DNA of 64,000 bases from contig CP065590.1 in the NCBI GenBank assembly GCA_016025055.1, positions 1,860,001 through 1,924,000 of the forward strand, in the 5' to 3' direction. A program made the position numbers and the translations under genes. Shown here one piece after another: positions 1 through 64,000 of this stretch. Numbering within the stretch: the stretch's first letter is position 1; each line of letters starts with the position of its first letter. The notes below the pieces were generated by a model. It did not search any database. It was not told where the DNA came from and saw only the letters and a list, made by a program, of their open reading frames with translations. This DNA comes from Chryseobacterium indologenes (GTDB lineage Bacteria > Bacteroidota > Bacteroidia > Flavobacteriales > Weeksellaceae).

Positions 1-306
1 TGCTCCGATTACTACTTTGGATATCTGTGACCAGGAAAGAGCTCCGGAACACATTACGCAGGGCTCCATGGTAACATACAGAGTACAATCTTTTAAATAT
101 TTTCCTCCCAGAAAATTGGCGGCAGAGGTGATGGCCTGCATTTCTGCATGCGCAGTTACATCATTCAGTGTTTCTGTGAGATTGTGGGCTCTTGCAATAA
201 TCCGATTATTGGAAACAACCACACATCCGATAGGAACCTCATCTTTTTCCAGGGCGGCTTCTGCTTCCTGCAGGGCCATTTTCATATAATATTCGTCGGT
301 AAACAT
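1..306 (-). CDS. tadA: tRNA-specific adenosine deaminase TadA (3' end cut by window edge)
   Basis: Cytidine/deoxycytidylate deaminase fold. The reverse-strand translation shows the HAE zinc and proton-shuttle motif (DVTAHAEMQ) and then the PCVMCSGAL motif with the two zinc cysteines. PCxxCxGA and the N-terminal EYYMKMALQEA are typical of TadA, which converts A34 to I34 in tRNA-Arg(ACG). The start ATG shares its A with the TAA stop of the upstream gene (TAATG), so the two are probably translationally coupled. The C-terminus lies outside the window. Another nucleoside deaminase such as guanine deaminase is possible but less likely. Confidence 0.85.
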   Translation of the reverse strand, partial: MFTDEYYMKMALQEAEAALEKDEVPIGCVVVSNNRIIARAHNLTETLNDVTAHAEMQAITSAANFLGGKYLKDCTLYVTMEPCVMCSGALSWSQISKVVIGA

Positions 307-913
307 TAGTCTGCCATTGTTAAAGTTAAAGGAAGATTGAACTGAAACCTTGCGGGATCCCCTTGGGCTAAAGCCGGAACAAATTTCTCGGAAATGGAGT
401 ATAAAGCAATTTCAGCCTGCCTGTTAAAAGTAAAATTATCACCCTTGGCATGGACATTGGTAATCGTTCCGTCTTTTTCTACAATAAAAGCAACACTCGT
501 TTTTACTGTTTTTATATCAGAATGTACACCATTCACATATAAAAGATCTGCCACTTCCTGCCTTAGCGTATTGATGCCTCCGGGATAATTCGGGGCTGAT
601 TCAACTACCGAAGGGCCGGTGTAGGCTTCTTTTTTAACGACTGCAGATCTTCCAGATTCCGGACTTTTAACAGGGCTCCAATCAGGGCCGTATTCTCGAT
701 ACTGTCCATTTTTTTCATAAAAAAGAGAAAATCTCCTTTGATACTTGCCTTTCTGAAGGTATTGGTTTCTGCATCAAATTTCTTTTTAAACTCAGTATTC
801 AGCATACTCCGATGCTGATTGTAATAGTTTTTTACAAGCCTGAATTCTTCTTTCTGCTGGGATAAACAGAAGGAAGAAATGATTGAACATATACAAATAA
901 ACAGAACTTTCAA
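306..913 (-). pseudogene. TonB C-terminal-domain-like secreted protein, one frameshift
   Basis: Two adjacent reading frames form one protein of about 200 aa. The first part has a signal peptide (MKVLFICICSIISSFCLSQQ) and a charged helical region. The second, entered through a -1 shift at 629-635, carries SAPNYPGGINTLRQEVADLL and FIVEKDGTITNVHAKG, which look like the PxFPGG and VEKDG segments of energy-transducer TonB C-terminal domains in Bacteroidetes. There is no long N-terminal membrane anchor or proline linker, so this is a periplasmic TonB-C homologue rather than a true TonB. The break lies in a run of six A (coding strand) followed by G. One more A restores the frame. Ends in TAATG overlap with tadA. 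Confidence 0.7.
629..635 (-). other. A-AAA-AAG heptamer at the frame break
   Basis: In the upstream zero frame the codons are TTA AAA AAG, giving the classical -1 slippery heptamer A AAA AAG. Slipping back one base continues exactly in the frame of the TonB-C domain. Either a missing A in the read or programmed frameshifting explains this. Similar homopolymer breaks elsewhere in the window favour the first explanation. Confidence 0.4.
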
Positions 914-967
914 TGCAGTATATTTATGTAAATGTACTTAAAAAATATGATATCCGGTTATTTCTGA

Positions 968-1888
968 TCAGCTTTCAAGATAACGGTTTAAGGATTCCTG
1001 AAGATGGGTACGGATGTCATCAACTAAACATTTAGGTTCTAAAACAGTTACTTCCTTTCCGTAAGATAAGATCTCCTGCATAAAGTCATAAGTAGGATGA
1101 AGAAAGAATTCAAAATAAATCTCTTCGGTCGTTTCCTTGGTCTCTTTTTGGGATTGATGAAGAGGGAAGCTCCTGATATATTCTCCCTGATGACGACTAC
1201 ACTTTAATACAATTTTTTCAGGTTTTTGCTCCGTAAGATTCATCACTCCGAAAGCGTTTTTGAAATGCTCCCTGAAATTGTAATTATATTTTTCCCTGAA
1301 TTTGCTTTTGTCTACATCCAGATAATTGATTCTGTCTAATCCAAAAGATTTTAATGCTTTATCTTTGGTGTCAATCGCAATCAGGTACCATCTGTCCTTT
1401 GATTCTTTCAGAGCTAGAGGATGAACTTTGCGGGAAGTCATCAGCTTGTTCTTGTAATTGTAATGTTCAAAAGTAACGACTCTTTTGTTACGGATAGCAA
1501 AAAACAGATCGTAAAAGTGTTCCACTCCTGTTGGTTTTCGGCTTTCAAAGAAAATAAAATCTGAAAAGTCAGGATGAAGATTCAATGCATTACTTACCTG
1601 GAAAGACTCCAACAATTTTTGATTGTATTCATCCACTTCCATGATCGGACGGCTTTCGATATAGTAACGGTTGTCTCCTTTTTTCTTATTATGAATAGAC
1701 AGGTTAAAAAGATCAGAAATCTCACGGATATCCCTCTGCAAGGTACGGATAGAGTAGCTCTTGATGTCCGCATCCTGAAATTCAAAAGAGTTTAACAGAT
1801 AGCTCTCCAGCTGTGAATAGGTAGCCGGAGAACTTTCCAATCTTTTTATAATTAAGGCATATCTTGTCAGGTAAAAATCTTTTTTCAT
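968..1888 (-). CDS. WYL-domain transcriptional regulator
   Basis: 306 aa. The N-terminal ~80 residues form a YafY/DeoR-type winged helix (YALIIKRLESSPATYSQLESYL, IRTLQRDIREI). The middle carries the WYL domain (VHPLALKESKDRWYLIAID) and the C-terminus a WCX-like region. WYL proteins bind nucleic-acid or nucleotide ligands. Relatives such as BrxR and CapW repress phage-defence operons by binding inverted repeats, and PafBC responds to DNA damage. A TAnnTTTG element lies at 1906-1913 and a 17-bp inverted repeat at 1924-1940, only 36 bp from the ATG, which suggests autoregulation. The same repeat precedes the other transcription units of this island, so this protein is the obvious candidate to bind it; that link is inference. 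Confidence 0.88.
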   Translation of the reverse strand: MKKDFYLTRYALIIKRLESSPATYSQLESYLLNSFEFQDADIKSYSIRTLQRDIREISDLFNLSIHNKKKGDNRYYIESRPIMEVDEYNQKLLESFQVSNALNLHPDFSDFIFFESRKPTGVEHFYDLFFAIRNKRVVTFEHYNYKNKLMTSRKVHPLALKESKDRWYLIAIDTKDKALKSFGLDRINYLDVDKSKFREKYNYNFREHFKNAFGVMNLTEQKPEKIVLKCSRHQGEYIRSFPLHQSQKETKETTEEIYFEFFLHPTYDFMQEILSYGKEVTVLEPKCLVDDIRTHLQESLNRYLES

Positions 1889-1905
1889 GATCTAATTTTA
1901 TACAA

Positions 1906-1940
1906 CAAATATATGGGCTTAATACGACAAAACGTGTCGT
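1906..1940 (-). promoter_or_regulatory. Island operator/promoter site 1 (WYL gene)
   Basis: Inverted repeat ACGACAAAACGTGTCGT at 1924-1940 (half-sites ACGACA/TGTCGT, 5-bp spacer), then 10 bp, then TATATTTG on the minus strand (1906-1913), a match to the Bacteroidetes -7 consensus TAnnTTTG. The repeat would span about -22 to -38 and so cover the usual -33 position. Best-formed palindrome of the set. Confidence 0.75.
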
Positions 1941-2006
1941 GTTTTATTTTTTGTCGAACTTATTCTTCAGAAATTTACGTGGATTTCAAAAATTATATAA
2001 AATAAA

Positions 2007-2030
2007 AAACCATTTCCTTTGAAATGGTTT
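2007..2030 (-). terminator. Terminator after the 56-aa gene
   Basis: 10-bp perfect stem AAACCATTTC/GAAATGGTTT with a 4-nt loop, followed on the minus strand by a long T-rich tract. It lies between the 56-aa gene and the WYL gene, so the WYL gene is a separate unit. Confidence 0.8.
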
Positions 2031-2153
2031 CAACACAGGCCCCTGGCTGTCCGCTATTTTTGTGAATGGTGATTCAGAGTGATATGAAGATTCTGAAAAT
2101 GGTTATTAGTTTTTGGTGCGGAAAGCCTAGGAGCCGGATGTGTTTTACTGTAT

Positions 2154-2324
2154 TTACAAGGTGTCTTCTTCAAGAATATCATTCTCAAAATCCTCCCTGA
2201 AAAAGTGTTCAATGTCGTCGAGATAGTTTTCATAGTCCATCTCCGCATTTTCAATGTCTCCCCATTCTATAGTATAAGGGATTTCATCGAAGATGATATC
2301 TGAATTGTGATTGGTGGTTTCCAT
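2154..2324 (-). CDS. Small acidic protein, 56 aa, in the WYL island
   Basis: Open frame starting METTNHNSDIIFDEIP and ending LEEDTL. It is strongly acidic (about 19 Asp/Glu against 1 Arg and no Lys), with no signal peptide or membrane segment. Family unknown. Support for a real gene: it has its own operator/promoter (site 2, 2364-2398, about 40 nt upstream) and a strong terminator (2007-2030). An overlapping 66-aa frame in the same strand (2054-2254) has unnatural composition and is taken as a shadow. DNA-mimic or inhibitor-like functions are conceivable for such an acidic protein, but nothing in the sequence shows this. Confidence 0.65.
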   Translation of the reverse strand: METTNHNSDIIFDEIPYTIEWGDIENAEMDYENYLDDIEHFFREDFENDILEEDTL

Positions 2325-2363
2325 ATTTGAGATTGGGTGTTATTTTTTTGATTTTTTCTATTT

Positions 2364-2398
2364 CAAAAGTAGCGTTGGGAAGCGACAAAACTCGACGT
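2364..2398 (-). promoter_or_regulatory. Island operator/promoter site 2 (56-aa gene)
   Basis: GCGACAAAACTCGACGT at 2382-2398, 10 bp, then minus-strand TACTTTTG (2364-2371). One half-site is imperfect (CGACGT), but position and spacing match site 1. Confidence 0.7.
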
Positions 2399-2432
2399 AT
2401 TAAAATACTTTTCAAAAGAGTGAGATCGTTTT

Positions 2433-2987
2433 TTAAGAAAAATCCTTAATGTCTATTTCATCTGCCATGAGCATGATAATATCCAGTTCAGAAAGCATTG
2501 ATTTGAGTTTTACCCCTCCGATTTTTAAATCATTATCAGCAAGGATATACCACCAGATTCTTTGAATGAAATCTTCAAATTTCACTTCGGATGTATAGGT
2601 GAGTGCTTTTGTCTGAGATACTAATGCCAGTAACTGCCTGGCGATGTCTCTGCATTCATCCATTTTCCTTTCTTGGGGCAATAATACATTCAGAACGCAG
2701 TTTTGGGCATCATACAATAGATTGGCAGTGATTTTAAGTTGGTTTTTTTTGGCGTTAAAACCTCTTTCAGTACTAATTTTCCCTGCAAGAATCTTACTTC
2801 TGAATCCTGCCATTTCAGAAACTTCGCTGATGGTGTTGGCAGATAGAATGTCTTCTACAGCCTTTATCCAGGATACAGTTTTTTCAACAAAAAGAGGATC
2901 TTTTTTTCCCAAAGACGAAACTATTTCCGGAAAAGCCTGCAGTTGTTCTTTTAATTGTGAGACTAAGATAAATTGAGACTTTTTCAT
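2433..2987 (-). CDS. Uncharacterised 184-aa protein of the WYL island
   Basis: Not recognised. Cytosolic, mostly helical, no signal peptide or membrane helix. Features include an N-terminal helix (MKKSQFILVSQLKEQLQAFPEI), a basic middle (KILAGKISTERGFNAKKNQLKI) and a hydrophobic acidic tail (MLSELDIIMLMADEIDIKDFS). It follows the 227-aa gene with a 3-nt gap and has no operator of its own, so it is probably the last gene of the DUF2589 operon (4323 to 2433). Only context suggests a role: a partner of the two upstream proteins. Confidence 0.75.
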   Translation of the reverse strand: MKKSQFILVSQLKEQLQAFPEIVSSLGKKDPLFVEKTVSWIKAVEDILSANTISEVSEMAGFRSKILAGKISTERGFNAKKNQLKITANLLYDAQNCVLNVLLPQERKMDECRDIARQLLALVSQTKALTYTSEVKFEDFIQRIWWYILADNDLKIGGVKLKSMLSELDIIMLMADEIDIKDFS

Positions 2988-2990
2988 ACT

Positions 2991-3674
2991 TTATTCGGGA
3001 ATCAAAGTTTCTACAATATTTCCATTGATATCTTCATACCGTGACCATTCCATACCGGCTTCGCTCACACTCATTTTGGCGAAAATCAAGCATTTGACAT
3101 CAAGCTGCATCAATTTGCTGGCTTCAACGATAATTTCCTGATCTTCAATTTTTTCAATGACTCTTTTGGTCTCAAGAATAAGCCTGTTGGAAATGCTTTT
3201 ATAAAAAGTGTCAGGATTTACATATTTCCAGCTGAAATTGGAAAGCGACTTGCAAAACTCTACAGTGACTTTTGATATAGGCTCAAGGTATGAAATCTGA
3301 TCAATGGTTAGGGTTGGGGTATTTTCATCTCTGATCTTTGTCAGAATATCATGATATGCCGGTTCCTGCTTGATAAGAAACTCTTTTAAACTCTGATCAC
3401 TTTTAAGGTCTGTGGCGTCATAATCTGTTTTCGCAACTTTGATAATTTCATCATACATAAAATCTCTGAAAATCATTTTAGGTGAATTTCCGGCTGTAGC
3501 AAAGGGGATGGTAAGATCAACACTGCCTACTTTCATCCTCGGAATAGAAAAATGTTTTAATAAATCATCCTGTGCATATTCTTTGGCTATTTGGACCGTT
3601 TGTAAATCTGTCATTTTTCTTGCTTCAGCAATTTCTGAGACAATGCCTCCCAAATATTCTCGTAATTTTGGCAT
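2991..3674 (-). CDS. Uncharacterised 227-aa protein, distant DUF2589-like segment
   Basis: Start chosen at MPKLREYLGG (3674); a longer frame to 3734 only adds residues running into the upstream gene's end. A short segment near residues 45-60 (FSIPRMKVGSVDLTIPFA) resembles a segment of the neighbouring DUF2589 protein (LTIPALRIDEMTIDFNA): both have I-P-x-hydrophobic-basic followed by alternating beta-type residues, and both come after an N-terminal helix containing GG and IAEAR/IKAQ-like stretches. This suggests two diverged members of one family in tandem, which is my inference. The C-terminal half is helical and charged. No signal peptide. Lies between DUF2589 (73-bp gap) and the 184-aa gene (3-bp gap). 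Confidence 0.72.
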   Translation of the reverse strand: MPKLREYLGGIVSEIAEARKMTDLQTVQIAKEYAQDDLLKHFSIPRMKVGSVDLTIPFATAGNSPKMIFRDFMYDEIIKVAKTDYDATDLKSDQSLKEFLIKQEPAYHDILTKIRDENTPTLTIDQISYLEPISKVTVEFCKSLSNFSWKYVNPDTFYKSISNRLILETKRVIEKIEDQEIIVEASKLMQLDVKCLIFAKMSVSEAGMEWSRYEDINGNIVETLIPE

Positions 3675-3747
3675 AATAAGTTCTTTTTGGTGAATAAAAA
3701 ATTGTTTAAAATGGATGGCTGCCCAGGCAACCATCCAAAAAAGGTTA

Positions 3748-4323
3748 TTAAGGAGTTACCGGAGCTGCTGTAGCAACAATAGCGTCTTCCAGCATGTCCA
3801 TAATTCTCGCAAGCCCTGCAGGTAATTCATCATTGACAGCTTTTACATGTACTCCTAAAGTGTATGTTTTTTCTGTGGTTGATGTGCTTGAAGTAGTCTT
3901 TTTATAAGATGCAGAAGCGTTGAATTTAACTTTCCAAAATTTGGCACTTAAAGAAGCACTTCCCTGAAACTCGCTGGAAACATTCTGAGTTTCTACTGAA
4001 TTTAATTTTGCATTAAAGTCAATGGTCATTTCATCAATTCTTAAAGCCGGAATCGTGAGCATAGAAAGTAGCGGAACACTTAAAGTAACCTGAGACTGCA
4101 CAGGGGTTTCATTGCCCTGAGCAGGATTTGGTACTGTTTTTTTGTATACAAAATCTACGTATCTGAGCTTTGATGTAGCTCCGGTTCCTTCAAAACCAAC
4201 TTCTTTAATGAAATTTACCTGTGACATAGAAGCGTCATGCTGTGCCTTAATAGCGGCCTGCATAGGACCTCCGATGTAAACGCTGAAATCTAAACTGTTT
4301 AATTCTTGGACTAAATTTGCCAT
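3748..4323 (-). CDS. DUF2589-family protein
   Basis: 191 aa. The N-terminus (SLDFSVYIGGPMQAAIKAQ, then FIKEVGF) and the following beta-rich region (VTLSVPLLSMLTIPALRIDEMTIDFNA) match what I know of DUF2589, a family without known function. After residue ~110 comes a Ser/Thr-rich stretch (SSEFQGSASLSAKFWKVKF, TTSSTSTTEKTYTLGVHVKA), then an acidic helix (LARIMDMLEDAIVATAA). No signal peptide. It heads an operon with the 227-aa and 184-aa genes and has two operator/promoter sites upstream (sites 3 and 4) and a ~180-nt leader. The mixture of amphipathic helix and Ser/Thr-rich beta region could suit a membrane-acting or assembling protein, but that is speculation. Confidence 0.8.
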   Translation of the reverse strand: MANLVQELNSLDFSVYIGGPMQAAIKAQHDASMSQVNFIKEVGFEGTGATSKLRYVDFVYKKTVPNPAQGNETPVQSQVTLSVPLLSMLTIPALRIDEMTIDFNAKLNSVETQNVSSEFQGSASLSAKFWKVKFNASASYKKTTSSTSTTEKTYTLGVHVKAVNDELPAGLARIMDMLEDAIVATAAPVTP

Positions 4324-4507
4324 AATTCTAAAATTTTAAGGTTATTAATTGGTTAATATGATAGTTGTGCTAGCAGACTATATGTAATTGGGTAATAGAT
4401 ATCCTGTTTCAGTATGAGATCACTGAAGAATAATAGGGTATACTGAAAAGGATATTGGTTAGAAAGTAAGCTGTTTTAGCTTTGGTTTTCCTGGTTATTT
4501 GTTGATT

Positions 4508-4542
4508 CAAAGATAGTTTTATGCAACGTCAGAACTTGTCGT
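4508..4542 (-). promoter_or_regulatory. Island operator/promoter site 3 (proximal, DUF2589 operon)
   Basis: ACGTCAGAACTTGTCGT at 4526-4542, 10 bp, minus-strand TATCTTTG (4508-4515). The start site would lie near 4501, giving a leader of about 180 nt before the DUF2589 ATG; I find no ATG-started frame in that leader. Confidence 0.7.
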
Positions 4543-4578
4543 GTATTATTTTTTTTGAATTTTAATTTTTTAATACTT

Positions 4579-4612
4579 CAAAAGTAGGAGTGGAAGCGAC
4601 AAAAGTTGATGT
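4579..4612 (-). promoter_or_regulatory. Island operator/promoter site 4 (distal, DUF2589 operon)
   Basis: GCGACAAAAGTTGATGT at 4596-4612, 9 bp, minus-strand TACTTTTG (4579-4586). This is the only copy with 9 rather than 10 bp spacing and the weakest palindrome. It lies 70 bp upstream of site 3 in the same orientation, forming a tandem pair. Confidence 0.6.
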
Positions 4613-4635
4613 ATATAAAACTTTTCTGGAATTTT

Positions 4636-4682
4636 ATAAGCTAAAAAGCTTATTTAGAGCAATTATAAGCTAAAAAGCTTAT
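4636..4682. terminator. Tandem duplicated hairpins at the patatin stop codon
   Basis: Two identical 18-nt inverted repeats, ATAAGCT-AAAA-AGCTTAT, at 4636-4653 and 4665-4682. The second overlaps the patatin TAA stop (4679-4681). Both could terminate the patatin transcript; the exact duplication 29 bp apart is unusual. Confidence 0.55.
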
Positions 4683-5716
4683 ATTTTGTTTTTGATCAGT
4701 TTTTGAACAATTTGGTTCAATACCTCTCTGTTGTCATCAATATAGCTCAATCCGGCCTGGATCAGGTTTTCAATATTTGACCGTCTTACGTTATCCATGG
4801 CAGGAGAAGCGTTTTTTAATGATGGATTTAAGCGGTAATAATTCTTCTGATTCCGTAAACCCAATGTCTGAAACATCTGGCCAAGCTGATAATCTACAGT
4901 TTCTGCATTAGCAGACATCAGAATATCAATAATAGGATTCACCCAGCCTATTTTTCCTGCCTTTTCCAATCTTTTGAAAGAATAAGGCCTCGCTTCAATT
5001 CCTGTCCCGATCGATACGATAATCATATCATTTACCCCGGGATGGTTGGCTTTCTGATGGTTTTTTAAAACCTCGGCAAAAGGAATTTTGCGAGCTTCGG
5101 CATAAGCACAGAGTGCAGGATTATTGGCAAACATACCTCCGTCTATCAGGCTGAAGATCTGTCCGTACATAGATTTGATCTGTACGGGGCAGAAGTAGGT
5201 AGGAGCAGCTGAAGTGGCCCTGCAAATATCTTTTACATAAAAATTATCTGTACTGAGATGTGCTTTCCATGAGTTGAAGATCTTTGCCCGTCTGTTTTCT
5301 ATATCATAACTTGTTATTAAACATGGTTTTATTAATTCTTTAAGTTCTAAATTTCCAAAAAAATCATTCAGGTTTTTTTGAAGTGAATCCTGAGAGATTC
5401 TTTCATTCAATAATCCAAAAGGATTGACCAGTTTTTCCCAAAAGGAAACCTGGAAAATATCGCCGCCCTTTTCTGCATACAATTCTAATCCTTTCTGGAT
5501 AGAATACTTTGCTTTTCGGGTTTCATCGGGACATAGAATAATAGATGCAATCAGCCCTCCGGTACTGCTGCCTGCTACCAGATCAAAATAATCTCCGAGT
5601 TTGGCGCTCGGTTTATCATAATACTGGAGCTGTTCTTCTATGTAGCGTAGAATAATGCAGGTGATGATACCTCTTATTCCACCCCCGTCCAAAGAAAGAA
5701 TGGTTGTCTTTTTCAT
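4679..5716 (-). CDS. Patatin-like phospholipase
   Basis: 345 aa from MKKTTILSLDGGG. All patatin hallmarks are visible: oxyanion loop DGGGIRG (residues 10-16), nucleophile elbow GSSTG with Ser51, and the catalytic DGG at 192-194 (SLIDGGMFANNP). These enzymes hydrolyse acyl chains of membrane phospholipids. There is no signal peptide, so it acts from the cytosol, as do the CBASS effector CapV and other toxic patatins; no cyclic-nucleotide synthase is nearby. The open frame extends to 5836, but that ATG lies upstream of the predicted transcription start; an ATG at 5806 is an alternative that would add a basic 30-residue extension. Own operator/promoter at 5834-5868. Part of the WYL island between the M15 peptidase and the DUF2589 gene. 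Confidence 0.88.
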   Translation of the reverse strand: MKKTTILSLDGGGIRGIITCIILRYIEEQLQYYDKPSAKLGDYFDLVAGSSTGGLIASIILCPDETRKAKYSIQKGLELYAEKGGDIFQVSFWEKLVNPFGLLNERISQDSLQKNLNDFFGNLELKELIKPCLITSYDIENRRAKIFNSWKAHLSTDNFYVKDICRATSAAPTYFCPVQIKSMYGQIFSLIDGGMFANNPALCAYAEARKIPFAEVLKNHQKANHPGVNDMIIVSIGTGIEARPYSFKRLEKAGKIGWVNPIIDILMSANAETVDYQLGQMFQTLGLRNQKNYYRLNPSLKNASPAMDNVRRSNIENLIQAGLSYIDDNREVLNQIVQKLIKNKI

Positions 5717-5833
5717 GTGATATTTTAATTGTTTTTTTACAAGGAGACATGCAATCTTAAATCCTGAGAAGCTCTTTTTTATCACGAAAAATTCTTTAGA
5801 TTTCATTGCTTTTTTTATTGTTTTCTTGTAAAG

Positions 5834-5868
5834 CAAAGGTAGGACGGGGAAGCGACAGAACGTGTCGT
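5834..5868 (-). promoter_or_regulatory. Island operator/promoter site 5 (patatin)
   Basis: GCGACAGAACGTGTCGT at 5852-5868, 10 bp, minus-strand TACCTTTG (5834-5841). Predicted start near 5828, leaving a leader of about 110 nt to the chosen patatin ATG. Confidence 0.72.
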
Positions 5869-5958
5869 ATATTATTTAATTTCTACCATGAGAGAATTAA
5901 AAAATAACATAATTATCCTTATCCCTGGGCATTTTGATTAATGTTTTCCAACTGGTTT

Positions 5959-6396
5959 TTACAAGACCTTTTCGGGATGGAATATTCTTTTTTCAAAATG
6001 GGGAAGGTCTTTAAACGTCTTCCAGTTTCCTCCCCAATCCCAGCCATGTCTGGCAAAAATTTTAACACACTCATACCAGTCAGCTACTTTATCATTATCC
6101 CAGTCTTTCGCAGTATCCCAACTTGCGATTTTGCCATCGATTATCAGACAGATATCTACGGCAAGACCATAATTGTGAATGCTCTGTCCTGCTTTTGCAT
6201 TGGTAACTTTTTTTCCTGAAGTCAGACGTCCTATTGCATATAGTTTCTCCTGTTCCTCAAAAGATCTTAATCCCTGCGTGATCCGTACCTTTGCTCTTCC
6301 GGTAAGTGCTTCATCACAATCCTGGATGATTTGTCTCACTTCTTTCCTTATTACAGGATGTAGCTTTTGAATTCTTTCTAATGTTACGTTGTCCAT
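5959..6396 (-). CDS. M15-family peptidoglycan peptidase (endolysin-like), no signal peptide
   Basis: 145 aa. Zinc peptidase motifs of the VanY/CwlK/T5-endolysin group: SIHNYGLAVD (His74, Asp81) and DLPHFE (His133), plus a conserved GLRSFEEQEKLYAIGR segment. Members cut peptide bonds in the peptidoglycan stem (L-Ala-D-Glu or D-Ala-D-Ala). Length and the missing signal peptide are typical of phage endolysins and lysis enzymes that need another factor to reach the wall. No phage structural genes are nearby. Own operator/promoter (6417-6451) only ~20 nt upstream. With the patatin it gives the island one enzyme against membrane lipid and one against the wall. Confidence 0.86.
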   Translation of the reverse strand: MDNVTLERIQKLHPVIRKEVRQIIQDCDEALTGRAKVRITQGLRSFEEQEKLYAIGRLTSGKKVTNAKAGQSIHNYGLAVDICLIIDGKIASWDTAKDWDNDKVADWYECVKIFARHGWDWGGNWKTFKDLPHFEKRIFHPEKVL

Positions 6397-6416
6397 GATG
6401 TTATTCTATTGTTATT

Positions 6417-6451
6417 CAAAAATATAGAATGAAAGCGACGAAACTTGACGT
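6417..6451 (-). promoter_or_regulatory. Island operator/promoter site 6 (M15 peptidase)
   Basis: GCGACGAAACTTGACGT at 6435-6451, 10 bp, minus-strand TATTTTTG (6417-6424). Marks the upstream end of the island; the next gene is divergent. Confidence 0.68.
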
Positions 6452-6563
6452 GTTTGATTAAATATTTAATACATCATTCGTTGATTGGAAGTAATCATTT
6501 TGTCTGTTGCTTTTTAAGTTTTGATAAGATCAAAGAAAAACAATGAATAATAGGAATTGACTG

Positions 6564-6571
6564 TATATTTG
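6564..6571 (+). promoter_or_regulatory. -7 element of the Na+/H+ antiporter gene
   Basis: TATATTTG matches TAnnTTTG, 51 bp before the ATG at 6622. No clear -33 TTG seen. Confidence 0.45.
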
Positions 6572-6621
6572 TATAATATGCTATTTATTTAAATTGCAAA
6601 AAGGAATCAAAAACACAATAT

Positions 6622-8201
6622 ATGCATACCGTCTTACCCTTCTTTCTGGCCATGATTGCTGCCGTGGTATTATTGAACCTCTGGGCAACCAAACTGAAAA
6701 TTGCCTATCCCATTTTACTGGTTGTGTTTGGCCTGCTGGTCAGTTTTGTACCCGGGTTACCTACCGTAAAAATTAATCCTGATCTCATCTTTTTTATTTT
6801 CCTGCCGCCTTTATTATTTGAGGCGTCATGGTCGATTTCCTTTAAAGAAATGAAAAGATGGTGGAGGATTATAGGGAGTTTTGCCTTTCTGGTTGTCTTT
6901 TTTACTGCTTTGTCGGTTGCCGTTGTGTCCAACTATTTTATTCCCGGGTTCAGTATTGCACTGGGATTTTTGCTGGGGGAATTGTCTCTCCGCCAGATGC
7001 TGTAAGTACCGGTGCTATTATGAAATTCGTGAAAATTCCAAAAACGACTGCTGCCATTCTGGAAGGAGAAAGTTTGTTAAATGATGCTTCTTCCCTCATC
7101 ATTTTCCGTTTTGCGCTAATAGCTGTGGGAACAGGACAGTTTGTCTGGCAGGAAGCATCTCTTACTTTTGTATGGATGATTGTTGGTGGAGCCGGCCTTG
7201 GATTATTACTTGCCTGGATTTTTGTGCAGATTCATAAACGCTTGCCTACAGATGCTGCTTCAGATATTGCATTGACTCTTATCGAGCCTTATCTGATGTA
7301 TTGGCTGGCAGAGCAGTTCCATAGTTCAGGGGTATTGGCTGTGGTGTGTGGAGGTCTGTATATGTCGGGTAAAAGATTGATTTTTTTAAGCAGTACGAGC
7401 CGGATAAGGGGATACAGTGTTTGGGAAAGTTTTGTGTTTATTCTGAACGGAATTGTATTTTTAATCATCGGCCTGGAACTTCCCGAAATTGTAGGCGGAT
7501 TACGCTCGGAAGGAATTCCTTTAAAAATAGCCATTAATTACGGAGTAATAGTAACGGGTATCCTTATTGCTGCCCGAATCATAAGTTCTTACGCGGCAAT
7601 GCTTGCGACCATCATTTTCCGCCCGGGTGTAGCTCCCCGTGCTTCCTCAAACAGAAGGCGCCTGATGATGCCTCTTATACTGGGCTGGACAGGGATGAGG
7701 GGCGTGGTTTCGCTGGCAGCCGCACTGGCTATTCCTATTAGCCTAAATGGGGCTCCTTTTCCCAATAGAAATCTTATTTTGTTTATCACTTTTGTCGTTA
7801 TATTGCTTACTCTTCTGGTTCAGGGGCTCACATTGCCTTATATTATAAGATTCGGACATGTATTTGATGATTTTATGGATGAAGAAAAAGAAGAGAAAGC
7901 CCGTCAGGACATTAAACTTAAATTAAAACAGCATGTTTATCATTTCCTTAAAAATAAACATGAAAATGAACTGCAAAGTCATGCCGGTCTTGAACGGATG
8001 CTAAAACATTGGGAAGAAAAAAATAAAGCCAACGACACGGAATGGATGAGTGAAAAAAATAAAGTGATTTTTCTTGAAATGCTTGAAAGCCAGAGGCAAT
8101 TTCTTTCAGAGTTGAATAAAGATGTTTCCGTCAATGAGGAAATTATCCGCCATCAGTTGTACCAAATAGATCTGGAGGAGGAGCGTTTGAGGATGATTTA
8201 A
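6622..8201 (+). pseudogene. Na+/H+ antiporter (CPA1/NhaP type), one frameshift
   Basis: About 526 aa when joined. Roughly 12 membrane helices start at MHTVLPFFLAMIAAVVLLNLW. The CPA1 motifs are FFIFLPPLLFEASW and, after the break, GGIVSPPDAVSTGAI and LEGESLLNDASSL (the ND of the ion site). A soluble charged tail of about 120 residues follows (EEKEEKARQDIKLKLKQHVYHF). It would exchange cytosolic Na+ for protons. The frame breaks at the G5 run 6975-6979; a sixth G gives LLGGIVSPPDA, the expected family sequence. Probably a sequencing deletion. Ends at a strong bidirectional terminator. Confidence 0.85.
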
Positions 8202-8233
8202 TTTTTAAGGATAGTCGGTAGAAATCACCAATA

Positions 8234-8276
8234 TATATAGAATAAGCCACCGGCTATCGGTGGTCTATTCTATATA
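8234..8276. terminator. Bidirectional terminator between converging genes
   Basis: Long hairpin with CCACCG/CGGTGG core (8247-8252/8258-8263) extended by TATATAGAATA on the left and its complement on the right. It sits between the antiporter (+) and the YdeI-like gene (-). Confidence 0.75.
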
Positions 8277-8299
8277 CAAGTTTCATGTTGCTTCTTTGT

Positions 8300-8911
8300 T
8301 TATTTTCTTTCATACTTCCAGTTTCTTCCTTTCCCTTCAGCAATCCATTCCAAAGCCTGTTCCATTCTTTTATTTCTGGTAGCCTCTGTTTTGGCTTCCG
8401 TAATCCAGGTAATGTATTCTTTTCTGAAGGAGGGCGATCCATTTTTAAAAACATCCAGAGCTTTTTCATGGGCGTTCAGTGCAGTCTGAAAATAGTCCGG
8501 AATTTCTATCTCCGTTTTGGACGGAGCGGCTTTCTTCATGGTAATCCCCATATCTGTAAGTTCCATAGCCTCTTTAATAGCTTTTTTAAGCTGAGGTTTG
8601 GATGGAAGATCTTCAGTTCGGGTAATTTTTCCAAGGCTGAACATCGAATTCTTTTCAATATTCTGCGTGATCTCCTGCATGGTTTTCATTTCCTTTTCCA
8701 GCCAGAATCCAAAGGTGCAATGCTGTTTGAAAGAAGCCATAGCACATAGATTTTTCCCTTTATAGATAAAGTGCGGAAAACTCCATTTCATTGTTTCTTC
8801 CACATCGGGACAGAACTCGTGAACGGTTTCCCGGATATACTGTAAAACCGGCTTTGCGAAATCCTGTGATTTTTCGATATACGCATCAATTTTTGAACTG
8901 TATTTTTCCAT
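8300..8911 (-). CDS. YdeI/OmdA family protein (DUF1801 + YdeI domains)
   Basis: 203 aa. The N-terminal half fits DUF1801 (YIRETVHEFCPDVEETMKWSFPHFIYKGKNLC). The C-terminal half fits the bacteriocin-protection YdeI/OmpD-associated domain (IPDYFQTALNAHEKALDVFKNGSPSFRKEYITWI). YdeI proteins were linked to resistance to membrane-active peptides in enterobacteria; the molecular role is unclear. Cytosolic. Its ATG lies 4 bp after the stop of the serine hydrolase gene, so the two are co-transcribed. Confidence 0.85.
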   Translation of the reverse strand: MEKYSSKIDAYIEKSQDFAKPVLQYIRETVHEFCPDVEETMKWSFPHFIYKGKNLCAMASFKQHCTFGFWLEKEMKTMQEITQNIEKNSMFSLGKITRTEDLPSKPQLKKAIKEAMELTDMGITMKKAAPSKTEIEIPDYFQTALNAHEKALDVFKNGSPSFRKEYITWITEAKTEATRNKRMEQALEWIAEGKGRNWKYERK

Positions 8912-8915
8912 CTTT

Positions 8916-10048
8916 TTATTGAAATAAGGATGTTGTCTCGTTAACCAGAAGTCTTACCAGGTCTGGTCTTCCTCTGTCATTTTTAGGGCTGTTGGCATAA
9001 CTTCCGGTTCTAACAATCACCATATTATGCTCAGGAACCATAATTATATATTGTCCCTGAAGACCAAGGAAATAGTAGTGTTTAATCGGATTGTCATGAT
9101 TGATCCACAGACCCATTCCATAGATCTTTTCAGATTTTTCCGTCGGGGTTCTCATCTGCTCAATAAAATCTGCGTCAAGGATCTGGTCTTCACCGACTTT
9201 ACCATTGTCCAGAAACAATTGTCCCAGTTTAGCAAAATCCCTTGCATTGGAATGAATACAGCAATACGTTTTTTCCATTCCATAATCATCTGTACTCCAT
9301 TTTGCATTTTGTTCCATACCGAGAGGAATCCAGAATTTTTCTGACAGGTAGCGTGCCAATGGTTGGGCGAGTGCTTTTTTTAAGGCAAAACCAAGCAGTT
9401 GGGTAGAGCCGCTCTGATACTCGAATTTTGTTCCCGGTTGTTCTTTAAACTTTCTTGAAAACACGGCTTTCACCAGACTTTTACCATAATAGGCCTTCGC
9501 ATTCGGGAGGAACGGATTATTATAATTTTCATCCCAATCCAGCCCGGACTCCATCTGGGCCAGATTTTTAAGACTCACCTCATTTCCGAAGGGTTTGTTT
9601 TTAAAGTCAGGGTAAAAATCAGAAAATTTAGCATCTATATTTTTAATTTTCCCTTCTTCCAGAGCTTTTCCCAAGAGCATTACGGTCACAGCCTTTTCCA
9701 TAGAAAAAGAATTGGTCTGTGACAACTGATTATAGCCGTCCCAATACTGCTCGTGCAGGATTTTACCGTTTCTGATTACCACGAAAGATGCTGTTCTTGT
9801 ATTTTTCAGCTGATCAACTAAGGTTTTAGGTAATTCTTTTTATTGTAATCCGGGTCTTCTTCCCATAGTCTTGGTTCCTCTGTAGCAATGGGATTGCTGG
9901 GGAAAAGATCTCCGTCATCAATATAGGCTCCTGATTTTCCTTTAAGGTATGTTTTCGAAATACCACTAAACAAATAGTCATATCCCAGAAAATAAGCCGC
10001 TGCGGCTCCGGCTACAGCTCCGCCTATCATATATTTTAATATCTTCAT
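8916..10048 (-). pseudogene. Beta-lactamase-related serine hydrolase, one frameshift
   Basis: About 377 aa when joined. The N-terminus has a glycine/alanine-rich membrane anchor (MIGGAVAGAAAAYFLGY). The class C beta-lactamase/DD-peptidase domain carries the SxxK nucleophile motif SMEK (in TNSFSMEKAVT), a YxS/N-like FEYQSGS and a C-terminal GLQGQYI in place of the KTG box. Substrate unknown; such proteins include esterases and peptide hydrolases. The break is in the T5 run 9837-9841 (A5 on the coding strand); a sixth A yields DYNKKELPKTLVDQLKNTRT and joins both parts. Likely a sequencing indel. Confidence 0.8.
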
Positions 10049-10132
10049 GTTGGATTGATGCTCTTTAACAAATTTAAAATAATCTGAATTTAAAAGTAGT
10101 AAAATAAGATGTAAACTCAGTCAATAAAAAAA

Positions 10133-10155
10133 GCCCTGAACAAACTGTTCAGGGC
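10133..10155 (-). terminator. Terminator of the lipoprotein gene
   Basis: Perfect stem GCCCTGAACA/TGTTCAGGGC with a 3-nt loop, followed on the minus strand by seven T. Confidence 0.85.
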
Positions 10156-10170
10156 CTGGATTTGTTACTA

Positions 10171-10989
10171 CTATTTATTGTATTCGTAAACGTAGGTGTG
10201 GGTATTTGTTCCAAATGAAGAACTTGTATATTTCATAAGCGTCTTTGTGGGATAAGCTGCACTATTAAAGGTGTGATCTGCATTAGTTTTATTATAACCG
10301 CTTACGCTCCCTGTATAATTTTCACTTCGGCTGATTAGATTATTATATGCCAACTCACCATCGCCAAGGTAAAATAGATCAATTTTTATATAACCTTTTA
10401 CATTTTTCATCGGGTGATTGGAATTATCGTAAGTATTAGCGACATTGTAGGTAGTTCCATTAAAGGTATAGCTTGTTGAGGCTATATTACCACTGTTGGT
10501 AAGATAGGCATCAACCTCAGCAAACTGAATATTCGAATGAGTTCCGGTAGATGGACTATAGGTAGAACCTTTATACTCGTTAAATTTAATGTGAGTATCA
10601 CTCAAATACTGATAGTTTTTGGTATAAATTAGCGTTCCATTATCCTTTCTGGTCACTTTTTCAGATAAGACTTTTCCGTTGGAGTAAGTGAACTCTCTCA
10701 TTTGTCTCATCGTTGCTCCTTCATATTCTTCAGTTTTTACAATATTGTCACCATTGTAGGTATAAACTGTTTTTTCATTGTCTGTAGCACTGTAAGATTC
10801 AAGTATTTTATCTCCGTTATATTTGAATTCTAAAGTGTACACCTGGCCATCCTGCGTCGTCTCAGTAACTTTTTTTAACAGATAAGGGGTATTATCATTA
10901 TTGTTGTTATTGTCTGAAGAGTTGTCATTTGATGAAACACAGCCTACGGTCATCACCATAGCAAGAGATGAAATTATTAATTTCTTCAT
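10171..10989 (-). CDS. Hypothetical lipoprotein with YD-like repeats
   Basis: 272 aa. Lipoprotein signal MKKLIISSLAMVMTVGC, followed by an Asn/Ser-rich linker (about 20 residues) and a repetitive beta-strand body (LEFKYNGDKILESY, VYTYNGDNIVKTEEY, REFTYSNGKVLSEK). This pattern of Y-x-G-D/N-x-[IV] resembles RHS/YD-type or DUF4595-like surface lipoproteins of Flavobacteriia. Probably exposed in the outer membrane or periplasm; function unknown. Stands alone, with its own terminator. Confidence 0.8.
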   Translation of the reverse strand: MKKLIISSLAMVMTVGCVSSNDNSSDNNNNNDNTPYLLKKVTETTQDGQVYTLEFKYNGDKILESYSATDNEKTVYTYNGDNIVKTEEYEGATMRQMREFTYSNGKVLSEKVTRKDNGTLIYTKNYQYLSDTHIKFNEYKGSTYSPSTGTHSNIQFAEVDAYLTNSGNIASTSYTFNGTTYNVANTYDNSNHPMKNVKGYIKIDLFYLGDGELAYNNLISRSENYTGSVSGYNKTNADHTFNSAAYPTKTLMKYTSSSFGTNTHTYVYEYNK

Positions 10990-11070
10990 GATTATTATTT
11001 TTTTAGTTAGTTTTTAAAATCGCTCAAAAATAATAATTTTTATAATATATTCATCAAAAGCTTATAAAAA

Positions 11071-11103
11071 TAGAAAAGCCTTGACAAAATCAAGGCTTTT
11101 CTA
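11071..11103. terminator. Bidirectional terminator after glyS
   Basis: 13-bp perfect stem TAGAAAAGCCTTG/CAAGGCTTTTCTA with a 7-nt loop, AT-rich on both sides. It overlaps the end of glyS. Confidence 0.8.
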
Positions 11104-12645
11104 TTATATTTTTGAAAGTAAGTTTCTAAAATTGGTTTTCTCATCAATGATTCTTCTCAACTCTGAAACAGGAACTCTTTCCTGCTGCATTGTGTCTCTG
11201 TCTCTGATGGTCACCGTATGATCTGTTAATGAATCATGGTCAACCGTAATACAGTAAGGAGTACCAATAGCATCCTGTCTTCTGTAACGTTTACCGATGG
11301 CATCTTTTTCTTCGTAGAATAAGTTGAAATCATATTTCAGGTCATTAAAGATTTTCTCTGCGTATTCAGCTAAACCGTCTTTCTTCATCAATGGAAGGAT
11401 AGCTGCTTTAATTGGTGCTAAAGCCGGCGGTAAAGATAAAACTGTTCTTTCTGAACCGTCTTCCAATACTTCGTCTTTCAGGCAGTGTGAGAAAATAGAA
11501 AGGAATAATCTGTCTAGTCCTACAGAAGTTTCCACTACATAAGGAACATAGTTTTCATTTCTTTCAGGATCGAAGAATTGAAGTTTTCTTCCTGAGAATT
11601 TCTCATGGGCCTTCAGATCAAAGTCTGTTCTGGAGTGAATACCTTCAAGCTCCTTGAAACCGAATGGGAAGTTAAACTCAATATCTGCCGCAGCATTCGC
11701 ATAATGAGCAAGCTTCTCGTGATCATGGAATCTGTAATTGTCATTACCCAAACCTAACGCTAAGTGCCAGTTCAGACGTTTTTGTTTCCATTGTTCGTAG
11801 AATTCAAGTTCTGTACCCGGAGCTACAAAGAACTGCATTTCCATTTGTTCAAACTCACGCATTCTGAAGATAAACTGTCTCGCAACAATCTCGTTTCTAA
11901 AAGCTTTACCAATTTGGGCAATACCAAAAGGAAGCTTATGACGAGACGTTTTCTGAACGTTCAGGTAATTCACAAAAATACCCTGAGCCGTTTCCGGTCT
12001 TAAATAAAGATCCATAGCACTGTCGGCAGAAGCTCCAAGCTTAGTTCCGAACATTAAGTTGAACTGTCTTACTTCCGTCCAGTTTTTAGAACCCGTATCA
12101 GGATCAGCAATTTCAAGCTCTTCAATCAAAGCTTTTACATCCGCAAGATCTTCATTTTCCAATGATTTGGCCAATCTTGAAAGGATAGCCTCTCTCTTTG
12201 CTCTGTATTCCAGAATTTTTGGATTTGTAGCTACAAACTGGTCTTTATCAAAAGCATCCCCGAATCTCTTCGCTGCTTTTTCAATTTCTTTGTTCTCTTT
12301 ATCTTCAATTTTAGCACAATAATCTTCCACCAAAACATCTGCTCTGAAACGTTTCTTAGAATCTTTATTGTCAATCAATGGATCGTTGAAAGCATCTACG
12401 TGGCCTGATGCCTTCCATGTTGTTGGGTGCATCAAAATTGCCGAATCAATACCCACAATATTTTCGTTAAGCTGTACCATAGCCTTCCACCAGTATTGTT
12501 TGATATTATTTTTAAGTTCGGCCCCGTTCTGTCCATAATCATAAACAGCGGATAAACCATCATAGATCTCACTCGATGGGAAAATAAAACCATATTCTTT
12601 AGCGTGAGAAATCACTTTCTTGAAAACATCTTCTTGCTTTGCCAT
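11104..12645 (-). CDS. glyS: Glycyl-tRNA synthetase (class II, alpha2 type)
   Basis: 513 aa. Charges tRNA-Gly. Visible class II motifs are the FMFGTKLG-like LMFGTKLGAS, RPETAQGIFVNY, and GIAQIGKAFRNEI with FRMREFEQMEMQFF (motif 2). Motif 3 is SVGLDRLFL, and a C-terminal anticodon-binding domain follows (PPALAPIKAAILPL). Start MAKQEDVFKK at 12645 is supported by a TATTTTTG promoter element at 12665-12672; an open frame to 12702 would start upstream of that promoter. It is the homodimeric eukaryote/archaea-like type, as usual in Bacteroidetes. Confidence 0.95.
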   Translation of the reverse strand: MAKQEDVFKKVISHAKEYGFIFPSSEIYDGLSAVYDYGQNGAELKNNIKQYWWKAMVQLNENIVGIDSAILMHPTTWKASGHVDAFNDPLIDNKDSKKRFRADVLVEDYCAKIEDKENKEIEKAAKRFGDAFDKDQFVATNPKILEYRAKREAILSRLAKSLENEDLADVKALIEELEIADPDTGSKNWTEVRQFNLMFGTKLGASADSAMDLYLRPETAQGIFVNYLNVQKTSRHKLPFGIAQIGKAFRNEIVARQFIFRMREFEQMEMQFFVAPGTELEFYEQWKQKRLNWHLALGLGNDNYRFHDHEKLAHYANAAADIEFNFPFGFKELEGIHSRTDFDLKAHEKFSGRKLQFFDPERNENYVPYVVETSVGLDRLFLSIFSHCLKDEVLEDGSERTVLSLPPALAPIKAAILPLMKKDGLAEYAEKIFNDLKYDFNLFYEEKDAIGKRYRRQDAIGTPYCITVDHDSLTDHTVTIRDRDTMQQERVPVSELRRIIDEKTNFRNLLSKI

Positions 12646-12664
12646 AATTTTTACGTCTGATGTG

Positions 12665-12672
12665 CAAAAATA
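12665..12672 (-). promoter_or_regulatory. -7 element of glyS
   Basis: Minus-strand TATTTTTG fits TAnnTTTG. The start site would be about 13 nt before the ATG at 12645, which decides the start codon. Confidence 0.55.
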
Positions 12673-12749
12673 GCAATTTGGATCCAAAATCATGAGATTC
12701 AATAAAAAAAGCTGTTAATATTAGCTTATATACTTCTGTTTTTGTTTTC

Positions 12750-12854
12750 AGGAGCCGGGAACCTGCTTTCGCTACTCGCTTTTTTAGTTTCGGCGGCGGC
12801 AAAGCCGCCGCCGAAACTAAAAAAGAGCTCAGACATACCGCTCAATCAGGGCTA
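12750..12854. repeat. Flavobacterial intergenic palindromic element with GC-rich hairpin
   Basis: The core is a 22-bp perfect stem (12779-12800 / 12804-12825) made of TTTTTAGTTTCGGCGGCGGC and its complement with loop AAA, very GC-rich for this genome. The flanks GAGCCGGGAACCTGCTTTCGCT (left, shown only in part here: GAGCCGGGAACCTGC) and CCGCTCAATCAGGGCT (right) resemble a dispersed element I associate with Flavobacteriia intergenic regions. T runs flank the stem, so it may also terminate transcription between glyS and truC. No coding frame. Confidence 0.55.
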
Positions 12855-12861
12855 TTAACTT

Positions 12862-12887
12862 TCTAACGGGTTTTAAAACCCGTTAGA
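12862..12887. repeat. 26-bp perfect palindrome (intergenic hairpin)
   Basis: TCTAACGGG-TTTTAAAA-CCCGTTAGA, perfect over 26 bp. It belongs by appearance to the same class as the hairpins at 13684-13710, 31793-31827 and 53967-53997. Possible transcription terminator or dispersed repeat. Confidence 0.6.
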
Positions 12888-12955
12888 TTTAGAATGGCAA
12901 TGATCTTTCATATTTTTAAAGCTTCTCAGCGAAACAAGAATCAGCAGAAAATTTC

Positions 12956-12963
12956 TACTTTTG
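12956..12963 (+). promoter_or_regulatory. -7 element of truC, probably leaderless
   Basis: TACTTTTG followed by only CCCC before the ATG at 12968, so transcription would start at or next to the start codon. Confidence 0.5.
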
Positions 12964-12967
12964 CCCC

Positions 12968-13663
12968 ATGTTAGAAATTCTTTATCGCGACGAGTACATT
13001 ATTGCCATCAACAAACCCAGCGGACTATTGGTACACAAGTCTTTTTACGCCGGAGAAGCCGATACCTATGCTATTCAGGAACTCAGAAATCAAATCGGGC
13101 AAAAGGTATATCCTGTACATCGTTTAGACCGTAAAACTTCAGGGGTTTTGTTGTTTACCTTAGATAAAGAAACGCTTAGAATGATGAGCGAACGTTTTGC
13201 AACCCGGGAAGTGGAAAAAAAATATATCGCCATTCTGCGTGGCTGGGCGAAAGAAGAAGAAACCATTGATTATGATTTGATTAATGAAAATGAAGTGAAG
13301 CAGAATGCCATTACCTATTATCATCTTTTACAAAAATCAGAAATCGATTTACCCTTTTTAAAACATCAGACTTCAAGATATTGTTTAGTGGAAGCCATTC
13401 CTGAAACGGGACGGTTTCATCAGTTGAGAAAGCATTTCAAACATATTTTACACCCAATTTTAGGCTGTCGCAAGCACGGCTGCAATAAACAGAATAAATT
13501 GTGGCTTCAAACATTTGATATTAACAAAATGACGCTTCACGCTCATCAGTTGATTTTTAATCATCCTGTTACCAACGAAAAAATGATACTGAATGCTACA
13601 GTAGATGAAGAGTTCAAAAGAGTAGGAGATATTTTGAATTTTGACTTGAGTCAGTATTCTTAA
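12968..13663 (+). CDS. truC: tRNA pseudouridine(65) synthase TruC
   Basis: 231 aa. RluA-family pseudouridine synthase without an S4 domain. It has the catalytic motif HRLDRKTSG (Asp near residue 54), the N-terminal YIIAINKPSGLLVHKS, and the RFHQLRKHF motif late in the protein. Length and the LEILYRDEYIIAI start fit TruC, which modifies U65 in tRNA-Ile and tRNA-Asp. A TAnnTTTG element directly before the ATG suggests a leaderless mRNA. Alternative: a short RluA/RluC paralogue. Confidence 0.85.
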   Translation: MLEILYRDEYIIAINKPSGLLVHKSFYAGEADTYAIQELRNQIGQKVYPVHRLDRKTSGVLLFTLDKETLRMMSERFATREVEKKYIAILRGWAKEEETIDYDLINENEVKQNAITYYHLLQKSEIDLPFLKHQTSRYCLVEAIPETGRFHQLRKHFKHILHPILGCRKHGCNKQNKLWLQTFDINKMTLHAHQLIFNHPVTNEKMILNATVDEEFKRVGDILNFDLSQYS

Positions 13664-14042
13664 TTTGCAACGAAAGAGAAAAACTTGCCAGGGTTTTAAA
13701 CCTTGACAAGGATCCGGGGCAATCTCTGTAGCTGGTTTTTAAGCTGTTGATTAGAGATGATTATATTGAAATTCCTTTATTTAAGGCTTCCTTCGCAAAG
13801 CTTTAATGATAAATAATTTTTATTTTTCGGTCGCCAAGGCACTTCGTTCAGCAAATGAAATAGATTCTTAGCTTAGTGCAACGCCCTTGCGAACAAAAAT
13901 GTTTTCAGAATTGTCATGCTTCTTGCGATCATAGCGTTCAAAAAACCACTGAGTTTGTAGATCTTATTGGCTTTATAGATGTTGTATATAAAACATTTTG
14001 ATAAAATATCATACGGTAATTATAGATTAATTTTAAAATGAG
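13664..14042. other. Non-coding gap with hairpin and degenerate Chryseobacterium-type intergenic sequence
   Basis: No plausible gene. It starts with a 27-bp imperfect hairpin (13684-13710, CTTGCCAGGG/CCTTGACAAG). The stretch 13785-13960 contains TCGCAAAGCTTTAATGA, CGGTCGCCAAGGCACTTCG and CGCCCTTGCGAAC, phrases that I recognise as common noncoding filler downstream of genes in Chryseobacterium. I cannot verify copy number from this window. Confidence 0.4.
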
Positions 14043-14050
14043 TAATTTTG
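14043..14050 (+). promoter_or_regulatory. -7 element of pyrD
   Basis: TAATTTTG (fits TAnnTTTG), 15 bp before the ATG; predicted leader is under 10 nt. Confidence 0.5.
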
Positions 14051-14065
14051 TAAAACTTTTTTTCA

Positions 14066-15103
14066 ATGTACAAATCGCTCATTCGTCCGATTCTTTTTAA
14101 ATTCGATCCCGAGGATGTTCATCACTTTACATTTTCGATGCTTAAGAATTTTGGATTTCTTACCCAATTATTTTTCCCAAAACCTATTGAAGACAAACGT
14201 CTGGAAAGAGAAGTTTTCGGATTGAAATTTAAAAATCCAGTTGGATTGGCAGCCGGGTTTGATAAAAATGCGGTTTTATTCAATGAATTGGCAGACTTAG
14301 GATTCGGGTTTGTTGAAATCGGAACGGTGACGCCAAGAGCTCAGGCGGGAAATCCAAGAAAAAGATTGTTTCGTCTGATAGAGGATGGAGGAATCATCAA
14401 CAGAATGGGATTCAACAACGATGGTCTTGAAGCGGCCATTGAAAAACTGAAATCCAATAAGGGAAAAATAATCATCGGAGGAAACATCGGAAAAAATACA
14501 GATACAAGCCCGGAAAACTATACCCAGGATTATCTGGACTGTTTTGAAGGCCTTCATCCTCATGTAGACTATTTTGTCCTGAATGTAAGCTGCCCGAATG
14601 TAGGAAGCCACGCCAAACTTGAAGATGTGGACTATCTGCGTGAGTTGATTACGGAAGTAAAGAAAATCAATCAGTCAAAGTCTGTTCAGAAGCCAATCCT
14701 CCTGAAAATTGCTCCGGATCTTAATAACACGCAGTTGGATGAAATCGTTGAGCTGATTGCAGAAACCAAAATAGATGGAGTCATTGTTTCCAACACCTCT
14801 GTAAACAGAGAAGGATTGAAAACTTCAGCTGAAGTACTGCAACAAATAGGCAACGGCGGTTTAAGCGGAAAGCCGATTCGTGAGAGAAGTACAAAAATGA
14901 TCAGATATATCTCTGAAAAAAGCAACAGGGCGTTCCCGATCATTGGAGTAGGAGGAATTCATTCTGCAAAAGATGCGATGGAAAAGCTGGATGCAGGAGC
15001 AAGTCTTGTTCAGTTATATACCGGATTTATCTATGAAGGCCCGGAACTGATCAACGAAATTAATAAAGAGATTTTAAAAAGAGCAAGCAGATTGCCGAGA
15101 TAA
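14066..15103 (+). CDS. pyrD: Dihydroorotate dehydrogenase (quinone), class 2
   Basis: 345 aa. Oxidises dihydroorotate to orotate in pyrimidine synthesis and passes electrons to quinone at the inner membrane. Evidence: the class 2 N-terminal helix ([23 protein letters not shown]), FMN and substrate motifs [29 protein letters not shown] with the catalytic Ser (NVSCPNV), [13 protein letters not shown] and IGVGGI. Ends at a convergent terminator. Alone in its unit. Confidence 0.95.
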
Positions 15104-15112
15104 CATGCAAAG

Positions 15113-15140
15113 GAGAGTTCAGGATCGAACTCTCTTTTAT
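15113..15140. terminator. Terminator of pyrD
   Basis: GAGAGTTC/GAACTCTC stem with a 6-nt loop followed by TTTTATTTT on the plus strand. It separates pyrD from the opposing gene. Confidence 0.75.
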
Positions 15141-16027
15141 TTTGATTTTACAACAGAGGCATTCTTACTGTCTACCGTCAGCGTATAAGCAGGTGTAGAA
15201 TAAGGTTTGGGAACTTTAAGCTGGATTATTTTTGGATCTTTGGTCCTACGTTTCTGAGTTCCGGATATCCCTTCCCGACAGCTTTCTGTGAGAAATTCTT
15301 CATAGTTCTTATAATTCCAGTCTTTGGTAAAATATAATACGCGATATCCTTTTTCCCCGTCGCTCGCACCACACATTCCACAAAAATTAAAATTAGAAAC
15401 CTCTTCGAAATAAAGCAGGACTCTGTGCCCGGAATGGTCAGATGCCGTGGATATAAGACTGTTTCCTCCCGCATGGTTGATGAAGTCAAATGTATTGATC
15501 TTTTTATGGTTGGGAAGCAGCAGATAATTGTTGTAACGGTAAATCATATCATTACCAGTGAAAAGCTTGGCGGTAGAGGTTTTTTTGTTCAGATAGAATG
15601 TACCTGAAATTGTATTCTCCTTAGGATTAGCCTGTCCGAAAATCAAGGATTCCTGAGGGAATAATTTTTGTGCTATTTCGTTGGTTTGTTCTATTTTCTG
15701 TCGTGAATTAATCTGTTCTTTAAGGTTTTTTGAACTCTGTTTTTGCTTAGACCCAAAGTTGTACAATGAAAGATTACCATAAAAATCATAAATTCCGGTC
15801 AGGGGAATTTTTTTCTGATATTTATCGTAATAATACCAGCCGTCTACATAGTGCTGATACTGGTCGCAGTCAATGATTCCTGAATAATTAAGCTGAATGG
15901 TCACAGGACTTCCTGCAATTTCTCCCTTGAAAGTCTGAGAAGAATCGGTGATTGATCTTAATTCAACCTGCTGACCGGAATAAAAAATAAAAAAATAAAG
16001 AAGAAATAAGGTAAAAGTTTTTTTCAT
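15137..16027 (-). CDS. Hypothetical secreted protein, 296 aa
   Basis: Signal peptide MKKTFTLFLLYFFIFYSGQQ. The body begins with a segment FKGEIAGSPVTIQLNY and GWYYYDKYQKKIPLTGIYD, a pattern found in exported proteins that describe glycan- or lipid-like energy strings in Bacteroidetes; I do not recognise the family. A Cys pair NFCGMCGASDGEKGYRVLYF lies in the C-terminal half. Probably periplasmic. It lies 20 bp before the end of the DUF445 gene and may be co-transcribed with it. Confidence 0.7.
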   Translation of the reverse strand: MKKTFTLFLLYFFIFYSGQQVELRSITDSSQTFKGEIAGSPVTIQLNYSGIIDCDQYQHYVDGWYYYDKYQKKIPLTGIYDFYGNLSLYNFGSKQKQSSKNLKEQINSRQKIEQTNEIAQKLFPQESLIFGQANPKENTISGTFYLNKKTSTAKLFTGNDMIYRYNNYLLLPNHKKINTFDFINHAGGNSLISTASDHSGHRVLLYFEEVSNFNFCGMCGASDGEKGYRVLYFTKDWNYKNYEEFLTESCREGISGTQKRRTKDPKIIQLKVPKPYSTPAYTLTVDSKNASVVKSK

Positions 16028-16047
16028 GGTTGATGGTCATTTGTTTT

Positions 16048-17292
16048 TTAAATGAAGAAATGAGAAACAGTATAAATCAGCAGTCCCACCAAACCACCTA
16101 CCAGAGTTCCGTTGACCCGGATAAACTGCAGGTCTTTTCCTACTTCCAGTTCCAGTTTTTCACTCAGCTCTTTTCCCTGCCAGTTTCCAACAGTGGTACT
16201 GATGAGGTTTCCAAACTGATGGGTATTCCGAAGAATATATTTATAAGCTGTTACCCGGACCCAATGATCAATTTTATTCTGAAGATTCTCATCTGTTTTT
16301 AAGTTTTGTGAAAATTCGCTAAGGTTTTTCAACAGATAATTTTTCAGTGCTGAATGCTCTTCCTGCAGTTCTTTCATCAGTGTTTTTTTGATAGAAACCC
16401 AGATGTCATTAGAATATTCTTCCAGTTTATCATTTTTCAGCAGACCGCTTTTAATCGTTTTAAATTCATCTTCCCACTTTGGATCTTCTTTAAGGTCAAC
16501 GGAAAATTCATAAATTTTTTGAGTAATCAGTTTTCGTACATCGTGTTGGGAATCTTCTTCAATCTCCTTGAAAAAATCAGCCAGTCCGTCTGCAATTTTA
16601 TCTGCAATCTTATTATCGACAAACGAGGGAATGAATGAATAACTTCCTTTCTTCACCCGGTCTTTGATCATTTCATCATTTTCAATAATATAATCCTTGA
16701 TCTGCTTAGAAAGATTGGTGATGATTCTCTGATGATCATTTTTTTCCAGAATGTAATTGATCCCGTTTCCAACGACTTTGTTGAGTTTGATATCATCCGT
16801 CATCTCGGAAACTTTTTTGCTGATAAACTGACTGACCACAGAGTCATCCAGCTTATTGAGAATGTCCAGAACAATATCTGAAAGGTTCCTGATCAGGATA
16901 TCCTGATTTTTTTCTTTGCCCAACCATTCTCCCACAAAGCTGGATACTTTAATTTTTTGAATATACGGCCGAATATTTTGTGGTGAAAGAAAGTTGCTGA
17001 CAACAAAACTTCCCAGATTATCTCCCAGCTTTTGCTTGCTGTTTTCAATCAGATTGGTGTGAGGAATAGGAAGGCCCAGCGGATGACGAAATAAAGCCGT
17101 TACAGCAAACCAGTCTGCCAGGGCCCCGACCATGGCTGCTTCTGCAAAAGCACGTACATACCCGATCCAATGTGAAGGATTAGACTTCTGTAAAATGGTC
17201 GTAACAATGAAAATAACTGCCATCAGAACAAATAATCCCGTGGCAAATCCTTTGTATTTTCTGAGTTGTTTTCTTTTTGCTTCGTCATTCAT
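16048..17292 (-). CDS. DUF445 family membrane protein
   Basis: 414 aa from MNDEAKRKQL; an ATG ten codons earlier (17322) is possible. Two membrane helices at the N-terminus (GFATGLFVLMAVIFIVTTILQ; AEAAMVGALADWFAVTALF) hold the hallmark GALADWFAVTALFRHPLGLPIPHT. A long helical domain follows and a C-terminal membrane helix (VNGTLVGGLVGLLIYTV) closes the protein. This is DUF445 (YheB/YjiN-like), function unknown, inner membrane. Confidence 0.9.
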   Translation of the reverse strand: MNDEAKRKQLRKYKGFATGLFVLMAVIFIVTTILQKSNPSHWIGYVRAFAEAAMVGALADWFAVTALFRHPLGLPIPHTNLIENSKQKLGDNLGSFVVSNFLSPQNIRPYIQKIKVSSFVGEWLGKEKNQDILIRNLSDIVLDILNKLDDSVVSQFISKKVSEMTDDIKLNKVVGNGINYILEKNDHQRIITNLSKQIKDYIIENDEMIKDRVKKGSYSFIPSFVDNKIADKIADGLADFFKEIEEDSQHDVRKLITQKIYEFSVDLKEDPKWEDEFKTIKSGLLKNDKLEEYSNDIWVSIKKTLMKELQEEHSALKNYLLKNLSEFSQNLKTDENLQNKIDHWVRVTAYKYILRNTHQFGNLISTTVGNWQGKELSEKLELEVGKDLQFIRVNGTLVGGLVGLLIYTVSHFFI

Positions 17293-17431
17293 ATTCTCAA
17301 ATTTACTAAATTTGGCTATCAAACCGTTTAAGATTTAAACCACAAAAATTTTGTTTTAAAAGCTTTAAGATATTAAAGTTTTTGCATTCCCATCATTTTT
17401 GTGATTAAGATATAAGTGTTAAAAATTTACG

Positions 17432-17959
17432 ATGAAATTTTTAATTTCAATCATCATATTCATTTTTCTGTCATCATGTACAGAGAAACATCAACCCGTT
17501 AAAACTTCTTCTATGGAAAATACAGATGCAAAAAACAATCCATACTATTCAAGAACTGATACAACCAAACTAAACATTTCCAACGAAGAATGGAAAAAAA
17601 TACTCGCTCCGGATTTATATGCAATCTCCCGGGAAGCAGCAACAGAGAGGGCTTTCACCGGAAAATACAATGAATTCGATGAAGTAGGAGATTATTATTG
17701 TGCCGTATGTGGAAACCATTTGTTCCGTTCTACCTCTAAATTTTCAAGCAGCTGCGGATGGCCCAGCTTTTTCGAAGCCGATAAGGAAGGTGTATATTAT
17801 AAAAGAGATCAAACCTACGGAATGGAAAGGGTAGAAGTACTTTGCAAAAGATGCGACTCCCATCTCGGACATGTTTTTGATGATGGTCCAAAGCCCACAG
17901 GATTGCGCTATTGCATGAATTCTATAAGCCTTGAATTTGTAGCGGATTCGCAAGAATAA
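17432..17959 (+). CDS. msrB: Peptide-methionine (R)-S-oxide reductase, lipoprotein form
   Basis: 175 aa. Lipoprotein signal (FLISIIIFIFLSSC) followed by the MsrB domain. Zinc sites CAVCG and CKRCDSHLGHVF, substrate motif CGWPSF, and catalytic Cys in RYCMNSISLEF. It reduces R-methionine sulfoxide in periplasmic or outer-membrane proteins. Single gene. Confidence 0.93.
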   Translation: MKFLISIIIFIFLSSCTEKHQPVKTSSMENTDAKNNPYYSRTDTTKLNISNEEWKKILAPDLYAISREAATERAFTGKYNEFDEVGDYYCAVCGNHLFRSTSKFSSSCGWPSFFEADKEGVYYKRDQTYGMERVEVLCKRCDSHLGHVFDDGPKPTGLRYCMNSISLEFVADSQE

Positions 17960-18048
17960 CAGCCTTTAATTCACAGAATCAGGACGTTAAAGTTTCTTAA
18001 ATAGCGTTAAACTTTTTTCGTTTTACCGTGTGCGTACTGATGTTTTTA

Positions 18049-18056
18049 TAATTTTG
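18049..18056 (+). promoter_or_regulatory. -7 element of the L,D-transpeptidase-like gene
   Basis: TAATTTTG followed by CCCC, 31 bp before the ATG at 18087. Confidence 0.45.
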
Positions 18057-18086
18057 CCCCACTAATTTGGATTTATATATTATTGA

Positions 18087-18857
18087 ATGAAAGGATTTTA
18101 TAGCGTAATAGGCCTTGTGTACATGGTAACGACATCATTCTACATTTCTCCAAAAGGGGCGGTAAAGAATGAAAATTTTGAGACAGCAAAAACAGCAAAA
18201 ATTGCTGCAGCTGGCGACACGAAATCTGAGAAGAATACAACTGCTGTTTCTTCATCAGAAGCATTATACCAATCAATTGCATTTGATCCGGAACATGAAC
18301 TGAACTATGAAGTATTCTCAAAGGCATTGACTGGTTACGAAAACTTAAAGAAAGCAGGATTGCTTACTCAGGATTCGCATTTACTGACTATCTGCGATTT
18401 TTCTATGTCTTCCAACACCAAAAGACTTTGGATCATTGATCTTAATGATAAAAAAGTACTGTTCAACTCACTGGTTGCCCACGGTAAAAATACAGGCGAA
18501 GAATTTGCCACGAATTTTTCTAACACGGAAAGTTCGCGACAGAGCAGCATGGGATTTTATATCACGGATGCAACCTACCAGGGAGATAACGGATACTCAT
18601 TAAGATTACTGGGGATGGATAAAGGATTCAATGATGCAGCCTACAGAAGAGCTATTGTAATGCATGGAGCAGATTACGTAAGCGATTCATTTGCAGCAAT
18701 ACATAAGAGAATCGGGAGAAGCTGGGGATGCCCCGCAGTACCTAGGGAATTATCACAATCAATGATCAATACGATAAAAGGAAGAAATTTATTATTCATC
18801 TATTATCCTGATCAGAATTACCTTTCCTCGTCAGAGTGGTTGAAATCGCAAATATAA
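18087..18857 (+). CDS. Murein L,D-transpeptidase-like protein (YkuD_2)
   Basis: 256 aa. Signal-like N-terminus (SVIGLVYMVTTSFYISPKGA). Catalytic domain: VAHGKNTGE, FSNTESSRQSSMGFYIT, AIVMHGADYVSD and the His/Cys motif GRSWGCPAVP with the nucleophile Cys. This is the YkuD_2 group of Bacteroidetes/Proteobacteria, whose members form or trim meso-DAP cross-links; exact reaction not shown. Periplasmic. Ends at a strong terminator. Confidence 0.88.
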   Translation: MKGFYSVIGLVYMVTTSFYISPKGAVKNENFETAKTAKIAAAGDTKSEKNTTAVSSSEALYQSIAFDPEHELNYEVFSKALTGYENLKKAGLLTQDSHLLTICDFSMSSNTKRLWIIDLNDKKVLFNSLVAHGKNTGEEFATNFSNTESSRQSSMGFYITDATYQGDNGYSLRLLGMDKGFNDAAYRRAIVMHGADYVSDSFAAIHKRIGRSWGCPAVPRELSQSMINTIKGRNLLFIYYPDQNYLSSSEWLKSQI

Positions 18858-18863
18858 GATAGA

Positions 18864-18889
18864 AGCAGTCAGTTTTGGCTGCTTTTTTT
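18864..18889 (+). terminator. Terminator of the L,D-transpeptidase-like gene
   Basis: 8-bp stem AGCAGTCA/TGGCTGCT (one G-T pair) with a 4-nt loop, then seven T on the plus strand. Confidence 0.8.
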
Positions 18890-18946
18890 ATACATCGCTA
18901 TTCCATTTTTGACCATTGGATACAAAGAAATCTTCTGTGGTTTCAT
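18869..18946 (-). CDS. Possible 25-aa small ORF downstream of orphan operator site 7
   Basis: MKPQKISLYPMVKNGIAMYKKSSQN, basic and slightly amphipathic. It is the only frame of note on the minus strand downstream of site 7, about 70 nt from the -7 element. Its last codons overlap the opposing gene's terminator hairpin, which weakens the case. It may be a peptide, a remnant, or chance. Confidence 0.2.
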   Translation of the reverse strand: MKPQKISLYPMVKNGIAMYKKSSQN

Positions 18947-19014
18947 ATATACATTATATCTTTTTTCTGTTTAAATAATTACGTTGTAAAGTCTTGCAAG
19001 AAATTTTACTGATA

Positions 19015-19049
19015 CAAAAGTATTAACGGGTAACGACAAAAGAAGTCGT
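19015..19049 (-). promoter_or_regulatory. Orphan island-type operator/promoter site 7
   Basis: ACGACAAAAGAAGTCGT at 19033-19049, 10 bp, then minus-strand TACTTTTG (19015-19022). Same half-site, spacing and orientation as sites 1-6, yet 12.6 kb away and not in front of any sizable minus-strand gene. Between 18858 and 19183 only this, two hairpins and a 25-aa frame are seen. Confidence 0.6.
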
Positions 19050-19130
19050 ATTATAATTAATTATTAAAGTTTTTTATCAGAAAATGACAACCTGGAAAAA
19101 ACACGTATTATTTGTGCATAGAGTAAATAA

Positions 19131-19161
19131 AAATTCCTGTATGATGGCCATACAGGAATTT
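19131..19161. terminator. Terminator of fabF
   Basis: 13-bp perfect stem AAATTCCTGTATG/CATACAGGAATTT with a 5-nt loop; T-rich on the minus-strand side. Confidence 0.8.
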
Positions 19162-19183
19162 ACAATTATTATTTTAATTCAAA

Positions 19184-20425
19184 TTAGCTGAATTTCTTAA
19201 AAACCACGGTCGCATTGTGCCCTCCGAAGCCAAAAGCATTACTTAAAGCAAAATTGATTTCTTTTTCCTTTGCCTCGCCAAAGACAATATTAATATCCTG
19301 AGGAATATTCTCATCAATCTTGTGAAGGTTGATGGTTGGGGGAATAATGCCCTGCTGAATCGCTTTAATGGAAAGGATCGCTTCGATTGCTCCTGCAGCT
19401 CCCAGCAAATGCCCTGTCATAGACTTTGTAGCACTGATGTCTAAGTTTTTGCTTCCTTTAAACGCTTGATTAATGGCCTTCAGCTCAACTAAATCTCCGA
19501 GAGGCGTAGAAGTCGCATGTGGATTGATATAATCGATATCTTCCATATTGGCGCCTGCTTCTTTTACTGCCAGTTGCATTGCTTTAATCGCTCCGATGCC
19601 TTCCGGATGAGGTGCTGTCATATGGTAAGCATCGGCAGTCATTGCAGCTCCTGCTAATTCAGCATAGATCGTGGCTCCTCTTGCAATAGCGTGCTCATAT
19701 TCTTCAAGAACCAAAGCTCCCGCTCCTTCACCCATCACGAAACCGTCTCTGTCTGCGTCATAAGGACGGCTGGCCGTTTTAAAATCATCATTTCTGGTAG
19801 ACATTGCTTTCATAATAGAGAATCCTCCAATAGAAGCCGGTGTAATTGCTGCCTCAGAACCACCGCTGATGATTACTTTTGCTTTTCCTAAACGAATATA
19901 ATTGAAGGCATCCATTAAAGCTGTATTTCCTGTAGCACAAGCAGAAATCGTTGTATAGTTGATTCCCTGAAGTCCATATTTCATAGAAATCATACCGGAA
20001 GCCATATTGGCAATGAATTTTGGAACGAAAAAAGGGTTGAAACGCGGTGTTCCGTCTCCCTGTGCAAAATCCATCACTTCTTTTTCGAAAGTCCACATTC
20101 CTCCCTGTCCTGTACCCCAGATTACTCCGGTGTCGAAAGGATCCATATTTTCGAGATCCAGACCGGAATCTTTTATGGCTTCTGCTGAAGCATACATGGC
20201 ATATTGTGAAAAAAGATCACTTCTTTTTATTTCGTTATGAGTAAGGTGAACCTTTGGATCGAAGCCTTTAACCTCACAGGCAAAACGTACTTTAAACTTT
20301 TCTGAATCGAAATGAGTTATTAATTCTGCTCCGCTGACTCCGTTAATGCTGTTTTGCCAAAAATCTTCGACATTATTTCCCATAGGCGTCAATGCGCCTA
20401 ACCCTGTAATGACAACTCTTTTCAT
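19184..20425 (-). CDS. fabF: Beta-ketoacyl-ACP synthase II
   Basis: 413 aa. Condenses malonyl-ACP with acyl-ACP in fatty-acid elongation. Catalytic triad: Cys in TISACATGN, His in NPHATSTPLGD, His in MTGHLLGAAGA. C-terminal NAFGFGGHNA. No acpP gene is adjacent, which suggests an extra copy separate from the main fab locus. Followed by a terminator; upstream lies the thiolase gene with a 180-bp gap, so co-transcription is uncertain. Confidence 0.93.
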   Translation of the reverse strand: MKRVVITGLGALTPMGNNVEDFWQNSINGVSGAELITHFDSEKFKVRFACEVKGFDPKVHLTHNEIKRSDLFSQYAMYASAEAIKDSGLDLENMDPFDTGVIWGTGQGGMWTFEKEVMDFAQGDGTPRFNPFFVPKFIANMASGMISMKYGLQGINYTTISACATGNTALMDAFNYIRLGKAKVIISGGSEAAITPASIGGFSIMKAMSTRNDDFKTASRPYDADRDGFVMGEGAGALVLEEYEHAIARGATIYAELAGAAMTADAYHMTAPHPEGIGAIKAMQLAVKEAGANMEDIDYINPHATSTPLGDLVELKAINQAFKGSKNLDISATKSMTGHLLGAAGAIEAILSIKAIQQGIIPPTINLHKIDENIPQDINIVFGEAKEKEINFALSNAFGFGGHNATVVFKKFS

Positions 20426-20608
20426 ACTTAGGTATTAATTAAAAATAGATTAGATTTTCATGAGCAGACAAGAGCTGCGCATGCTCCATTTTGTTTTTCC
20501 GACTGCAATATTATCATTTTTATTACGTTGCAAACAAATATTTAATGATATTATTTATAGCATAGTAACAGAATTATACGTGCCGGAAAGACTTTTACTG
20601 TAATAATG

Positions 20609-21876
20609 TTATTTCTCGAGGATCATGGTGACGCCTTGTCCACGGGCTGCGCAGATAGATATAAATCCTTTTCCGCTTCCTTTTTCATTGAGTAATTTGG
20701 CAAGGGTCGCTATAATTCTGCCTCCTGTCGCGGCAAACGGATGTGCAGCTGCAAGACTTCCTCCTTTTACATTCAGTTTGTTTATGTCGATTTTTCCTAA
20801 TGCTTTTTCAAGCCCGAATTTCTTGGCCAGATCATCATTTTCCCAGATTTTTATAGTAGCAAGAGTCTGGGCGGCAAATGCTTCATGAATTTCATAATAG
20901 TCAAAATCTTCAAGGTTCATTCCTGCTTTTCTAAGCATTCTTTCTGCGGCAAAGACAGGAGCCAGTAGCAAATTCTGCTTGTTTTCAACATATTCGATTC
21001 CGGCAATTTCTGAGAAGGTAATATACGCAAGAACCGGCAGGTTATTCGCTTTTGCCCATTCTTCACTGGCCAGTAAAACGGCCGAGGCTCCATCGGTAAA
21101 AGGTGTAGAATTTCCGGCAGTTAATGTCCCGCTCTGTTTATCAAAAGCAGGTTTCAGCTGAGAAAGTTTTTCTAAACTGGTATCTCTTCGGAGGTTATTG
21201 TCTTTATCAAGACCAAAAGCTGAGGTGATCATATCATCAAAAAATCCTTCATCATATGCTTTAGCCATATTTTGATGACTTTTAAAAGCCAACTCATCCT
21301 GTTCCTCTCTGGAAATTGTATAGTATTTGGCGGTAATTTCGGTATGTTCACCCATTACCAATCCTGTTTTCGGTTCCTGACCTTTATATGGAATGGGCAT
21401 CCAGTCTTTAAGTGCTGGGCTCAGCAGATGTTTTAGCTTTCCAAAGGCTGATTTCTCTTTATTGGCTTTTAATAAAGCTTTCCTTAACGTTGACGAAGAT
21501 TCAAAAGGAATATTGCTCATAGCCTCCACACCACAAGCGATACCGTTCTCTATCTGGCCCAGGGCAATTTTATTTCCGATGTAAATTGCTGCTTCAATCC
21601 CTGTATCACAGGCCTGCTGAAGATCACAGGCGGGCGTTGCCGGATCCAGAGAAGTATTCATGACGGTTTCCCTGATGAGGTTACTTTCCGAAATATGTTT
21701 AATGACAGCTCCTCCGGCCACTTCTCCCAGAAGCTTGCCTTTCAGGTGATAGCGCTCTATCAGTCCGTTAAGGGCGGCAAGAAGAAGATCCTGGTTTCCC
21801 TGGTCGGCATAGGCGGTGTCCATTCTGGCAAAAGGGATTCTGTTGTATCCGACGATTGCCACTTTTTTGTTTCCAT
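20609..21876 (-). CDS. Acetyl-CoA C-acyltransferase (thiolase), N-terminal frameshift
   Basis: About 421 aa. Thiolase with nucleophile Cys in ACDLQQACDTGIEAA, GNSTPFTDGAS, active-site His in EIHEAFAAQ, GGSLAAAHPFAATGGR and Cys in ISICAARGQG. It cleaves or forms beta-ketoacyl-CoA. The continuous frame begins at a GTG (21862), but an ATG at 21876 read with one extra A in the run 21863-21868 gives METKKVAIVGYNRIPFAR, the expected N-terminus. So the start region carries a homopolymer deletion. It lies 10 bp after the TetR gene, likely one operon for fatty-acid degradation. Confidence 0.88.
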
Positions 21877-21886
21877 ATCGTGAAGT

Positions 21887-22492
21887 TTATGATGGAAGGA
21901 TAGTTAATTCATAATCGATCATGTGGGAGACCTTATCCAAAGCCTGGTTCAGATAACTTTGGTCTCCAATGGTTTTTGACAGCAAGATTCCTCCTTCAAT
22001 AAGCATGACAAACAGAGAGGCATATTCTTTAGCATTTACCTTTTTGTAGATTTCACCGGTATGCTGTCCCTGCATGATAACTTCAGAGATCTTCGCCATC
22101 CATACATCGAAGGATGTTTTTACCTGCTTTTTAAGTGCGGGAAAAGAATCGTCAGCTTCCGTAGCCGCATTCATTAGAGGGCAGCCTCCGTTTGAAAATA
22201 CAGTTGGCCAGTTTTTCCTGTAAAAATTGACAAAAGCGTGCAGTTTTTCTACTGAGGTAGGGAACTCATCTCCAAAAGAACGGCTCATCGTTTTACTCAG
22301 TAATCCTGCATTGTATTTATATACTTCAATGGCTACTTCGTCCTTGTTTTCAAAATTACCGTAAATACTCCCTTTCGTAAGGCCGGTAGCATGGGTAATA
22401 TCTGAAAGCGAAGTGGAATTATACCCTTTCGTATTAAAAAGGGTAGCTGTTTTCTCAATGATGAGTTGTTTTGTTTTTTCTGCCTTAGACAT
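21887..22492 (-). CDS. TetR/AcrR family regulator
   Basis: 201 aa. N-terminal helix-turn-helix (KTKQLIIEKTATLFNTKGYNSTSLSDITHATGLTK continues to SIYGNFENKDEVA; only the key part is cited here), C-terminal ligand-binding helices. A perfect inverted repeat upstream (22526-22547) next to a TAnnTTTG element indicates autorepression. It heads the unit with the thiolase, so its ligand may be an acyl-CoA or fatty acid. Confidence 0.88.
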   Translation of the reverse strand: MSKAEKTKQLIIEKTATLFNTKGYNSTSLSDITHATGLTKGSIYGNFENKDEVAIEVYKYNAGLLSKTMSRSFGDEFPTSVEKLHAFVNFYRKNWPTVFSNGGCPLMNAATEADDSFPALKKQVKTSFDVWMAKISEVIMQGQHTGEIYKKVNAKEYASLFVMLIEGGILLSKTIGDQSYLNQALDKVSHMIDYELTILPS

Positions 22493-22511
22493 TTAACTGA
22501 TTAATTCTTTG

Positions 22512-22547
22512 CAAATATACGCAAAAAATATACCGATTGGTATATTT
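22512..22547 (-). promoter_or_regulatory. tetR promoter and operator
   Basis: Minus-strand TATATTTG at 22512-22519 and the inverted repeat AAATATACC-GATT-GGTATATTT at 22526-22547. The core ATACCGATTGGTAT looks like a TetR-family operator. Confidence 0.65.
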
Positions 22548-22597
22548 TTGTCAAAAATTAAATTCGAATGTTTTACGACCCGGATTTATTTTATTTA

Positions 22598-23017
22598 CTA
22601 TTGCTCCAAAGTAGCATTCAAAGTGATTTCAAAATTGAATGCTGCACTTACAGGACAACCTTCTTCTGCTATTTTAGCAAATTTTTTAAATTCTTCGTCA
22701 GAAATTCCCGGAACCTTTGCCGTTAAAGTAAGTTCTGATTTTGTGATTTTACCAATATTCGGATCAAGGGTAATGACAGATGTTGTTTTTAATTCTTCAG
22801 GATTATAACCGGCTTGCGAAAGCTCTGCATCCAGTTTCATCGTGAAACATCCTGCATGGGCGGCTGCCAGTAATTCTTCAGGATTGGTTCCCACTCCATC
22901 GGCGAAACGACTGTTGAAAGAATACTGAGTTTGGTTTAAAGTGGTACTTTGCGTCGTTAAATGTCCTTTACCTTCTTTGATAGTACCGTTCCAAACGGCT
23001 GTTGCGTTACGTCTCAT
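22598..23017 (-). CDS. OsmC/Ohr family peroxidase
   Basis: 139 aa. Reactive cysteines in [15 protein letters not shown] and [10 protein letters not shown], the two-Cys arrangement of OsmC-type organic hydroperoxide reductases, cytosolic. N-terminus [18 protein letters not shown] fits OsmC rather than Ohr. Stands alone upstream of tetR with a 105-bp gap. Confidence 0.92.
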
Positions 23018-23258
23018 AATATTTGTTTTGGTTTATACTGAGTTTAAAATATACCCGGAAAAAATGTCAATTTTATATTCCGATTTTAAAGATACAAAAA
23101 GCTTACCTTTAAGGATATTAAATTATCGAAACCTGCTATCCTGAAATAGTAAAGTGGATATTCTTTTTGAAAAATGTCTCCCAATTGATATTATTTTATC
23201 AAATTTACAGAGATTTGTATGTTGCCCGTTTTAATTTAATGATGTCCAAAACAGCTGT

Positions 23259-24137
23259 ATGAGTGAATTAGAAAATATTTTAAGGGAGATAACTCCACTT
23301 TCTCCCGAAGACAGTTTTCTTGTATTTGACAGGATCAAAGCCTCATTTGATTTCCCTTATCATTATCATCCCGAAATTGAGATTAATTTTATTTACAAAG
23401 GAAAAGGCTATCGCAGAATGGTGGGAGATCATACCGGAGAAATCGGTAATATAGAATTGGTACTTGTTGGTCCCAATCTGCCACATTGTTGGGCCAATTA
23501 CCGGTGTAAAAACAGGAAGACTCATGAGATTACGGTGCAGTTTAATCAGGATTTTTTCAACCAGTCACTGATGCAGAAAAACATCCTGAAACCAATCAAT
23601 AACCTTATGAAAGAATCGATCCGCGGAATATTATTTTCAGTGGAAACAGCAGAAAAATTAAAGAATTCCTTTCTTAATCTCTCGAAAATGAACAGTTTTG
23701 AGTCGTTTATCGAAATTATGAAGATCCTCAATGAATTGGCTGTGGCAGAAGATAAGACCCTTTTGTCATCCTACAGTATTGAGCTTGAAACATTTGGGGA
23801 CCATGATAAAATGAAGATTGTTCATGATTTTGTACATAAGAATTTTGAGAACAAAATAACGCTTGATGATGTGGCTTCTTTGGTGAATATGAGTAATGTG
23901 ACCTTCAACAGGTTTATTAAAAAAAGAATTGGGAAAACATTTGTCAATTACCTGAACGAAGTCAGAATAAGCTATGCGGCCCGATGGCTTATGGAAAAAA
24001 ACCTTACGGTCTTTGAAATAGCCTTTGAGGCCGGGTTTAATAATATTGCGAATTTTAATAAAGTCTTTAAATCCATTAAAAAAACGACACCTACGGAATT
24101 CCGGGAGCAATTTAAAGGAGTGAAGAAGATTGAATAA
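23259..24137 (+). CDS. AraC family regulator with cupin sensor domain
   Basis: 292 aa. N-terminal AraC-type cupin (DFPYHYHPEIEINFIYKGKGYRRMVGDH in the middle region, key PYHYHPEIE), then a C-terminal double helix-turn-helix (ITLDDVASLVNMSNVTFNRFIKK; FEIAFEAGFNNIANFNKVFK). Placed directly upstream of susC in the same direction but followed by its own terminator. Probable regulator of the polysaccharide locus or of an adjacent gene; PULs more often use SusR, hybrid two-component or ECF systems, none of which is present here. Confidence 0.9.
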   Translation: MSELENILREITPLSPEDSFLVFDRIKASFDFPYHYHPEIEINFIYKGKGYRRMVGDHTGEIGNIELVLVGPNLPHCWANYRCKNRKTHEITVQFNQDFFNQSLMQKNILKPINNLMKESIRGILFSVETAEKLKNSFLNLSKMNSFESFIEIMKILNELAVAEDKTLLSSYSIELETFGDHDKMKIVHDFVHKNFENKITLDDVASLVNMSNVTFNRFIKKRIGKTFVNYLNEVRISYAARWLMEKNLTVFEIAFEAGFNNIANFNKVFKSIKKTTPTEFREQFKGVKKIE

Positions 24138-24165
24138 TAAATAAGGTAAAAAAATAATATCATCT

Positions 24166-24197
24166 AAGATCTGGTTTCAATATCGGATCTTTTTTTA
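24166..24197 (+). terminator. Terminator of the AraC gene
   Basis: AAGATC/GATCTT stem (24166-24171/24186-24191) followed by a T run on the plus strand. Confidence 0.6.
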
Positions 24198-24501
24198 TCA
24201 TAAAAAGTGAAATAATTCCTCTTTAAAAGGGATGTTTTGAAAGATGTATGTTGTTGTAAATCACATTATTGTGACTGTGTTTTTTAATTATATGAAAGAA
24301 TAATATCGTTTTATGACAAAATAGTATTATATGGGACTGGTAACAAAATTTAGATTTGTTAATGTGAATCAAATCTTAACAAAACTTTAAATAATTTAAT
24401 ACATAAATGGTAAAATTTTGCCAAAAAAATAATAATTTTTCTGTATTGAATCCTAAAGTAATCTCCTTGATTCTCAATTAAATCTAACTAATCTAAGCCT
24501 T
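24198..24501 (+). promoter_or_regulatory. susC upstream region with candidate -7 element
   Basis: A 300-bp AT-rich noncoding stretch. TAGATTTG at 24351-24358 fits TAnnTTTG and would give a leader of about 140 nt. No gene seen. A long leader is usual for susC genes. Confidence 0.4.
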
Positions 24502-27465
24502 ATGAGAAAAGCAGTTATACCGGTTCTATTAGTTCTTTCCTTTTATTCGAATGCTCAGGAAAGAAAAACGGCCGACACCACGAAGACAACCGATATTCAG
24601 GAGGTCGTTGTCACTTCTTTGGGGATAAAAAGACAGGCCAGATCCCTGACTTACTCCAGTCAGCAGATTGGCGGAGACGAACTTACTGAAGTGAAAACTC
24701 CCAATCTTTTAAATTCTATCAACGGGAAAGTTTCCAATGTGCAAATCAATAGAACGAACGGTGTAGGAAGTTCTGTAAGGGTGATTATGAGGGGGAATAA
24801 ATCCGTCTCCAACAGCCAGCCGCTCTATGTGATTGATGGTATACCTATTATCAATCAGACAGGAAAATCTGCGAATATCAGCCAGTATGCGAATATGCCT
24901 GATCCGGGAGATGTGCTAAGTTCCATCAATCCTGATGATATTGAGAGTATCAATTTCTTAAAAGGCGCATCCGCATCTGCATTATATGGCTCTGCAGGAG
25001 GAAACGGAGCGATATTGATTACTACAAGAAAAGGGAAAATAGGCAAGAGCTCTATTTCCTATAGCACCAGCTTAACTGTAGATCGTGCATACAGTCTTCC
25101 AAAACTGCAACATAGCTATCTGTCTTATGATCCTTCTGTGCCTAACCAGAACCCGGGAGATAATATTGAAAGCTGGGGAGCTAAGGGGGCTTCGAAAGAT
25201 TATCTTAAAGATTTTCTGCAAACGGGAACAACCTGGGTAAACAGTCTTTCTTTCCAGTCCGGAAATGAAAAATCAACCAACTATTTTTCTATTGGAAATA
25301 CAACTAACAAAGGTGTTGTGCCAATGTCTTATTTTGACCAGTACAACATCTCCTTTAGAAATTCAAGTAAGTTTCTGGATGATAAACTGACATTAGATGC
25401 CAATTTTATAGGTTCCATACAGGATAGTAAAAACAGACAAACTCCTGGAGCTTCTTTCTCTCCATTGGCAAGTTTATACTGGTTGCCGCGAGGAGTAGAT
25501 TTTGATCAATATAGTGGTGATCAGTATTCTTTTATCAATAAAAAAAGATTGTTACCTGCTCAAAGCTGGTGGGAGATAAAACCGGACGGAACGTTCAAAG
25601 GAAATCCGGAAACCCAGAATCCATATTGGATATTGAACAGAAATGCCGTGACGGTTAAAAATAAAAATGCATATAGTGCCATTACGTTATCTTATGAGAT
25701 TAATCCATGGTTAACTGCGAGAGTACGAGGAAACTACAGCTGGAGTTCTTCCGATAGTCAACGTGATATTTCTGCGTTTTCCGCACCAAGTTTATTGGCA
25801 GGAGGAGAAAATGGAAGAATTCTTAAAAATGTATATGAAAATTCCTCTACTTATGGTGATGTTTTGTTAATCGGTAGCCCGAAGTTAAGTGAATCAATCT
25901 CTCTGGATTTTACAGTAGGAGGAAGTGTGAATTCTACCAACAACAAGGTAACGGAAATAGACAATGCTTATTTAGCGTATCCTAATTTGTTTACCTTAAA
26001 CAATCTGCAGTGGAATGTAGATAGAAGTCCCGGAGATGGCTACCATAATCAATATTGGAACGTCAAAAAACAAGTGCGTTCAGTTTTTGCCAGTGCGTCT
26101 GTTGGATATAAAAACATGTTCTACGTAGATATGACCTTCAGAAATGACTGGGATTCTACTTTGTCTTTAACTGGAACAAGTGGCTTTGATTACGAATCGG
26201 TTGGGGTAAATGCTATATTATCTTCAGTATTCAAACTTCCTGAAGCTATTAATTTCTGGAAAGTAAGAGGATCTTACGCAAGTGTTGGGCTAGGACTTTC
26301 TGCAAATACCTCCAATGCGATGGTTGAATATTATAAAGCCTATTCATATGGAGTAGATGCAGGAACGATTATATATCCAAAGAGCTCATTTGTTACAGAT
26401 CCTAATTATAAGGAGTTATTTCCAAAACCTGAGCTTAATAAAACCTTTGAAGTCGGTACTGAATTAAGAATGTTCAAAAACAAACTAAGTTTTGATTTTA
26501 CCTATTACAATTCCAATGCAACCAATCAGTTGTTAGAAACAACCATTTCTTCCAACCTGGGAGGGCTTCCGACAGGCTCATACTTCATTAATGCCGGTAA
26601 AATACGCAATACAGGGTTTGAATCTTCGTTATCATACAAAATATTTGACAATGAAAAATTCGGCTGGACGGCTACAGTGAATGCTTCAGCGAATAAAAAT
26701 ACAATTGTAGAGTTATTCCCGACGAGATTGAGCATTCCGCAAGACCAGCTTTTCTCTTTAACGGGAGGAGGTGAATTTACAAAAATGAGATTAGGAGGAT
26801 CTTTCGGAGACCTTTACGGAGTGAAATTCCAAAGGGATGATCAGGGACGTATTTTGGTAGATCAAAATGGTGCTCCATTAGGAACAACAGGTGTTCCCGG
26901 ATATTTGGGTAACCCTAACCCTAAATTTATTCTTGGTTTTGGAAACTCGTTCAATATCGGTAAACTAGGTATCTCTTTCCTTGTTGATGGTAAATTCGGA
27001 GGTCAGGTGTTATCCCTGACAGAAAAAGCCAATGATTTGTATGGGGTAAGTCAAAGAACAGCTGATGCAAGAAATGCCGGTGGAGTGTCAATACCCAATG
27101 CAGTATATGCTCCTGGAACTCCTTTGGCAGGACAAGCGTATACAGGGTTAACGGATGCGAAAACCTATTACAAAAGAACAGGAGGTGCCGGAGGTATCGG
27201 GACAGGAATTGATGAAGCCTATATGTATAGTGCAACAACCGTTCGCCTTCGTCAGGCATCCATCTCATATACCTTTGATATTAATGCAAAATATATGAAG
27301 AATGCCACGGTAAGTCTGGTAGGAACAAACCTTTTCTTCTTCTATAAAAAAGCACCGTTTGATCCGGAACAGGTATCCGGAAATACACCGGGAGGGGTGG
27401 GTGTTGATTCATTCGGACTTCCAATTACCCGATCTATAGGACTATCGTTAAAGACTAACTTCTAA
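24502..27465 (+). CDS. SusC/RagA family TonB-linked outer-membrane transporter
   Basis: 987 aa. Signal peptide (VIPVLLVLSFYSNAQ), TonB box-like DIQEVVVTSLG, plug domain (LNSINGKVSNVQINR, SVRVIMRGNKSVSNSQPLYVIDGIPI, GASASALYGSAGGNGAILITTRKG) and a beta barrel ending in GLSLKTNF. It lacks the usual N-terminal CarboxypepD_reg-like repeat found in many SusC proteins. With the SusD 10 bp downstream it would import glycans released from N-glycoproteins. First gene of the plus-strand PUL operon. Confidence 0.95.
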   Translation: MRKAVIPVLLVLSFYSNAQERKTADTTKTTDIQEVVVTSLGIKRQARSLTYSSQQIGGDELTEVKTPNLLNSINGKVSNVQINRTNGVGSSVRVIMRGNKSVSNSQPLYVIDGIPIINQTGKSANISQYANMPDPGDVLSSINPDDIESINFLKGASASALYGSAGGNGAILITTRKGKIGKSSISYSTSLTVDRAYSLPKLQHSYLSYDPSVPNQNPGDNIESWGAKGASKDYLKDFLQTGTTWVNSLSFQSGNEKSTNYFSIGNTTNKGVVPMSYFDQYNISFRNSSKFLDDKLTLDANFIGSIQDSKNRQTPGASFSPLASLYWLPRGVDFDQYSGDQYSFINKKRLLPAQSWWEIKPDGTFKGNPETQNPYWILNRNAVTVKNKNAYSAITLSYEINPWLTARVRGNYSWSSSDSQRDISAFSAPSLLAGGENGRILKNVYENSSTYGDVLLIGSPKLSESISLDFTVGGSVNSTNNKVTEIDNAYLAYPNLFTLNNLQWNVDRSPGDGYHNQYWNVKKQVRSVFASASVGYKNMFYVDMTFRNDWDSTLSLTGTSGFDYESVGVNAILSSVFKLPEAINFWKVRGSYASVGLGLSANTSNAMVEYYKAYSYGVDAGTIIYPKSSFVTDPNYKELFPKPELNKTFEVGTELRMFKNKLSFDFTYYNSNATNQLLETTISSNLGGLPTGSYFINAGKIRNTGFESSLSYKIFDNEKFGWTATVNASANKNTIVELFPTRLSIPQDQLFSLTGGGEFTKMRLGGSFGDLYGVKFQRDDQGRILVDQNGAPLGTTGVPGYLGNPNPKFILGFGNSFNIGKLGISFLVDGKFGGQVLSLTEKANDLYGVSQRTADARNAGGVSIPNAVYAPGTPLAGQAYTGLTDAKTYYKRTGGAGGIGTGIDEAYMYSATTVRLRQASISYTFDINAKYMKNATVSLVGTNLFFFYKKAPFDPEQVSGNTPGGVGVDSFGLPITRSIGLSLKTNF

Positions 27466-27475
27466 TTTAAAGAAA

Positions 27476-29101
27476 ATGAAATTCAACCATATTAAAACAT
27501 TAGTGTTCGGGGCAGTAGCATTGTTTTCTGCTTCAGGATGCGGTGATCTTGAAGATATTAACAAAGAAAAATTAGGTAATCCTGAAAACTTTTATTCAGA
27601 TTATGCGGCGGTAGTAAATCCTATGAAATCTATGCAAAGAGGATTGCAGTCTGATTATCAGTTGTATCCTAATTTAAGCGCCGATATGTTCAGTGGCATG
27701 TTCAGTACTGCAACCCCGTTTAATGGTGGCAAGAATAATATGTCATATTTTATGATGGATGGCTGGAACAACAGGATTATTGCCAGACAGCAGGATATTT
27801 TTAATTATTCTATTATCATTGATGATGCCGCAAAAACGATCTATCCTGATACAGACTTTACCGCTACATTCGCTGTTAAAAAGATTATAAAAATATTTAC
27901 TGCTTCCCGAGTATCAGACAGTCATGGTCCGGTTGTGTACAGCAAATATGAAACTCCAAATCCTAATGGAACAACTGATTTTGACTCTCAACAGGATGCT
28001 TACAATTTTTTCATCAAAGATCTTGATGCGGCTATTGTCAATCTACAAAAGGTGCAGAATATGCCCGTTACTGGAAATGAAGGTGATAAGTCTGCATTAA
28101 CAAAGGCTGATTTGGTGTTCGGCGGTAATATCGGACAATGGGCAAAATTTGCTAACTCTCTTAAGTTGAGGTTAGCCATGAGAATGAGCTATGCAGATCC
28201 TGCAAAATCAAAGCAGTATGCAGAAGAAGCCCTCGCATCATCTGCAGGACTTATTACTGATAACGCAGATAATGCATTGATCAGTGTAGGACAATCTGAA
28301 CTGAGCTTTATCATCTATTCTTGGGGAGATTGCTTGATAGGAGCTCCTTTAATGGCCTATATGAACGGATATAACGATCCGAGACTATCTGCTTATGCAA
28401 TTCCTGCTACAGACAGTCAGGTTCTGGGGAAATATATCGGAGTTCGCCAGGGAATAGACTTATTAAATGGAAAAACAACATACGGAGGTTTCTCTCAACC
28501 ACAGGCCAAATCAGCGAATGGAGATTATTTTTCCGGAACTAATGGTAAAATGAAATTATTTACCGCAGCAGAAGGGTGGTTTCTGAAAGCCGAAGCAGCG
28601 TTAAGAGGATATGCCGGTGCAGGGGATGCCCAAACTAACTATGAAAGTGGGGTAAAACAATCTTTTGGGGAATGGGGTAAAACGGCTGACGTAGCAAACT
28701 ACCTTACCAATACAACTGCTACTGAGGCACCTTATGTTGACCCTAAAAATCCAGCCAATAATATTAACGCTGGAGATGCTCAGCTAAGTACCATTACCAT
28801 TGCATGGAATAATGCTGATTCAACAGAAAGAAAACTCGAAAGAATCATTACTCAAAAATGGCTGTCATTATATCCGAACGGACCTGAAGCATGGGCCGAA
28901 CAAAGAAGAACCGGATATCCTATCCTATTCAAAATCAGACAAAATGATAGCGGAGGACTGATCAGTACTGATCAGATGATCCGAAGAATTCCTTTTACTA
29001 ATGATACCAAAACTTCATTATATAATTATCAGCAAGCGTCTCAAATGTTAAATGGACCGGATAACGGAGGAACAAAACTTTGGTGGGATAAAAAATTATA
29101 A
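27476..29101 (+). CDS. SusD/RagB-like surface glycan-binding lipoprotein
   Basis: 541 aa. Lipobox FSASGC, then an all-helical TPR-type fold (ANSLKLRLAMRMSYADP, EGWFLKAEAALRGYAG, ESGVKQSFGEWG, AWAEQRRTGYPILF). These match the SusD-like family of about 500 aa (SusD/RagB nutrient-binding lipoprotein). It lids the SusC pore. Paired with susC in one unit. Confidence 0.93.
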   Translation: MKFNHIKTLVFGAVALFSASGCGDLEDINKEKLGNPENFYSDYAAVVNPMKSMQRGLQSDYQLYPNLSADMFSGMFSTATPFNGGKNNMSYFMMDGWNNRIIARQQDIFNYSIIIDDAAKTIYPDTDFTATFAVKKIIKIFTASRVSDSHGPVVYSKYETPNPNGTTDFDSQQDAYNFFIKDLDAAIVNLQKVQNMPVTGNEGDKSALTKADLVFGGNIGQWAKFANSLKLRLAMRMSYADPAKSKQYAEEALASSAGLITDNADNALISVGQSELSFIIYSWGDCLIGAPLMAYMNGYNDPRLSAYAIPATDSQVLGKYIGVRQGIDLLNGKTTYGGFSQPQAKSANGDYFSGTNGKMKLFTAAEGWFLKAEAALRGYAGAGDAQTNYESGVKQSFGEWGKTADVANYLTNTTATEAPYVDPKNPANNINAGDAQLSTITIAWNNADSTERKLERIITQKWLSLYPNGPEAWAEQRRTGYPILFKIRQNDSGGLISTDQMIRRIPFTNDTKTSLYNYQQASQMLNGPDNGGTKLWWDKKL

Positions 29102-29295
29102 AAAGGCAAAAACATGTAATACAGAGGCATCTCAATACTAAAGTTCCGACAGGAGAGAAATCTCCCTATTATAGTTTCGTTTTATGTCGTGATCACTTTG
29201 AGATGTCCTCTTTTCCTTCGAATATTATTTTAATACGGAAAAAACAATTATATATTTTTAACGGATTTATTTTAACAAATTACAAAAATAATATT

Positions 29296-30300
29296 ATGAT
29301 GAAAACAACTTATTTTTCTTTTGCATTATACCTGTTTTTGGTTGTAATGCTAGTTAATGGATGTAGAGGGAATGATCAAGAGTTAACTGTGTCAAAGAAT
29401 GTTAATGCTGAAAACTCAGCATCGAAAATTTCCAATCAGGATTTTAGTAACCTTATTGCTTATAAAAACAGTGATCATGAGCTCTCAGTAGGTTATTACC
29501 GTACATGGAGAGACAGCGCCACAGCAAACGGTAACCTTCCAACGATGAAATGGCTGCCGGACAGTCTCGATGTGGTAATGGTTTTTCCTTATGATACCCC
29601 ACCGGATAATCCGTACTGGAGTACTCTTAAAAATAAATATGTTCCTTACCTTCATAAGCGGGGGACTAAAGTTATTATAACCTTAGGGAATTTAAGCAGC
29701 GCAACCTCTAGCGGTGGTCAGAATAATTACTCGGTGTGGGCAAAAAGTATTTATGATAAATGGGTGGGAGAGTATAACCTGGATGGTATTGACATTGATA
29801 TAGAAAGCAACCCGAGTGGAGCTACACTAACAAAATTTGTTGCTGCAAGCAAAGCATTATCAAAATATTTCGGTCCGAAGTCGGGAACCGGGAAAACATT
29901 TGTATATGATACCAATCAGAATCCCACATCATTTTTTACCCAGACAGCTTCCTGCTATAATTATGTATTCTTGCAGGCTTATGGAAGAAATACTTCTAAT
30001 CTCACTCTTGTGTCTGGACTATATGCACCCTATATCAGTATGAAACAATTTTTACCGGGCTTTTCATTTTATGAAGAGAATGGTTACCCCGGTAATTACT
30101 GGAATGATATAACATATCCTCAGAATGGTACCGGCCGGGCCTATGATTATGCCCGTTGGCAACCAGCTGGTGGTAAGAAAGGAGGCCTGTTTTCATATGC
30201 TATTGACAGAGATGCACCATTGAGTTCTTCAACGGATAATACACTGCTGGCCCCTAATTTTAAAGTGACAAAAGATCTCATCAAGATTATGAATCCTTAA
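29296..30300 (+). CDS. GH18 endo-beta-N-acetylglucosaminidase lipoprotein
   Basis: 334 aa from the first ATG of MMKTTYFSF (29296); the earlier frame start at 29203 only adds unlikely residues. Lipobox LVNGC. GH18 barrel with the catalytic DGxDxDxE motif (LDGIDIDIESNPSG). This is the group of EndoS/Endo F2/F3-like endoglycosidases that cut the chitobiose core of N-glycans. Predicted to be tethered at the cell surface next to SusCD. No T9SS domain, unlike the two larger GH18 genes downstream. Confidence 0.85.
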   Translation: MMKTTYFSFALYLFLVVMLVNGCRGNDQELTVSKNVNAENSASKISNQDFSNLIAYKNSDHELSVGYYRTWRDSATANGNLPTMKWLPDSLDVVMVFPYDTPPDNPYWSTLKNKYVPYLHKRGTKVIITLGNLSSATSSGGQNNYSVWAKSIYDKWVGEYNLDGIDIDIESNPSGATLTKFVAASKALSKYFGPKSGTGKTFVYDTNQNPTSFFTQTASCYNYVFLQAYGRNTSNLTLVSGLYAPYISMKQFLPGFSFYEENGYPGNYWNDITYPQNGTGRAYDYARWQPAGGKKGGLFSYAIDRDAPLSSSTDNTLLAPNFKVTKDLIKIMNP

Positions 30301-30491
30301 GAAGGTGAGAATGTAAAGCATAGCTCAATTAAGTTAATTAAAAATCAATAAAAATATAAAAAACTAAAAATGTTCGTGGGTTTTAGACTCTTTCAGGTGG
30401 AAATGATGATGTGTCATTCTAAATTTTTCACTCTCTTTCATTAAGTCCGGAATAACATTTTGGAAACTTTTTAATATTTTTTAATTTCAAT

Positions 30492-31785
30492 ATGGGAAAA
30501 AACAACTCAGGAAACCGTCTGGTAAACCCAATCCTTTGGATATCGACGTTGTATTTTGCAATGGGAATGCCCTTTGTAACCATCAATGCCGTTTCCGGAA
30601 TTATGTACAAGGATATGGGAATTTCAGATTCTCAGATTACATTCTGGACGGCACTTATTATGTTGTCATGGACATTGAAGCCGCTTTGGAGCCCCTTCCT
30701 GGAGATTTACAAAACCAAGAAATTTTTCGTTGTTTTTACTCAGTTTGCCATAGGGATTTTATTCGCTCTGGTCGCCTTGAGCCTTCCTTTACCGGGATTT
30801 TTTAAGTATAGCATTGCTCTTTTTGCCGTCATTGCTTTTTGTGGAGCCACTCATGATATTGTTGCCGATGGAACGTACATCAGTTTTCTTACCAATAAGG
30901 AACAGGCAAAATATATCGGCTGGCAGGGCGCATTTTACAACCTGGCAAAGATTATCAGCAGTGGAGCACTGGTCTATTTTGCAGGAGTGCTTGAAAAAAC
31001 AAAAGGAGTTACTCACGCATGGATGATCATCATGGCAATTTATGCAGTAGTATTTTTTGCTTTAGCGATGTATCATTCATGGATTTTACCGAAAGAAAAT
31101 AATGAAGAACAAAAAGTATTGAAAACAGCCGGAAATATCCGAAAGGAACTTCTGGAAGTTATCACTTCATTTTTTACAAAACCTAAAATCTTGTGGTGTA
31201 TCCTGTTCATCATTTTATACCGTTTTGCAGAAGGTTTTGCCATCAAAATTGCCCCGTTGTTTTTTAAAGCGCCGAGGTCTTCAGGTGGATTAGGATTATC
31301 TACATCAGATATCGGATTGATTTACGGGACGTACGGCTCAGCGGCATTTATTCTGGGATCTGTATTAGCGGGCTATTTTATTTCTGCCCGCGGACTCAAA
31401 AAAATCGTTGATATGGCTGTGTTGTGCTTTCAATATTCCGTTTGTGGTGTATGCCTTATTGGCGCATTATCAACCGGCAGATCTTATGCCTGTGGCGGTA
31501 GCCGTCGTGGTAGAATATTTCGGGTACGGCTTTGGTTTCGTAGGTCTGATGTTGTACATGATGCAGCAGATTGCACCCGGAAAACATAAAACAGCCCACT
31601 ATGCATTTGCAACCGGTATTATGAATCTCGGAGTGATGATTCCGGGAATGTTCAGCGGGATGATCAGCGACTGGGTAGGATACAAAATCTTTTTTATCTG
31701 GGTTTTAATCGCTACGATTCCTGCATTTTTGGTTACCCTGTTTGTTCCATTCCCTTATACAGAAAATAAAGAAGAACGTAGGTAG
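30492..31785 (+). pseudogene. MFS transporter, AmpG-like, one frameshift
   Basis: About 430 aa when joined. Twelve membrane helices (ISTLYFAMGMPFVTINAVSGIMYKDMG at the start, here cited as FAMGMPFVTINAVSGIMYK; second half IWLCCAFNIPFVVYALLA). The pattern resembles the AmpG/PAT1 transporter branch. In this locus it probably moves released disaccharides (Man-GlcNAc) or small manno-oligosaccharides across the inner membrane for the GH130 enzyme. The frame changes at the A7 run 31398-31404; six A restores GLKKSLIWLCC. Probable sequencing insertion. Confidence 0.82.
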
Positions 31786-31792
31786 CCTACAC

Positions 31793-31827
31793 TAAACCTC
31801 ACAGGCTTTCAAAACATGTTAGGTTTA
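31793..31827. repeat. AACCT-type intergenic hairpin
   Basis: TAAACCT...AGGTTTA inverted repeat over 35 bp with imperfect inner arms (CACAGG/CATGTT). Same type as 53967-53997. Confidence 0.45.
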
Positions 31828-31879
31828 AAATAACACAATCAATTAGTAAACAATTAAAATAAAAAAGTAAAAATACTTT

Positions 31880-32851
31880 ATGACAGCTCAATCAGTAATG
31901 ATCCCATGGCAGGATCGCCCGGAAGGTAGCAATGATATCATGTGGAGGTTTTCCGAAAACCCGATCATTAACAGATATGCAATACCTACTTCCAACAGTA
32001 TATTCAACAGTGCGGTGATCCCTTTTGAAGAAGGATTTGCAGGAGTGTTCCGTTGTGACAACAAAGCGGTTCAGATGAATATTTTTGCAGGTTTCAGTAA
32101 AGACGGAATCCATTGGGATATCAATCATGATCCTATTGAAATGAAGGCCGGAAATACAGACATGATCGAATCTGATTATAAATATGATCCGCGGGTGACC
32201 TTTATCGAAGACCGTTACTGGATCACCTGGTGTAACGGATACAACGGGCCTACGATTGGAATTGGATATACCTTTGATTTTAAAGAATTTTTCCAGTGCG
32301 AAAATGCCTTTTTACCTTTCAACAGAAACGGGGTGCTTTTCCCGGAAAAGATCAACGGTAAATATGCAATGCTGAGCCGTCCGAGTGATAACGGCCATAC
32401 CCCTTTCGGAGATATCTACATCAGCTACAGCCCTGATATGAAATACTGGGGAGAGCATCGTTGCGTAATGAAAGTCACCCCATTTGAAGACAGCGCATGG
32501 CAATGTACAAAAATTGGGGGCGGGCCGGTTCCTATTAAAACAGAAGAAGGATGGCTGTTATTTTACCATGGCGTAATCAATACCTGCAGAGGATTCAGAT
32601 ATTCAATGGGGGCAGCGTTGCTTGATCTTGAAGATCCTACGAAAGTATTATACAGAACCAAGCCTTATCTATTGGCTCCGGCAGAATTGTATGAACTTAC
32701 GGGAGATGTTCCGAATGTTGTTTTCCCTTGTGCAGCACTGACAGAAGGTGATAAAGTAACGGTGTACTATGGTGCTGCCGATACGGTAGTGGCTATTGCA
32801 TTCGGATATATTTCAGAAATTATTGATTTCATGAAAAAGAACTCAATCTAA
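31880..32851 (+). CDS. GH130 beta-mannosyl-N-acetylglucosamine phosphorylase
   Basis: 323 aa, no signal peptide (cytosolic). GH130 five-blade propeller motifs: [29 protein letters not shown]-like [40 protein letters not shown]. Members split beta-1,4-Man-GlcNAc (N-glycan core) with phosphate to Man-1-P and GlcNAc. Position between an inner-membrane transporter and mannosidases supports GH130_2 rather than mannobiose phosphorylase. Confidence 0.9.
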
Positions 32852-32967
32852 AGAATATGAAGTTTTTAAATATGGAAATTAGCTTAATTCCCTTTATTAT
32901 TGGGATTTTTGTAATGGTTTTCCTATTTTTAAACCAACTTTTAAATTAAATCCTGATACCTTTGATC

Positions 32968-35199
32968 ATGAAGAAAGAATTGCTTATCTGTTTTTTTACG
33001 GCCCTGGTTTCGATGACCAACGCCCAGCAAAATAAAAATGATGTGTTATCCTGGGTAGACCCGTTTATTGGAACCGGCGGGCATGGACACACATTTCCGG
33101 GGGCTACCACGCCTTTCGGAATGATTCAGCTGAGTCCGGATCAGAATACCAAAAGTGGTGACTGGGACTGGTGTTCCGGGTATCATTACAGCAGCAAGAC
33201 GATCATGGGATTCAGTCACAATCACCTGAGCGGAACCGGTTGGGCAGATCTCGGAGATATTCTGGTAATGCCTACTGTAGGCCAGGTGAAGATGGTTCCG
33301 GGTACAGAAGCCAATCCTGACACGGGATACCGTTCAACATTCAGTCATGAAAAAGAAACCGCTTCGCCGGGGTATTATTCCGTAATGCTCGACAGTTATG
33401 GAATTAAAGCAGAACTGACGGCCTCTCCAAGAGTAGGTTTTCATAAATATACATTTCCAAAAACTGAAGAAGCGAATATCATTATCGACCCTACCAATAA
33501 AATCTTTGGAAATATCTACCACACTCTGGTAAGCGTAGAAGGGAATAATAAGATTAAAGGCTATTGCTACAGCAACGGATGGGGCGGAAAACGATTTGCC
33601 TATTTTGTGATGGAATTTTCAAAACCTTTCAAATCTTACGGAGTCTATGCTGAAGGGAAAATAAAAAACAATGAAAAGATTGCTCTTGCCAAAGATGCGA
33701 AAGCTTTTGTAAGATTTGCTACAGAGAACAATGAAAGCATCGAAGTAAAAGTGTCTTTATCTCCTGTAAGCACGGAAAATGCTCAGGAAAACTTTGACAC
33801 CGAAGCTAAGAATGTCAATTTCGCTCAGGCTAAAGAGACCGCACAGAGTACCTGGAGAGACCTTATCGGAAGATTTCAGGTGACAGGAGGTACAGACAGT
33901 CAGAGAAAAATTTTCTACACCGGAGTTTACCATACATTCATTGCACCTAATTTATATATGGATGCCAACGGAGACTACGTGGCTGCTCAGGAAAATATGA
34001 ACACCAAGTGGTTTACCAATTACAGTACCTATTCTTACTGGGACGGGTTTAGGGCAACACATCCGCTATTGACCATCATGGATCAGAAGCATACCAAGGA
34101 ATTTGCCAATTCTTTAATCAGCAGATATACAGATCGTAAAGACCATATGCCGATCTGGGAACTTTGTGGCTACGATAACTTCTGTATGTTGGGATATCAC
34201 AGTGTATCCGTAATCTGGGATGCCATTTCAAAAGGAGTGCCGGGAATTGATGCTGAAAAAGCATTTGCCGCGATGAAAGATGCTTCTTTAACTGACAAAA
34301 TGAGCAGTAGCGATGGGGGCGGAGGTTTAAATGATTATATCAAATTAGGCTATACCCCTTCTGAAAACGGAGCTTCCGTCTCTGCAACATTAGAATATGC
34401 ATATGACGACTGGTGTATCCTGCAGCTGGCAGAAAAACTGGGTAAAAAAGATGAAGCGGATGTATACAGAAAACGTTCAATGAACTTCCTGAATACATTC
34501 AACAAAGAAAATAATCATTTCTGGCCAAGACAAAAAGACGGGAAATTTATCCCTGATTTTACATTGAATGACTGGAAAAAATTACAGCCTCACTGGGTTT
34601 CCGGGAATATCTGGGCGTATGACTTTTTTGTTCCGCATCAGATTGATGAAATGATGAATCTGTATGGCGGTAAAAAAGGATTTGAAGAAAAACTGGATAA
34701 AACCTTTACAGAAAAACTGAACATGGAAGGGGAACAGCATGTTGATATCTCAGGATTCATCGGATCTTTAGGATTCGGAGATGAGCCGGGACATCATGTA
34801 CCTTATTTGTACAACTACGCCGGAAGTCCTTACAAAACCCAGAAAATGGTGAAGTACATCCGTGATAATATGTACGCTGCAAAACCTGATGGGATTGTAA
34901 ATAATGAAGATTGCGGACAAATGTCAGCATGGTATATTTTCTCTTCCTTAGGATTTTATCCTGTAACCCCGGGAAAACCTGTATATGCCATTGGAGCTCC
35001 CCAGTTCCCTAAAGCATCCCTGAAGCTGGAAAACGGAAAAACATTTACCGTGATTGCCGATAAAATTTCTGACAAGAATATCTATGTTCAGAAAATGTTC
35101 CTGAACGGAAAAGAATACAAAAGCTGGGAACTGAACCACAGCGATATTATGAATGGCGGGGAACTGAGATTTGTAATGGGAAGTAAGCCTGTAAAATAA
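32968..35199 (+). CDS. GH92 alpha-mannosidase (first copy)
   Basis: 743 aa from MKKELLICFF (32968); signal peptide ends in SMTNAQQ. GH92 hallmarks: DPFIGTGGHGHTFPGATTPFGMIQLSPD, GFSHNHLSGTGWADLGDILVMP, WDGFRATHPL, NEDCGQMSAWYIFSSLGFYPVTPG (each shown in part). It is a calcium-dependent exo-alpha-mannosidase; the GH92 family removes alpha-1,2, -1,3 or -1,6-linked mannose from high-mannose N-glycans. Periplasmic. Only 33 bp before GH125. Confidence 0.93.
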   Translation: MKKELLICFFTALVSMTNAQQNKNDVLSWVDPFIGTGGHGHTFPGATTPFGMIQLSPDQNTKSGDWDWCSGYHYSSKTIMGFSHNHLSGTGWADLGDILVMPTVGQVKMVPGTEANPDTGYRSTFSHEKETASPGYYSVMLDSYGIKAELTASPRVGFHKYTFPKTEEANIIIDPTNKIFGNIYHTLVSVEGNNKIKGYCYSNGWGGKRFAYFVMEFSKPFKSYGVYAEGKIKNNEKIALAKDAKAFVRFATENNESIEVKVSLSPVSTENAQENFDTEAKNVNFAQAKETAQSTWRDLIGRFQVTGGTDSQRKIFYTGVYHTFIAPNLYMDANGDYVAAQENMNTKWFTNYSTYSYWDGFRATHPLLTIMDQKHTKEFANSLISRYTDRKDHMPIWELCGYDNFCMLGYHSVSVIWDAISKGVPGIDAEKAFAAMKDASLTDKMSSSDGGGGLNDYIKLGYTPSENGASVSATLEYAYDDWCILQLAEKLGKKDEADVYRKRSMNFLNTFNKENNHFWPRQKDGKFIPDFTLNDWKKLQPHWVSGNIWAYDFFVPHQIDEMMNLYGGKKGFEEKLDKTFTEKLNMEGEQHVDISGFIGSLGFGDEPGHHVPYLYNYAGSPYKTQKMVKYIRDNMYAAKPDGIVNNEDCGQMSAWYIFSSLGFYPVTPGKPVYAIGAPQFPKASLKLENGKTFTVIADKISDKNIYVQKMFLNGKEYKSWELNHSDIMNGGELRFVMGSKPVK

Positions 35200-35232
35200 A
35201 AGAATAAAAATAAAAACGAAATAATAGTATCA

Positions 35233-36660
35233 ATGGAAAGGAGAAATTTTATTAAAACAAGTGCATTGGCAGGAGCCGGATTGCTGTTTACCCAAAATGT
35301 TTTTGCAAAGAATCTGATCATAGACGATTTTCCGGTTGTCCGTGTTCCGAAAGACAAAAGACATTTTACCAGTGAATCCGTAGAAAATGCGATTGCCGCT
35401 TTCAAAAAGAAAGTTAAAAATAAAGAATTATCATGGCTGTTTGAAAACTGCTTTCCGAATACTTTAGATACTACCGTTTTTTATAGTGAAGCCAATGGAA
35501 ACCCTGATACCTATGTGATTACAGGAGATATTGATGCCATGTGGCTTCGTGACAGCTCTGCACAGGTATTTCCTTACCTTCAGTTCTCAAAGAAAGATGA
35601 AAAGCTTCACAAGCTAATTTCGGGGGTGATTCACAAACAGACCACTTTCATTCTGAAGGATCCGTATGCCAATGCTTTTTACAATGACGACCAGAAGATC
35701 AGCAAGTGGAAAGAATATGATCATACCGATATGAAACCGGGGATCCATGAAAGAAAATGGGAAATCGATTCATTATGCTATCCTATCCGTTTAGCATACC
35801 ACTTCTGGAAAGAGACGGGAGATACAAAACCCTTTGATGCCAACTGGTTGCAGGGGATCAAACTTACTTTACAGACATTTACAGAACAGCAAAGGAAAAA
35901 AGACTTAGGTCCTTACAAATTTGAACGTACCACATCATGGGCTACAGATGGTGTTCCTATGGGAGGTTACGGATATCCGACGAAACCTGTTGGTTTGATC
36001 AGCTCGATGTTCCGTCCAAGCGATGATGCTACGATTTATGGATTTTTAATTCCGTCAAATTTATTTGCAGTCGTAAGCTTACGTCAGGCGGCAGAAATGG
36101 TTTCTCAGATTAAAAATGAAAAAGCTTTAGCCCAGCAACTGAACAGCCTTGCTGATGAGGTAGATGCTGCCATTAAGAAATATGGCGTTTACGATCACCC
36201 GGAATATGGAAAAATATATGCTTTTGAAGTTAATGGCTTTGGAAGTTATAACCTGATGGATGATGCAAATTGCCCAAGCTTGCTAGGTTTGCCTTATCTG
36301 GGGGCCGTGAAATCTGACGATCCTGTCTATGTAAACACCAGAAAATTTGTATGGTCAGAAAATAACCCGTTCTTTTTCAAAGGTAAGCTGGCGGAAGGAA
36401 TCGGGGGGCCGCACATCGGACTGGATATGATCTGGCCGATGAGTATTATTATGAAAGCACTCACTTCAAAAGATAAAAGTGAGATCAGATGGTGTATAAA
36501 CACCTTACAGAAAACTCATGGAGGAACAGGATTTATGCATGAATCCTTCCACAAAGACAATGACAAGAAATTCACCAGAGAATGGTTTGCCTGGTCAAAT
36601 ACATTATTTGGTGAACTTTTATGGAAAACCTTTAACGAGAACCCGGATTTACTGGCTTAG
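35233..36660 (+). CDS. GH125 exo-alpha-1,6-mannosidase
   Basis: 475 aa. Tat-like signal ERRNFIKTSALAGAGLLF. GH125 signatures: YVITGDIDAMWLRDSSAQVFPYLQF, TTSWATDGVPMGGYGYP, GGPHIGLDMIWPMSIIMKAL (in part). Removes alpha-1,6-mannose from the N-glycan core; GH92 and GH125 work as a pair. Confidence 0.93.
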   Translation: MERRNFIKTSALAGAGLLFTQNVFAKNLIIDDFPVVRVPKDKRHFTSESVENAIAAFKKKVKNKELSWLFENCFPNTLDTTVFYSEANGNPDTYVITGDIDAMWLRDSSAQVFPYLQFSKKDEKLHKLISGVIHKQTTFILKDPYANAFYNDDQKISKWKEYDHTDMKPGIHERKWEIDSLCYPIRLAYHFWKETGDTKPFDANWLQGIKLTLQTFTEQQRKKDLGPYKFERTTSWATDGVPMGGYGYPTKPVGLISSMFRPSDDATIYGFLIPSNLFAVVSLRQAAEMVSQIKNEKALAQQLNSLADEVDAAIKKYGVYDHPEYGKIYAFEVNGFGSYNLMDDANCPSLLGLPYLGAVKSDDPVYVNTRKFVWSENNPFFFKGKLAEGIGGPHIGLDMIWPMSIIMKALTSKDKSEIRWCINTLQKTHGGTGFMHESFHKDNDKKFTREWFAWSNTLFGELLWKTFNENPDLLA

Positions 36661-36721
36661 GTTAGGTATTTTGCAGTAGGTAACAGCATCCCTTTATTCC
36701 CGTTTTTTAGTTGAATTGTGT

Positions 36722-36752
36722 TACAAGGCTTTTTGCTCAGAAAGGCCTTGTA
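36722..36752 (+). terminator. Hairpin between GH125 and GH18
   Basis: TACAAGGC/GCCTTGTA (36722-36729/36745-36752), loop of 15 nt. Possible weak terminator or processing site inside the PUL. Confidence 0.4.
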
Positions 36753-36843
36753 GGACTCTCATTGCTTAACTAATCCGTCTTTCCCCTTTTTCACAAAGAG
36801 AAACGACTAGATAAAACAAATCAGATAACTTAAAAAAAATTGT

Positions 36844-38994
36844 ATGAAAAAAGCCTTTATTGCATTGATCCTATTGATCATTCACGTGGAATCTGTGCTT
36901 TACGCACAGCAGCTTAGCCCTATGGGAATCTGCTACGTAGAAGTAAATAACAACAATCTTCTCAACGCAGGGGCGTACAAGTTACAAACCTCAAACAGTT
37001 ACCTCTTTAATGTCGTCAATATTTTTGCAGCGAATATTAATTATGACACCAGCCGTGGCAGGGCTTATCTGTACAGCAATAACAATGTCACCAAAGTACT
37101 GACTAACGCAGATACCTACATCAAACCCCTCCAGCAAAAAGGAATGAAAGTGGTATTAACAATCTTAGGAAACCATCAGGGAGCAGGAATCTGTAATTTT
37201 CCAACCCGTGAGGCAGCCAAAGATTTTGCATTACAATTAGCCAATACCGTCAATACCTATGGATTGGATGGAATTGATTTCGATGATGAATACTCGGAAT
37301 ATGGAAATAACGGAACCGGACAGCCAAATGACAGCTCTTTTGTAATGCTCGTTCAGGAGTTGAGAGCGCTGTTGCCTAATAAACTTATTACCTTTTATTA
37401 CTATGGCCCCGCTGCTTCAAGACTTTCCTGGAACGGAAGCAGGGTAGGAGACAATGTCAACTACAGCTGGAATGCCAACTACGGATCATTTTCCGCACCT
37501 AATGTCCCTCCGTTGACGAAAGCTCAGATTTCTCCGGCAGCAGTTTGGTTAGGAAATACTTCTAACTCAACGACGACCAGTCTTGCCAGTCAGACCAAAA
37601 CAGGAGGATATGGCTTATATCTTTGGTATGATCTGAAAGGGACCAATCAGGTATCACAACTGTCTGCAGGAACTCAAACTTTATATGGAGAACAAACCGT
37701 TTTAAGTACTCCGTTGCAATCATGGACAGCGGGAACCAATTGTGATGCACCTATCGGTTTATCTACAAGCAATCTTACAGGAACAAGTGCAAAATTAAAC
37801 TGGACTGCCGTAGGAACAAGCACCTATGATATTGATTATAAAGCAGCTTCATCTACTACATGGACAAGTGTAGCAACTGCTGTTAGCGGAACTTCCGTTA
37901 CGGTTTCAGGATTAACAGCAAATACAGAATATGACTGGAGAATCAGAACAAACTGTAGTGTCAAAAGTACCTATATGTTTGCTCCAAGATTTAATAGCGG
38001 AGGCGGAACAACCACCCCTACCGGTTCATATGCAGTCAGCCTTGACGGGACCAGCAAATCAGGATCAGCGGGAAATATCAGTCTAAGCGGTTCGGCATTG
38101 TCTTTTGAAGGATGGATAAAACCCGCTTCTTTCAAATCAGGATTCCCTTATATTTCAGCCATTATGGGAACAGAAGCAGGGGATGCCAATTCTGCATTTT
38201 TACGTTTGGGAGATGCCAGCTTGGCCAATAACAAACTGCAATTTGTACTCAGTATTAATAATGTACAACAAAAATTGGCCTCCAATACAGCATTAAATGC
38301 CAATACCTGGTATCATGTTGCTGCGACTTATGACGGAACAACGATGAAACTTTATATCAACGGAACACTTGACGCCAGCAAAGCTCAGACGGGAAGTGTG
38401 AGCTCAAACGGATCGTTCAACGTTGGATATCTATATGAAACCTCAAGGAATTTTAACGGAAAAATTGATGAGGTGCGTGTTTGGAAACGGGCATTAAGCC
38501 AGACGGAAATCAGCCAGAATATGTGTAATGTGAGTTTACCGGCAACATCGCTTGCAGCTTATTGGAAATTTAATGAAGGCAGCAGTTCATCTGTCCAGGA
38601 TACTTCAGGAAACGAAGTGACATTGACCTTATCAGGAGCTGATGCTTCTATCTGGGCAGCAGATGTACCATGTACTACTTCCGCAGCAAGAACTTCAAAA
38701 AATACAGTAGGCCAAAAGATCATCGGTTCTGAACAAACAGGATTGAACAAACAGCTGAAACTGTACCCGAATCCTTTAGGCAGATCTTCCCAGCTTAGTA
38801 TTTCTACCCCTGAAGATTACAACGGAGGGCAACTGAAAGTATACAACTTTACCGGAAGTTTGGTTGATACTCAGGTTTTAAAGAGTGGAAATCATGAATA
38901 CAATCTGCAAAAGCTTCCTGCAGGAAATTATATCCTTCAGTTTGAATCTCAAAACGGAAGTGTAAAACAGACTGAAAAATTAATCATCAAATAA
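36844..38994 (+). CDS. GH18 endo-beta-N-acetylglucosaminidase with FN3, LamG and T9SS domains
   Basis: 716 aa. Signal peptide (HVESVLYAQQ). Endo F1/Endo H-type GH18: MGICYVEVNNNNLLNAG, YGLDGIDFDDEYSEYG with the DGxDxDxE acid and ITFYYYGPAASR. Then an FN3 domain (DAPIGLSTSNLTGTSAKLNWTAV), a concanavalin/LamG-type domain (LSFEGWIKPASF; WYHVAATYDGTTMKLYINGTL in part) and a type A T9SS sorting domain (KLYPNPLGRSSQ ... KLPAGNYILQFES). Cuts the chitobiose core of N-glycans and is exported to the surface. Tandem paralogue downstream. Confidence 0.9.
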   Translation: MKKAFIALILLIIHVESVLYAQQLSPMGICYVEVNNNNLLNAGAYKLQTSNSYLFNVVNIFAANINYDTSRGRAYLYSNNNVTKVLTNADTYIKPLQQKGMKVVLTILGNHQGAGICNFPTREAAKDFALQLANTVNTYGLDGIDFDDEYSEYGNNGTGQPNDSSFVMLVQELRALLPNKLITFYYYGPAASRLSWNGSRVGDNVNYSWNANYGSFSAPNVPPLTKAQISPAAVWLGNTSNSTTTSLASQTKTGGYGLYLWYDLKGTNQVSQLSAGTQTLYGEQTVLSTPLQSWTAGTNCDAPIGLSTSNLTGTSAKLNWTAVGTSTYDIDYKAASSTTWTSVATAVSGTSVTVSGLTANTEYDWRIRTNCSVKSTYMFAPRFNSGGGTTTPTGSYAVSLDGTSKSGSAGNISLSGSALSFEGWIKPASFKSGFPYISAIMGTEAGDANSAFLRLGDASLANNKLQFVLSINNVQQKLASNTALNANTWYHVAATYDGTTMKLYINGTLDASKAQTGSVSSNGSFNVGYLYETSRNFNGKIDEVRVWKRALSQTEISQNMCNVSLPATSLAAYWKFNEGSSSSVQDTSGNEVTLTLSGADASIWAADVPCTTSAARTSKNTVGQKIIGSEQTGLNKQLKLYPNPLGRSSQLSISTPEDYNGGQLKVYNFTGSLVDTQVLKSGNHEYNLQKLPAGNYILQFESQNGSVKQTEKLIIK

Positions 38995-39003
38995 ACAAAT
39001 TCC

Positions 39004-39030
39004 ATCATTGGGCTTCGGCCCAATGATTTT
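39004..39030 (+). terminator. Terminator between the two GH18 genes
   Basis: 10-bp perfect stem ATCATTGGGC/GCCCAATGAT with a TTCG tetraloop followed by TTT. A strong hairpin inside the operon; likely limits readthrough to the second copy. Confidence 0.8.
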
Positions 39031-39051
39031 ATCAAAACTAAAAAGTATACT

Positions 39052-41469
39052 ATGAAAAAAACATCTATTCTTTCCGCCCTGGCATTACTGGGGGTTCAGA
39101 CAGCTACCGTGCTTAAGGCGCAGCAGCTTAATAATCCCGTAGGGATATGTTATGTGGAGGTTAATAATAATAACATGCTGAATGCAGGTTCCTATACTTT
39201 GCAAAACAGCAATAAGCAGCTATTTGACGTTGCCATTATCTTTGCAGCGAATATCAACTATGATGTTTCCAAAAGCAGAGCTTACATCTCGAGCAATAAC
39301 AATGTTACCAAAGTACTAAACGATGTGAATACTTATGTAAAACCTTTACAACAGAAAGGAATTAAAGTATTACTGGATATTCTGGGAAATCATCAGGGAG
39401 CAGGTATTTCCAATTTTCCCAACAGGGAAGCGGCCAAGGATTTTGCTTTACAGATAGCCAATACGGTATATACCTACGGTTTGGATGGAGTAGATCTCGA
39501 TGATGAATATGCAGGATATGGAAATAACGGAACCGGACAGCCAAACAGCAGTTCTTTCGTCATGCTTTTACAGGAATTGAAGGCAGCTATGCCTGATAAA
39601 CTGATCACTTTCTATTATTTAGGACCTGCAACAAGCAGACAGAGCTATAACGGAGATGCAGCAGGAAATTATATAGACTACAGCTGGAATCCATATTACG
39701 GAACTTACAGCGCTCCTAATGTACCGCCACTTACTAAATCTAAACTTTCTCCTGCAGCAACCTGGATTCAGAACACAAACCCTCAGTCTACTTCTACGGC
39801 TACCCTTACCACATTGGCTACCAACACCAAAAACGACGGGTATGGAGTATTTATGTGGTATGATCTGGGAGGAACCAATGTTGCCAGTTATCTGAGTACA
39901 GGATCCAATATTCTTTATAATGAAAATACACAACTTACCGGTCAGCTATACTCATGGTCTCAGGGAGTAGCTTGTGATCCGCCATTAGGACTCGAAGTAA
40001 CAAATGTAACGGGAACCTCTGCCAAGTTAAACTGGACTTCCAACGGTTCCCAGACATATAATATCGATTATAAGCCGGCCAATTCTACAACTTGGGTAAG
40101 CGCAGGAACCAATTATTCAGGAAGTAATATTGTGATCAGTAATCTGAGCCTGAATACAGACTACGACTGGAGAATTCAATCCAACTGTTCTTCAACACTG
40201 ACGAGTACGTATCTTTTTGCTCCGAGATTCAATTCAGGGAACGGATGTGCAACACCTGCCGGTCTCGTATCAGGAAGCAATCTGGGAACAACTACTCAAT
40301 TATCATGGGAGGCCACAGGTGCTCCTGCCTATAATTTACAGTATAAGACAACAACAGCTACAAACTGGACAGATGTTCCGGCTGTTTCCACCAATACCTA
40401 CACCCTTCAGAATCTTTCACCAAACACTGCGTATCAATGGAAAGTACAATCGGTATGCAACGGTGGAACGGTAAGCACCTATTCCGCGGAAAATACATTT
40501 AACAGTGGCTTTGCCCCGGTAACCAGCCCCGGTTCAAGATCGCTGTCCTTTAACGGAAGTACCAATTATCTTAATGCCGGTCAATTTAATTTAAGCGGAA
40601 ATGCAATGACATTTGAAGGTTGGGTAAAAGTGAATGCCTTCAAAACAGGATTCCCATACATCACTTCCGTAGTGGGAATTGAAGTAGGAGATAATAATTC
40701 TGCGATATTGCGATTTGGAGATGGAAACCTTGCCAACAATAAGCTGCAGTTTATATTGAGTTTCGGGTCTTCACAGGTGAAACTGAACAGTAATTCAACA
40801 TTTAATACCAATACATGGTATCATGTGGCAGCTACTTATGACGGATCTTCCATGAAAATGTATATCAATGGAAATCTGGATGCTAGCGTGCCTACAACCG
40901 GAAACTTTACCGCGAACGGTATTTTGTACCTGGGAAGAAACTATGATAATTCCCGTACACTGAACGGAAACCTGGATGAATTCAGGGTTTGGAAAAGAGC
41001 ATTAACAGCACAGGAGATCACAGATAATAAATGTAACGTTGCACCTACCTCCACAGCATTGGAAGCCAATTGGAAAATGGATGAAGGAAGTGGAAACGGG
41101 GCTCTGGATGCAACGGCGAACACCCATTTTGCAACATTGACGAATATGTCAGACTCCAACTGGAGCACAGATGTAGCCTGCAATGCTTCTTTATCTGTAG
41201 AAGACTTAAAAGGACTTGCCAGCGGGAAAGAAAGCAGTGTTTATCCTAACCCTGTTAAAAAAGGAAGTGATATTCACTTTAAAATTGAAAATAATTCAGC
41301 AAGTGAAATATCTTTGTATGATATTTCCGGAAAATTGTTGAAAAAACAGCAAATTAATAAAAATATTAATAGAGTGAATACCCAGGATTTATCCCGTGGT
41401 GCCTATATTTATAAAATTATTTCAGCAGACAGACATCTATTGTCATCAGGAAAGATTATTGTGGAGTAA
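39052..41469 (+). CDS. GH18 endo-beta-N-acetylglucosaminidase paralogue with two FN3, LamG and T9SS domains
   Basis: 805 aa. Same plan as the previous gene: GICYVEVNNNNMLNAG, YGLDGVDLDDEYAGYG with DGxDxDxE, FN3 (DPPLGLEVTNVTGTSAKLNW), then a second FN3 (TPAGLVSGSNLGTTTQLSWEA) absent from the first copy, LamG (MTFEGWVKVNAFKTGFPYIT) and T9SS (VYPNPVKKGSDIHFKI ... LSRGAYIYKIIS). High identity over most of its length marks a tandem duplication with one domain gained or lost. Surface-exported. Confidence 0.9.
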   Translation: MKKTSILSALALLGVQTATVLKAQQLNNPVGICYVEVNNNNMLNAGSYTLQNSNKQLFDVAIIFAANINYDVSKSRAYISSNNNVTKVLNDVNTYVKPLQQKGIKVLLDILGNHQGAGISNFPNREAAKDFALQIANTVYTYGLDGVDLDDEYAGYGNNGTGQPNSSSFVMLLQELKAAMPDKLITFYYLGPATSRQSYNGDAAGNYIDYSWNPYYGTYSAPNVPPLTKSKLSPAATWIQNTNPQSTSTATLTTLATNTKNDGYGVFMWYDLGGTNVASYLSTGSNILYNENTQLTGQLYSWSQGVACDPPLGLEVTNVTGTSAKLNWTSNGSQTYNIDYKPANSTTWVSAGTNYSGSNIVISNLSLNTDYDWRIQSNCSSTLTSTYLFAPRFNSGNGCATPAGLVSGSNLGTTTQLSWEATGAPAYNLQYKTTTATNWTDVPAVSTNTYTLQNLSPNTAYQWKVQSVCNGGTVSTYSAENTFNSGFAPVTSPGSRSLSFNGSTNYLNAGQFNLSGNAMTFEGWVKVNAFKTGFPYITSVVGIEVGDNNSAILRFGDGNLANNKLQFILSFGSSQVKLNSNSTFNTNTWYHVAATYDGSSMKMYINGNLDASVPTTGNFTANGILYLGRNYDNSRTLNGNLDEFRVWKRALTAQEITDNKCNVAPTSTALEANWKMDEGSGNGALDATANTHFATLTNMSDSNWSTDVACNASLSVEDLKGLASGKESSVYPNPVKKGSDIHFKIENNSASEISLYDISGKLLKKQQINKNINRVNTQDLSRGAYIYKIISADRHLLSSGKIIVE

Positions 41470-41589
41470 ACCTGTGGTTTGCCGGAATATATAAGTAGAA
41501 TTAATTTTGAGATTTGAGACCGGCAGGCAGGTTTTTTCTTGTCTGTTTGTTTTCAGTCTGAGAATAGTGAGTAAATAAATTAGAAAATA

Positions 41590-42450
41590 ATGCAAAACAT
41601 ACTGGGGATAGATATTGGAGGCTCCCATATTACATTGGCTCAGGTAGATCCTGAAAAACGTGAAATCATTTCTTCAACCTATGTAAGGGAACATGTGGAT
41701 TCTTATGAAAAAAAAGAAACAATTTTTTCTGCGTGGGTTGCTGCGATAGAAAAAGCTTCCCATGATTTGAAAAGAGAAGATCTTCTCATAGGAATTGCAA
41801 TGCCGGGACCTTTCGATTATGAAAACGGAATTGCCTTGATGCTGCACGGGAAATTTCTTGACATTTACAACGTAAACATCAAAGAAGAGCTGGCAAAACG
41901 TTTGTCGATTTCCCTCGATCAGATTCATTTTGTAAATGATGCAGCCGCTTTTATGGAAGGAGAAGTTTTCGGAGGCTGTGTGCAGGACTATACACGGATT
42001 TTTGGAGTAACGTTGGGAACAGGATTTGGAACCACCTTTTATAATGGAGAAACAGCTACCGATGAAGATCTTTGGGATGCTCCGTTCAGGGATTCTATTT
42101 TTGAAGACTTTATGGCGACACGTTGGTTTGTAAACCGTTACGAAGAATTAACAGGTGAAAAAATTTCAGGAACTAAAGAACTGCTTGAAAAACCGCAGGA
42201 CATTCAGAATATGATGTTTGAGGAGTATGCAGATACCTTTTCACAGTTTATTGTGCAGCATGTCAGCAAATATCAGCCGGAAGTTTTAGTTATAGGAGGT
42301 AATATTGCCAAAGCATATCCTCATTTTGAAGCAAAATTTAAGGAGAATCTCTCCGCAAATCATATTAACCTGCCCGTGAAAATCTCTGCAATCTTTGAAG
42401 ATGCAGCCATTTTGGGAGCGGCCAGCTATGCTCTGAAAAAAGCAAAATAA
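41590..42450 (+). CDS. ROK family sugar kinase (no zinc motif)
   Basis: 286 aa. ROK/ASKHA: ILGIDIGGSHITLAQVD, GIAMPGPFDYENGIA, VNDAAAFMEGE (catalytic Asp), FGVTLGTGFGTTF, VLVIGGNIAKA. The usual ROK CxCGxxGC zinc motif is missing. Probably phosphorylates glucose, mannose or GlcNAc released by the locus; specificity unclear. Cytosolic. Followed by GH92 in 20 bp. Confidence 0.82.
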   Translation: MQNILGIDIGGSHITLAQVDPEKREIISSTYVREHVDSYEKKETIFSAWVAAIEKASHDLKREDLLIGIAMPGPFDYENGIALMLHGKFLDIYNVNIKEELAKRLSISLDQIHFVNDAAAFMEGEVFGGCVQDYTRIFGVTLGTGFGTTFYNGETATDEDLWDAPFRDSIFEDFMATRWFVNRYEELTGEKISGTKELLEKPQDIQNMMFEEYADTFSQFIVQHVSKYQPEVLVIGGNIAKAYPHFEAKFKENLSANHINLPVKISAIFEDAAILGAASYALKKAK

Positions 42451-42470
42451 ATTAAAAACGAAACGATACA

Positions 42471-44749
42471 ATGAAGTCTCTATTTTCTACTTTTTTTCTT
42501 GTATTACAGGCCTGGGCCTTCGGTCAGAACATGTCTCCCGTAGATTATGTGAATCCGTTGATGGGAACCCAGTCCAAACCTTCTTTATCCAACGGAAATA
42601 CCTATCCTGCAGTGGGACTTCCATGGGGAATGAATATCTGGACTCCCCAGACCGGTAAAATGGGTGACGGATGGGCGTATACCTATGATGCAGATAAAAT
42701 TAAAGGATTTAAACAAACCCATCAACCTTCTCCCTGGATGAACGATTACGGCGCTTTTGCCATGATGCCCGGAGTAGGTAAATTGAAATTTAAAGAAGAT
42801 GAACGGGCAAGCTGGTTCAGTCATAAAGCTGAGGTATCAACACCTTATTTTTATAGTGTGTATCTGGCAGATATCAATGTAACTACTGAATTTACGCCAA
42901 CAGAAAGAGCCTCTTTCTTTAAGTTTGATTTTCCCAAAACAGACAGTGCCTATGTGGTCATTGATGCCTTAAACAAAGGTTCATACATTAAGATTTTACC
43001 TAAAGAAAGAAAAATCCTGGGCTATACTACCCGATATTCAACCGGGAAATATGAAAATTTTAAAAACTACTTTGTTATTCAGTTTGATAAAGATTTTGAG
43101 CTGACAAGAACATGGAAAGACAATCAGCTGATCAACGGCCAGTTGGAGGTAACCAGCGACCATACCGGTGCGGTTGTAGGTTTTAAACTTAAAAATAAAG
43201 AAGTGGTTTACGCTAAAGTAGCTTCCTCATTCATTAGTTTTGAACAGGCAGAGCTGAACCTTACAAGAGAAATCGGTAACAGAAATTTCGAACAGGTAAA
43301 GACAGATGCCAAAAATATCTGGAATAAAACCCTTGGAAAATTAGAAGTAAAAGGAGGAACAGACCAGCAGATGAGAACTTTCTATTCTTCGTTGTACAGA
43401 ACCTTGTTTTTTCCACAAAAATTATATGAAATTGATGCACGGAATAAAATAAAACACTGGAGCCCGTACAACGGTAAAATCGCTGACGGAAGAATGTTTG
43501 CCGGGACAGGTTTCTGGGATACTTTCCGAGCTTTATATCCGTTCTTAAATCTCGTGTATCCAAGTATTAACGTGGAAATGCAGGAAGGTCTGGCAAATGC
43601 ATACAAAGAAGGCGGTTTCTTGCCGGAATGGAGCAGCCCCGGATATTCTGATATTATGATTGGGAATAATTCGGCTTCCGTAGTGGCAGATGCTTATATC
43701 AAAGGACTTCGGGGATATGATGTAGAAACGTTATGGCAGGCGGTAAAACATGGTGCCGATAATGAAGGTCCTATTGAAGCAGTAGGGCGTGCAGGAGTGC
43801 AATATTACAATACATTGGGCTACGTTCCGTATGATGTGAAAATCAATGAAAATGCTGCCAGAACACTGGAATATGCCTATGATGATTTTTCTATTTACCA
43901 ATTGGGGAAAGCTTTAGGAAAACCTGCTTCAGAAATTGATATTTACAAAAAAGAGCGTATAATTACAAAAATGTGTTTGACAAAGAAACAGGTTTAATGC
44001 GCGGTAAGAATAAAGACGGGAATTTCCAGAAACCTTTCAATCCTTTTAAATGGGGCGATGCCTTTACAGAAGGAAACAGCTGGCATTATACGTGGTCTGT
44101 ATTCCAGGATATTGACGGACTGGCAGAATTGATGGGAGGTAAAAAGAAGTTTGAAGCCAAACTGGATGAGGTATTTTCACTTCCTCCTGTTTTTGATGAC
44201 AGCTATTACGGCGGAGTAATTCATGAGATCAGAGAAATGCAGATCATGAATATGGGGCAGTATGCTCACGGAAACCAGCCGATACAGCATATGATTTATC
44301 TTTATAATTATGCCGGAGCTCCGTATAAAACACAATACTGGACAAGACAGGTGATGAATAAACTCTATATGGCTACACCTGACGGATATTGTGGAGATGA
44401 AGATAACGGGCAGACTTCTGCGTGGTATGTTTTCTCAGCCCTGGGATTCTATCCGGTGACACCGGCTACGGATCAGTATGTACTGGGAGCACCATTATTC
44501 AAGGAAACAACCATTCACCTTGAAAACGGAAAGAAAATTGAAATCAAAGCACCGGAAAACAATGCTGATAATCTGTATGTAAAATCACTGAACGTAAACC
44601 AACAGCCTTATTCCAAAAACTGGTTAAGCCATCAGGAGCTGATGAAAGGAGCTGTTCTTGATTTTACAATGGATAACAAACCGAACAAAGAAAGGGGGTC
44701 ACAGGAAAAAGATTTTCCTTATTCAATGTCAAAAGAACAATCGAAATAA
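42471..44749 (+). pseudogene. GH92 alpha-mannosidase (second copy), one frameshift
   Basis: About 759 aa when joined. Signal peptide (FFLVLQAWAFGQ). Motifs: PVDYVNPLMGTQ, PAVGLPWGMNIWTPQTG, FWDTFRALYPFLNLVYPS, GGFLPEWSSPGYSDIMIGNNS, EDNGQTSAWYVFSALGFYPVTP. Differs from the first copy in the specificity loops (QTHQPSPWMNDYG in place of GFSHNHLSGTGWAD), so it may prefer another linkage. The break is at the A6 run 43947-43952; a seventh A gives YKKRAYNYKNVFDKETGLMRG. Probable sequencing deletion. Confidence 0.87.
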
Positions 44750-44777
44750 AATAATTTAACACTTAGAAATAAACTGT

Positions 44778-45275
44778 ATGAGTACAGAAAAGAAAGAAAT
44801 ATTCGAGAGAGTAGAAGAGATGCTTGGAGCACAGGGATTTACTATTGCAGCAAAAGATGATACAAGACCCTGGGGAGGATTTTTTGTGATTGATGAAAAT
44901 CAGGCTCAGGATTTTGCCAACCAGTATTTTGACGGGATTGATGTGGAAAACTTAAGAATAGGAGGAAAACTAAGTCCGAAAATTCTTATTGTTGCTCCAC
45001 AGGCGAGATTAAGCTGGCAGTATCACCACAGAAGAGCCGAGATCTGGCAGGTTGTGGAAGGTACCGTAGGAATCAAAAGAAGCAATACCGATGACGAGGG
45101 TGAAGTAGCAGAATACAATCCAAAAGATCAGGTAAAACTTCAGCAGGGAGAGAGACACCGTTTAATCGGTCTTGATGGCTGGGGAATTGTTGCTGAAATC
45201 TGGCAGCATACCGATGCTTCCCATCCTTCCGATGAGGATGATATCGTTCGTGTACAGGATGATTTCGGAAGATAA
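44778..45275 (+). CDS. Cupin-type mannose-6-phosphate isomerase-like protein
   Basis: 165 aa. Short type II PMI-like cupin: TRPWGGFFVID, ARLSWQYHHRRAEIWQVVEGT, GERHRLIGLDGWGIVAEIWQH with the metal His residues. Converts Man-6-P to Fru-6-P if it acts as a PMI; such cupins are often labelled phosphoheptose isomerase by error. Cytosolic, 28 bp after GH92. Confidence 0.82.
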   Translation: MSTEKKEIFERVEEMLGAQGFTIAAKDDTRPWGGFFVIDENQAQDFANQYFDGIDVENLRIGGKLSPKILIVAPQARLSWQYHHRRAEIWQVVEGTVGIKRSNTDDEGEVAEYNPKDQVKLQQGERHRLIGLDGWGIVAEIWQHTDASHPSDEDDIVRVQDDFGR

Positions 45276-45475
45276 CTTACAATAAAGCATTCACATTTCT
45301 TCCCTTCACCAATTCTGAGGGGAAGAGTGTAATGTCACCAGCCTTTTTCGGATTCAATATTTCTAAAGCGACCTTTCTTTCACAGTTGCACCCTGATTCT
45401 GAACTTATCATTTGCGCTCATCATTTTTATATGGCGCAATGAATTTCTTTTTAATAATTAAAATAGCTGAAGATC

Positions 45476-47587
45476 ATGATAAAAAATATGCTGTCACTCT
45501 GTATATCTGTTGTATGCGGAATCATTATACACGCCCAATCATTCGAATCGCCCAATGGTAAACTGCAACTGAATTTTACCATCAAAGAAGAAGGAAGCCC
45601 GTATTATACGCTTCAATATAAAGGGAAACCCGTTGTGAAGGATAGTAAACTGGGATTTATTTTAAAACCTTCCACCTCTTATTTTTCAGGATTTAAAGTG
45701 GAAAATATCAGCTATACTTCTGAAAATACTAGCTGGAAAACCGTTTGGGGACCGAACAAAGAAGTAAACGATCATTATAAAGAAATGCTCGTTCATCTCG
45801 TGCAAAATAAAACAGGCTGGAAACTGGATATCAGGTTCAGACTTTTTGATGACGGATTGGGCTTCAGATATGAGTTTCCTGTTCAGCCTGACTTGAGACA
45901 TTTTACGATCAGCAATGAGCTCACCTCCTTCAATCTGGCCAAAGATTATAAAGCATTCTGGATTCCCGCAGATTATGATACCAATGAATTTCCGGTAACG
46001 ACTTCAACATTATCCCAAATTTCAGGATTAATTGATGAAGTAAGAAAAGAACCGTTGGCAGCCAAAGCTCCAAGTACAAGTTTAGCAGTACAAACGCCTT
46101 TGATGCTGAAATCTCAAGATGGAATTTATATCAACATCCATGAAGCTGCACTAGTTAACTTTCCGGCGATGACTCTTAACCTTGATGATAAAAACTTTAT
46201 TCTTTCTTCCAATCTTACACCCGATAAAAACGGCGACAGGGGATTTATTCAAACCGGTTCGATAAGTCCGTGGCGTACCATGATCATCAGTGATGATGCA
46301 AAAGAAATATTGTCTTCCAACCTCATTGTTAACCTTAATGAGCCCAGCAAAATAAAGGATACTTCCTGGATAAAACCTACGAAATATGTAGGTGTATGGT
46401 GGGAATATTTTACTGGCGGTGGTTCTACGTGGGCCTACTCTGACAATCAGGACATCAGAATTGGGGAAACAGATTATAAAACACTGAAACCGAACGGCAG
46501 ACATGGTGCCAACACAAAACATGTAAAAGAATATATTGACTTTGCCGCAGCGAACGGATTTGATGCTGTCCTGGTAGAAGGCTGGAATGAAGGCTGGGAA
46601 GATAACCAGGCGTACAGAAAAGAACACATTTACAACTTTACCAAAGCATACCCGGATTTTGATGTGAAAGAACTCCAGGCGTATGCAAACAACAAAAATG
46701 TAAAAATCATCATGCATCACGAAAGCACTTCTTCAGTGGTGGATTATGAAAGACAATTAAAGGATGCTTTCAAATTTATGAAGGAAAACGGATATGATGC
46801 TGTAAAAACAGGATATGTAGGACCAATTATTCCCCGGAGTGAATATCATGACGGGCAATGGATGGTTAACCATTACAGATATGTTGCTGAAACCGCAGCC
46901 CAGTACCGGATCATGGTCAATTCCCACGAAGCAGTACGACCTACCGGATTGCACAGAACATATCCCAACTGGATTGCCCAGGAGTCAGCGAGAGGAACTG
47001 AATTTGAATCCTTCAACGGAAATAAACCGGATCATACCACAATTCTACCTTTTACCCGATCGATCGGCGGTCCTATGGATTATACGCCGGGAATATTTGA
47101 AGGTGATCTTTCTGTATACGGAAACAATAAAGCGAAATTAAGCACAACGCTGACCAAGCAGCTTGCTCTTTACATTACGATGTACAGTCCCCTACAAATG
47201 GCAGCAGACCTTATTGAAAATTATAAAAAATATCCTGATGCTTTTCAGTTTATCAAAGATGTGGCAGTAGACTGGGATTCATCCTACATTCTTGAAGCAG
47301 AGCCGGGAGATTATGTGACTATTGCAAGAAAAGCTAAGAATAAAAATGAATGGTTTGTCGGAAGTGTCACCGATGAAAATCCAAGGGAAGCTACGGTAGA
47401 CTTATCATTCCTTCCTAAAGGTCAGAAATTTGAAGCCATTATTTATAAAGATGGAAAAAATGCGAGCTGGAATCACAACCCGAAAAGCTATGAAATTTCC
47501 GGACAAAAGGTAAAATCAAGTGATAAACTTACAATAAAAGTAGCTCCGGGAGGAGGATTTGCCATCAGTATAAAACCAATATTATGA
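45476..47587 (+). CDS. GH97 glycoside hydrolase (alpha-glucosidase/galactosidase)
   Basis: 703 aa (an ATG four codons in is also possible). Signal peptide (LSLCISVVCGIIIHAQ), N-terminal beta-sandwich, and a barrel with WWEYFTGGGSTWAYSDN, GFDAVLVEGWNEGWED, VKTGYVGPIIPRSEYHDGQ, INSHEAVRPTG-like VNSHEAVRPTGLHRTYPN. Two calcium-binding/catalytic Glu are apparent (HEAV, QESARGTEFES). GH97 enzymes act on alpha-glucosides (SusB) or alpha-galactosides. In an N-glycan locus it may remove terminal glucose. Ends in a 4-bp overlap with GH65. Confidence 0.88.
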   Translation: MIKNMLSLCISVVCGIIIHAQSFESPNGKLQLNFTIKEEGSPYYTLQYKGKPVVKDSKLGFILKPSTSYFSGFKVENISYTSENTSWKTVWGPNKEVNDHYKEMLVHLVQNKTGWKLDIRFRLFDDGLGFRYEFPVQPDLRHFTISNELTSFNLAKDYKAFWIPADYDTNEFPVTTSTLSQISGLIDEVRKEPLAAKAPSTSLAVQTPLMLKSQDGIYINIHEAALVNFPAMTLNLDDKNFILSSNLTPDKNGDRGFIQTGSISPWRTMIISDDAKEILSSNLIVNLNEPSKIKDTSWIKPTKYVGVWWEYFTGGGSTWAYSDNQDIRIGETDYKTLKPNGRHGANTKHVKEYIDFAAANGFDAVLVEGWNEGWEDNQAYRKEHIYNFTKAYPDFDVKELQAYANNKNVKIIMHHESTSSVVDYERQLKDAFKFMKENGYDAVKTGYVGPIIPRSEYHDGQWMVNHYRYVAETAAQYRIMVNSHEAVRPTGLHRTYPNWIAQESARGTEFESFNGNKPDHTTILPFTRSIGGPMDYTPGIFEGDLSVYGNNKAKLSTTLTKQLALYITMYSPLQMAADLIENYKKYPDAFQFIKDVAVDWDSSYILEAEPGDYVTIARKAKNKNEWFVGSVTDENPREATVDLSFLPKGQKFEAIIYKDGKNASWNHNPKSYEISGQKVKSSDKLTIKVAPGGGFAISIKPIL

Positions 47588-49623
47588 TGAAAAAAGGACT
47601 GGCGGTTTTAAGTCTATGCTTCACCGGTATTTTCGGAATTTGTCTGGCACAGGATCCATGGGGAATTAAAACAGGGAATATTAACCCGGATCATTACACC
47701 GGTGTGACGGTTTCCAACGGAATGATAGGAATGATTTCCTCACCGGAACCTTTGAAAGCGGGAAATGTTATTCTGGCCGGAGTATATGATCAGTATGGAA
47801 GAGGAAGAACCAGTAATTTTCTTTCCAATTTTAATGTGCTCGATTGTAATCTTGTTATCGACTGGAAAGAAATTAATCGTAAAAATATTTCCAATTATAC
47901 CCAACATATCAATTTTAAAACAGCCACTTTTTCCGGTTCATTCGATTATGCAGACATAGCCTCTGTAGAATACCGATATACAGCGTTGAGACATCTTCCC
48001 AATAATGTAATTCTTACCGTGACCATACATCCTAAAAAGGAGCTTTCATTCGTTGCAGAAAGTAATCTTAAAACACCACAGGGATTTCTGCCCCTTCAAC
48101 AGAATTATAACGAAGTAAGCCCTCCGCATGCCACAATACCTCTCTTAACCTCGGTAGCAAAAAGTCCGACAGGAGCTCTTACGATGGCAGCAAGCACCAC
48201 ATTTGTATTTCCTGACGAACAATATAACCAGCCAAAAGTTTCACATGAAATGCGTGACAGCGACGCTCATCTGATGAAATTCGTGAAAAAATTAAAAAAC
48301 TCAGAAGTCTATACTTTTTCTTTGATAGGTTCTCTTGTATCCTCTTCCCAGGTTCAGGATCCATACAATACGGTGGAAAGATTAAGTATCTACGCCAATT
48401 TGCAAAATCCGGCTCAACTGTATAAAAAGCATGAAGAAGAATGGAAGAACTTGTGGAAAGGCGATATTGAAATAGAAGGGGATGCACAGGCTCAACAGGA
48501 CGTCCATAATATGCTGTACCATCTGTATTCCTTTTCAAGAGAAGGGTCAGATTACTCCCTATCTCCGGCCGGATTGAGCGGAACCGGCTATAACGGGCAT
48601 GTTTTCTGGGATACGGAAATGTTTATGTTCAAACCTTTGTTGTTTTTCCATCCTGAAATTGCAAAAGGACTTGTAAACTATCGTTTTAACAGGCTGAAGG
48701 CTGCCAAAACAAATGCTATGATGCATGGATATAAAGGGGCAATGTTTCCCTGGGAAAGTGCAGTTTCAGGAGAAGAAGAAACCCCGGTCTGGGCATTGTC
48801 AGGGACATATGAGCATCATATTACCGGAGATGTTGCTTTTGCAGCCTGGAACTATTATCTCATGACTAAAGATCTGCAGTGGCTAAAAGAAAAAGGCTGG
48901 CCTCTTCTAAGTGAAACAGCAACGTTCTGGCAATCCCGCGTAGAAAAAGTGGGGAACAGATATCACATTAAAAATGTAGTCGCTGCCGATGAATGGGCAG
49001 AGAATGTTGATAACAATGCGTACACCAATGCCATTGCAAAACAAAATTTCAGGTTTGCCAATGATGCTGCCCAGTTACTTAATATACCTTTCAATAAAAC
49101 CTGGCATGACATTGCAGAAAATCTGGTGTTTACGCGACTTGAAAACGGAGTGACAAAAGAACACGATACTTATAACGGAGCATCAATAAAGCAGGCGGAC
49201 GTCAATTTACTGGCGTATCCGCTCAATACCATTCAGGATAAAGAACAGATCAGAAAAGATTTGAAATACTATCAGGAAAAGGTTCCCAACAAGAAAACCC
49301 CTGCGATGACCAAAGCTATTTTTGCTTTATTGTACAGCAGATTGGGAGAAGGTGAAGAGTCATATAAATGGTTTAAAGAATCTTACGAACCTAATCTTTT
49401 GCCACCATTCAGAGTTCTTGCTGAAACGGAAGAAGGAGATAATCCTTATTTTCTTACGGGTGCAGGAGGAGCATTGCAGGCTGTAATGATGGGATTTGCA
49501 GGTGTGGATATGGATGAAAAAGGTACCTTAAAATCAACTAAAAATGCTTTGCCTCCGGATTGGAAAAAGGTCACGGTAAAAGGAATCGGTACCGGAAATA
49601 TAACCTTTTCAAATAGTCAGTAA
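47584..49623 (+). CDS. GH65 family glycoside phosphorylase/hydrolase, exported
   Basis: 679 aa, start overlapping the GH97 stop (ATGATG at 47584, second ATG equally good). Signal peptide (GLAVLSLCFTGIFGICLAQ). GH65 barrel: GTGYNGHVFWDTEMFMFKPLLF, GAMFPWESAVSGEEETPVW, VAADEWAENVDNNAYTNAI with the general acid Glu (AADEWAENVDN). GH65 covers trehalase, maltose, kojibiose and nigerose phosphorylases. A signal peptide argues for hydrolysis, since phosphorylases are cytosolic. Kojibiose/nigerose-type activity would match the Glc-alpha-1,2/1,3-Glc linkages of glucosylated N-glycans (inference). Confidence 0.82.
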   Translation: MMKKGLAVLSLCFTGIFGICLAQDPWGIKTGNINPDHYTGVTVSNGMIGMISSPEPLKAGNVILAGVYDQYGRGRTSNFLSNFNVLDCNLVIDWKEINRKNISNYTQHINFKTATFSGSFDYADIASVEYRYTALRHLPNNVILTVTIHPKKELSFVAESNLKTPQGFLPLQQNYNEVSPPHATIPLLTSVAKSPTGALTMAASTTFVFPDEQYNQPKVSHEMRDSDAHLMKFVKKLKNSEVYTFSLIGSLVSSSQVQDPYNTVERLSIYANLQNPAQLYKKHEEEWKNLWKGDIEIEGDAQAQQDVHNMLYHLYSFSREGSDYSLSPAGLSGTGYNGHVFWDTEMFMFKPLLFFHPEIAKGLVNYRFNRLKAAKTNAMMHGYKGAMFPWESAVSGEEETPVWALSGTYEHHITGDVAFAAWNYYLMTKDLQWLKEKGWPLLSETATFWQSRVEKVGNRYHIKNVVAADEWAENVDNNAYTNAIAKQNFRFANDAAQLLNIPFNKTWHDIAENLVFTRLENGVTKEHDTYNGASIKQADVNLLAYPLNTIQDKEQIRKDLKYYQEKVPNKKTPAMTKAIFALLYSRLGEGEESYKWFKESYEPNLLPPFRVLAETEEGDNPYFLTGAGGALQAVMMGFAGVDMDEKGTLKSTKNALPPDWKKVTVKGIGTGNITFSNSQ

Positions 49624-49778
49624 ATTGATAATGCATTAAACCTGCCTTGCCATCTTAATTTGGTTGTAAAGCATATGGATTTACGAAAAACAGCAATAGG
49701 AGCGGGCTTTAGTCCGCTTTATTATTATCTCCGAAGGAATCCGGCTTTAGCCAAAACCTATTGATTTTAATTTATTTA

Positions 49779-49818
49779 GCCACTAATGCATGAATCCTTT
49801 TATTCGTGCATTAGTGGC
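49779..49818. terminator. Bidirectional hairpin between converging PUL halves
   Basis: GCCACTAATGCA...TGCATTAGTGGC with arms extended to 17 bp (one G-T pair) and a loop of 6 nt. Sits between GH65 (+) and the sugar porter (-). The flanking GCGGGCTTTAGTCCGC stretch (49698-49713) forms a second small hairpin. The 226-bp gap holds no gene. Confidence 0.6.
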
Positions 49819-49849
49819 CTCCTTAATAGACGGAGACTTAGCCCGCTTT

Positions 49850-51213
49850 TCAATCGTTAATCCTTTCCTTCCATTCTTTTTCGATCTCTTCCAATGTTTT
49901 CCCCTTAGTTTCGGGAATCATTTTCCAGATAAAAAAGAAGGTAAAGACTGAAATGATCATATACATCCAAAATGTAAAGGCGCTTCCCACAGATCCGATG
50001 AGTACCGGAAAAGTCTGTGAGACCAGAAATACAGCCAGCCATAGAAAAAAAGTTGCCACAGACATAGCTGTAGCCCTTGCTTTTGTGGGGAATATTTCAG
50101 CGATGACCACAAAAGTAAGCGGTCCCAGCGACATTGCAAAACAAGCAATATACCCAAGTATTGCGATCAAAAGCAGATAACCTTGTTGCTGCTTGTAAAA
50201 AACAAGCCCGGTAGTAAACAGGCAAACGGCCATTCCTGTAATTCCAATGAGCAAAAGCTTTTTTCGTCCCCAATGATCTACATATTTTATGGCCACTAAA
50301 GTGAAAATGACATTGATGATTCCCACTAAAATAGTTTGCATAAATGCTGATTCTGACCCTACTCCCGTAGATTTAAAGATTTCGGGGGCATAATACATTA
50401 TAGCATTAATTCCGGTGATCTGAGAAAGGACAGCCAGTGCGATACCGATAACTAATGCCCGTTTGAGTTGAGGCGTTTTTATATCAGCAAAAGAAAATGG
50501 GGTTTCGTCCCGTAAGGATTCATCGATCGATTTAAGTTCCTGCTGAGCGAGTTCATTACCGTTGATCAGACTAAGAATATCCAAGGCTTCGGTATTCCTT
50601 TTTTTGCTGCCAGCCAGCGTGGGCTTTCAGGAACCGTTAGCAGTAAAAGGATAAAAATAATGGATGGAATAGTTCCTGAGCCAAACATCCATCGCCAGCC
50701 GGTGGAAATATTCCATATTTCATCATGAATTCCGGCGATATAAGCATTGACAAAATAAATAACGAGAATCCCTGTAACAATACCCAGCTGGAAAATTGAA
50801 ATTAAACGCCCTCTTATGGCTGCCGGCGCCATTTCTGAGATATACATCGGTGACAGCATAGATGCAATTCCTATTCCCATTCCTCCGATAATCCTGAATA
50901 TGACGAAAATCCAAAGGTCAGGTGCAAGAGCTGTACCTATGGACGAGATGACAAACAGGATACCGGAGAGCATTAGTACTTTTTTCCGACCGACAAGATC
51001 ACTGAGTTTGCCCGAATACATTGCTCCCACAATACATCCGAGCAGTGCACATGAAGCCACCCAGCCTGTCATGACATCCGAAAGCTGATAGTAAGTTTTC
51101 ATAAAACCCACGGCTCCGGAAATTACTGCCGTATCATAGCCAAATAATAATCCACCCACTGAAGCTACCAGGGTTGATTTATAAATAAGCGTTGAGTGTG
51201 AAGTTGATGACAT
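49850..51213 (-). pseudogene. MFS sugar porter (XylE/GLUT type), one frameshift
   Basis: About 454 aa when joined. Sugar-porter signatures: GGLLFGYDTAVISGA, GKLSDLVGRKKVL (motif A), RIIGGMGIGIASM, PESPRWLAAKK, ALAVLSQITGINAIMYYAPEIF, PETKGKTLEEIE. Imports glucose, mannose or related hexoses with H+. Frame breaks at the T7 run 50599-50605 (A7 coding); an eighth A gives PRWLAAKKRNTEALDILSL. Co-transcribed with ManA (6-bp gap). Likely a sequencing error. Confidence 0.88.
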
Positions 51214-51218
51214 AGCGT

Positions 51219-52971
51219 TTATTTTAAAACTTTATGGGAAATCATCTCTGTTCGGATGCCGGCTTTAATCGTTGCGCATTCTTTTCCGGCACTTTCCCCG
51301 TGAGGAGTGATGGTGTAGGCTCCCAAATGAGCAGGAACAATAAACGTTTCTGCATAATGGATGATATAAGGTTCGAAACTATGATCAGGACTTTCTATGA
51401 TCACTTCACGGCCCTCGACCAGATTCAGTACGTTAACCACACCTTCCGTATGATGAATCACTTTTTTGCTAAACCAGTGTCTCCGGGTTTCAATGAACGA
51501 CATAGAATCTAATCCCGTACGTTCTTCGCGCCAGCCGTCACCTTCGTTTACGGGCTCTGTAAGATTAAGAATATGTTCCTTTGCCCATGTAGCGGTGCGA
51601 TCCCATTGAATCACATTTTTTCCGTGTTCCAGGGATATCGGTCGCGGCTTTCCATCCAGCCCCATTCTTCCCCAATCCCAGAGTTTAAACGTAAAAATGT
51701 AAGGAGTGGCACTGATCTCCAATACCACAGAATCAGCCCCTGAGCAATGCACCGTTCCTGCCGGTATGGAAACATGATCGTGCTTTTGCATGGGCCATTT
51801 TTGTACGTACTGATCCGCATCAAAAGGAATAGAATTGTTTTGTGCAGCTGTGAGATCTTTCATCATACATTCCGGATCAATATTTTCTTTCAGACCAAGA
51901 TAGACAAAAGAATCCTCTTTTACATCCAGCATATAATAGCTTTCATCCTGAGTATAGGTCATCCCGAATTTTTCTTTAATGTACTCTTTCAGTGGATGTA
52001 CCTGCAGGCTTAAGTTGCCACCCTCCATCGTATCCAGAAAGTCGAAGCGGATAGGGAATTCATCTCCGAATCCTTCATATACCTGTTTACCGAGCAAAGC
52101 TTCCGGCTGGAAAAACACAAGATTAAGAGACGGAATTTCAACCACCTGTTCTCCAAAACCTAATAGTAAACTGTTTTCTTCAGGCACACAATCAAATCCC
52201 CATGCAAAATTGGGCTGACTTCTGTCCAGGTCACAGACTTCTTTCAGCCATTGTCCGCCCCATGGTCCCGGATCAAAAAAGGAACCACCCTGAACGGCTG
52301 GTGTACCGTTTGCTGAAGAGCTTCAGATAAAGCTGCTGTCGTTATCATTTTGGGCTGACGCGGAATGGTTGTATCTACTACAAAATGGCACTTGTTAAGA
52401 ATTCTTTTTTATAACGGTCACCAACGCGCCAGTCGACGAAATAAGCATGTTTATACTGATAGGCAAAAGAATCTGTGTAGTTGGCTCTTCCAAGATTGCA
52501 GGCTGTGTTTTGTCGGAAACGTTTCTGTATTTCCCATCGGGGCATATCTGCATACAGGATAGCAGAAGGGTTTTCGCTTACTAAAGTGGCTCCCGGCCCA
52601 ATAATTACTTTACATCCATGTATTTCATTCAGCTTTTGATGAAGAGCTGTTATTTTGGAAGGGTCAAAATATTCTTCCAGTTCCAATGGACTTATATAAC
52701 CGAATACCGGATCATCAGTCACATACTTTTGTAACATTGCAGAGATTTCGTTCTCCGTTTTCATCACTTCGATTGTATTGATGATCAGTTCAGGCTGTAA
52801 AAATTCCTGTACTGCAGCAATTACTTCATTGATGAATACTCCCGGGTAGCATTCAATAGCAATAGTTTCAGGAGTATTTGTATTGAGTTCTTTTAAAATA
52901 TCTTCCCAACCCGTGATACAGGTATGATTTTTTATCTGAATAATGGGAAATTTATTGAAATTTGATTTCAT
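51219..52971 (-). pseudogene. Class I mannose-6-phosphate isomerase, two frameshifts
   Basis: About 585 aa when joined, the long ManA form of Bacteroidetes. The N-terminal part (52971-52378) is a kinase-like/uridine-related accessory region (IIGPGATLVSEN, WRVGDRYKKEF), followed by the type I PMI cupin core (SLQVHPLKEYI; HDHVSIPAGTVHCSG with zinc His). Two single-base deletions: T6 run 52405-52410 and A6 run 52275-52280. Corrected, the sequence between them reads KCHFVVDTTIPRQPKMITTAALSEA and FFDPGPWGGQWLKEV (the PWGG of PMI). Converts Man-6-P to Fru-6-P for glycolysis. Between the ROK kinase and the transporter. Confidence 0.83.
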
Positions 52972-52980
52972 TCTTTTTGA

Positions 52981-53919
52981 TTAATGGTTGATAAGATGAG
53001 CGATTCCAAGTAATGCTGCGGTGCGGGGGAAATTTCCTTCTTCAATTTGTACTTTTCCCCACGGTGTCCATGCGTGATTTTCAACATATTGTCTGATAAA
53101 AGGAAGAATATAAAAGTTGCTGGCCATAATACCTCCTGTAAGCACCAGAACTTCCGGATCGTAGGCATGGATGAGGTTGATGGCGCAAGCAGACCAGGCC
53201 TGCAGACTCCGGTCACGAATAGCTTCAGCCACACTGTCACCCTCTTCCGCAAGCCTGAAGATAAGTTCGTAATCAATAACCTGGGGTAAAGACAGTTTGC
53301 TGCCTGTGAAGTTTCTCTCCGCTGTTGCGATAACCGGTAGATTCCAGGTGGAGGCTTCTGTCTCTACACAGCCTTTATTCCCGCAATTACAAATGTTTCC
53401 AAGATAATTAATGACTGAATGGCCTCCCAGTATGCCGGCGGTAAAATGTTTTCCTCTCAATAACCGGCCTTCCATCACTACAGCACTTCCAATGCCGGTT
53501 CCTAAGGTCATCAGAACAATATTGTCGTACGTGTCAGCTTTGCCATATTTCCATTCTCCAATTAATGCAGACCGGGCATCATTTTCAATGGAAAAAGGGA
53601 GGTTAAAAGTCTCTAAACACCATTTTTCAAGATTTATTTCAGGGGCATCGCCAAACTTTTTATCAATGGAAAGAATTTTTTTCTGGACGCTGTCAACAAT
53701 TCCCGGGGAAGCAATACCTAATCCTGAGATATCGGATTGAGTAAGGTTATGTTGAGCTAACATGATTTCTATGGTTCTCTGTATGAGAGGTAGCTTTGGA
53801 GCAAGTCCTTTTTCGGAGTCAGCATCAATCGAAATATAAGATAGAACGGTCTCTTCCTGTACAAGTCCGATTTTAATCTTTGTTCCGCCCATGTCTATGG
53901 CAATCACTGGTTTTGACAT
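52981..53919 (-). CDS. ROK family glucokinase
   Basis: 312 aa from MSKPVIAIDMGG (53919). ROK motifs: IAIDMGGTKIKIGLV, SPGIVDSVQKKI, ENDARSALIGEW with the catalytic Asp, LMTLGTGIGSAVV, GGHSVI, and the zinc motif CNCGNKGCVET. Probably phosphorylates glucose or mannose. It lies 9 bp before the ManA gene. Complements the zinc-less ROK gene at 41590. Confidence 0.9.
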   Translation of the reverse strand: MSKPVIAIDMGGTKIKIGLVQEETVLSYISIDADSEKGLAPKLPLIQRTIEIMLAQHNLTQSDISGLGIASPGIVDSVQKKILSIDKKFGDAPEINLEKWCLETFNLPFSIENDARSALIGEWKYGKADTYDNIVLMTLGTGIGSAVVMEGRLLRGKHFTAGILGGHSVINYLGNICNCGNKGCVETEASTWNLPVIATAERNFTGSKLSLPQVIDYELIFRLAEEGDSVAEAIRDRSLQAWSACAINLIHAYDPEVLVLTGGIMASNFYILPFIRQYVENHAWTPWGKVQIEEGNFPRTAALLGIAHLINH

Positions 53920-53966
53920 TGTCTGATTTATTTTAAATGTTGACAAATAGTAATAGTTGATAATCA

Positions 53967-53997
53967 AACCTTACAAGTTTCGAAAACCTGTAAGGTT
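53967..53997. repeat. AACCT-type intergenic hairpin
   Basis: AACCTTACA (53967-53975) and TGTAAGGTT (53989-53997) with an inner AGTTT...AAAACC core. Common type in flavobacterial intergenic DNA. It lies between the ROK kinase and GH38. Confidence 0.5.
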
Positions 53998-54030
53998 CAG
54001 ATAAAAAGTATTCATTTTAGAGTGTTGCCG

Positions 54031-57000
54031 CTAGAAAATTAATTTAATCTCAAGCACATCCATTCCTTCTAAACTAAATTTTTCGGTAATAGAAAATTCT
54101 TTTCCTGTTTTAAGGTTAATAAGCTTTACCGGCTTAAGTTTTTCCCATTGAAATGCAGTTATCTGTCCCTTTTCATGCGGGTTATATAATCTGATGATAA
54201 AGCTTTGATCTTCCTGAGGAGTAATACTTGTGACCACAATTTTATCATTGTTCATATGAAAAAGACTTCCACTACTAAAAGATTGTTCTTTGACAGGAAC
54301 TGCGATAAGAGGCTGTGTAAATGCAGCAGCTGATTTTTCATTTTCAACAGAATTAAAGCCATCGTGAGGACGTAGTACATAGTGGTAATGTACAGGACCT
54401 TCCTGATCTGCTTTATAGTTGGTGTGCCAGTAGTTGTTCATGGCATAACTGAACCAATTTGTCGTTCCCGGTGTTCCGTTATCTTTCCACTTTTTGTGGC
54501 TATTGTCGATGACCATTCTTTCGTCAATCATTGTTGCAGCTTCTATCAATGGAGTTTCGAGCATCATCCACTGTATTCCTTTTTGTGCTGAAGAAGCATC
54601 TACCCAGCGACGGCTGTACCAATAATCCATATTAGAACCCGGCAGCTGATCGGTAAGGTATTTCATGTTGCCATACCCGGCATCGACAGTGATATTTTTA
54701 AAATCAGGGTTAAAAGGAAATCCAAAATGAACGGCTTCTTTGGTACGGACAGGCTTTTTATCAACAATATTTTCCAGCGCTATTTCGTCACTGCCTGCGG
54801 TGATGGTAATCATTCGTTCCAGTTTACGAGCACCCGGAGCTTCAGATACTAATGAAATCTTTGCTACTACAGGTCCGTTTTCCAGTATTTTTACCTGTAC
54901 ATCTGTATTTGATAAAGCTTCTTTGGGATCGGATCCCGGAACATACCAGTAAGAATTCAATCCCTGGTCATTAAAACTTCCTGCGTAATTGGTCTTTGTT
55001 GTATCGGTAAGATGAGTAATGCTTCCCGTTTTTTTATCCCAGCTCACTGTAACTTTTCCATTAGAAATACTGGAGTCAGTAATGATGAATGAAGAAGGAG
55101 AGGAGATTTTATTTTTAATCAATGTATATGTTGCTGATCCCAGCGCCGGAATGTTTTTGGCTAAAAATGTCATGGTTCCGTCCTGTAGTTTTTGCAGAGG
55201 AATCTTTTGACCTGTGGCATCCTGCACTGCGTTAGCCTGTGTATTTTCCGGGATAGTGACTATACCTTCTCTTGCCCATGATGAGGTATTGAATACTGCT
55301 ATTGTTTTGGATGCCGGATCTGTTAAAGGAAGAAGAAGTTCTTTTTCCAGTTTTTCGGAAAGGAAGCTGCCATCGGCCGAGAATTGTTTTTTTACTTTCC
55401 ACTGATCTGCCACAAAGGGGAGGTCCGGTGCCGTAATACTGTTGAAAGCTCCCCACGTATGCTCATGGAATAAAATCACATTTTTCCATGCTTCATAAAA
55501 ATGCCGGCTGTTATATTGTCGGGGATTTAGCATAGAATAAAGTGTTGTCAGTTGTTGCAGTTTTAAGCTGCTGTTTCTGTTGATTCCTTCTTCTTTGGCA
55601 GTGGACATGGCTCCATCCTCCCAGTAAGGGCTGATGTCTCCTTTTACAACAGGGATTTTGTCGCCATATTTCTTCTCAAAGACTTCGAACATTTTTTCAT
55701 TGGTGCTCAGTACAATTTTGGGTGAGGTGTATTTTTTATTCCATTCATCTACAAATTGGGAGACGGTAGGATCTATAGGGCCGTTGTCCGCAACAATATT
55801 GTAGCGCCATTGTACCATATCATAAGGATAATTGGTATGGGTAAGGTCTTCCAGATATTCTGCAATTTTTTTCTGGCCATTGTCAAATACATCACCGGGA
55901 TGTACACCATGCCATGAAGAATAGCCTCTTCCCGCTGTCCAGAATAGTATTTTTTCTTTTCCTGACGGAGATTGCCACCAAACCGGTTTATCTCCCCAGT
56001 TTTTCACAAAGTTTCCGACACGGTCTCCCAGATAAGGATTTGTTTTTCCAAGATAATTGGGACCGCTTGAGAAGTATTTTACTCCTGATGAAGTAAGTGC
56101 AGGAACTAATGACCAGGCAAATCCCGGTACATCAGACATCATGGCACTTTTGATTGGTAAGCCTAATTCTTTTTCCAGTTTTTGAGCATATTCTGTATAG
56201 TGGAATAATTCTTCCGGCTGGCTAAGCCCTGTTAAAATATTGCCATACATGGCAGAAAGGCCTATTCCCCCTTCCTGTACTGCTTTTACAAAGGACTTTT
56301 TATCTTGTGCAGACGCATTTTTCATGAAGTTTTCAACATCCCAAAGGGCTTCTACATTATATTTGAAACGGGCTTCTTCAGGAAGATTTTTTGTCTTTTC
56401 AATCATCGCAAGAGCATCATAAATATTCTTTGTATGAATTTTTTCTACCTCCGACTGTAAATGGGAATATCCTACATCGGTATGAGAGTGATGGATAAAA
56501 TATAATGTTCGTGGTACGATAGCCTGAGCCTGAATTGTTTTCCGAAGAAGCTCTTTCCTGCCGGAGATCACGACCAGTTCCAGTTTACCTCCCTCGGCTG
56601 AAAGAGAAACAGGGATGTCAAAAGTTTTAATACCGTCCGGCATGGTAAAAGTAAAGGTCTCTTTATTGTTTATTATAGCCTTTATTTTTTCTTCCGGACC
56701 GAAGTGAAGGGTCGTAAGACTCAGAAGGCGTTTGCCGTCTTTTAACAGAAAAGGAGTGGATTGGGCATCTATTTTTTCCTGGAAAGTAAATTTATAAGTC
56801 ATCATCCAGTCTCTGCTGTTCTGGGCCTGGCCAACAATTTTTAATCGGAGAGGTTTTCCTGGGGTTACTTTATTTGCGGGAACCCGCAGGTAGGCTAATC
56901 CGTATGAGTCTTTTAATCCGTCTGTCTTGGTTTGGTGAAATACAAAGGCAGTACTGTCTGCGGCTTTGGAAATCCAGTCCGGATGTTGGTTGGCAGGGTA

Positions 57001-57360
57001 GGTTGTCAATGTTAATGTTTTCTGATCATTGATATACAGATCAAAGTTTCTGGCACCTCCGCTTGTTCCTGAAGAATGCGAAACCAGCCAGTTAAAATAA
57101 ACGTATTGACCATTATTTTTCAAAGGCACAGAAGCGGTTTCCCACTCGATTTTTTTTTTTCCGTCTGTAGTTCTGGTAAGGAGTGCACGGTTGGCATGAT
57201 CAGGAAATGCTGAGAAATAATCGATGTTTTCACCGCTTATCTCGCGTTCATACCCGTTAATTGCCTGTATATTCCCGAAGTAAGGAGCTTTTTCCTGAGC
57301 ATACATACCATTGCCTGTCAGCAGAAAAGATATCAGTAAAATAAAATACCTGTTATACAT
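54031..57360 (-). CDS. GH38-type alpha-mannosidase
   Basis: 1109 aa. Signal peptide (LLISFLLTGNGMYAQ), carbohydrate-binding beta-domain, then GH38: YFIHHSHTDVGYSHLQSE with zinc His/Asp, YNVEALWDVENFM, SDVPGFAWSLVPAL (nucleophile Asp), FHEHTWGAFNS. Long C-terminal beta domain. Releases alpha-linked mannose in the periplasm or at the cell surface. First gene of the minus-strand part of the locus, 63 bp after the GntR gene. Confidence 0.9.
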   Translation of the reverse strand: MYNRYFILLISFLLTGNGMYAQEKAPYFGNIQAINGYEREISGENIDYFSAFPDHANRALLTRTTDGKKKIEWETASVPLKNNGQYVYFNWLVSHSSGTSGGARNFDLYINDQKTLTLTTYPANQHPDWISKAADSTAFVFHQTKTDGLKDSYGLAYLRVPANKVTPGKPLRLKIVGQAQNSRDWMMTYKFTFQEKIDAQSTPFLLKDGKRLLSLTTLHFGPEEKIKAIINNKETFTFTMPDGIKTFDIPVSLSAEGGKLELVVISGRKELLRKTIQAQAIVPRTLYFIHHSHTDVGYSHLQSEVEKIHTKNIYDALAMIEKTKNLPEEARFKYNVEALWDVENFMKNASAQDKKSFVKAVQEGGIGLSAMYGNILTGLSQPEELFHYTEYAQKLEKELGLPIKSAMMSDVPGFAWSLVPALTSSGVKYFSSGPNYLGKTNPYLGDRVGNFVKNWGDKPVWWQSPSGKEKILFWTAGRGYSSWHGVHPGDVFDNGQKKIAEYLEDLTHTNYPYDMVQWRYNIVADNGPIDPTVSQFVDEWNKKYTSPKIVLSTNEKMFEVFEKKYGDKIPVVKGDISPYWEDGAMSTAKEEGINRNSSLKLQQLTTLYSMLNPRQYNSRHFYEAWKNVILFHEHTWGAFNSITAPDLPFVADQWKVKKQFSADGSFLSEKLEKELLLPLTDPASKTIAVFNTSSWAREGIVTIPENTQANAVQDATGQKIPLQKLQDGTMTFLAKNIPALGSATYTLIKNKISSPSSFIITDSSISNGKVTVSWDKKTGSITHLTDTTKTNYAGSFNDQGLNSYWYVPGSDPKEALSNTDVQVKILENGPVVAKISLVSEAPGARKLERMITITAGSDEIALENIVDKKPVRTKEAVHFGFPFNPDFKNITVDAGYGNMKYLTDQLPGSNMDYWYSRRWVDASSAQKGIQWMMLETPLIEAATMIDERMVIDNSHKKWKDNGTPGTTNWFSYAMNNYWHTNYKADQEGPVHYHYVLRPHDGFNSVENEKSAAAFTQPLIAVPVKEQSFSSGSLFHMNNDKIVVTSITPQEDQSFIIRLYNPHEKGQITAFQWEKLKPVKLINLKTGKEFSITEKFSLEGMDVLEIKLIF

Positions 57361-57379
57361 GAGCTTAGTTTTTATGTTT

Positions 57380-57403
57380 ATATGTTAGAATGTTTGAACA
57401 TAT
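57380..57403. promoter_or_regulatory. Candidate GntR operator upstream of GH38
   Basis: ATATGTT (57380-57386) and AACATAT (57397-57403), 7-bp arms spaced 10 bp. The 13-mer ATATGTTAGAATG here recurs with one change as ATATGTTAAAATG at 58188-58200, next to the GntR start codon. Confidence 0.4.
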
Positions 57404-57423
57404 TGAATGATAAAAAAAGGAAA

Positions 57424-58185
57424 TTAAATTTCCGGAGATTTATTGATATCGATCGTATAGGTAAACTTATCCGAACGATAATATCCTACGTTATATTCCA
57501 CGGGTTTTCCGTTAATATCATACACAAAACGCTCACGCTTCAATACGGGAAAGGAAGCAGAGACTTTTAGCTTCTTTCCAATGACAGTTCCTGCCTGGCA
57601 GGCACTTATATTTTCGCGGGAACGGTGTACAATAACACCATGTTTTTCCTGCAGCATGCTATACAACGGCATATTAAAGTCCTCACTTTTATCAACCCCG
57701 ATTCTCGGATGGAAAAAGCTTTCAAAATATACAATAGGATCTCCTGAACTTTCTCCTTTTAATTTTGACAATTTAATTATCTTTTTATCTGCCGGACAGT
57801 GAAAGAAATTGCAGATATCTTCATTGGGCTGCTCCATACTTGTTTTCAGGAGCTGATTGACTACCTGAACTCCTTTTTCCTGCATTTCTCTGGTAAAGCT
57901 GTACCAATGATCCAGTCCGGTTACCAGGCTTTTCTTTTCTGCCACCCTTGTTCCGATCCCTTTTTTACGAATGATCAACCCTTCGTGTTCCAGTTTATTA
58001 GTGGCCTGGCGGATCGTGTTTCTGGAAACTCCCCACAAGTTGGCCAGATCCACTTCTTTGGGTAATAGAGCTCCTTTTTGGTAAGCTTCCATTTTGATAA
58101 GCTTCCGGAAAAGTTCTTCTGCCTGCACGTGTAAAGGGAGCTTGCTGTTGTGATCAATACTGAAATCCTGAAGTGGTATGTTCAT
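57424..58185 (-). CDS. GntR/HutC family regulator (UTRA domain)
   Basis: 253 aa. N-terminal GntR winged helix (LPLHVQAEELFRKLI, LLPKEVDLANLWGVSRNTIRQATNKLEHEGLI with the Arg-rich turn) and C-terminal UTRA effector domain (LSKLKGESSGDPIVYFESFFHP, VEYNVGYYRSDKFTYTIDI). Typical sensor of sugar phosphates or amino sugars. Adjacent to GH38 in the same direction, so it likely controls the mannose/GlcNAc part of the locus. Confidence 0.88.
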   Translation of the reverse strand: MNIPLQDFSIDHNSKLPLHVQAEELFRKLIKMEAYQKGALLPKEVDLANLWGVSRNTIRQATNKLEHEGLIIRKKGIGTRVAEKKSLVTGLDHWYSFTREMQEKGVQVVNQLLKTSMEQPNEDICNFFHCPADKKIIKLSKLKGESSGDPIVYFESFFHPRIGVDKSEDFNMPLYSMLQEKHGVIVHRSRENISACQAGTVIGKKLKVSASFPVLKRERFVYDINGKPVEYNVGYYRSDKFTYTIDINKSPEI

Positions 58186-58187
58186 AC

Positions 58188-58200
58188 ATATGTTAAAATG
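58188..58200. promoter_or_regulatory. Second copy of the candidate GntR motif
   Basis: ATATGTTAAAATG, differing from 57380-57392 at one base. Three bases upstream of the GntR ATG. Confidence 0.35.
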
Positions 58201-58692
58201 CGAAGATAGTAAAATTTTAAAATGAAATAACTTTTTTGTAAAATTTGTACAATCCTAACTGGTACATTATAGGTTATTTACCTCCTGGCTCTTCTAAGAT
58301 ATGGAGTAAACTGTTGTTTTTTTGAAGGTATTATTCAAATGATCATTCAGGTGCTCATCTTAGAACAGGTGCGTAATTTATGGAGGATAATATTCTTAAT
58401 AAATAATTATTTAATGCAAAATATCAATATACATGATGTTTTATGCTGTTTTTTTATTCTGTATCAATTGTCCTGAATTCTGAGTTTAATCCGATCTTTT
58501 GACTAATTGATTCATTTTTTTGTAATAAATTGCTGATATACATAGAATATTTATTACATTTGAATTTATTTAAATACTAATATAGAATTCAGTCCATTAA
58601 AAATTATTTAATAAAAGTGAATTATTAGTGTTTTTATAAGCGAAATGTAACGGGTAAACACTTATCTTTAAGTCGTCAAAAATGTACTACCT
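58201..58692. other. Noncoding gap between GntR and a divergent lipoprotein
   Basis: About 490 bp, very AT-rich. No gene frame seen. Imperfect TATCTTTA at about 58663 could be the -7 of the lipoprotein gene. TTGTAAAATTTGTACAA near 58234-58250 is an imperfect palindrome. Confidence 0.3.
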
Positions 58693-58962
58693 ATGAAAGC
58701 AAGATTATTATTATCAGGAATCTTACTATTATCTGTCGTGACGGCATGTTCAGATAGAAATGAAGAGATGGAAGTTGCAAGGTCAGCTGATCATAAGAAA
58801 ATAGAGGTTGGAGCGGGAAGATCAGAAGCAGCCAGAGTCGTAAGTGATTCCCTGAAAAAACAGACTATTTTAAATGAAGCCACCAATAAACAAGGAGACA
58901 CAGAAAGCTACTCAGAAGCCGCAGACACCATCGATCCAACAAAATCGGATCGGCCTAAATAA
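58693..58962 (+). CDS. Hypothetical small lipoprotein
   Basis: 89 aa. Lipoprotein signal LLSGILLLSVVTAC with the Cys at about residue 19, then a hydrophilic charged tail ending DPTKSDRPK. Function unknown. The tail overlaps the next reading frame by 89 bases, which is unusual for this genome. Confidence 0.65.
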   Translation: MKARLLLSGILLLSVVTACSDRNEEMEVARSADHKKIEVGAGRSEAARVVSDSLKKQTILNEATNKQGDTESYSEAADTIDPTKSDRPK

Positions 58963-59434
58963 ACGGACTATTGAAATAATTGCTTCGGCATTTGTTTTAA
59001 TTTCTGCTATATTACCATTCTTAAATAATATAGTAGGATACTTTATTGATGTCAATGTGCAGCTGGCTAATACTGCCGGCGAAAGAAGACTGGATCTTGA
59101 TTCAACGATTTATTTCCTGTCTATATCATCTTGCGTTATATTACTGGCATTAGGAGGTTTATTCAGAGCTCACAGATATACGTATTACGTAGCTTTAGTA
59201 GCGGGTTATTTTCATTTGGTAACCTACATCAAGTTTATCTTTTTCAACGAGAATAAAATATCAGCCATCGCTGATATTGCCATTATATTGGTTTTGATAT
59301 TGATTGTTTTTCTGGTTTTTAAACTGGATAACTACTACAGAAAACTGCATCTTTTGGATCAGTTCAATAATAGTACGCTGGACAGGTTCTCTACGATTCT
59401 TTTTAAACGTAATGACATTGAAGATAATGAATAA
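58874..59434 (+). CDS. Hypothetical membrane protein, four helices
   Basis: 186 aa from the only ATG of the frame (58874). Hydrophobic segments at IIASAFVLISAILPFLNNIV, IYFLSISSCVILLALGGLF, YYVALVAGYFHLVTYIKFIF and ISAIADIAIILVLILIVFLVF (in part). The first ~30 residues overlap the lipoprotein gene and have odd composition. A single-base error that fuses both frames (an A too many near 58958) would give a lipoprotein-anchored membrane protein; undecided. Confidence 0.6.
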   Translation: MKPPINKETQKATQKPQTPSIQQNRIGLNKRTIEIIASAFVLISAILPFLNNIVGYFIDVNVQLANTAGERRLDLDSTIYFLSISSCVILLALGGLFRAHRYTYYVALVAGYFHLVTYIKFIFFNENKISAIADIAIILVLILIVFLVFKLDNYYRKLHLLDQFNNSTLDRFSTILFKRNDIEDNE

Positions 59435-59684
59435 TCATAGAGAAAGATTGAAAATTCTTGTGGCCCTTTCTGATAAGTTGTGGGAGGATTATTCTGAGCA
59501 CATTATTTCGGAAGAAGAATACCTGAAAAAAATATACCTGGTAAAGAAAGAGATTAATAATGGATTTATTGGTACCATGGAAGATTTGAACCTTTTCACA
59601 AAAGATCTGGGATATCTGGTGCTGATGTCTCCCACCAAGACATTTTTAGGTGGTTCAGATAAAATAATAATTAACAGGAATTAA
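59427..59684 (+). CDS. Hypothetical 85-aa protein
   Basis: Start MNNHRERLKIL (59427) overlaps the stop of the membrane protein (ATGAATAA). Predicted helices (VALSDKLWEDYSEHIISEEEYLKKIYLVKKEIN). Soluble. Unknown function, co-transcribed with the two genes before it. A longer frame from 59304 lies inside the membrane gene and is rejected. Confidence 0.6.
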   Translation: MNNHRERLKILVALSDKLWEDYSEHIISEEEYLKKIYLVKKEINNGFIGTMEDLNLFTKDLGYLVLMSPTKTFLGGSDKIIINRN

Positions 59685-59686
59685 TA

Positions 59687-60154
59687 TTATTTGACCGCTG
59701 TTTTTGTCAGAGATAAAATTTCTTCCAAATATTTATTTTGCTTTATTATAGCTTCATCATACTTTTTTTCCATCCTTGAAAGTTGACTCTGGATAAATAA
59801 GATACCTTTATCCTGAGTATTATATTGTGCAAATAAGTTAGCAAGCAGATCACCCAGCTTTTCATGCTCTTCTTCACGATAAACATCCATTCTTTGCTGT
59901 TCTTTTTGCGAATCTGAATCCAGATTCAATTTCCCGTGTCCGGTAATCAACCAATTTAAATTCTCATTATCCTTTAATTCGGGATAAACATTCACAATCT
60001 TTGCAAGTTTATCTACTCCAAGATCACTTTTCAGACCTGCTCCTTTAAAATTTGAGGATGACATGCCTGTTTCTTTGTAAAAAGTTTCCTTCTTAATGCC
60101 CCTGTTTTCAAGGAAAATGAAAATTCTTTCTTTTATGGTTTGAATTTTGTCCAT
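59687..60154 (-). CDS. XRE-type DNA-binding regulator
   Basis: 155 aa from MDKIQTIKERI (60154). Helix-turn-helix of the phage-repressor type common in Bacteroidetes (IFIFLENRGIKKETFYKETGMSSSNFKGAG, in part: RGIKKETFYKETGMS; then LNWLITGHGKL). C-terminal helix tail. Its promoter region holds the palindrome GTCTAAATTTAGAC (60170-60183) just downstream of a TATCTTTG element, as expected for an autorepressor. Divergent from the DUF6876-like gene. Confidence 0.82.
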   Translation of the reverse strand: MDKIQTIKERIFIFLENRGIKKETFYKETGMSSSNFKGAGLKSDLGVDKLAKIVNVYPELKDNENLNWLITGHGKLNLDSDSQKEQQRMDVYREEEHEKLGDLLANLFAQYNTQDKGILFIQSQLSRMEKKYDEAIIKQNKYLEEILSLTKTAVK

Positions 60155-60169
60155 ATTTTTTTTAAATTG

Positions 60170-60200
60170 GTCTAAATTTAGACTATATTTGTCAAAGATA
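60170..60200. promoter_or_regulatory. Divergent promoters and palindrome (XRE / DUF6876-like)
   Basis: 14-bp perfect palindrome GTCTAAATTTAGAC (60170-60183). It is directly followed by plus-strand TATATTTG (60184-60191) and minus-strand TATCTTTG (60193-60200), both TAnnTTTG. For the minus promoter a TTG lies 19 bp upstream of the -7 element. XRE binding would shut both directions. Confidence 0.6.
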
Positions 60201-60283
60201 AAAAACATTATTAACATAACAATGTTAATAATTGAAGAATTAAAATTAATAATTAAAGCAGAAATATAAAAATCAATAACGCC

Positions 60284-60665
60284 ATGATTAGTAACAAGCA
60301 CAACAAAATCAAAAAACTCTGCAAATGATCTGTATGATATTTATACGTTTCCAGATAGTTTACATGAGTATAAAGAAGGTCATAAGATTACAGAAGGCAT
60401 TAATAATGTAGCTGTTTATGAGAATTGTTTCTGGCTGCTTGACCTTATTTTAAACCAACAAGTTCACCCCGGATTGGATTGTGAGGTGCAGAACTGGGAA
60501 TTACAAAGAATAGAAGATGGGCTATTCGATCTGAGTTGCTCATATGAAAACGATATAACCATACATAAAGTGAAAGGTTTAGAGGTAGGATTTTATTTTG
60601 ATGACTTCAGAATCATGAAGAAAGGGAATATATTTTGTCTGCCCATAGAGAAAGAATTGTACTAA
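60284..60665 (+). pseudogene. DUF6876-like protein, one frameshift
   Basis: About 126 aa when joined: begins MISNKHNKIK and continues NSANDLYDIYTFPDSLHEYKEG, GINNVAVYENCFWLLDLI, VQNWELQRIEDGLFDLSC, LPIEKEL. The pattern (E-G-I-x-x-L/V-A, x-x-W-L-L-D, x-W-E-L) fits DUF6876, a small family of unknown role often near mobile elements. The frame breaks at the A6 run 60311-60316; five A joins ATG 60284 to the rest. The remaining open part 60474-60665 starts with TTG and is not a real start. Confidence 0.6.
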
Positions 60666-60714
60666 ACTTTGGATGAATCCATAATTAGTAAATGTTAAAT
60701 GTAAATGTGTAAAT

Positions 60715-60745
60715 AGAAACAGCATCAAATTTTGATGCTGTTTCT
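60715..60745. terminator. Bidirectional terminator between DUF6876-like and glycosyltransferase genes
   Basis: 15-bp perfect arms AGAAACAGCATCAAA/TTTGATGCTGTTTCT around a 1-nt centre. Confidence 0.75.
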
Positions 60746-60812
60746 GCTTTATGTACAGTGTTATTTTAATATTTCAGTGGTGGTGATTTTTGAAAACACC
60801 AAGAAATTGATT

Positions 60813-61571
60813 CTATCTAGACATCGAATTTCTTGATCTTATATGCAGTTCTGAATCTATCTGAAGTTTTCTTCCTTCAGGTGTAGCATGATCATTCTGA
60901 GAATGCAGGCGATAGCAATAAAGAACGTTCGGAATATATGTGCAATGCTCATATCCAGCAATTTCTATTAATGGAAACATGATGGCCATATCATAAGTTG
61001 ATGGATAGAAGAGTCCATGTTCTGTTTTTAAATTTTGACAGGCTGGATCTTTTCGTAGAAAGTTTTTAAACAAATGATGCTTAAAAGTTTTAAGGTGTGT
61101 CGCCTTCCATGGTGAGGCTCTTAAATTTTTAAATTCTTCTTCAGTATAAGGAGAGATGCTGCCAAGATTTCCATAGGAATCAATAAATTGTCCATAAGTA
61201 AGTTGGGTTGATTCGTCATTATAGGTATAGTTTAGGATTTGCAGAGAATATTCACCAAACAAATAATCATCACCGTCTACAATAGCAATGATATCATCAT
61301 CTTGCAATGGAATTTCAGTGAGTCCTTTGTGAAGATTTGATAATGCTCCCATTCTTTTTTCACGCTTTACATAATGAAAATGATCTGCAGCTTCCAGAAG
61401 TTCTTGTATGAGTTCAAAAGAATGATCATCGGAATTATCATCCAACAAATAAACTTCATAATGAGTATATTGTTGAGCTAAAATGGAATTGACACAATCG
61501 ACAATATAATCTCCAGGATTTCTAAAAGGAACAAGAATAATAATTTTATGTTCAAATAGTTCTTTTGCCAT
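60813..61571 (-). CDS. Family 2 glycosyltransferase of the peptide cluster
   Basis: 252 aa. GT-A fold: IIILVPFRNPGDYIVDCVNSI, VYLLDDNSDDHSFELI, IAIVDGDDYLFGEYSL with the DGDD metal site. No membrane helix, so soluble. Last gene of the minus-strand cluster that begins with the Cys-rich peptide. GT2 enzymes modify Cys or Ser in glycocins such as sublancin (SunS); by context this one may glycosylate the precursor peptide. Confidence 0.85.
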   Translation of the reverse strand: MAKELFEHKIIILVPFRNPGDYIVDCVNSILAQQYTHYEVYLLDDNSDDHSFELIQELLEAADHFHYVKREKRMGALSNLHKGLTEIPLQDDDIIAIVDGDDYLFGEYSLQILNYTYNDESTQLTYGQFIDSYGNLGSISPYTEEEFKNLRASPWKATHLKTFKHHLFKNFLRKDPACQNLKTEHGLFYPSTYDMAIMFPLIEIAGYEHCTYIPNVLYCYRLHSQNDHATPEGRKLQIDSELHIRSRNSMSR

Positions 61572-61589
61572 AATATTCTATTTTAAGAT

Positions 61590-62414
61590 TTAAACAGAGA
61601 AGGAATCGATATTGTAATTTGTTAGCAGAAATAAAAGTTCATGATCCTGTAAATCTGCATGATGCACAATAGGCTTTTTAAGAGTGTCAAGTATAAAATG
61701 ATTTGAAAATGTAGTACATGATAAAATCAAATCTAAAATTTTATTTTCCGCCAGTTTGTACTTTCTTTGTTTGGCGGTTAATAAAAGAATCAGGAGATCT
61801 TCATAGGGGTAATTATTTTTATTAAAATTCAGCTCCAGATGATGGATTATCTTTACCAGCTGCTGTAAAAGTGTTTTTTTCCATTCTGTCTTTTTTATAT
61901 ATTCGAGGCAATAGCTAATTTTTAGGAGAATTTTACAACAGTTATGCAGCTCCGTGGGGTCTATATTTTTTTTATTCAGACTTATTTCAAGATAATGCGT
62001 AAAGATGTCAAAGATAAGATTGATACATTCATAATGAATGAATTTACGATAATGCAGCTCTTGCGGGTTTTTATTAAGATGGCGAATAAGAGAATAATTG
62101 ACAATTTCTAATAGGGTATCCGTCTCATCCTTGCTATTGCTGATAATTTGTAATGTGTACTTGTAGACCTGATCATCCACATCCTCCAATATTTCATCAC
62201 TATCGATATCTATATATTCCTGATAGTGCAAATAAGCTACCAGCCAGCCAAATCCTATAATTCCATTTTCAAAGCTATAGTCATCTGATTGAGAAATGCT
62301 TTCAGCAATTGTATTTAGAATGCTTTCACCTTCTCCGAATTGCGATCTTTCATTACTTAGAAATAAACGCAGAGCAATGATGGCTAGTCCATTATCTGTT
62401 AATCCTGTGTTCAT
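61590..62414 (-). CDS. LanC-like protein, zinc motif not seen
   Basis: 274 aa. LanC-like alpha/alpha-barrel sequence (GLTDNGLAIIALRLFL; SFENGIIGFGWLVAYLHYQEYIDIDSDEILED, in part) matches the lanthionine synthetase C-like proteins I know from Bacteroidetes peptide clusters. The WCxG and CHG zinc ligands of true LanC cyclases are absent, so cyclase activity is doubtful. Overlaps the upstream gene by 4 bp (62411-62414). Confidence 0.6.
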   Translation of the reverse strand: MNTGLTDNGLAIIALRLFLSNERSQFGEGESILNTIAESISQSDDYSFENGIIGFGWLVAYLHYQEYIDIDSDEILEDVDDQVYKYTLQIISNSKDETDTLLEIVNYSLIRHLNKNPQELHYRKFIHYECINLIFDIFTHYLEISLNKKNIDPTELHNCCKILLKISYCLEYIKKTEWKKTLLQQLVKIIHHLELNFNKNNYPYEDLLILLLTAKQRKYKLAENKILDLILSCTTFSNHFILDTLKKPIVHHADLQDHELLFLLTNYNIDSFSV

Positions 62415-63778
62415 AAGAGTAAAAATATAGGGTCTTCTACTTGTATAAGAGATTGAAAGTCTGTAGTTGTGGAACCTTCAGCTTTTTGGATGGTTGTTGC
62501 AGTTTCGTATCTTGAGAATTTGCCAATATTTTGTGTTAAAATATCACCATCCAAAACTTTAGAAAAAGCAGTGTCGAAAAGCTGATCAATCTTGTAATAT
62601 ACAGGAAACTGGTAATAAGTATAGGGAAATTCGACAATTTTCATAATACTTACAATAGGAATAAGTACAGGGCCTGGAATCCTGATTGTCGTTTTTTCCC
62701 GATTATCGCCCGAAAATTCGGCAGCATCAATTACCTCGGTGTCCAGGTGCTTTAATAGATATGCTTTGATCTTATTAAATGTACTTTCGGTTGTATTTTC
62801 TACCACAAACAAGGAATTTCTTAATTCAATCCGGTCTCGATCCAACTCCTGTTTTCTCATTTTTATATGCTTTATCAGAGGATAGCTGCAGTTGGTATCC
62901 GGAATTGCATATAGATTATTGTCATACCACGGAGCATATTGGATGTAATCTCTTTTGTAAAAGAATAATTCTCTTTCCTGATGACTTCCTGAGTAATGAA
63001 GAATAGCTTTTTCGTGATAATCATGAATCGGATCAGTTGGCCAGCAAAAATCCAACTCAGGATGTATCTGTACCTTCTTATTAAAATACCAGAGATTATA
63101 CAATACAGCCCACATGTCAGCGCACCAGGCTTGTACTTTTTTAGGCATATATTCCGGATTGCCGATCAGTTTCTGTTGTTCATCATTATTAAAATCTTCA
63201 AGTAAACAGAATATTGATTCCGAATCCTCATACACTTTTTCCCAAAACTCCTTTGTAATATGTTTTAATAAATATTGTGCTCCACCAGTGTGAGAATCAT
63301 TTTCTATTACAGTGTCTTCCGAAATTCCTACAATAGAACACATCTTTTTTAAAATTTTTTTGTTCGTGCTTTTTACAACGTAATTTGAATCCAAATAAGA
63401 GCGTGTGTCTGATACATAATTAATCTCATCTGTTTCTACGGATGGAATTCTGCTAAAAATAATATCAGAATCGTGATAAAAAATTATCCGATTATTCAAG
63501 GAAGGAAATTGTTCCCAGTGTTTTGTTAACAAATGAGGACGTATCGTAGAAATGTATTGGTTCCGGGAGCGGGTGTCCGGATATAAAAAGAAGCTTGCAA
63601 ATGTGTGATTGTCTTGTACAAACTGATTGAACTCTTTCTTAAGACCTATAACAGGATTAAATCCAATTACAATGTGTATATCCTTTTTTGATATACCAAG
63701 TTGGCTTAGATTTCTTATCAGAACCTCTAATTGCCAGATAAAATAAATGTCATCAGGTTGAGCGGAAAGAAAAAGCAT
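62411..63778 (-). CDS. Large glycosyltransferase-like protein of the peptide cluster
   Basis: 455 aa. The N-terminal half has a GT-A-like plan with DSD (IIFYHDSDIIFSRIP), THTGGAQYLL and an AWCADMWAVLYNLWYF segment; the C-terminal half is an unrecognised domain. No signal peptide. Not clearly placed in a CAZy family; arabinosyl- or hydroxyproline-type transferases look most alike. Overlaps the LanC-like gene by 4 bp. Probably modifies the peptide precursor upstream. Confidence 0.55.
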   Translation of the reverse strand: MLFLSAQPDDIYFIWQLEVLIRNLSQLGISKKDIHIVIGFNPVIGLKKEFNQFVQDNHTFASFFLYPDTRSRNQYISTIRPHLLTKHWEQFPSLNNRIIFYHDSDIIFSRIPSVETDEINYVSDTRSYLDSNYVVKSTNKKILKKMCSIVGISEDTVIENDSHTGGAQYLLKHITKEFWEKVYEDSESIFCLLEDFNNDEQQKLIGNPEYMPKKVQAWCADMWAVLYNLWYFNKKVQIHPELDFCWPTDPIHDYHEKAILHYSGSHQERELFFYKRDYIQYAPWYDNNLYAIPDTNCSYPLIKHIKMRKQELDRDRIELRNSLFVVENTTESTFNKIKAYLLKHLDTEVIDAAEFSGDNREKTTIRIPGPVLIPIVSIMKIVEFPYTYYQFPVYYKIDQLFDTAFSKVLDGDILTQNIGKFSRYETATTIQKAEGSTTTDFQSLIQVEDPIFLLL

Positions 63779-63813
63779 ATTTAAGGTATCAGATTTTATA
63801 AATGAGAAAAAAA

Positions 63814-63840
63814 TCTGATAGACAAAACCTGTCTATCAGA
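63814..63840 (-). terminator. Terminator or attenuator between precursor gene and modification genes
   Basis: 11-bp perfect stem TCTGATAGACA/TGTCTATCAGA with a 5-nt loop, followed on the minus strand by seven T. Lies between the peptide stop (63851) and the next gene start (63778), so it would give more precursor than enzymes. Confidence 0.75.
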
Positions 63841-63850
63841 AACCAGCTTG

Positions 63851-64000
63851 TTAGATTTTTAAACATCTTAAACAAGAGTAAAATATGCCGCAGGCAGTTC
63901 CCTCAGGGCATTCTGAATTTGAATGGCACATATCTCCGCCACCACAGTATTGATCTGTCGGGTCGTGAAGTCCGCCAAATAAATTTTTCAGTTGTTCTCT
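63851..64000 (-). CDS. Cys-rich RiPP/bacteriocin-like precursor with double-glycine leader (5' end cut)
   Basis: 49 residues seen. The leader end REQLKNLFGG is the double-glycine type used by peptidase-containing ABC exporters; in Flavobacteriia these leaders begin MKNLKKL-like. The core of 39 residues holds six Cys with spacings C-x5-C-x5-C-x5-C-x5-C-x2-C (residues 19, 25, 31, 37, 43, 46 of the visible part), and ends LRCLKI. Ser/Thr are few, so classical lanthipeptide rings are limited; disulfides or Cys-glycosylation fit better. Start lies outside the window. Confidence 0.75.
   Translation of the reverse strand, partial: REQLKNLFGGLHDPTDQYCGGGDMCHSNSECPEGTACGIFYSCLRCLKI

Follow-up and report, generated by a model that had tools for sequence, protein, structure and literature searches.

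The window analysed here, a stretch of 64,000 nucleotides from Chryseobacterium indologenes, carries at 968-6396 seven genes on the minus strand that code for a WYL protein, proteins of 56, 184 and 247 aa, a DUF2589 protein, a patatin and an M15 peptidase. They form five putative transcription units, each led by an operator (WYL; the 56-aa gene; DUF2589-247-184; patatin; M15). A preliminary description had seen one inverted repeat in front of the transcription units of these seven genes, and this is confirmed by six copies of the repeat. The features of the island are:

968..1888, minus strand: WYL-WCX transcription regulator, 306 aa, proposed DriD-like activator (Pfam WYL 3.7e-14, WCX 2.7e-8)
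1906..1940, minus strand: putative operator (1924-1940), N10 and -7 box TATATTTG of the WYL gene; 0 mismatches
2154..2324, minus strand: 56-aa acidic protein, function unassigned; related small ORF in 37/80 islands
2364..2398, minus strand: putative operator (2382-2398), N10 and TACTTTTG, before the 56-aa gene; 1 mismatch
2433..2987, minus strand: 184-aa protein, third gene of the DUF2589 module; adjoins DUF2589 in other Bacteroidota too
2991..3674, minus strand: 227-aa protein, second gene of the DUF2589 module (ORF runs to 3734; the start used by relatives is the second ATG); its relatives, too, recur beside DUF2589
3748..4323, minus strand: DUF2589 protein, 191 aa (PF11655 1.4e-32)
4508..4542, minus strand: putative operator (4526-4542), N10 and TATCTTTG of the DUF2589 operon; 0 mismatches
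4579..4612, minus strand: second, weaker putative operator (4596-4612), 9 bp from TACTTTTG; 2 mismatches
4679..5716, minus strand: patatin-like phospholipase, 345 aa (PF01734 5.8e-24)
5834..5868, minus strand: putative operator (5852-5868), N10 and TACCTTTG of the patatin gene; 0 mismatches
5959..6396, minus strand: M15 L-Ala-D-Glu-type endopeptidase, 145 aa, its C-terminal part altered by an apparent frameshift (PF13539 4.3e-19)
6417..6451, minus strand: putative operator (6435-6451), N10 and TATTTTTG of the M15 gene; 1 mismatch

The inverted repeat is a 17-bp palindrome, RCGWCA-N5-TGWCGY, with island copies at 1924, 2382, 4526, 4596, 5852 and 6435. If up to three mismatches are allowed, the 64 kb contain seven matches, as compared to 0.76 on average and at most 4 in 100 shuffles. 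The weakest of the seven, with 3 mismatches, is the one at 19033, and it has no clear target: both ORFs on its strand (at least 50 aa, up to 1 kb downstream), at 18073-18327 and 18368-18550, fall within a plus-strand gene. The distance from the palindrome to the -7 box is exactly 10 bp in 340 of 359 cases; of the two palindromes of the DUF2589 unit, the outer one (4596) has 9 instead of 10 bp. The promoter logo of the operator-bearing sites lacks the -33 TTTG. Judged by sequence, the palindrome stands upstream of the predicted -7 box at a fixed spacing and replaces a -33 element. Of 55 distinct sequences upstream of the WYL gene in relatives, 53 show the same architecture; an operator at 10 bp precedes the patatin gene in 79 of 80 relatives, and 64 of 77 relatives have an operator before the M15 gene. 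The palindrome followed by N10 and TANNTTTG occurs at 20 sites in this genome (reversed control, 0) and at 921 sites across 197 genomes of the family (control, 10); within the genus, 49 of 50 members have 6-30 sites each. The repeats belong to a fixed predicted promoter architecture and to a genome-wide candidate regulon that reaches beyond the island.

Several lines of evidence link this regulon to the WYL protein of the island. First, the sole genus member (1/50) without an orthologue of the WYL gene has no sites and no patatin match; the sites thus follow the WYL gene. Second, outside the genus at least two sites are found in 21 of 22 genomes with the orthologue versus 22 of 125 without it (p 1.4e-12), and the number of sites is related to the orthologue even within single genera (g9, p 5e-5; g26, p 1.4e-5), genomes being counted as independent in all these comparisons. 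Orthologue-free genomes have no sites in g1 (1/1), 0-2 sites in g9 (14 genomes) and no sites in 31 of 33 genomes of g26, and other WYL genes persist in many such genomes, e. g. in G154. Finally, independent scattering of the genes in relatives, which the preliminary description had considered, holds only for the DUF2589 trio (14/80 islands), whereas the WYL protein (59-100% identity) and the patatin (68-100%) occur together in 71/71 genomes with the WYL orthologue; a patatin orthologue (at least 68% identity) was found in only 2 of 126 genomes without it. It is very probable that the operator set answers to one WYL protein. The conserved core of the island consists of the WYL protein, the patatin and the M15 endopeptidase. 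A related island occurs on a plasmid.

The WYL protein matches PF13280 and PF25583 over the cut-off, and its WYL/WCX part resembles PafBC and several PDB entries with a WYL domain. The PDB entries matched at about E 6e-4 to 3e-3, in the WYL/WCX part only, are presumably those of DriD. For the N-terminal part, no Pfam HTH was reported at E up to 0.1. The residues S152-R153, W167-Y-L and L184-D-R are present, which is at most suggestive of activation by ssDNA. In the accessible text, DriD of Caulobacter crescentus is an ssDNA-activated WYL activator with the named targets didA, bapE, recJ, dnaG and CCNA_03891/01149, and the site of CCNA_03891 reads ACGAC-N7-GTCGC. Two of the three published DriD promoters given there match the Chryseobacterium matrix at the same spacing: the score of the CCNA_03891 site, ACGACCGTTTCTGTCGC-N10-CAATCT, was reached by 1 of 2000 shuffles and that of didA by 8 of 2000; for bapE there was no convincing match (43/2000; best match elsewhere). 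Given the exact 10-bp spacing to the -7 box and the match to two DriD promoters, the WYL protein is probably an activator rather than a repressor of the BrxR/CapW kind. DriD, as far as described in that text, is likewise a WYL+WCX protein, and half-sites and spacing are the same (CCNA_03891) or similar (didA). However, it has few named targets as compared to the 6-30 sites per genome in Chryseobacterium, it does not activate its own gene whereas autoregulation is likely here, the predicted targets here are toxins and envelope enzymes, and the sequence similarity is weak. The accessible part of a paper on GTA and DriD (PMC9632790) has no bearing on the island.

CapW is a WYL repressor with inverted repeats before several units, and BrxR/CapW-type control had been suggested for the island. 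The likeness consists of a WYL protein and inverted repeats before several units; the position of the repeat, the genome-wide regulon and the gene content all differ from what the sources at hand describe. In the accessible part of PMC9122601, BrxR-family WYL proteins control defence islands, and the repeat of BrxR is found on the downstream side of the -10 box. Here the repeat occupies the -33 place at a fixed distance, as with DriD-type activators, and the operator is not in a position to block the promoter; moreover, PADLOC recognised no defence system among the seven genes. The suggestion of BrxR/CapW-type control is hence not upheld. PafBC and SiwR of mycobacteria, which act at the -26 region according to the accessible parts of PMC11804915 and PMC10693628, are WYL activators as proposed here; as far as described, PafBC differs as a heterodimer with a non-palindromic motif (PMC6789036), and SiwR differs in that it controls an adjacent operon.

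The two enzymes of the core act on the wall and on phospholipids, as judged from their families. The M15 protein is an L-Ala-D-Glu-type endopeptidase without a signal peptide by hydropathy, and matches Ply500 (2vo9, 3.2e-23) and ChiX (5opz, 3.2e-5) in the PDB. In the window it has 145 aa, whereas in 72 of 77 relatives it has 166 aa; the difference apparently stems from a frameshift that follows the HFE motif. The antiporter gene next to it is broken across two frames as well, so that an assembly error is possible. The patatin carries the motifs G49-S-S-T-G and D192-G-G, and an N-terminal hydrophobic segment is absent by hydropathy. Its PDB matches are patatin-17 and CapV (CapV, 1.6e-21). In PADLOC, only the patatin (phospholipase effectors, 9.3e-60) and the WYL protein (WYL, Cas3c and WYL/Csx1 models) of the seven gave matches. 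The patatin family is shared with the CBASS phospholipase CapV; however, the island protein stays below the NCBIfam cut-off for CBASS_lipase (159 bits versus 200), and neither Pfam nor PADLOC revealed a nucleotide cyclase among the seven genes, as had been noticed before.

The candidate regulon is rich in toxin-like genes, which the preliminary description could not have noticed from the window; the same operator stands at toxin-like loci as at lysis-type enzymes. Tox-REase-7 is under the operator in this genome, Tox-MPTase4 was found at a distal operator site and in three of seven toxin-like island proteins scanned in relatives, and of the 34 distal sites read in four relatives, 12 stand at loci that are Rhs-type by likeness. 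Rhs, metallopeptidase and nuclease toxins are predicted both in related islands and at distal sites; the islands of relatives have a variable cargo that includes fibre-like genes, toxin genes and BIG, a gene absent from the genome of the window. The Rhs loci begin with genes that look signal-peptide-like by eye, and T9SS tails occur on some distal genes, thus these toxins may not need lysis. The accessible text of PMC7073777 describes polymorphic toxins near T9SS substrates in Bacteroidetes, the TANFOR class. Polymorphic toxins in Bacteroidetes are common to both, but TANFOR-class systems are described there without a WYL regulator or lysis enzymes, and no TANFOR match was among the matches listed for the regulon proteins scanned. 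Foldseek matches for an AlphaFold model of BIG (1159 aa, pLDDT 57), among which Cry toxins, phage tail proteins and others were listed, are uninterpretable (TM-scores of 0.05-0.09 by query length).

We propose that a DriD-like WYL activator drives an antagonism regulon with lytic-release enzymes, as RoeA does with the T10SS of Yersinia; in our judgement this reading is about evenly poised between right and wrong. The WYL protein would bind the palindrome, in the form ACGWCA-N5-TGWCGY, in place of the -33 element, exactly 10 bp from the TANNTTTG -7 box, at its own gene as well, and would switch on the conserved cytoplasmic pair of M15 endopeptidase and patatin phospholipase. It would also switch on the distal Rhs-type, metallopeptidase and nuclease loci as well as the variable island cargo, which comprises the DUF2589 trio and, in relatives, fibre-like, BIG and toxin genes. 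The regulon is probably turned on by one DNA-damage-type sensor in Chryseobacterium and relatives. The first genes read at the distal sites included no DNA-repair gene; the case for a DNA-damage signal hence rests on family analogy, and SOS/LexA regulation finds no support in these genes. We infer that activation is confined to a stressed or DNA-damaged subset of cells, with autoregulation steepening the switch, and that the M15 protein and the patatin may then open the envelope of the producer to release cytoplasmic toxins, as in the soldier cells of Yersinia entomophaga. According to the accessible text of PMC10847048, one activator, RoeA, serves both a lysis cassette (YenLC T10SS) and numerous toxins in this organism, and the lysis cassette of Serratia consists of the endolysin ChiX, a holin and spanins. 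The likeness thus comprises one activator for lysis enzymes and toxins and an M15 protein that resembles a T10SS endolysin. In contrast, RoeA is PhoB-like (per a title in the reference list of that paper), its toxins belong to other families as far as described, and a holin or spanins could not be recognised in the island of the window, where hydropathy revealed no membrane segment in any of the seven proteins. Counting against lytic release are also the shortened M15 protein and the lack of BIG, fibre or toxin genes in the window's own island.

It is doubtful, in our view, that the WYL-activated regulon instead employs the M15 protein and the patatin as weapons against the wall and membrane of rival bacteria, the enzymes leaving without self-lysis as cargo or on a fibre/BIG particle. 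Toxin cargo, where present, adjoins both enzymes, the two enzyme genes usually have separate operators, and no holin is visible among the seven proteins. However, 71 of 77 islands have no same-strand gene of at least 80 aa between M15 and patatin, thus no obvious immunity gene there; both enzymes lack a hydrophobic N-terminus and a T9SS tail domain, and the M15 protein is close to self-acting endolysins and ChiX. A bolder reading, which strikes us as distinctly doubtful, would be a soldier-cell programme of the Bacteroidota's own: a self-activating DriD-like WYL switch would make a subpopulation produce an undescribed toxin particle of BIG, fibre proteins and interchangeable toxins and burst, with the membrane-segment-free DUF2589 trio, which may also work with CHAP, GH25 and other wall enzymes in the phylum, as a holin stand-in or particle part.

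Of the WYL sensor over an envelope-damaging set that had been envisaged for the island, the control by one WYL protein, which is very probable, and the core of wall enzyme and phospholipase stand; phage defence is not supported. Abortive infection, in which the WYL protein would sense phage nucleic acid and wall and membrane damage would kill the infected cell, is unlikely: the control of defence islands by BrxR-family proteins (accessible part of PMC9122601) and the proximity of the patatin to CBASS phospholipases are set against the missing cyclase among the seven genes, the score below the CBASS cut-off, the many distal sites before toxin-like genes, and an operator upstream of the -7 box rather than downstream of a -10 box. 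It is quite unlikely that the island is a domesticated remnant of prophage lysis and tail-fibre genes that kept a shared promoter and no joint function. The M15 protein does resemble phage endolysins, by eye the fibre genes in relatives appear phage-like, one island lies beside a tail-like gene cluster on a contig classed as viral, relatives of BIG are found at two loci in viral contigs (none in phage records), and the island has been found on a plasmid; but the joint retention of WYL and patatin genes, the exact operator spacing before the patatin gene and the lack of a capsid or packaging gene among the seven by Pfam argue against it. That another regulator binds the palindrome and the WYL gene is one target among others is very improbable, even though this genome has two further WYL genes and 12 of 125 orthologue-free genomes outside the genus carry 3-5 sites (one of them, G069, without a WYL match at E up to 1e-10), since orthologue-free genomes in three genera have no or few sites, often with other WYL genes present, and half-sites and spacing equal those at promoters of DriD, a known WYL activator.

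For the proposed DriD-like antagonism regulon, we found no published description in the literature searched, which covered papers available without subscription. For this large unstudied regulon of Chryseobacterium and relatives, the analysis proposes a regulator together with its operator and a rule for the promoter, so that its members become predictable from sequence. If true, DriD-type WYL control would not be confined to Caulobacter and DNA-damage responses but would extend to Bacteroidota and to warfare. DUF2589, named in a single paper of the literature searched, gains a testable context as well: together with its two partners it forms a three-gene module found across the phylum, also away from WYL, which in several genomes adjoins large toxins or unrelated wall enzymes. 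The DUF2589 protein scores 113.6 bits with PF11655 (gathering score 23) and has no membrane segment by hydropathy; the 184-aa and 247-aa proteins (227 aa with the start used by relatives) match no Pfam family over the cut-off. A relationship of DUF2589 to the 247-aa family or to BIG was rejected by profile comparison (probability 1-2%), and the AlphaFold model of DUF2589 (pLDDT 43) is unusable. DUF2589 occurs in one phage record and at two loci in viral contigs, one beside M15 and patatin genes and the other on a 194-kb contig.

The seven minus-strand genes of the island (968-6396) and the repeat in front of them stand at the positions that the preliminary description had given. In the window, the 17-bp palindrome has seven matches as compared to a mean of 0.76 in 100 shuffles, far above chance, and all six copies in the island stand, read along the genes, upstream of TANNTTTG, which we take to be the Bacteroidota -7 box. 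The spacing between the two is exactly 10 bp in five of the six copies and 9 bp in the copy at 4596. When palindrome, 10-bp spacer and TANNTTTG are searched for as one pattern with up to three mismatches, 20 places in the 4.92-Mb genome match, and none match its reversed form. With a looser pattern and at most one mismatch, sites are present in 110 of the 197 genomes of the family, 921 in sum versus 10 for the reversed control. The operator-bearing regulon is real, conserved and genome-wide. Counted on both strands in 100 island loci of relatives, 340 of 806 palindrome cores are followed by TANNTTTG at spacing 10, 19 have the box at any other distance between 0 and 31, and the remainder not at all; about half of the cores are expected to lack the box because each palindrome is counted once per strand. 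Moreover, the logo built from 377 sites contains no TTTG at a distance of 17-21 bp upstream of the -7 box. An activator, unlike a repressor, requires a fixed spacing together with an absent -33 element, which suggests that the regulator is an activator. Elsewhere in the window, an extra operator-like site (19015-19049, minus strand) precedes TAATACTTTTG without an obvious target gene; G108 and G159 have similar sites. Two identical 20-bp palindromes, TTATAAGCTAAAAAGCTTAT, lie at the 3' end of the patatin gene (4634-4653 and 4663-4682) and are perhaps terminators.

The WYL protein is probably the regulator of this regulon, an assignment that is well supported by the genome comparison, though unproven. 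A WYL orthologue (at least 59% identity) is encoded in 71 of the 197 genomes, and all 71 carry sites (1-30 each, median 12), whereas 87 of the 126 genomes lacking the orthologue have none and the maximum among these is five. Within the genus, 49 of 50 genomes encode the orthologue and carry 6-30 sites each; G154, the one exception, lacks both, yet retains another WYL gene. Outside the genus, at least two sites are found in 21 of 22 genomes with the orthologue versus 22 of 125 others (p 1.4e-12), and the association recurs within two single genera (p 5e-5 in g9, 1.4e-5 in g26). All these tests assume independence among genomes, an assumption that does not hold, and the within-genus contrasts are therefore the stronger argument. 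The WYL gene carries the operator in its own upstream region in 53 of the 55 distinct sequences compared, with the loci L133 and L134 as the exceptions. Against the assignment stand 12 of the 125 genomes outside the genus that have at least three sites despite the lack of the orthologue: eleven of them encode a WYL homologue with an identity of about 33-39%; in the remaining one, G069, no WYL homologue was found at E values up to 1e-10.

A related architecture is seen in two promoters of DriD, the ssDNA-activated WYL activator of Caulobacter. The cryo-EM paper on DriD prints three promoters and describes DriD sites as overlapping the -35 element, with a constant distance to the -10 (PMC12340889). 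We scored these promoters with the matrix of the Chryseobacterium sites and compared them to 2000 shuffles: The CCNA_03891 promoter gave ACGACCGTTTCTGTCGC, 10 bp and CAATCT (equalled by one shuffle), the didA promoter ACGTCCGTTTCTGGCGC, 10 bp and CAAGGT (equalled by eight), and the best match in the bapE promoter lies at another place, with 43 shuffles as good. By our own reading, CAATCT and CAAGGT are the -10 elements of these promoters. The CCNA_03891 and didA matches score 11.5 and 7.7, which is less than nearly all Chryseobacterium sites reach (median 27.7, 5% point 21.9). SiwR and PafBC likewise act at the -26 region (PMC11804915, PMC10693628), and ssDNA is the activating signal of both DriD and PafBC (PMC12340889, PMC11804915). 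Since two such activators respond to ssDNA, we propose by analogy that a DNA-damage signal may act here as well.

The conserved part of the island is the patatin-M15 core. With the patatin as query, a scan of genome_contigs (84,980 species) gave 118 relatives, and the best 80 of these were taken. By their titles, all 80 belong to Chryseobacterium or Weeksellaceae, and the best named relatives, up to 98% identical, are from Chryseobacterium. M15 is present in 77 of these 80 loci, and the operator with its 10-bp spacer lies upstream of patatin in 79 of 80 and of M15 in 64 of 77; the M15-patatin interval contains no same-strand gene of at least 80 aa in 71 of 77. The WYL gene is found within the fetched 8 kb in 22 of the 80 loci. 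A patatin orthologue (at least 68% identity) is encoded in 71 of 71 WYL-orthologue genomes versus 2 of the 126 others (G004 and G055), and nine more of those 126 have patatin homologues that are 43-47% identical. Behind patatin, the cargo is variable among the 80 loci: (i) The DUF2589 trio (the DUF2589, 247-aa and 184-aa genes) occurs in 14, complete each time. (ii) BIG, our label for a large protein family (about 1160-1380 aa) with no Pfam family, occurs in 35, counted within the fetched 8 kb. (iii) Fibre-like proteins share a common N-terminus. (iv) Among the toxin-like proteins, three of seven scanned have Tox-MPTase4 over the cut-off. Nearly cargo-free islands exist as well (e.g. L123, L126, L127).

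Of 395 genomes from the phylum, 28 encode DUF2589, as compared to none of 14 control genomes. Larger regions were read from 14 of the 28: nine contain the complete trio, with relatives of the 247-aa and 184-aa genes, one DUF2589 with the 247-aa relative, three several DUF2589 genes alone, and in one the gene finder showed only the two partner genes. In G501, which belongs to a different family within the same order, the genes run BIG, a toxin-like gene, two further genes, two fibre genes, DUF2589, 247, 184 and a CHAP enzyme. BIG (15 of 395) and DUF2589 share six genomes (p 2.4e-4, kinship ignored). Nine DUF2589 neighbours and the G501 toxin-like protein, ten proteins picked by eye, yielded over the cut-off CHAP (two, same genus), PG_binding_1 (two), GH25, subtilase and a TcdB-type toxin (one each); in a sample so chosen, wall enzymes and toxins beside DUF2589 are a lead rather than an enrichment. 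In L307 (186-6818), from a distant genome that belongs to the same class, the trio is followed by a gene for a 1398-aa SpvB/TcdB-type toxin.

At the distal sites, gene classes were assigned by reading sequence likeness, except where a Pfam match is named. Behind the sites of this genome lie Rhs-type loci (with RHS_repeat matched in L046 and L054, the others by likeness), one locus with Tox-REase-7 (three mismatches in the site), a surface protein that has DUF285 and a T9SS tail, and further, other genes. For four relatives, 40 stretches were fetched, of which 34 yielded both a site and a first gene; five had no site under the pattern used and one no ORF. The largest class among the 34 first genes is Rhs/T9SS-type loci (12), followed by a 231-aa family (four), two large unknown families (three and two), BIG and tailspike-like genes (two each), Tox-MPTase4, DUF285 and HNH (one each), and six others. 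In this genome, L056 (6523-7134 and its upstream duplicate) encodes two nearly identical proteins of 203 aa in tandem, whose hydrophobic end is rich in glycine; an operator-like promoter with three mismatches lies in front of each, and by eye they are bacteriocin-like. In L055 (2634-3671), an operator-like site with three mismatches precedes an AAA ATPase gene which overlaps the end of an opposite-strand gene that, by eye, is subtilase-like.

What might such a regulon achieve? In Yersinia entomophaga, a single activator, RoeA, induces both a lysis cassette and numerous toxins in a bursting subset of cells, and ChiX is described as the endolysin of the Serratia cassette (PMC10847048). The layout here is the same in plan, and M15 groups with both phage L-Ala-D-Glu peptidases and ChiX. 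We regard a function in antagonism and release as the best reading, about as likely as not; the main rival is that M15 and patatin are themselves exported weapons. Unlike in the Serratia cassette, no holin is apparent among the seven island proteins, as hydropathy gives no membrane segment for any of them. For antagonism and release, it is tempting to speculate that patatin or the DUF2589 trio could take the place of the holin.

The antiporter gene adjoining the island is broken into two reading frames (6622-7005 and 6858-8201), whereas relatives have it in one frame of about 526-582 aa; together with the frameshift in M15, this may reflect assembly indel errors. The core also occurs outside the genomes with the WYL orthologue: G004, one of the twelve with at least three sites, has a 67,029-base contig (L324) on which M15, patatin and BIG are accompanied by three operator-like sites (looser pattern). 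NZ_CP044508.1 (L253) is a 67-kb mobilizable Chryseobacterium plasmid that bears M15, patatin and BIG. Parts of BIG are found on 12 plasmid records, including those of rhizobia, Streptomyces and a haloarchaeon. On the haloarchaeal plasmid (Natronorubrum; L256, 7309-12364), the BIG-related gene lies near another patatin-like phospholipase gene.
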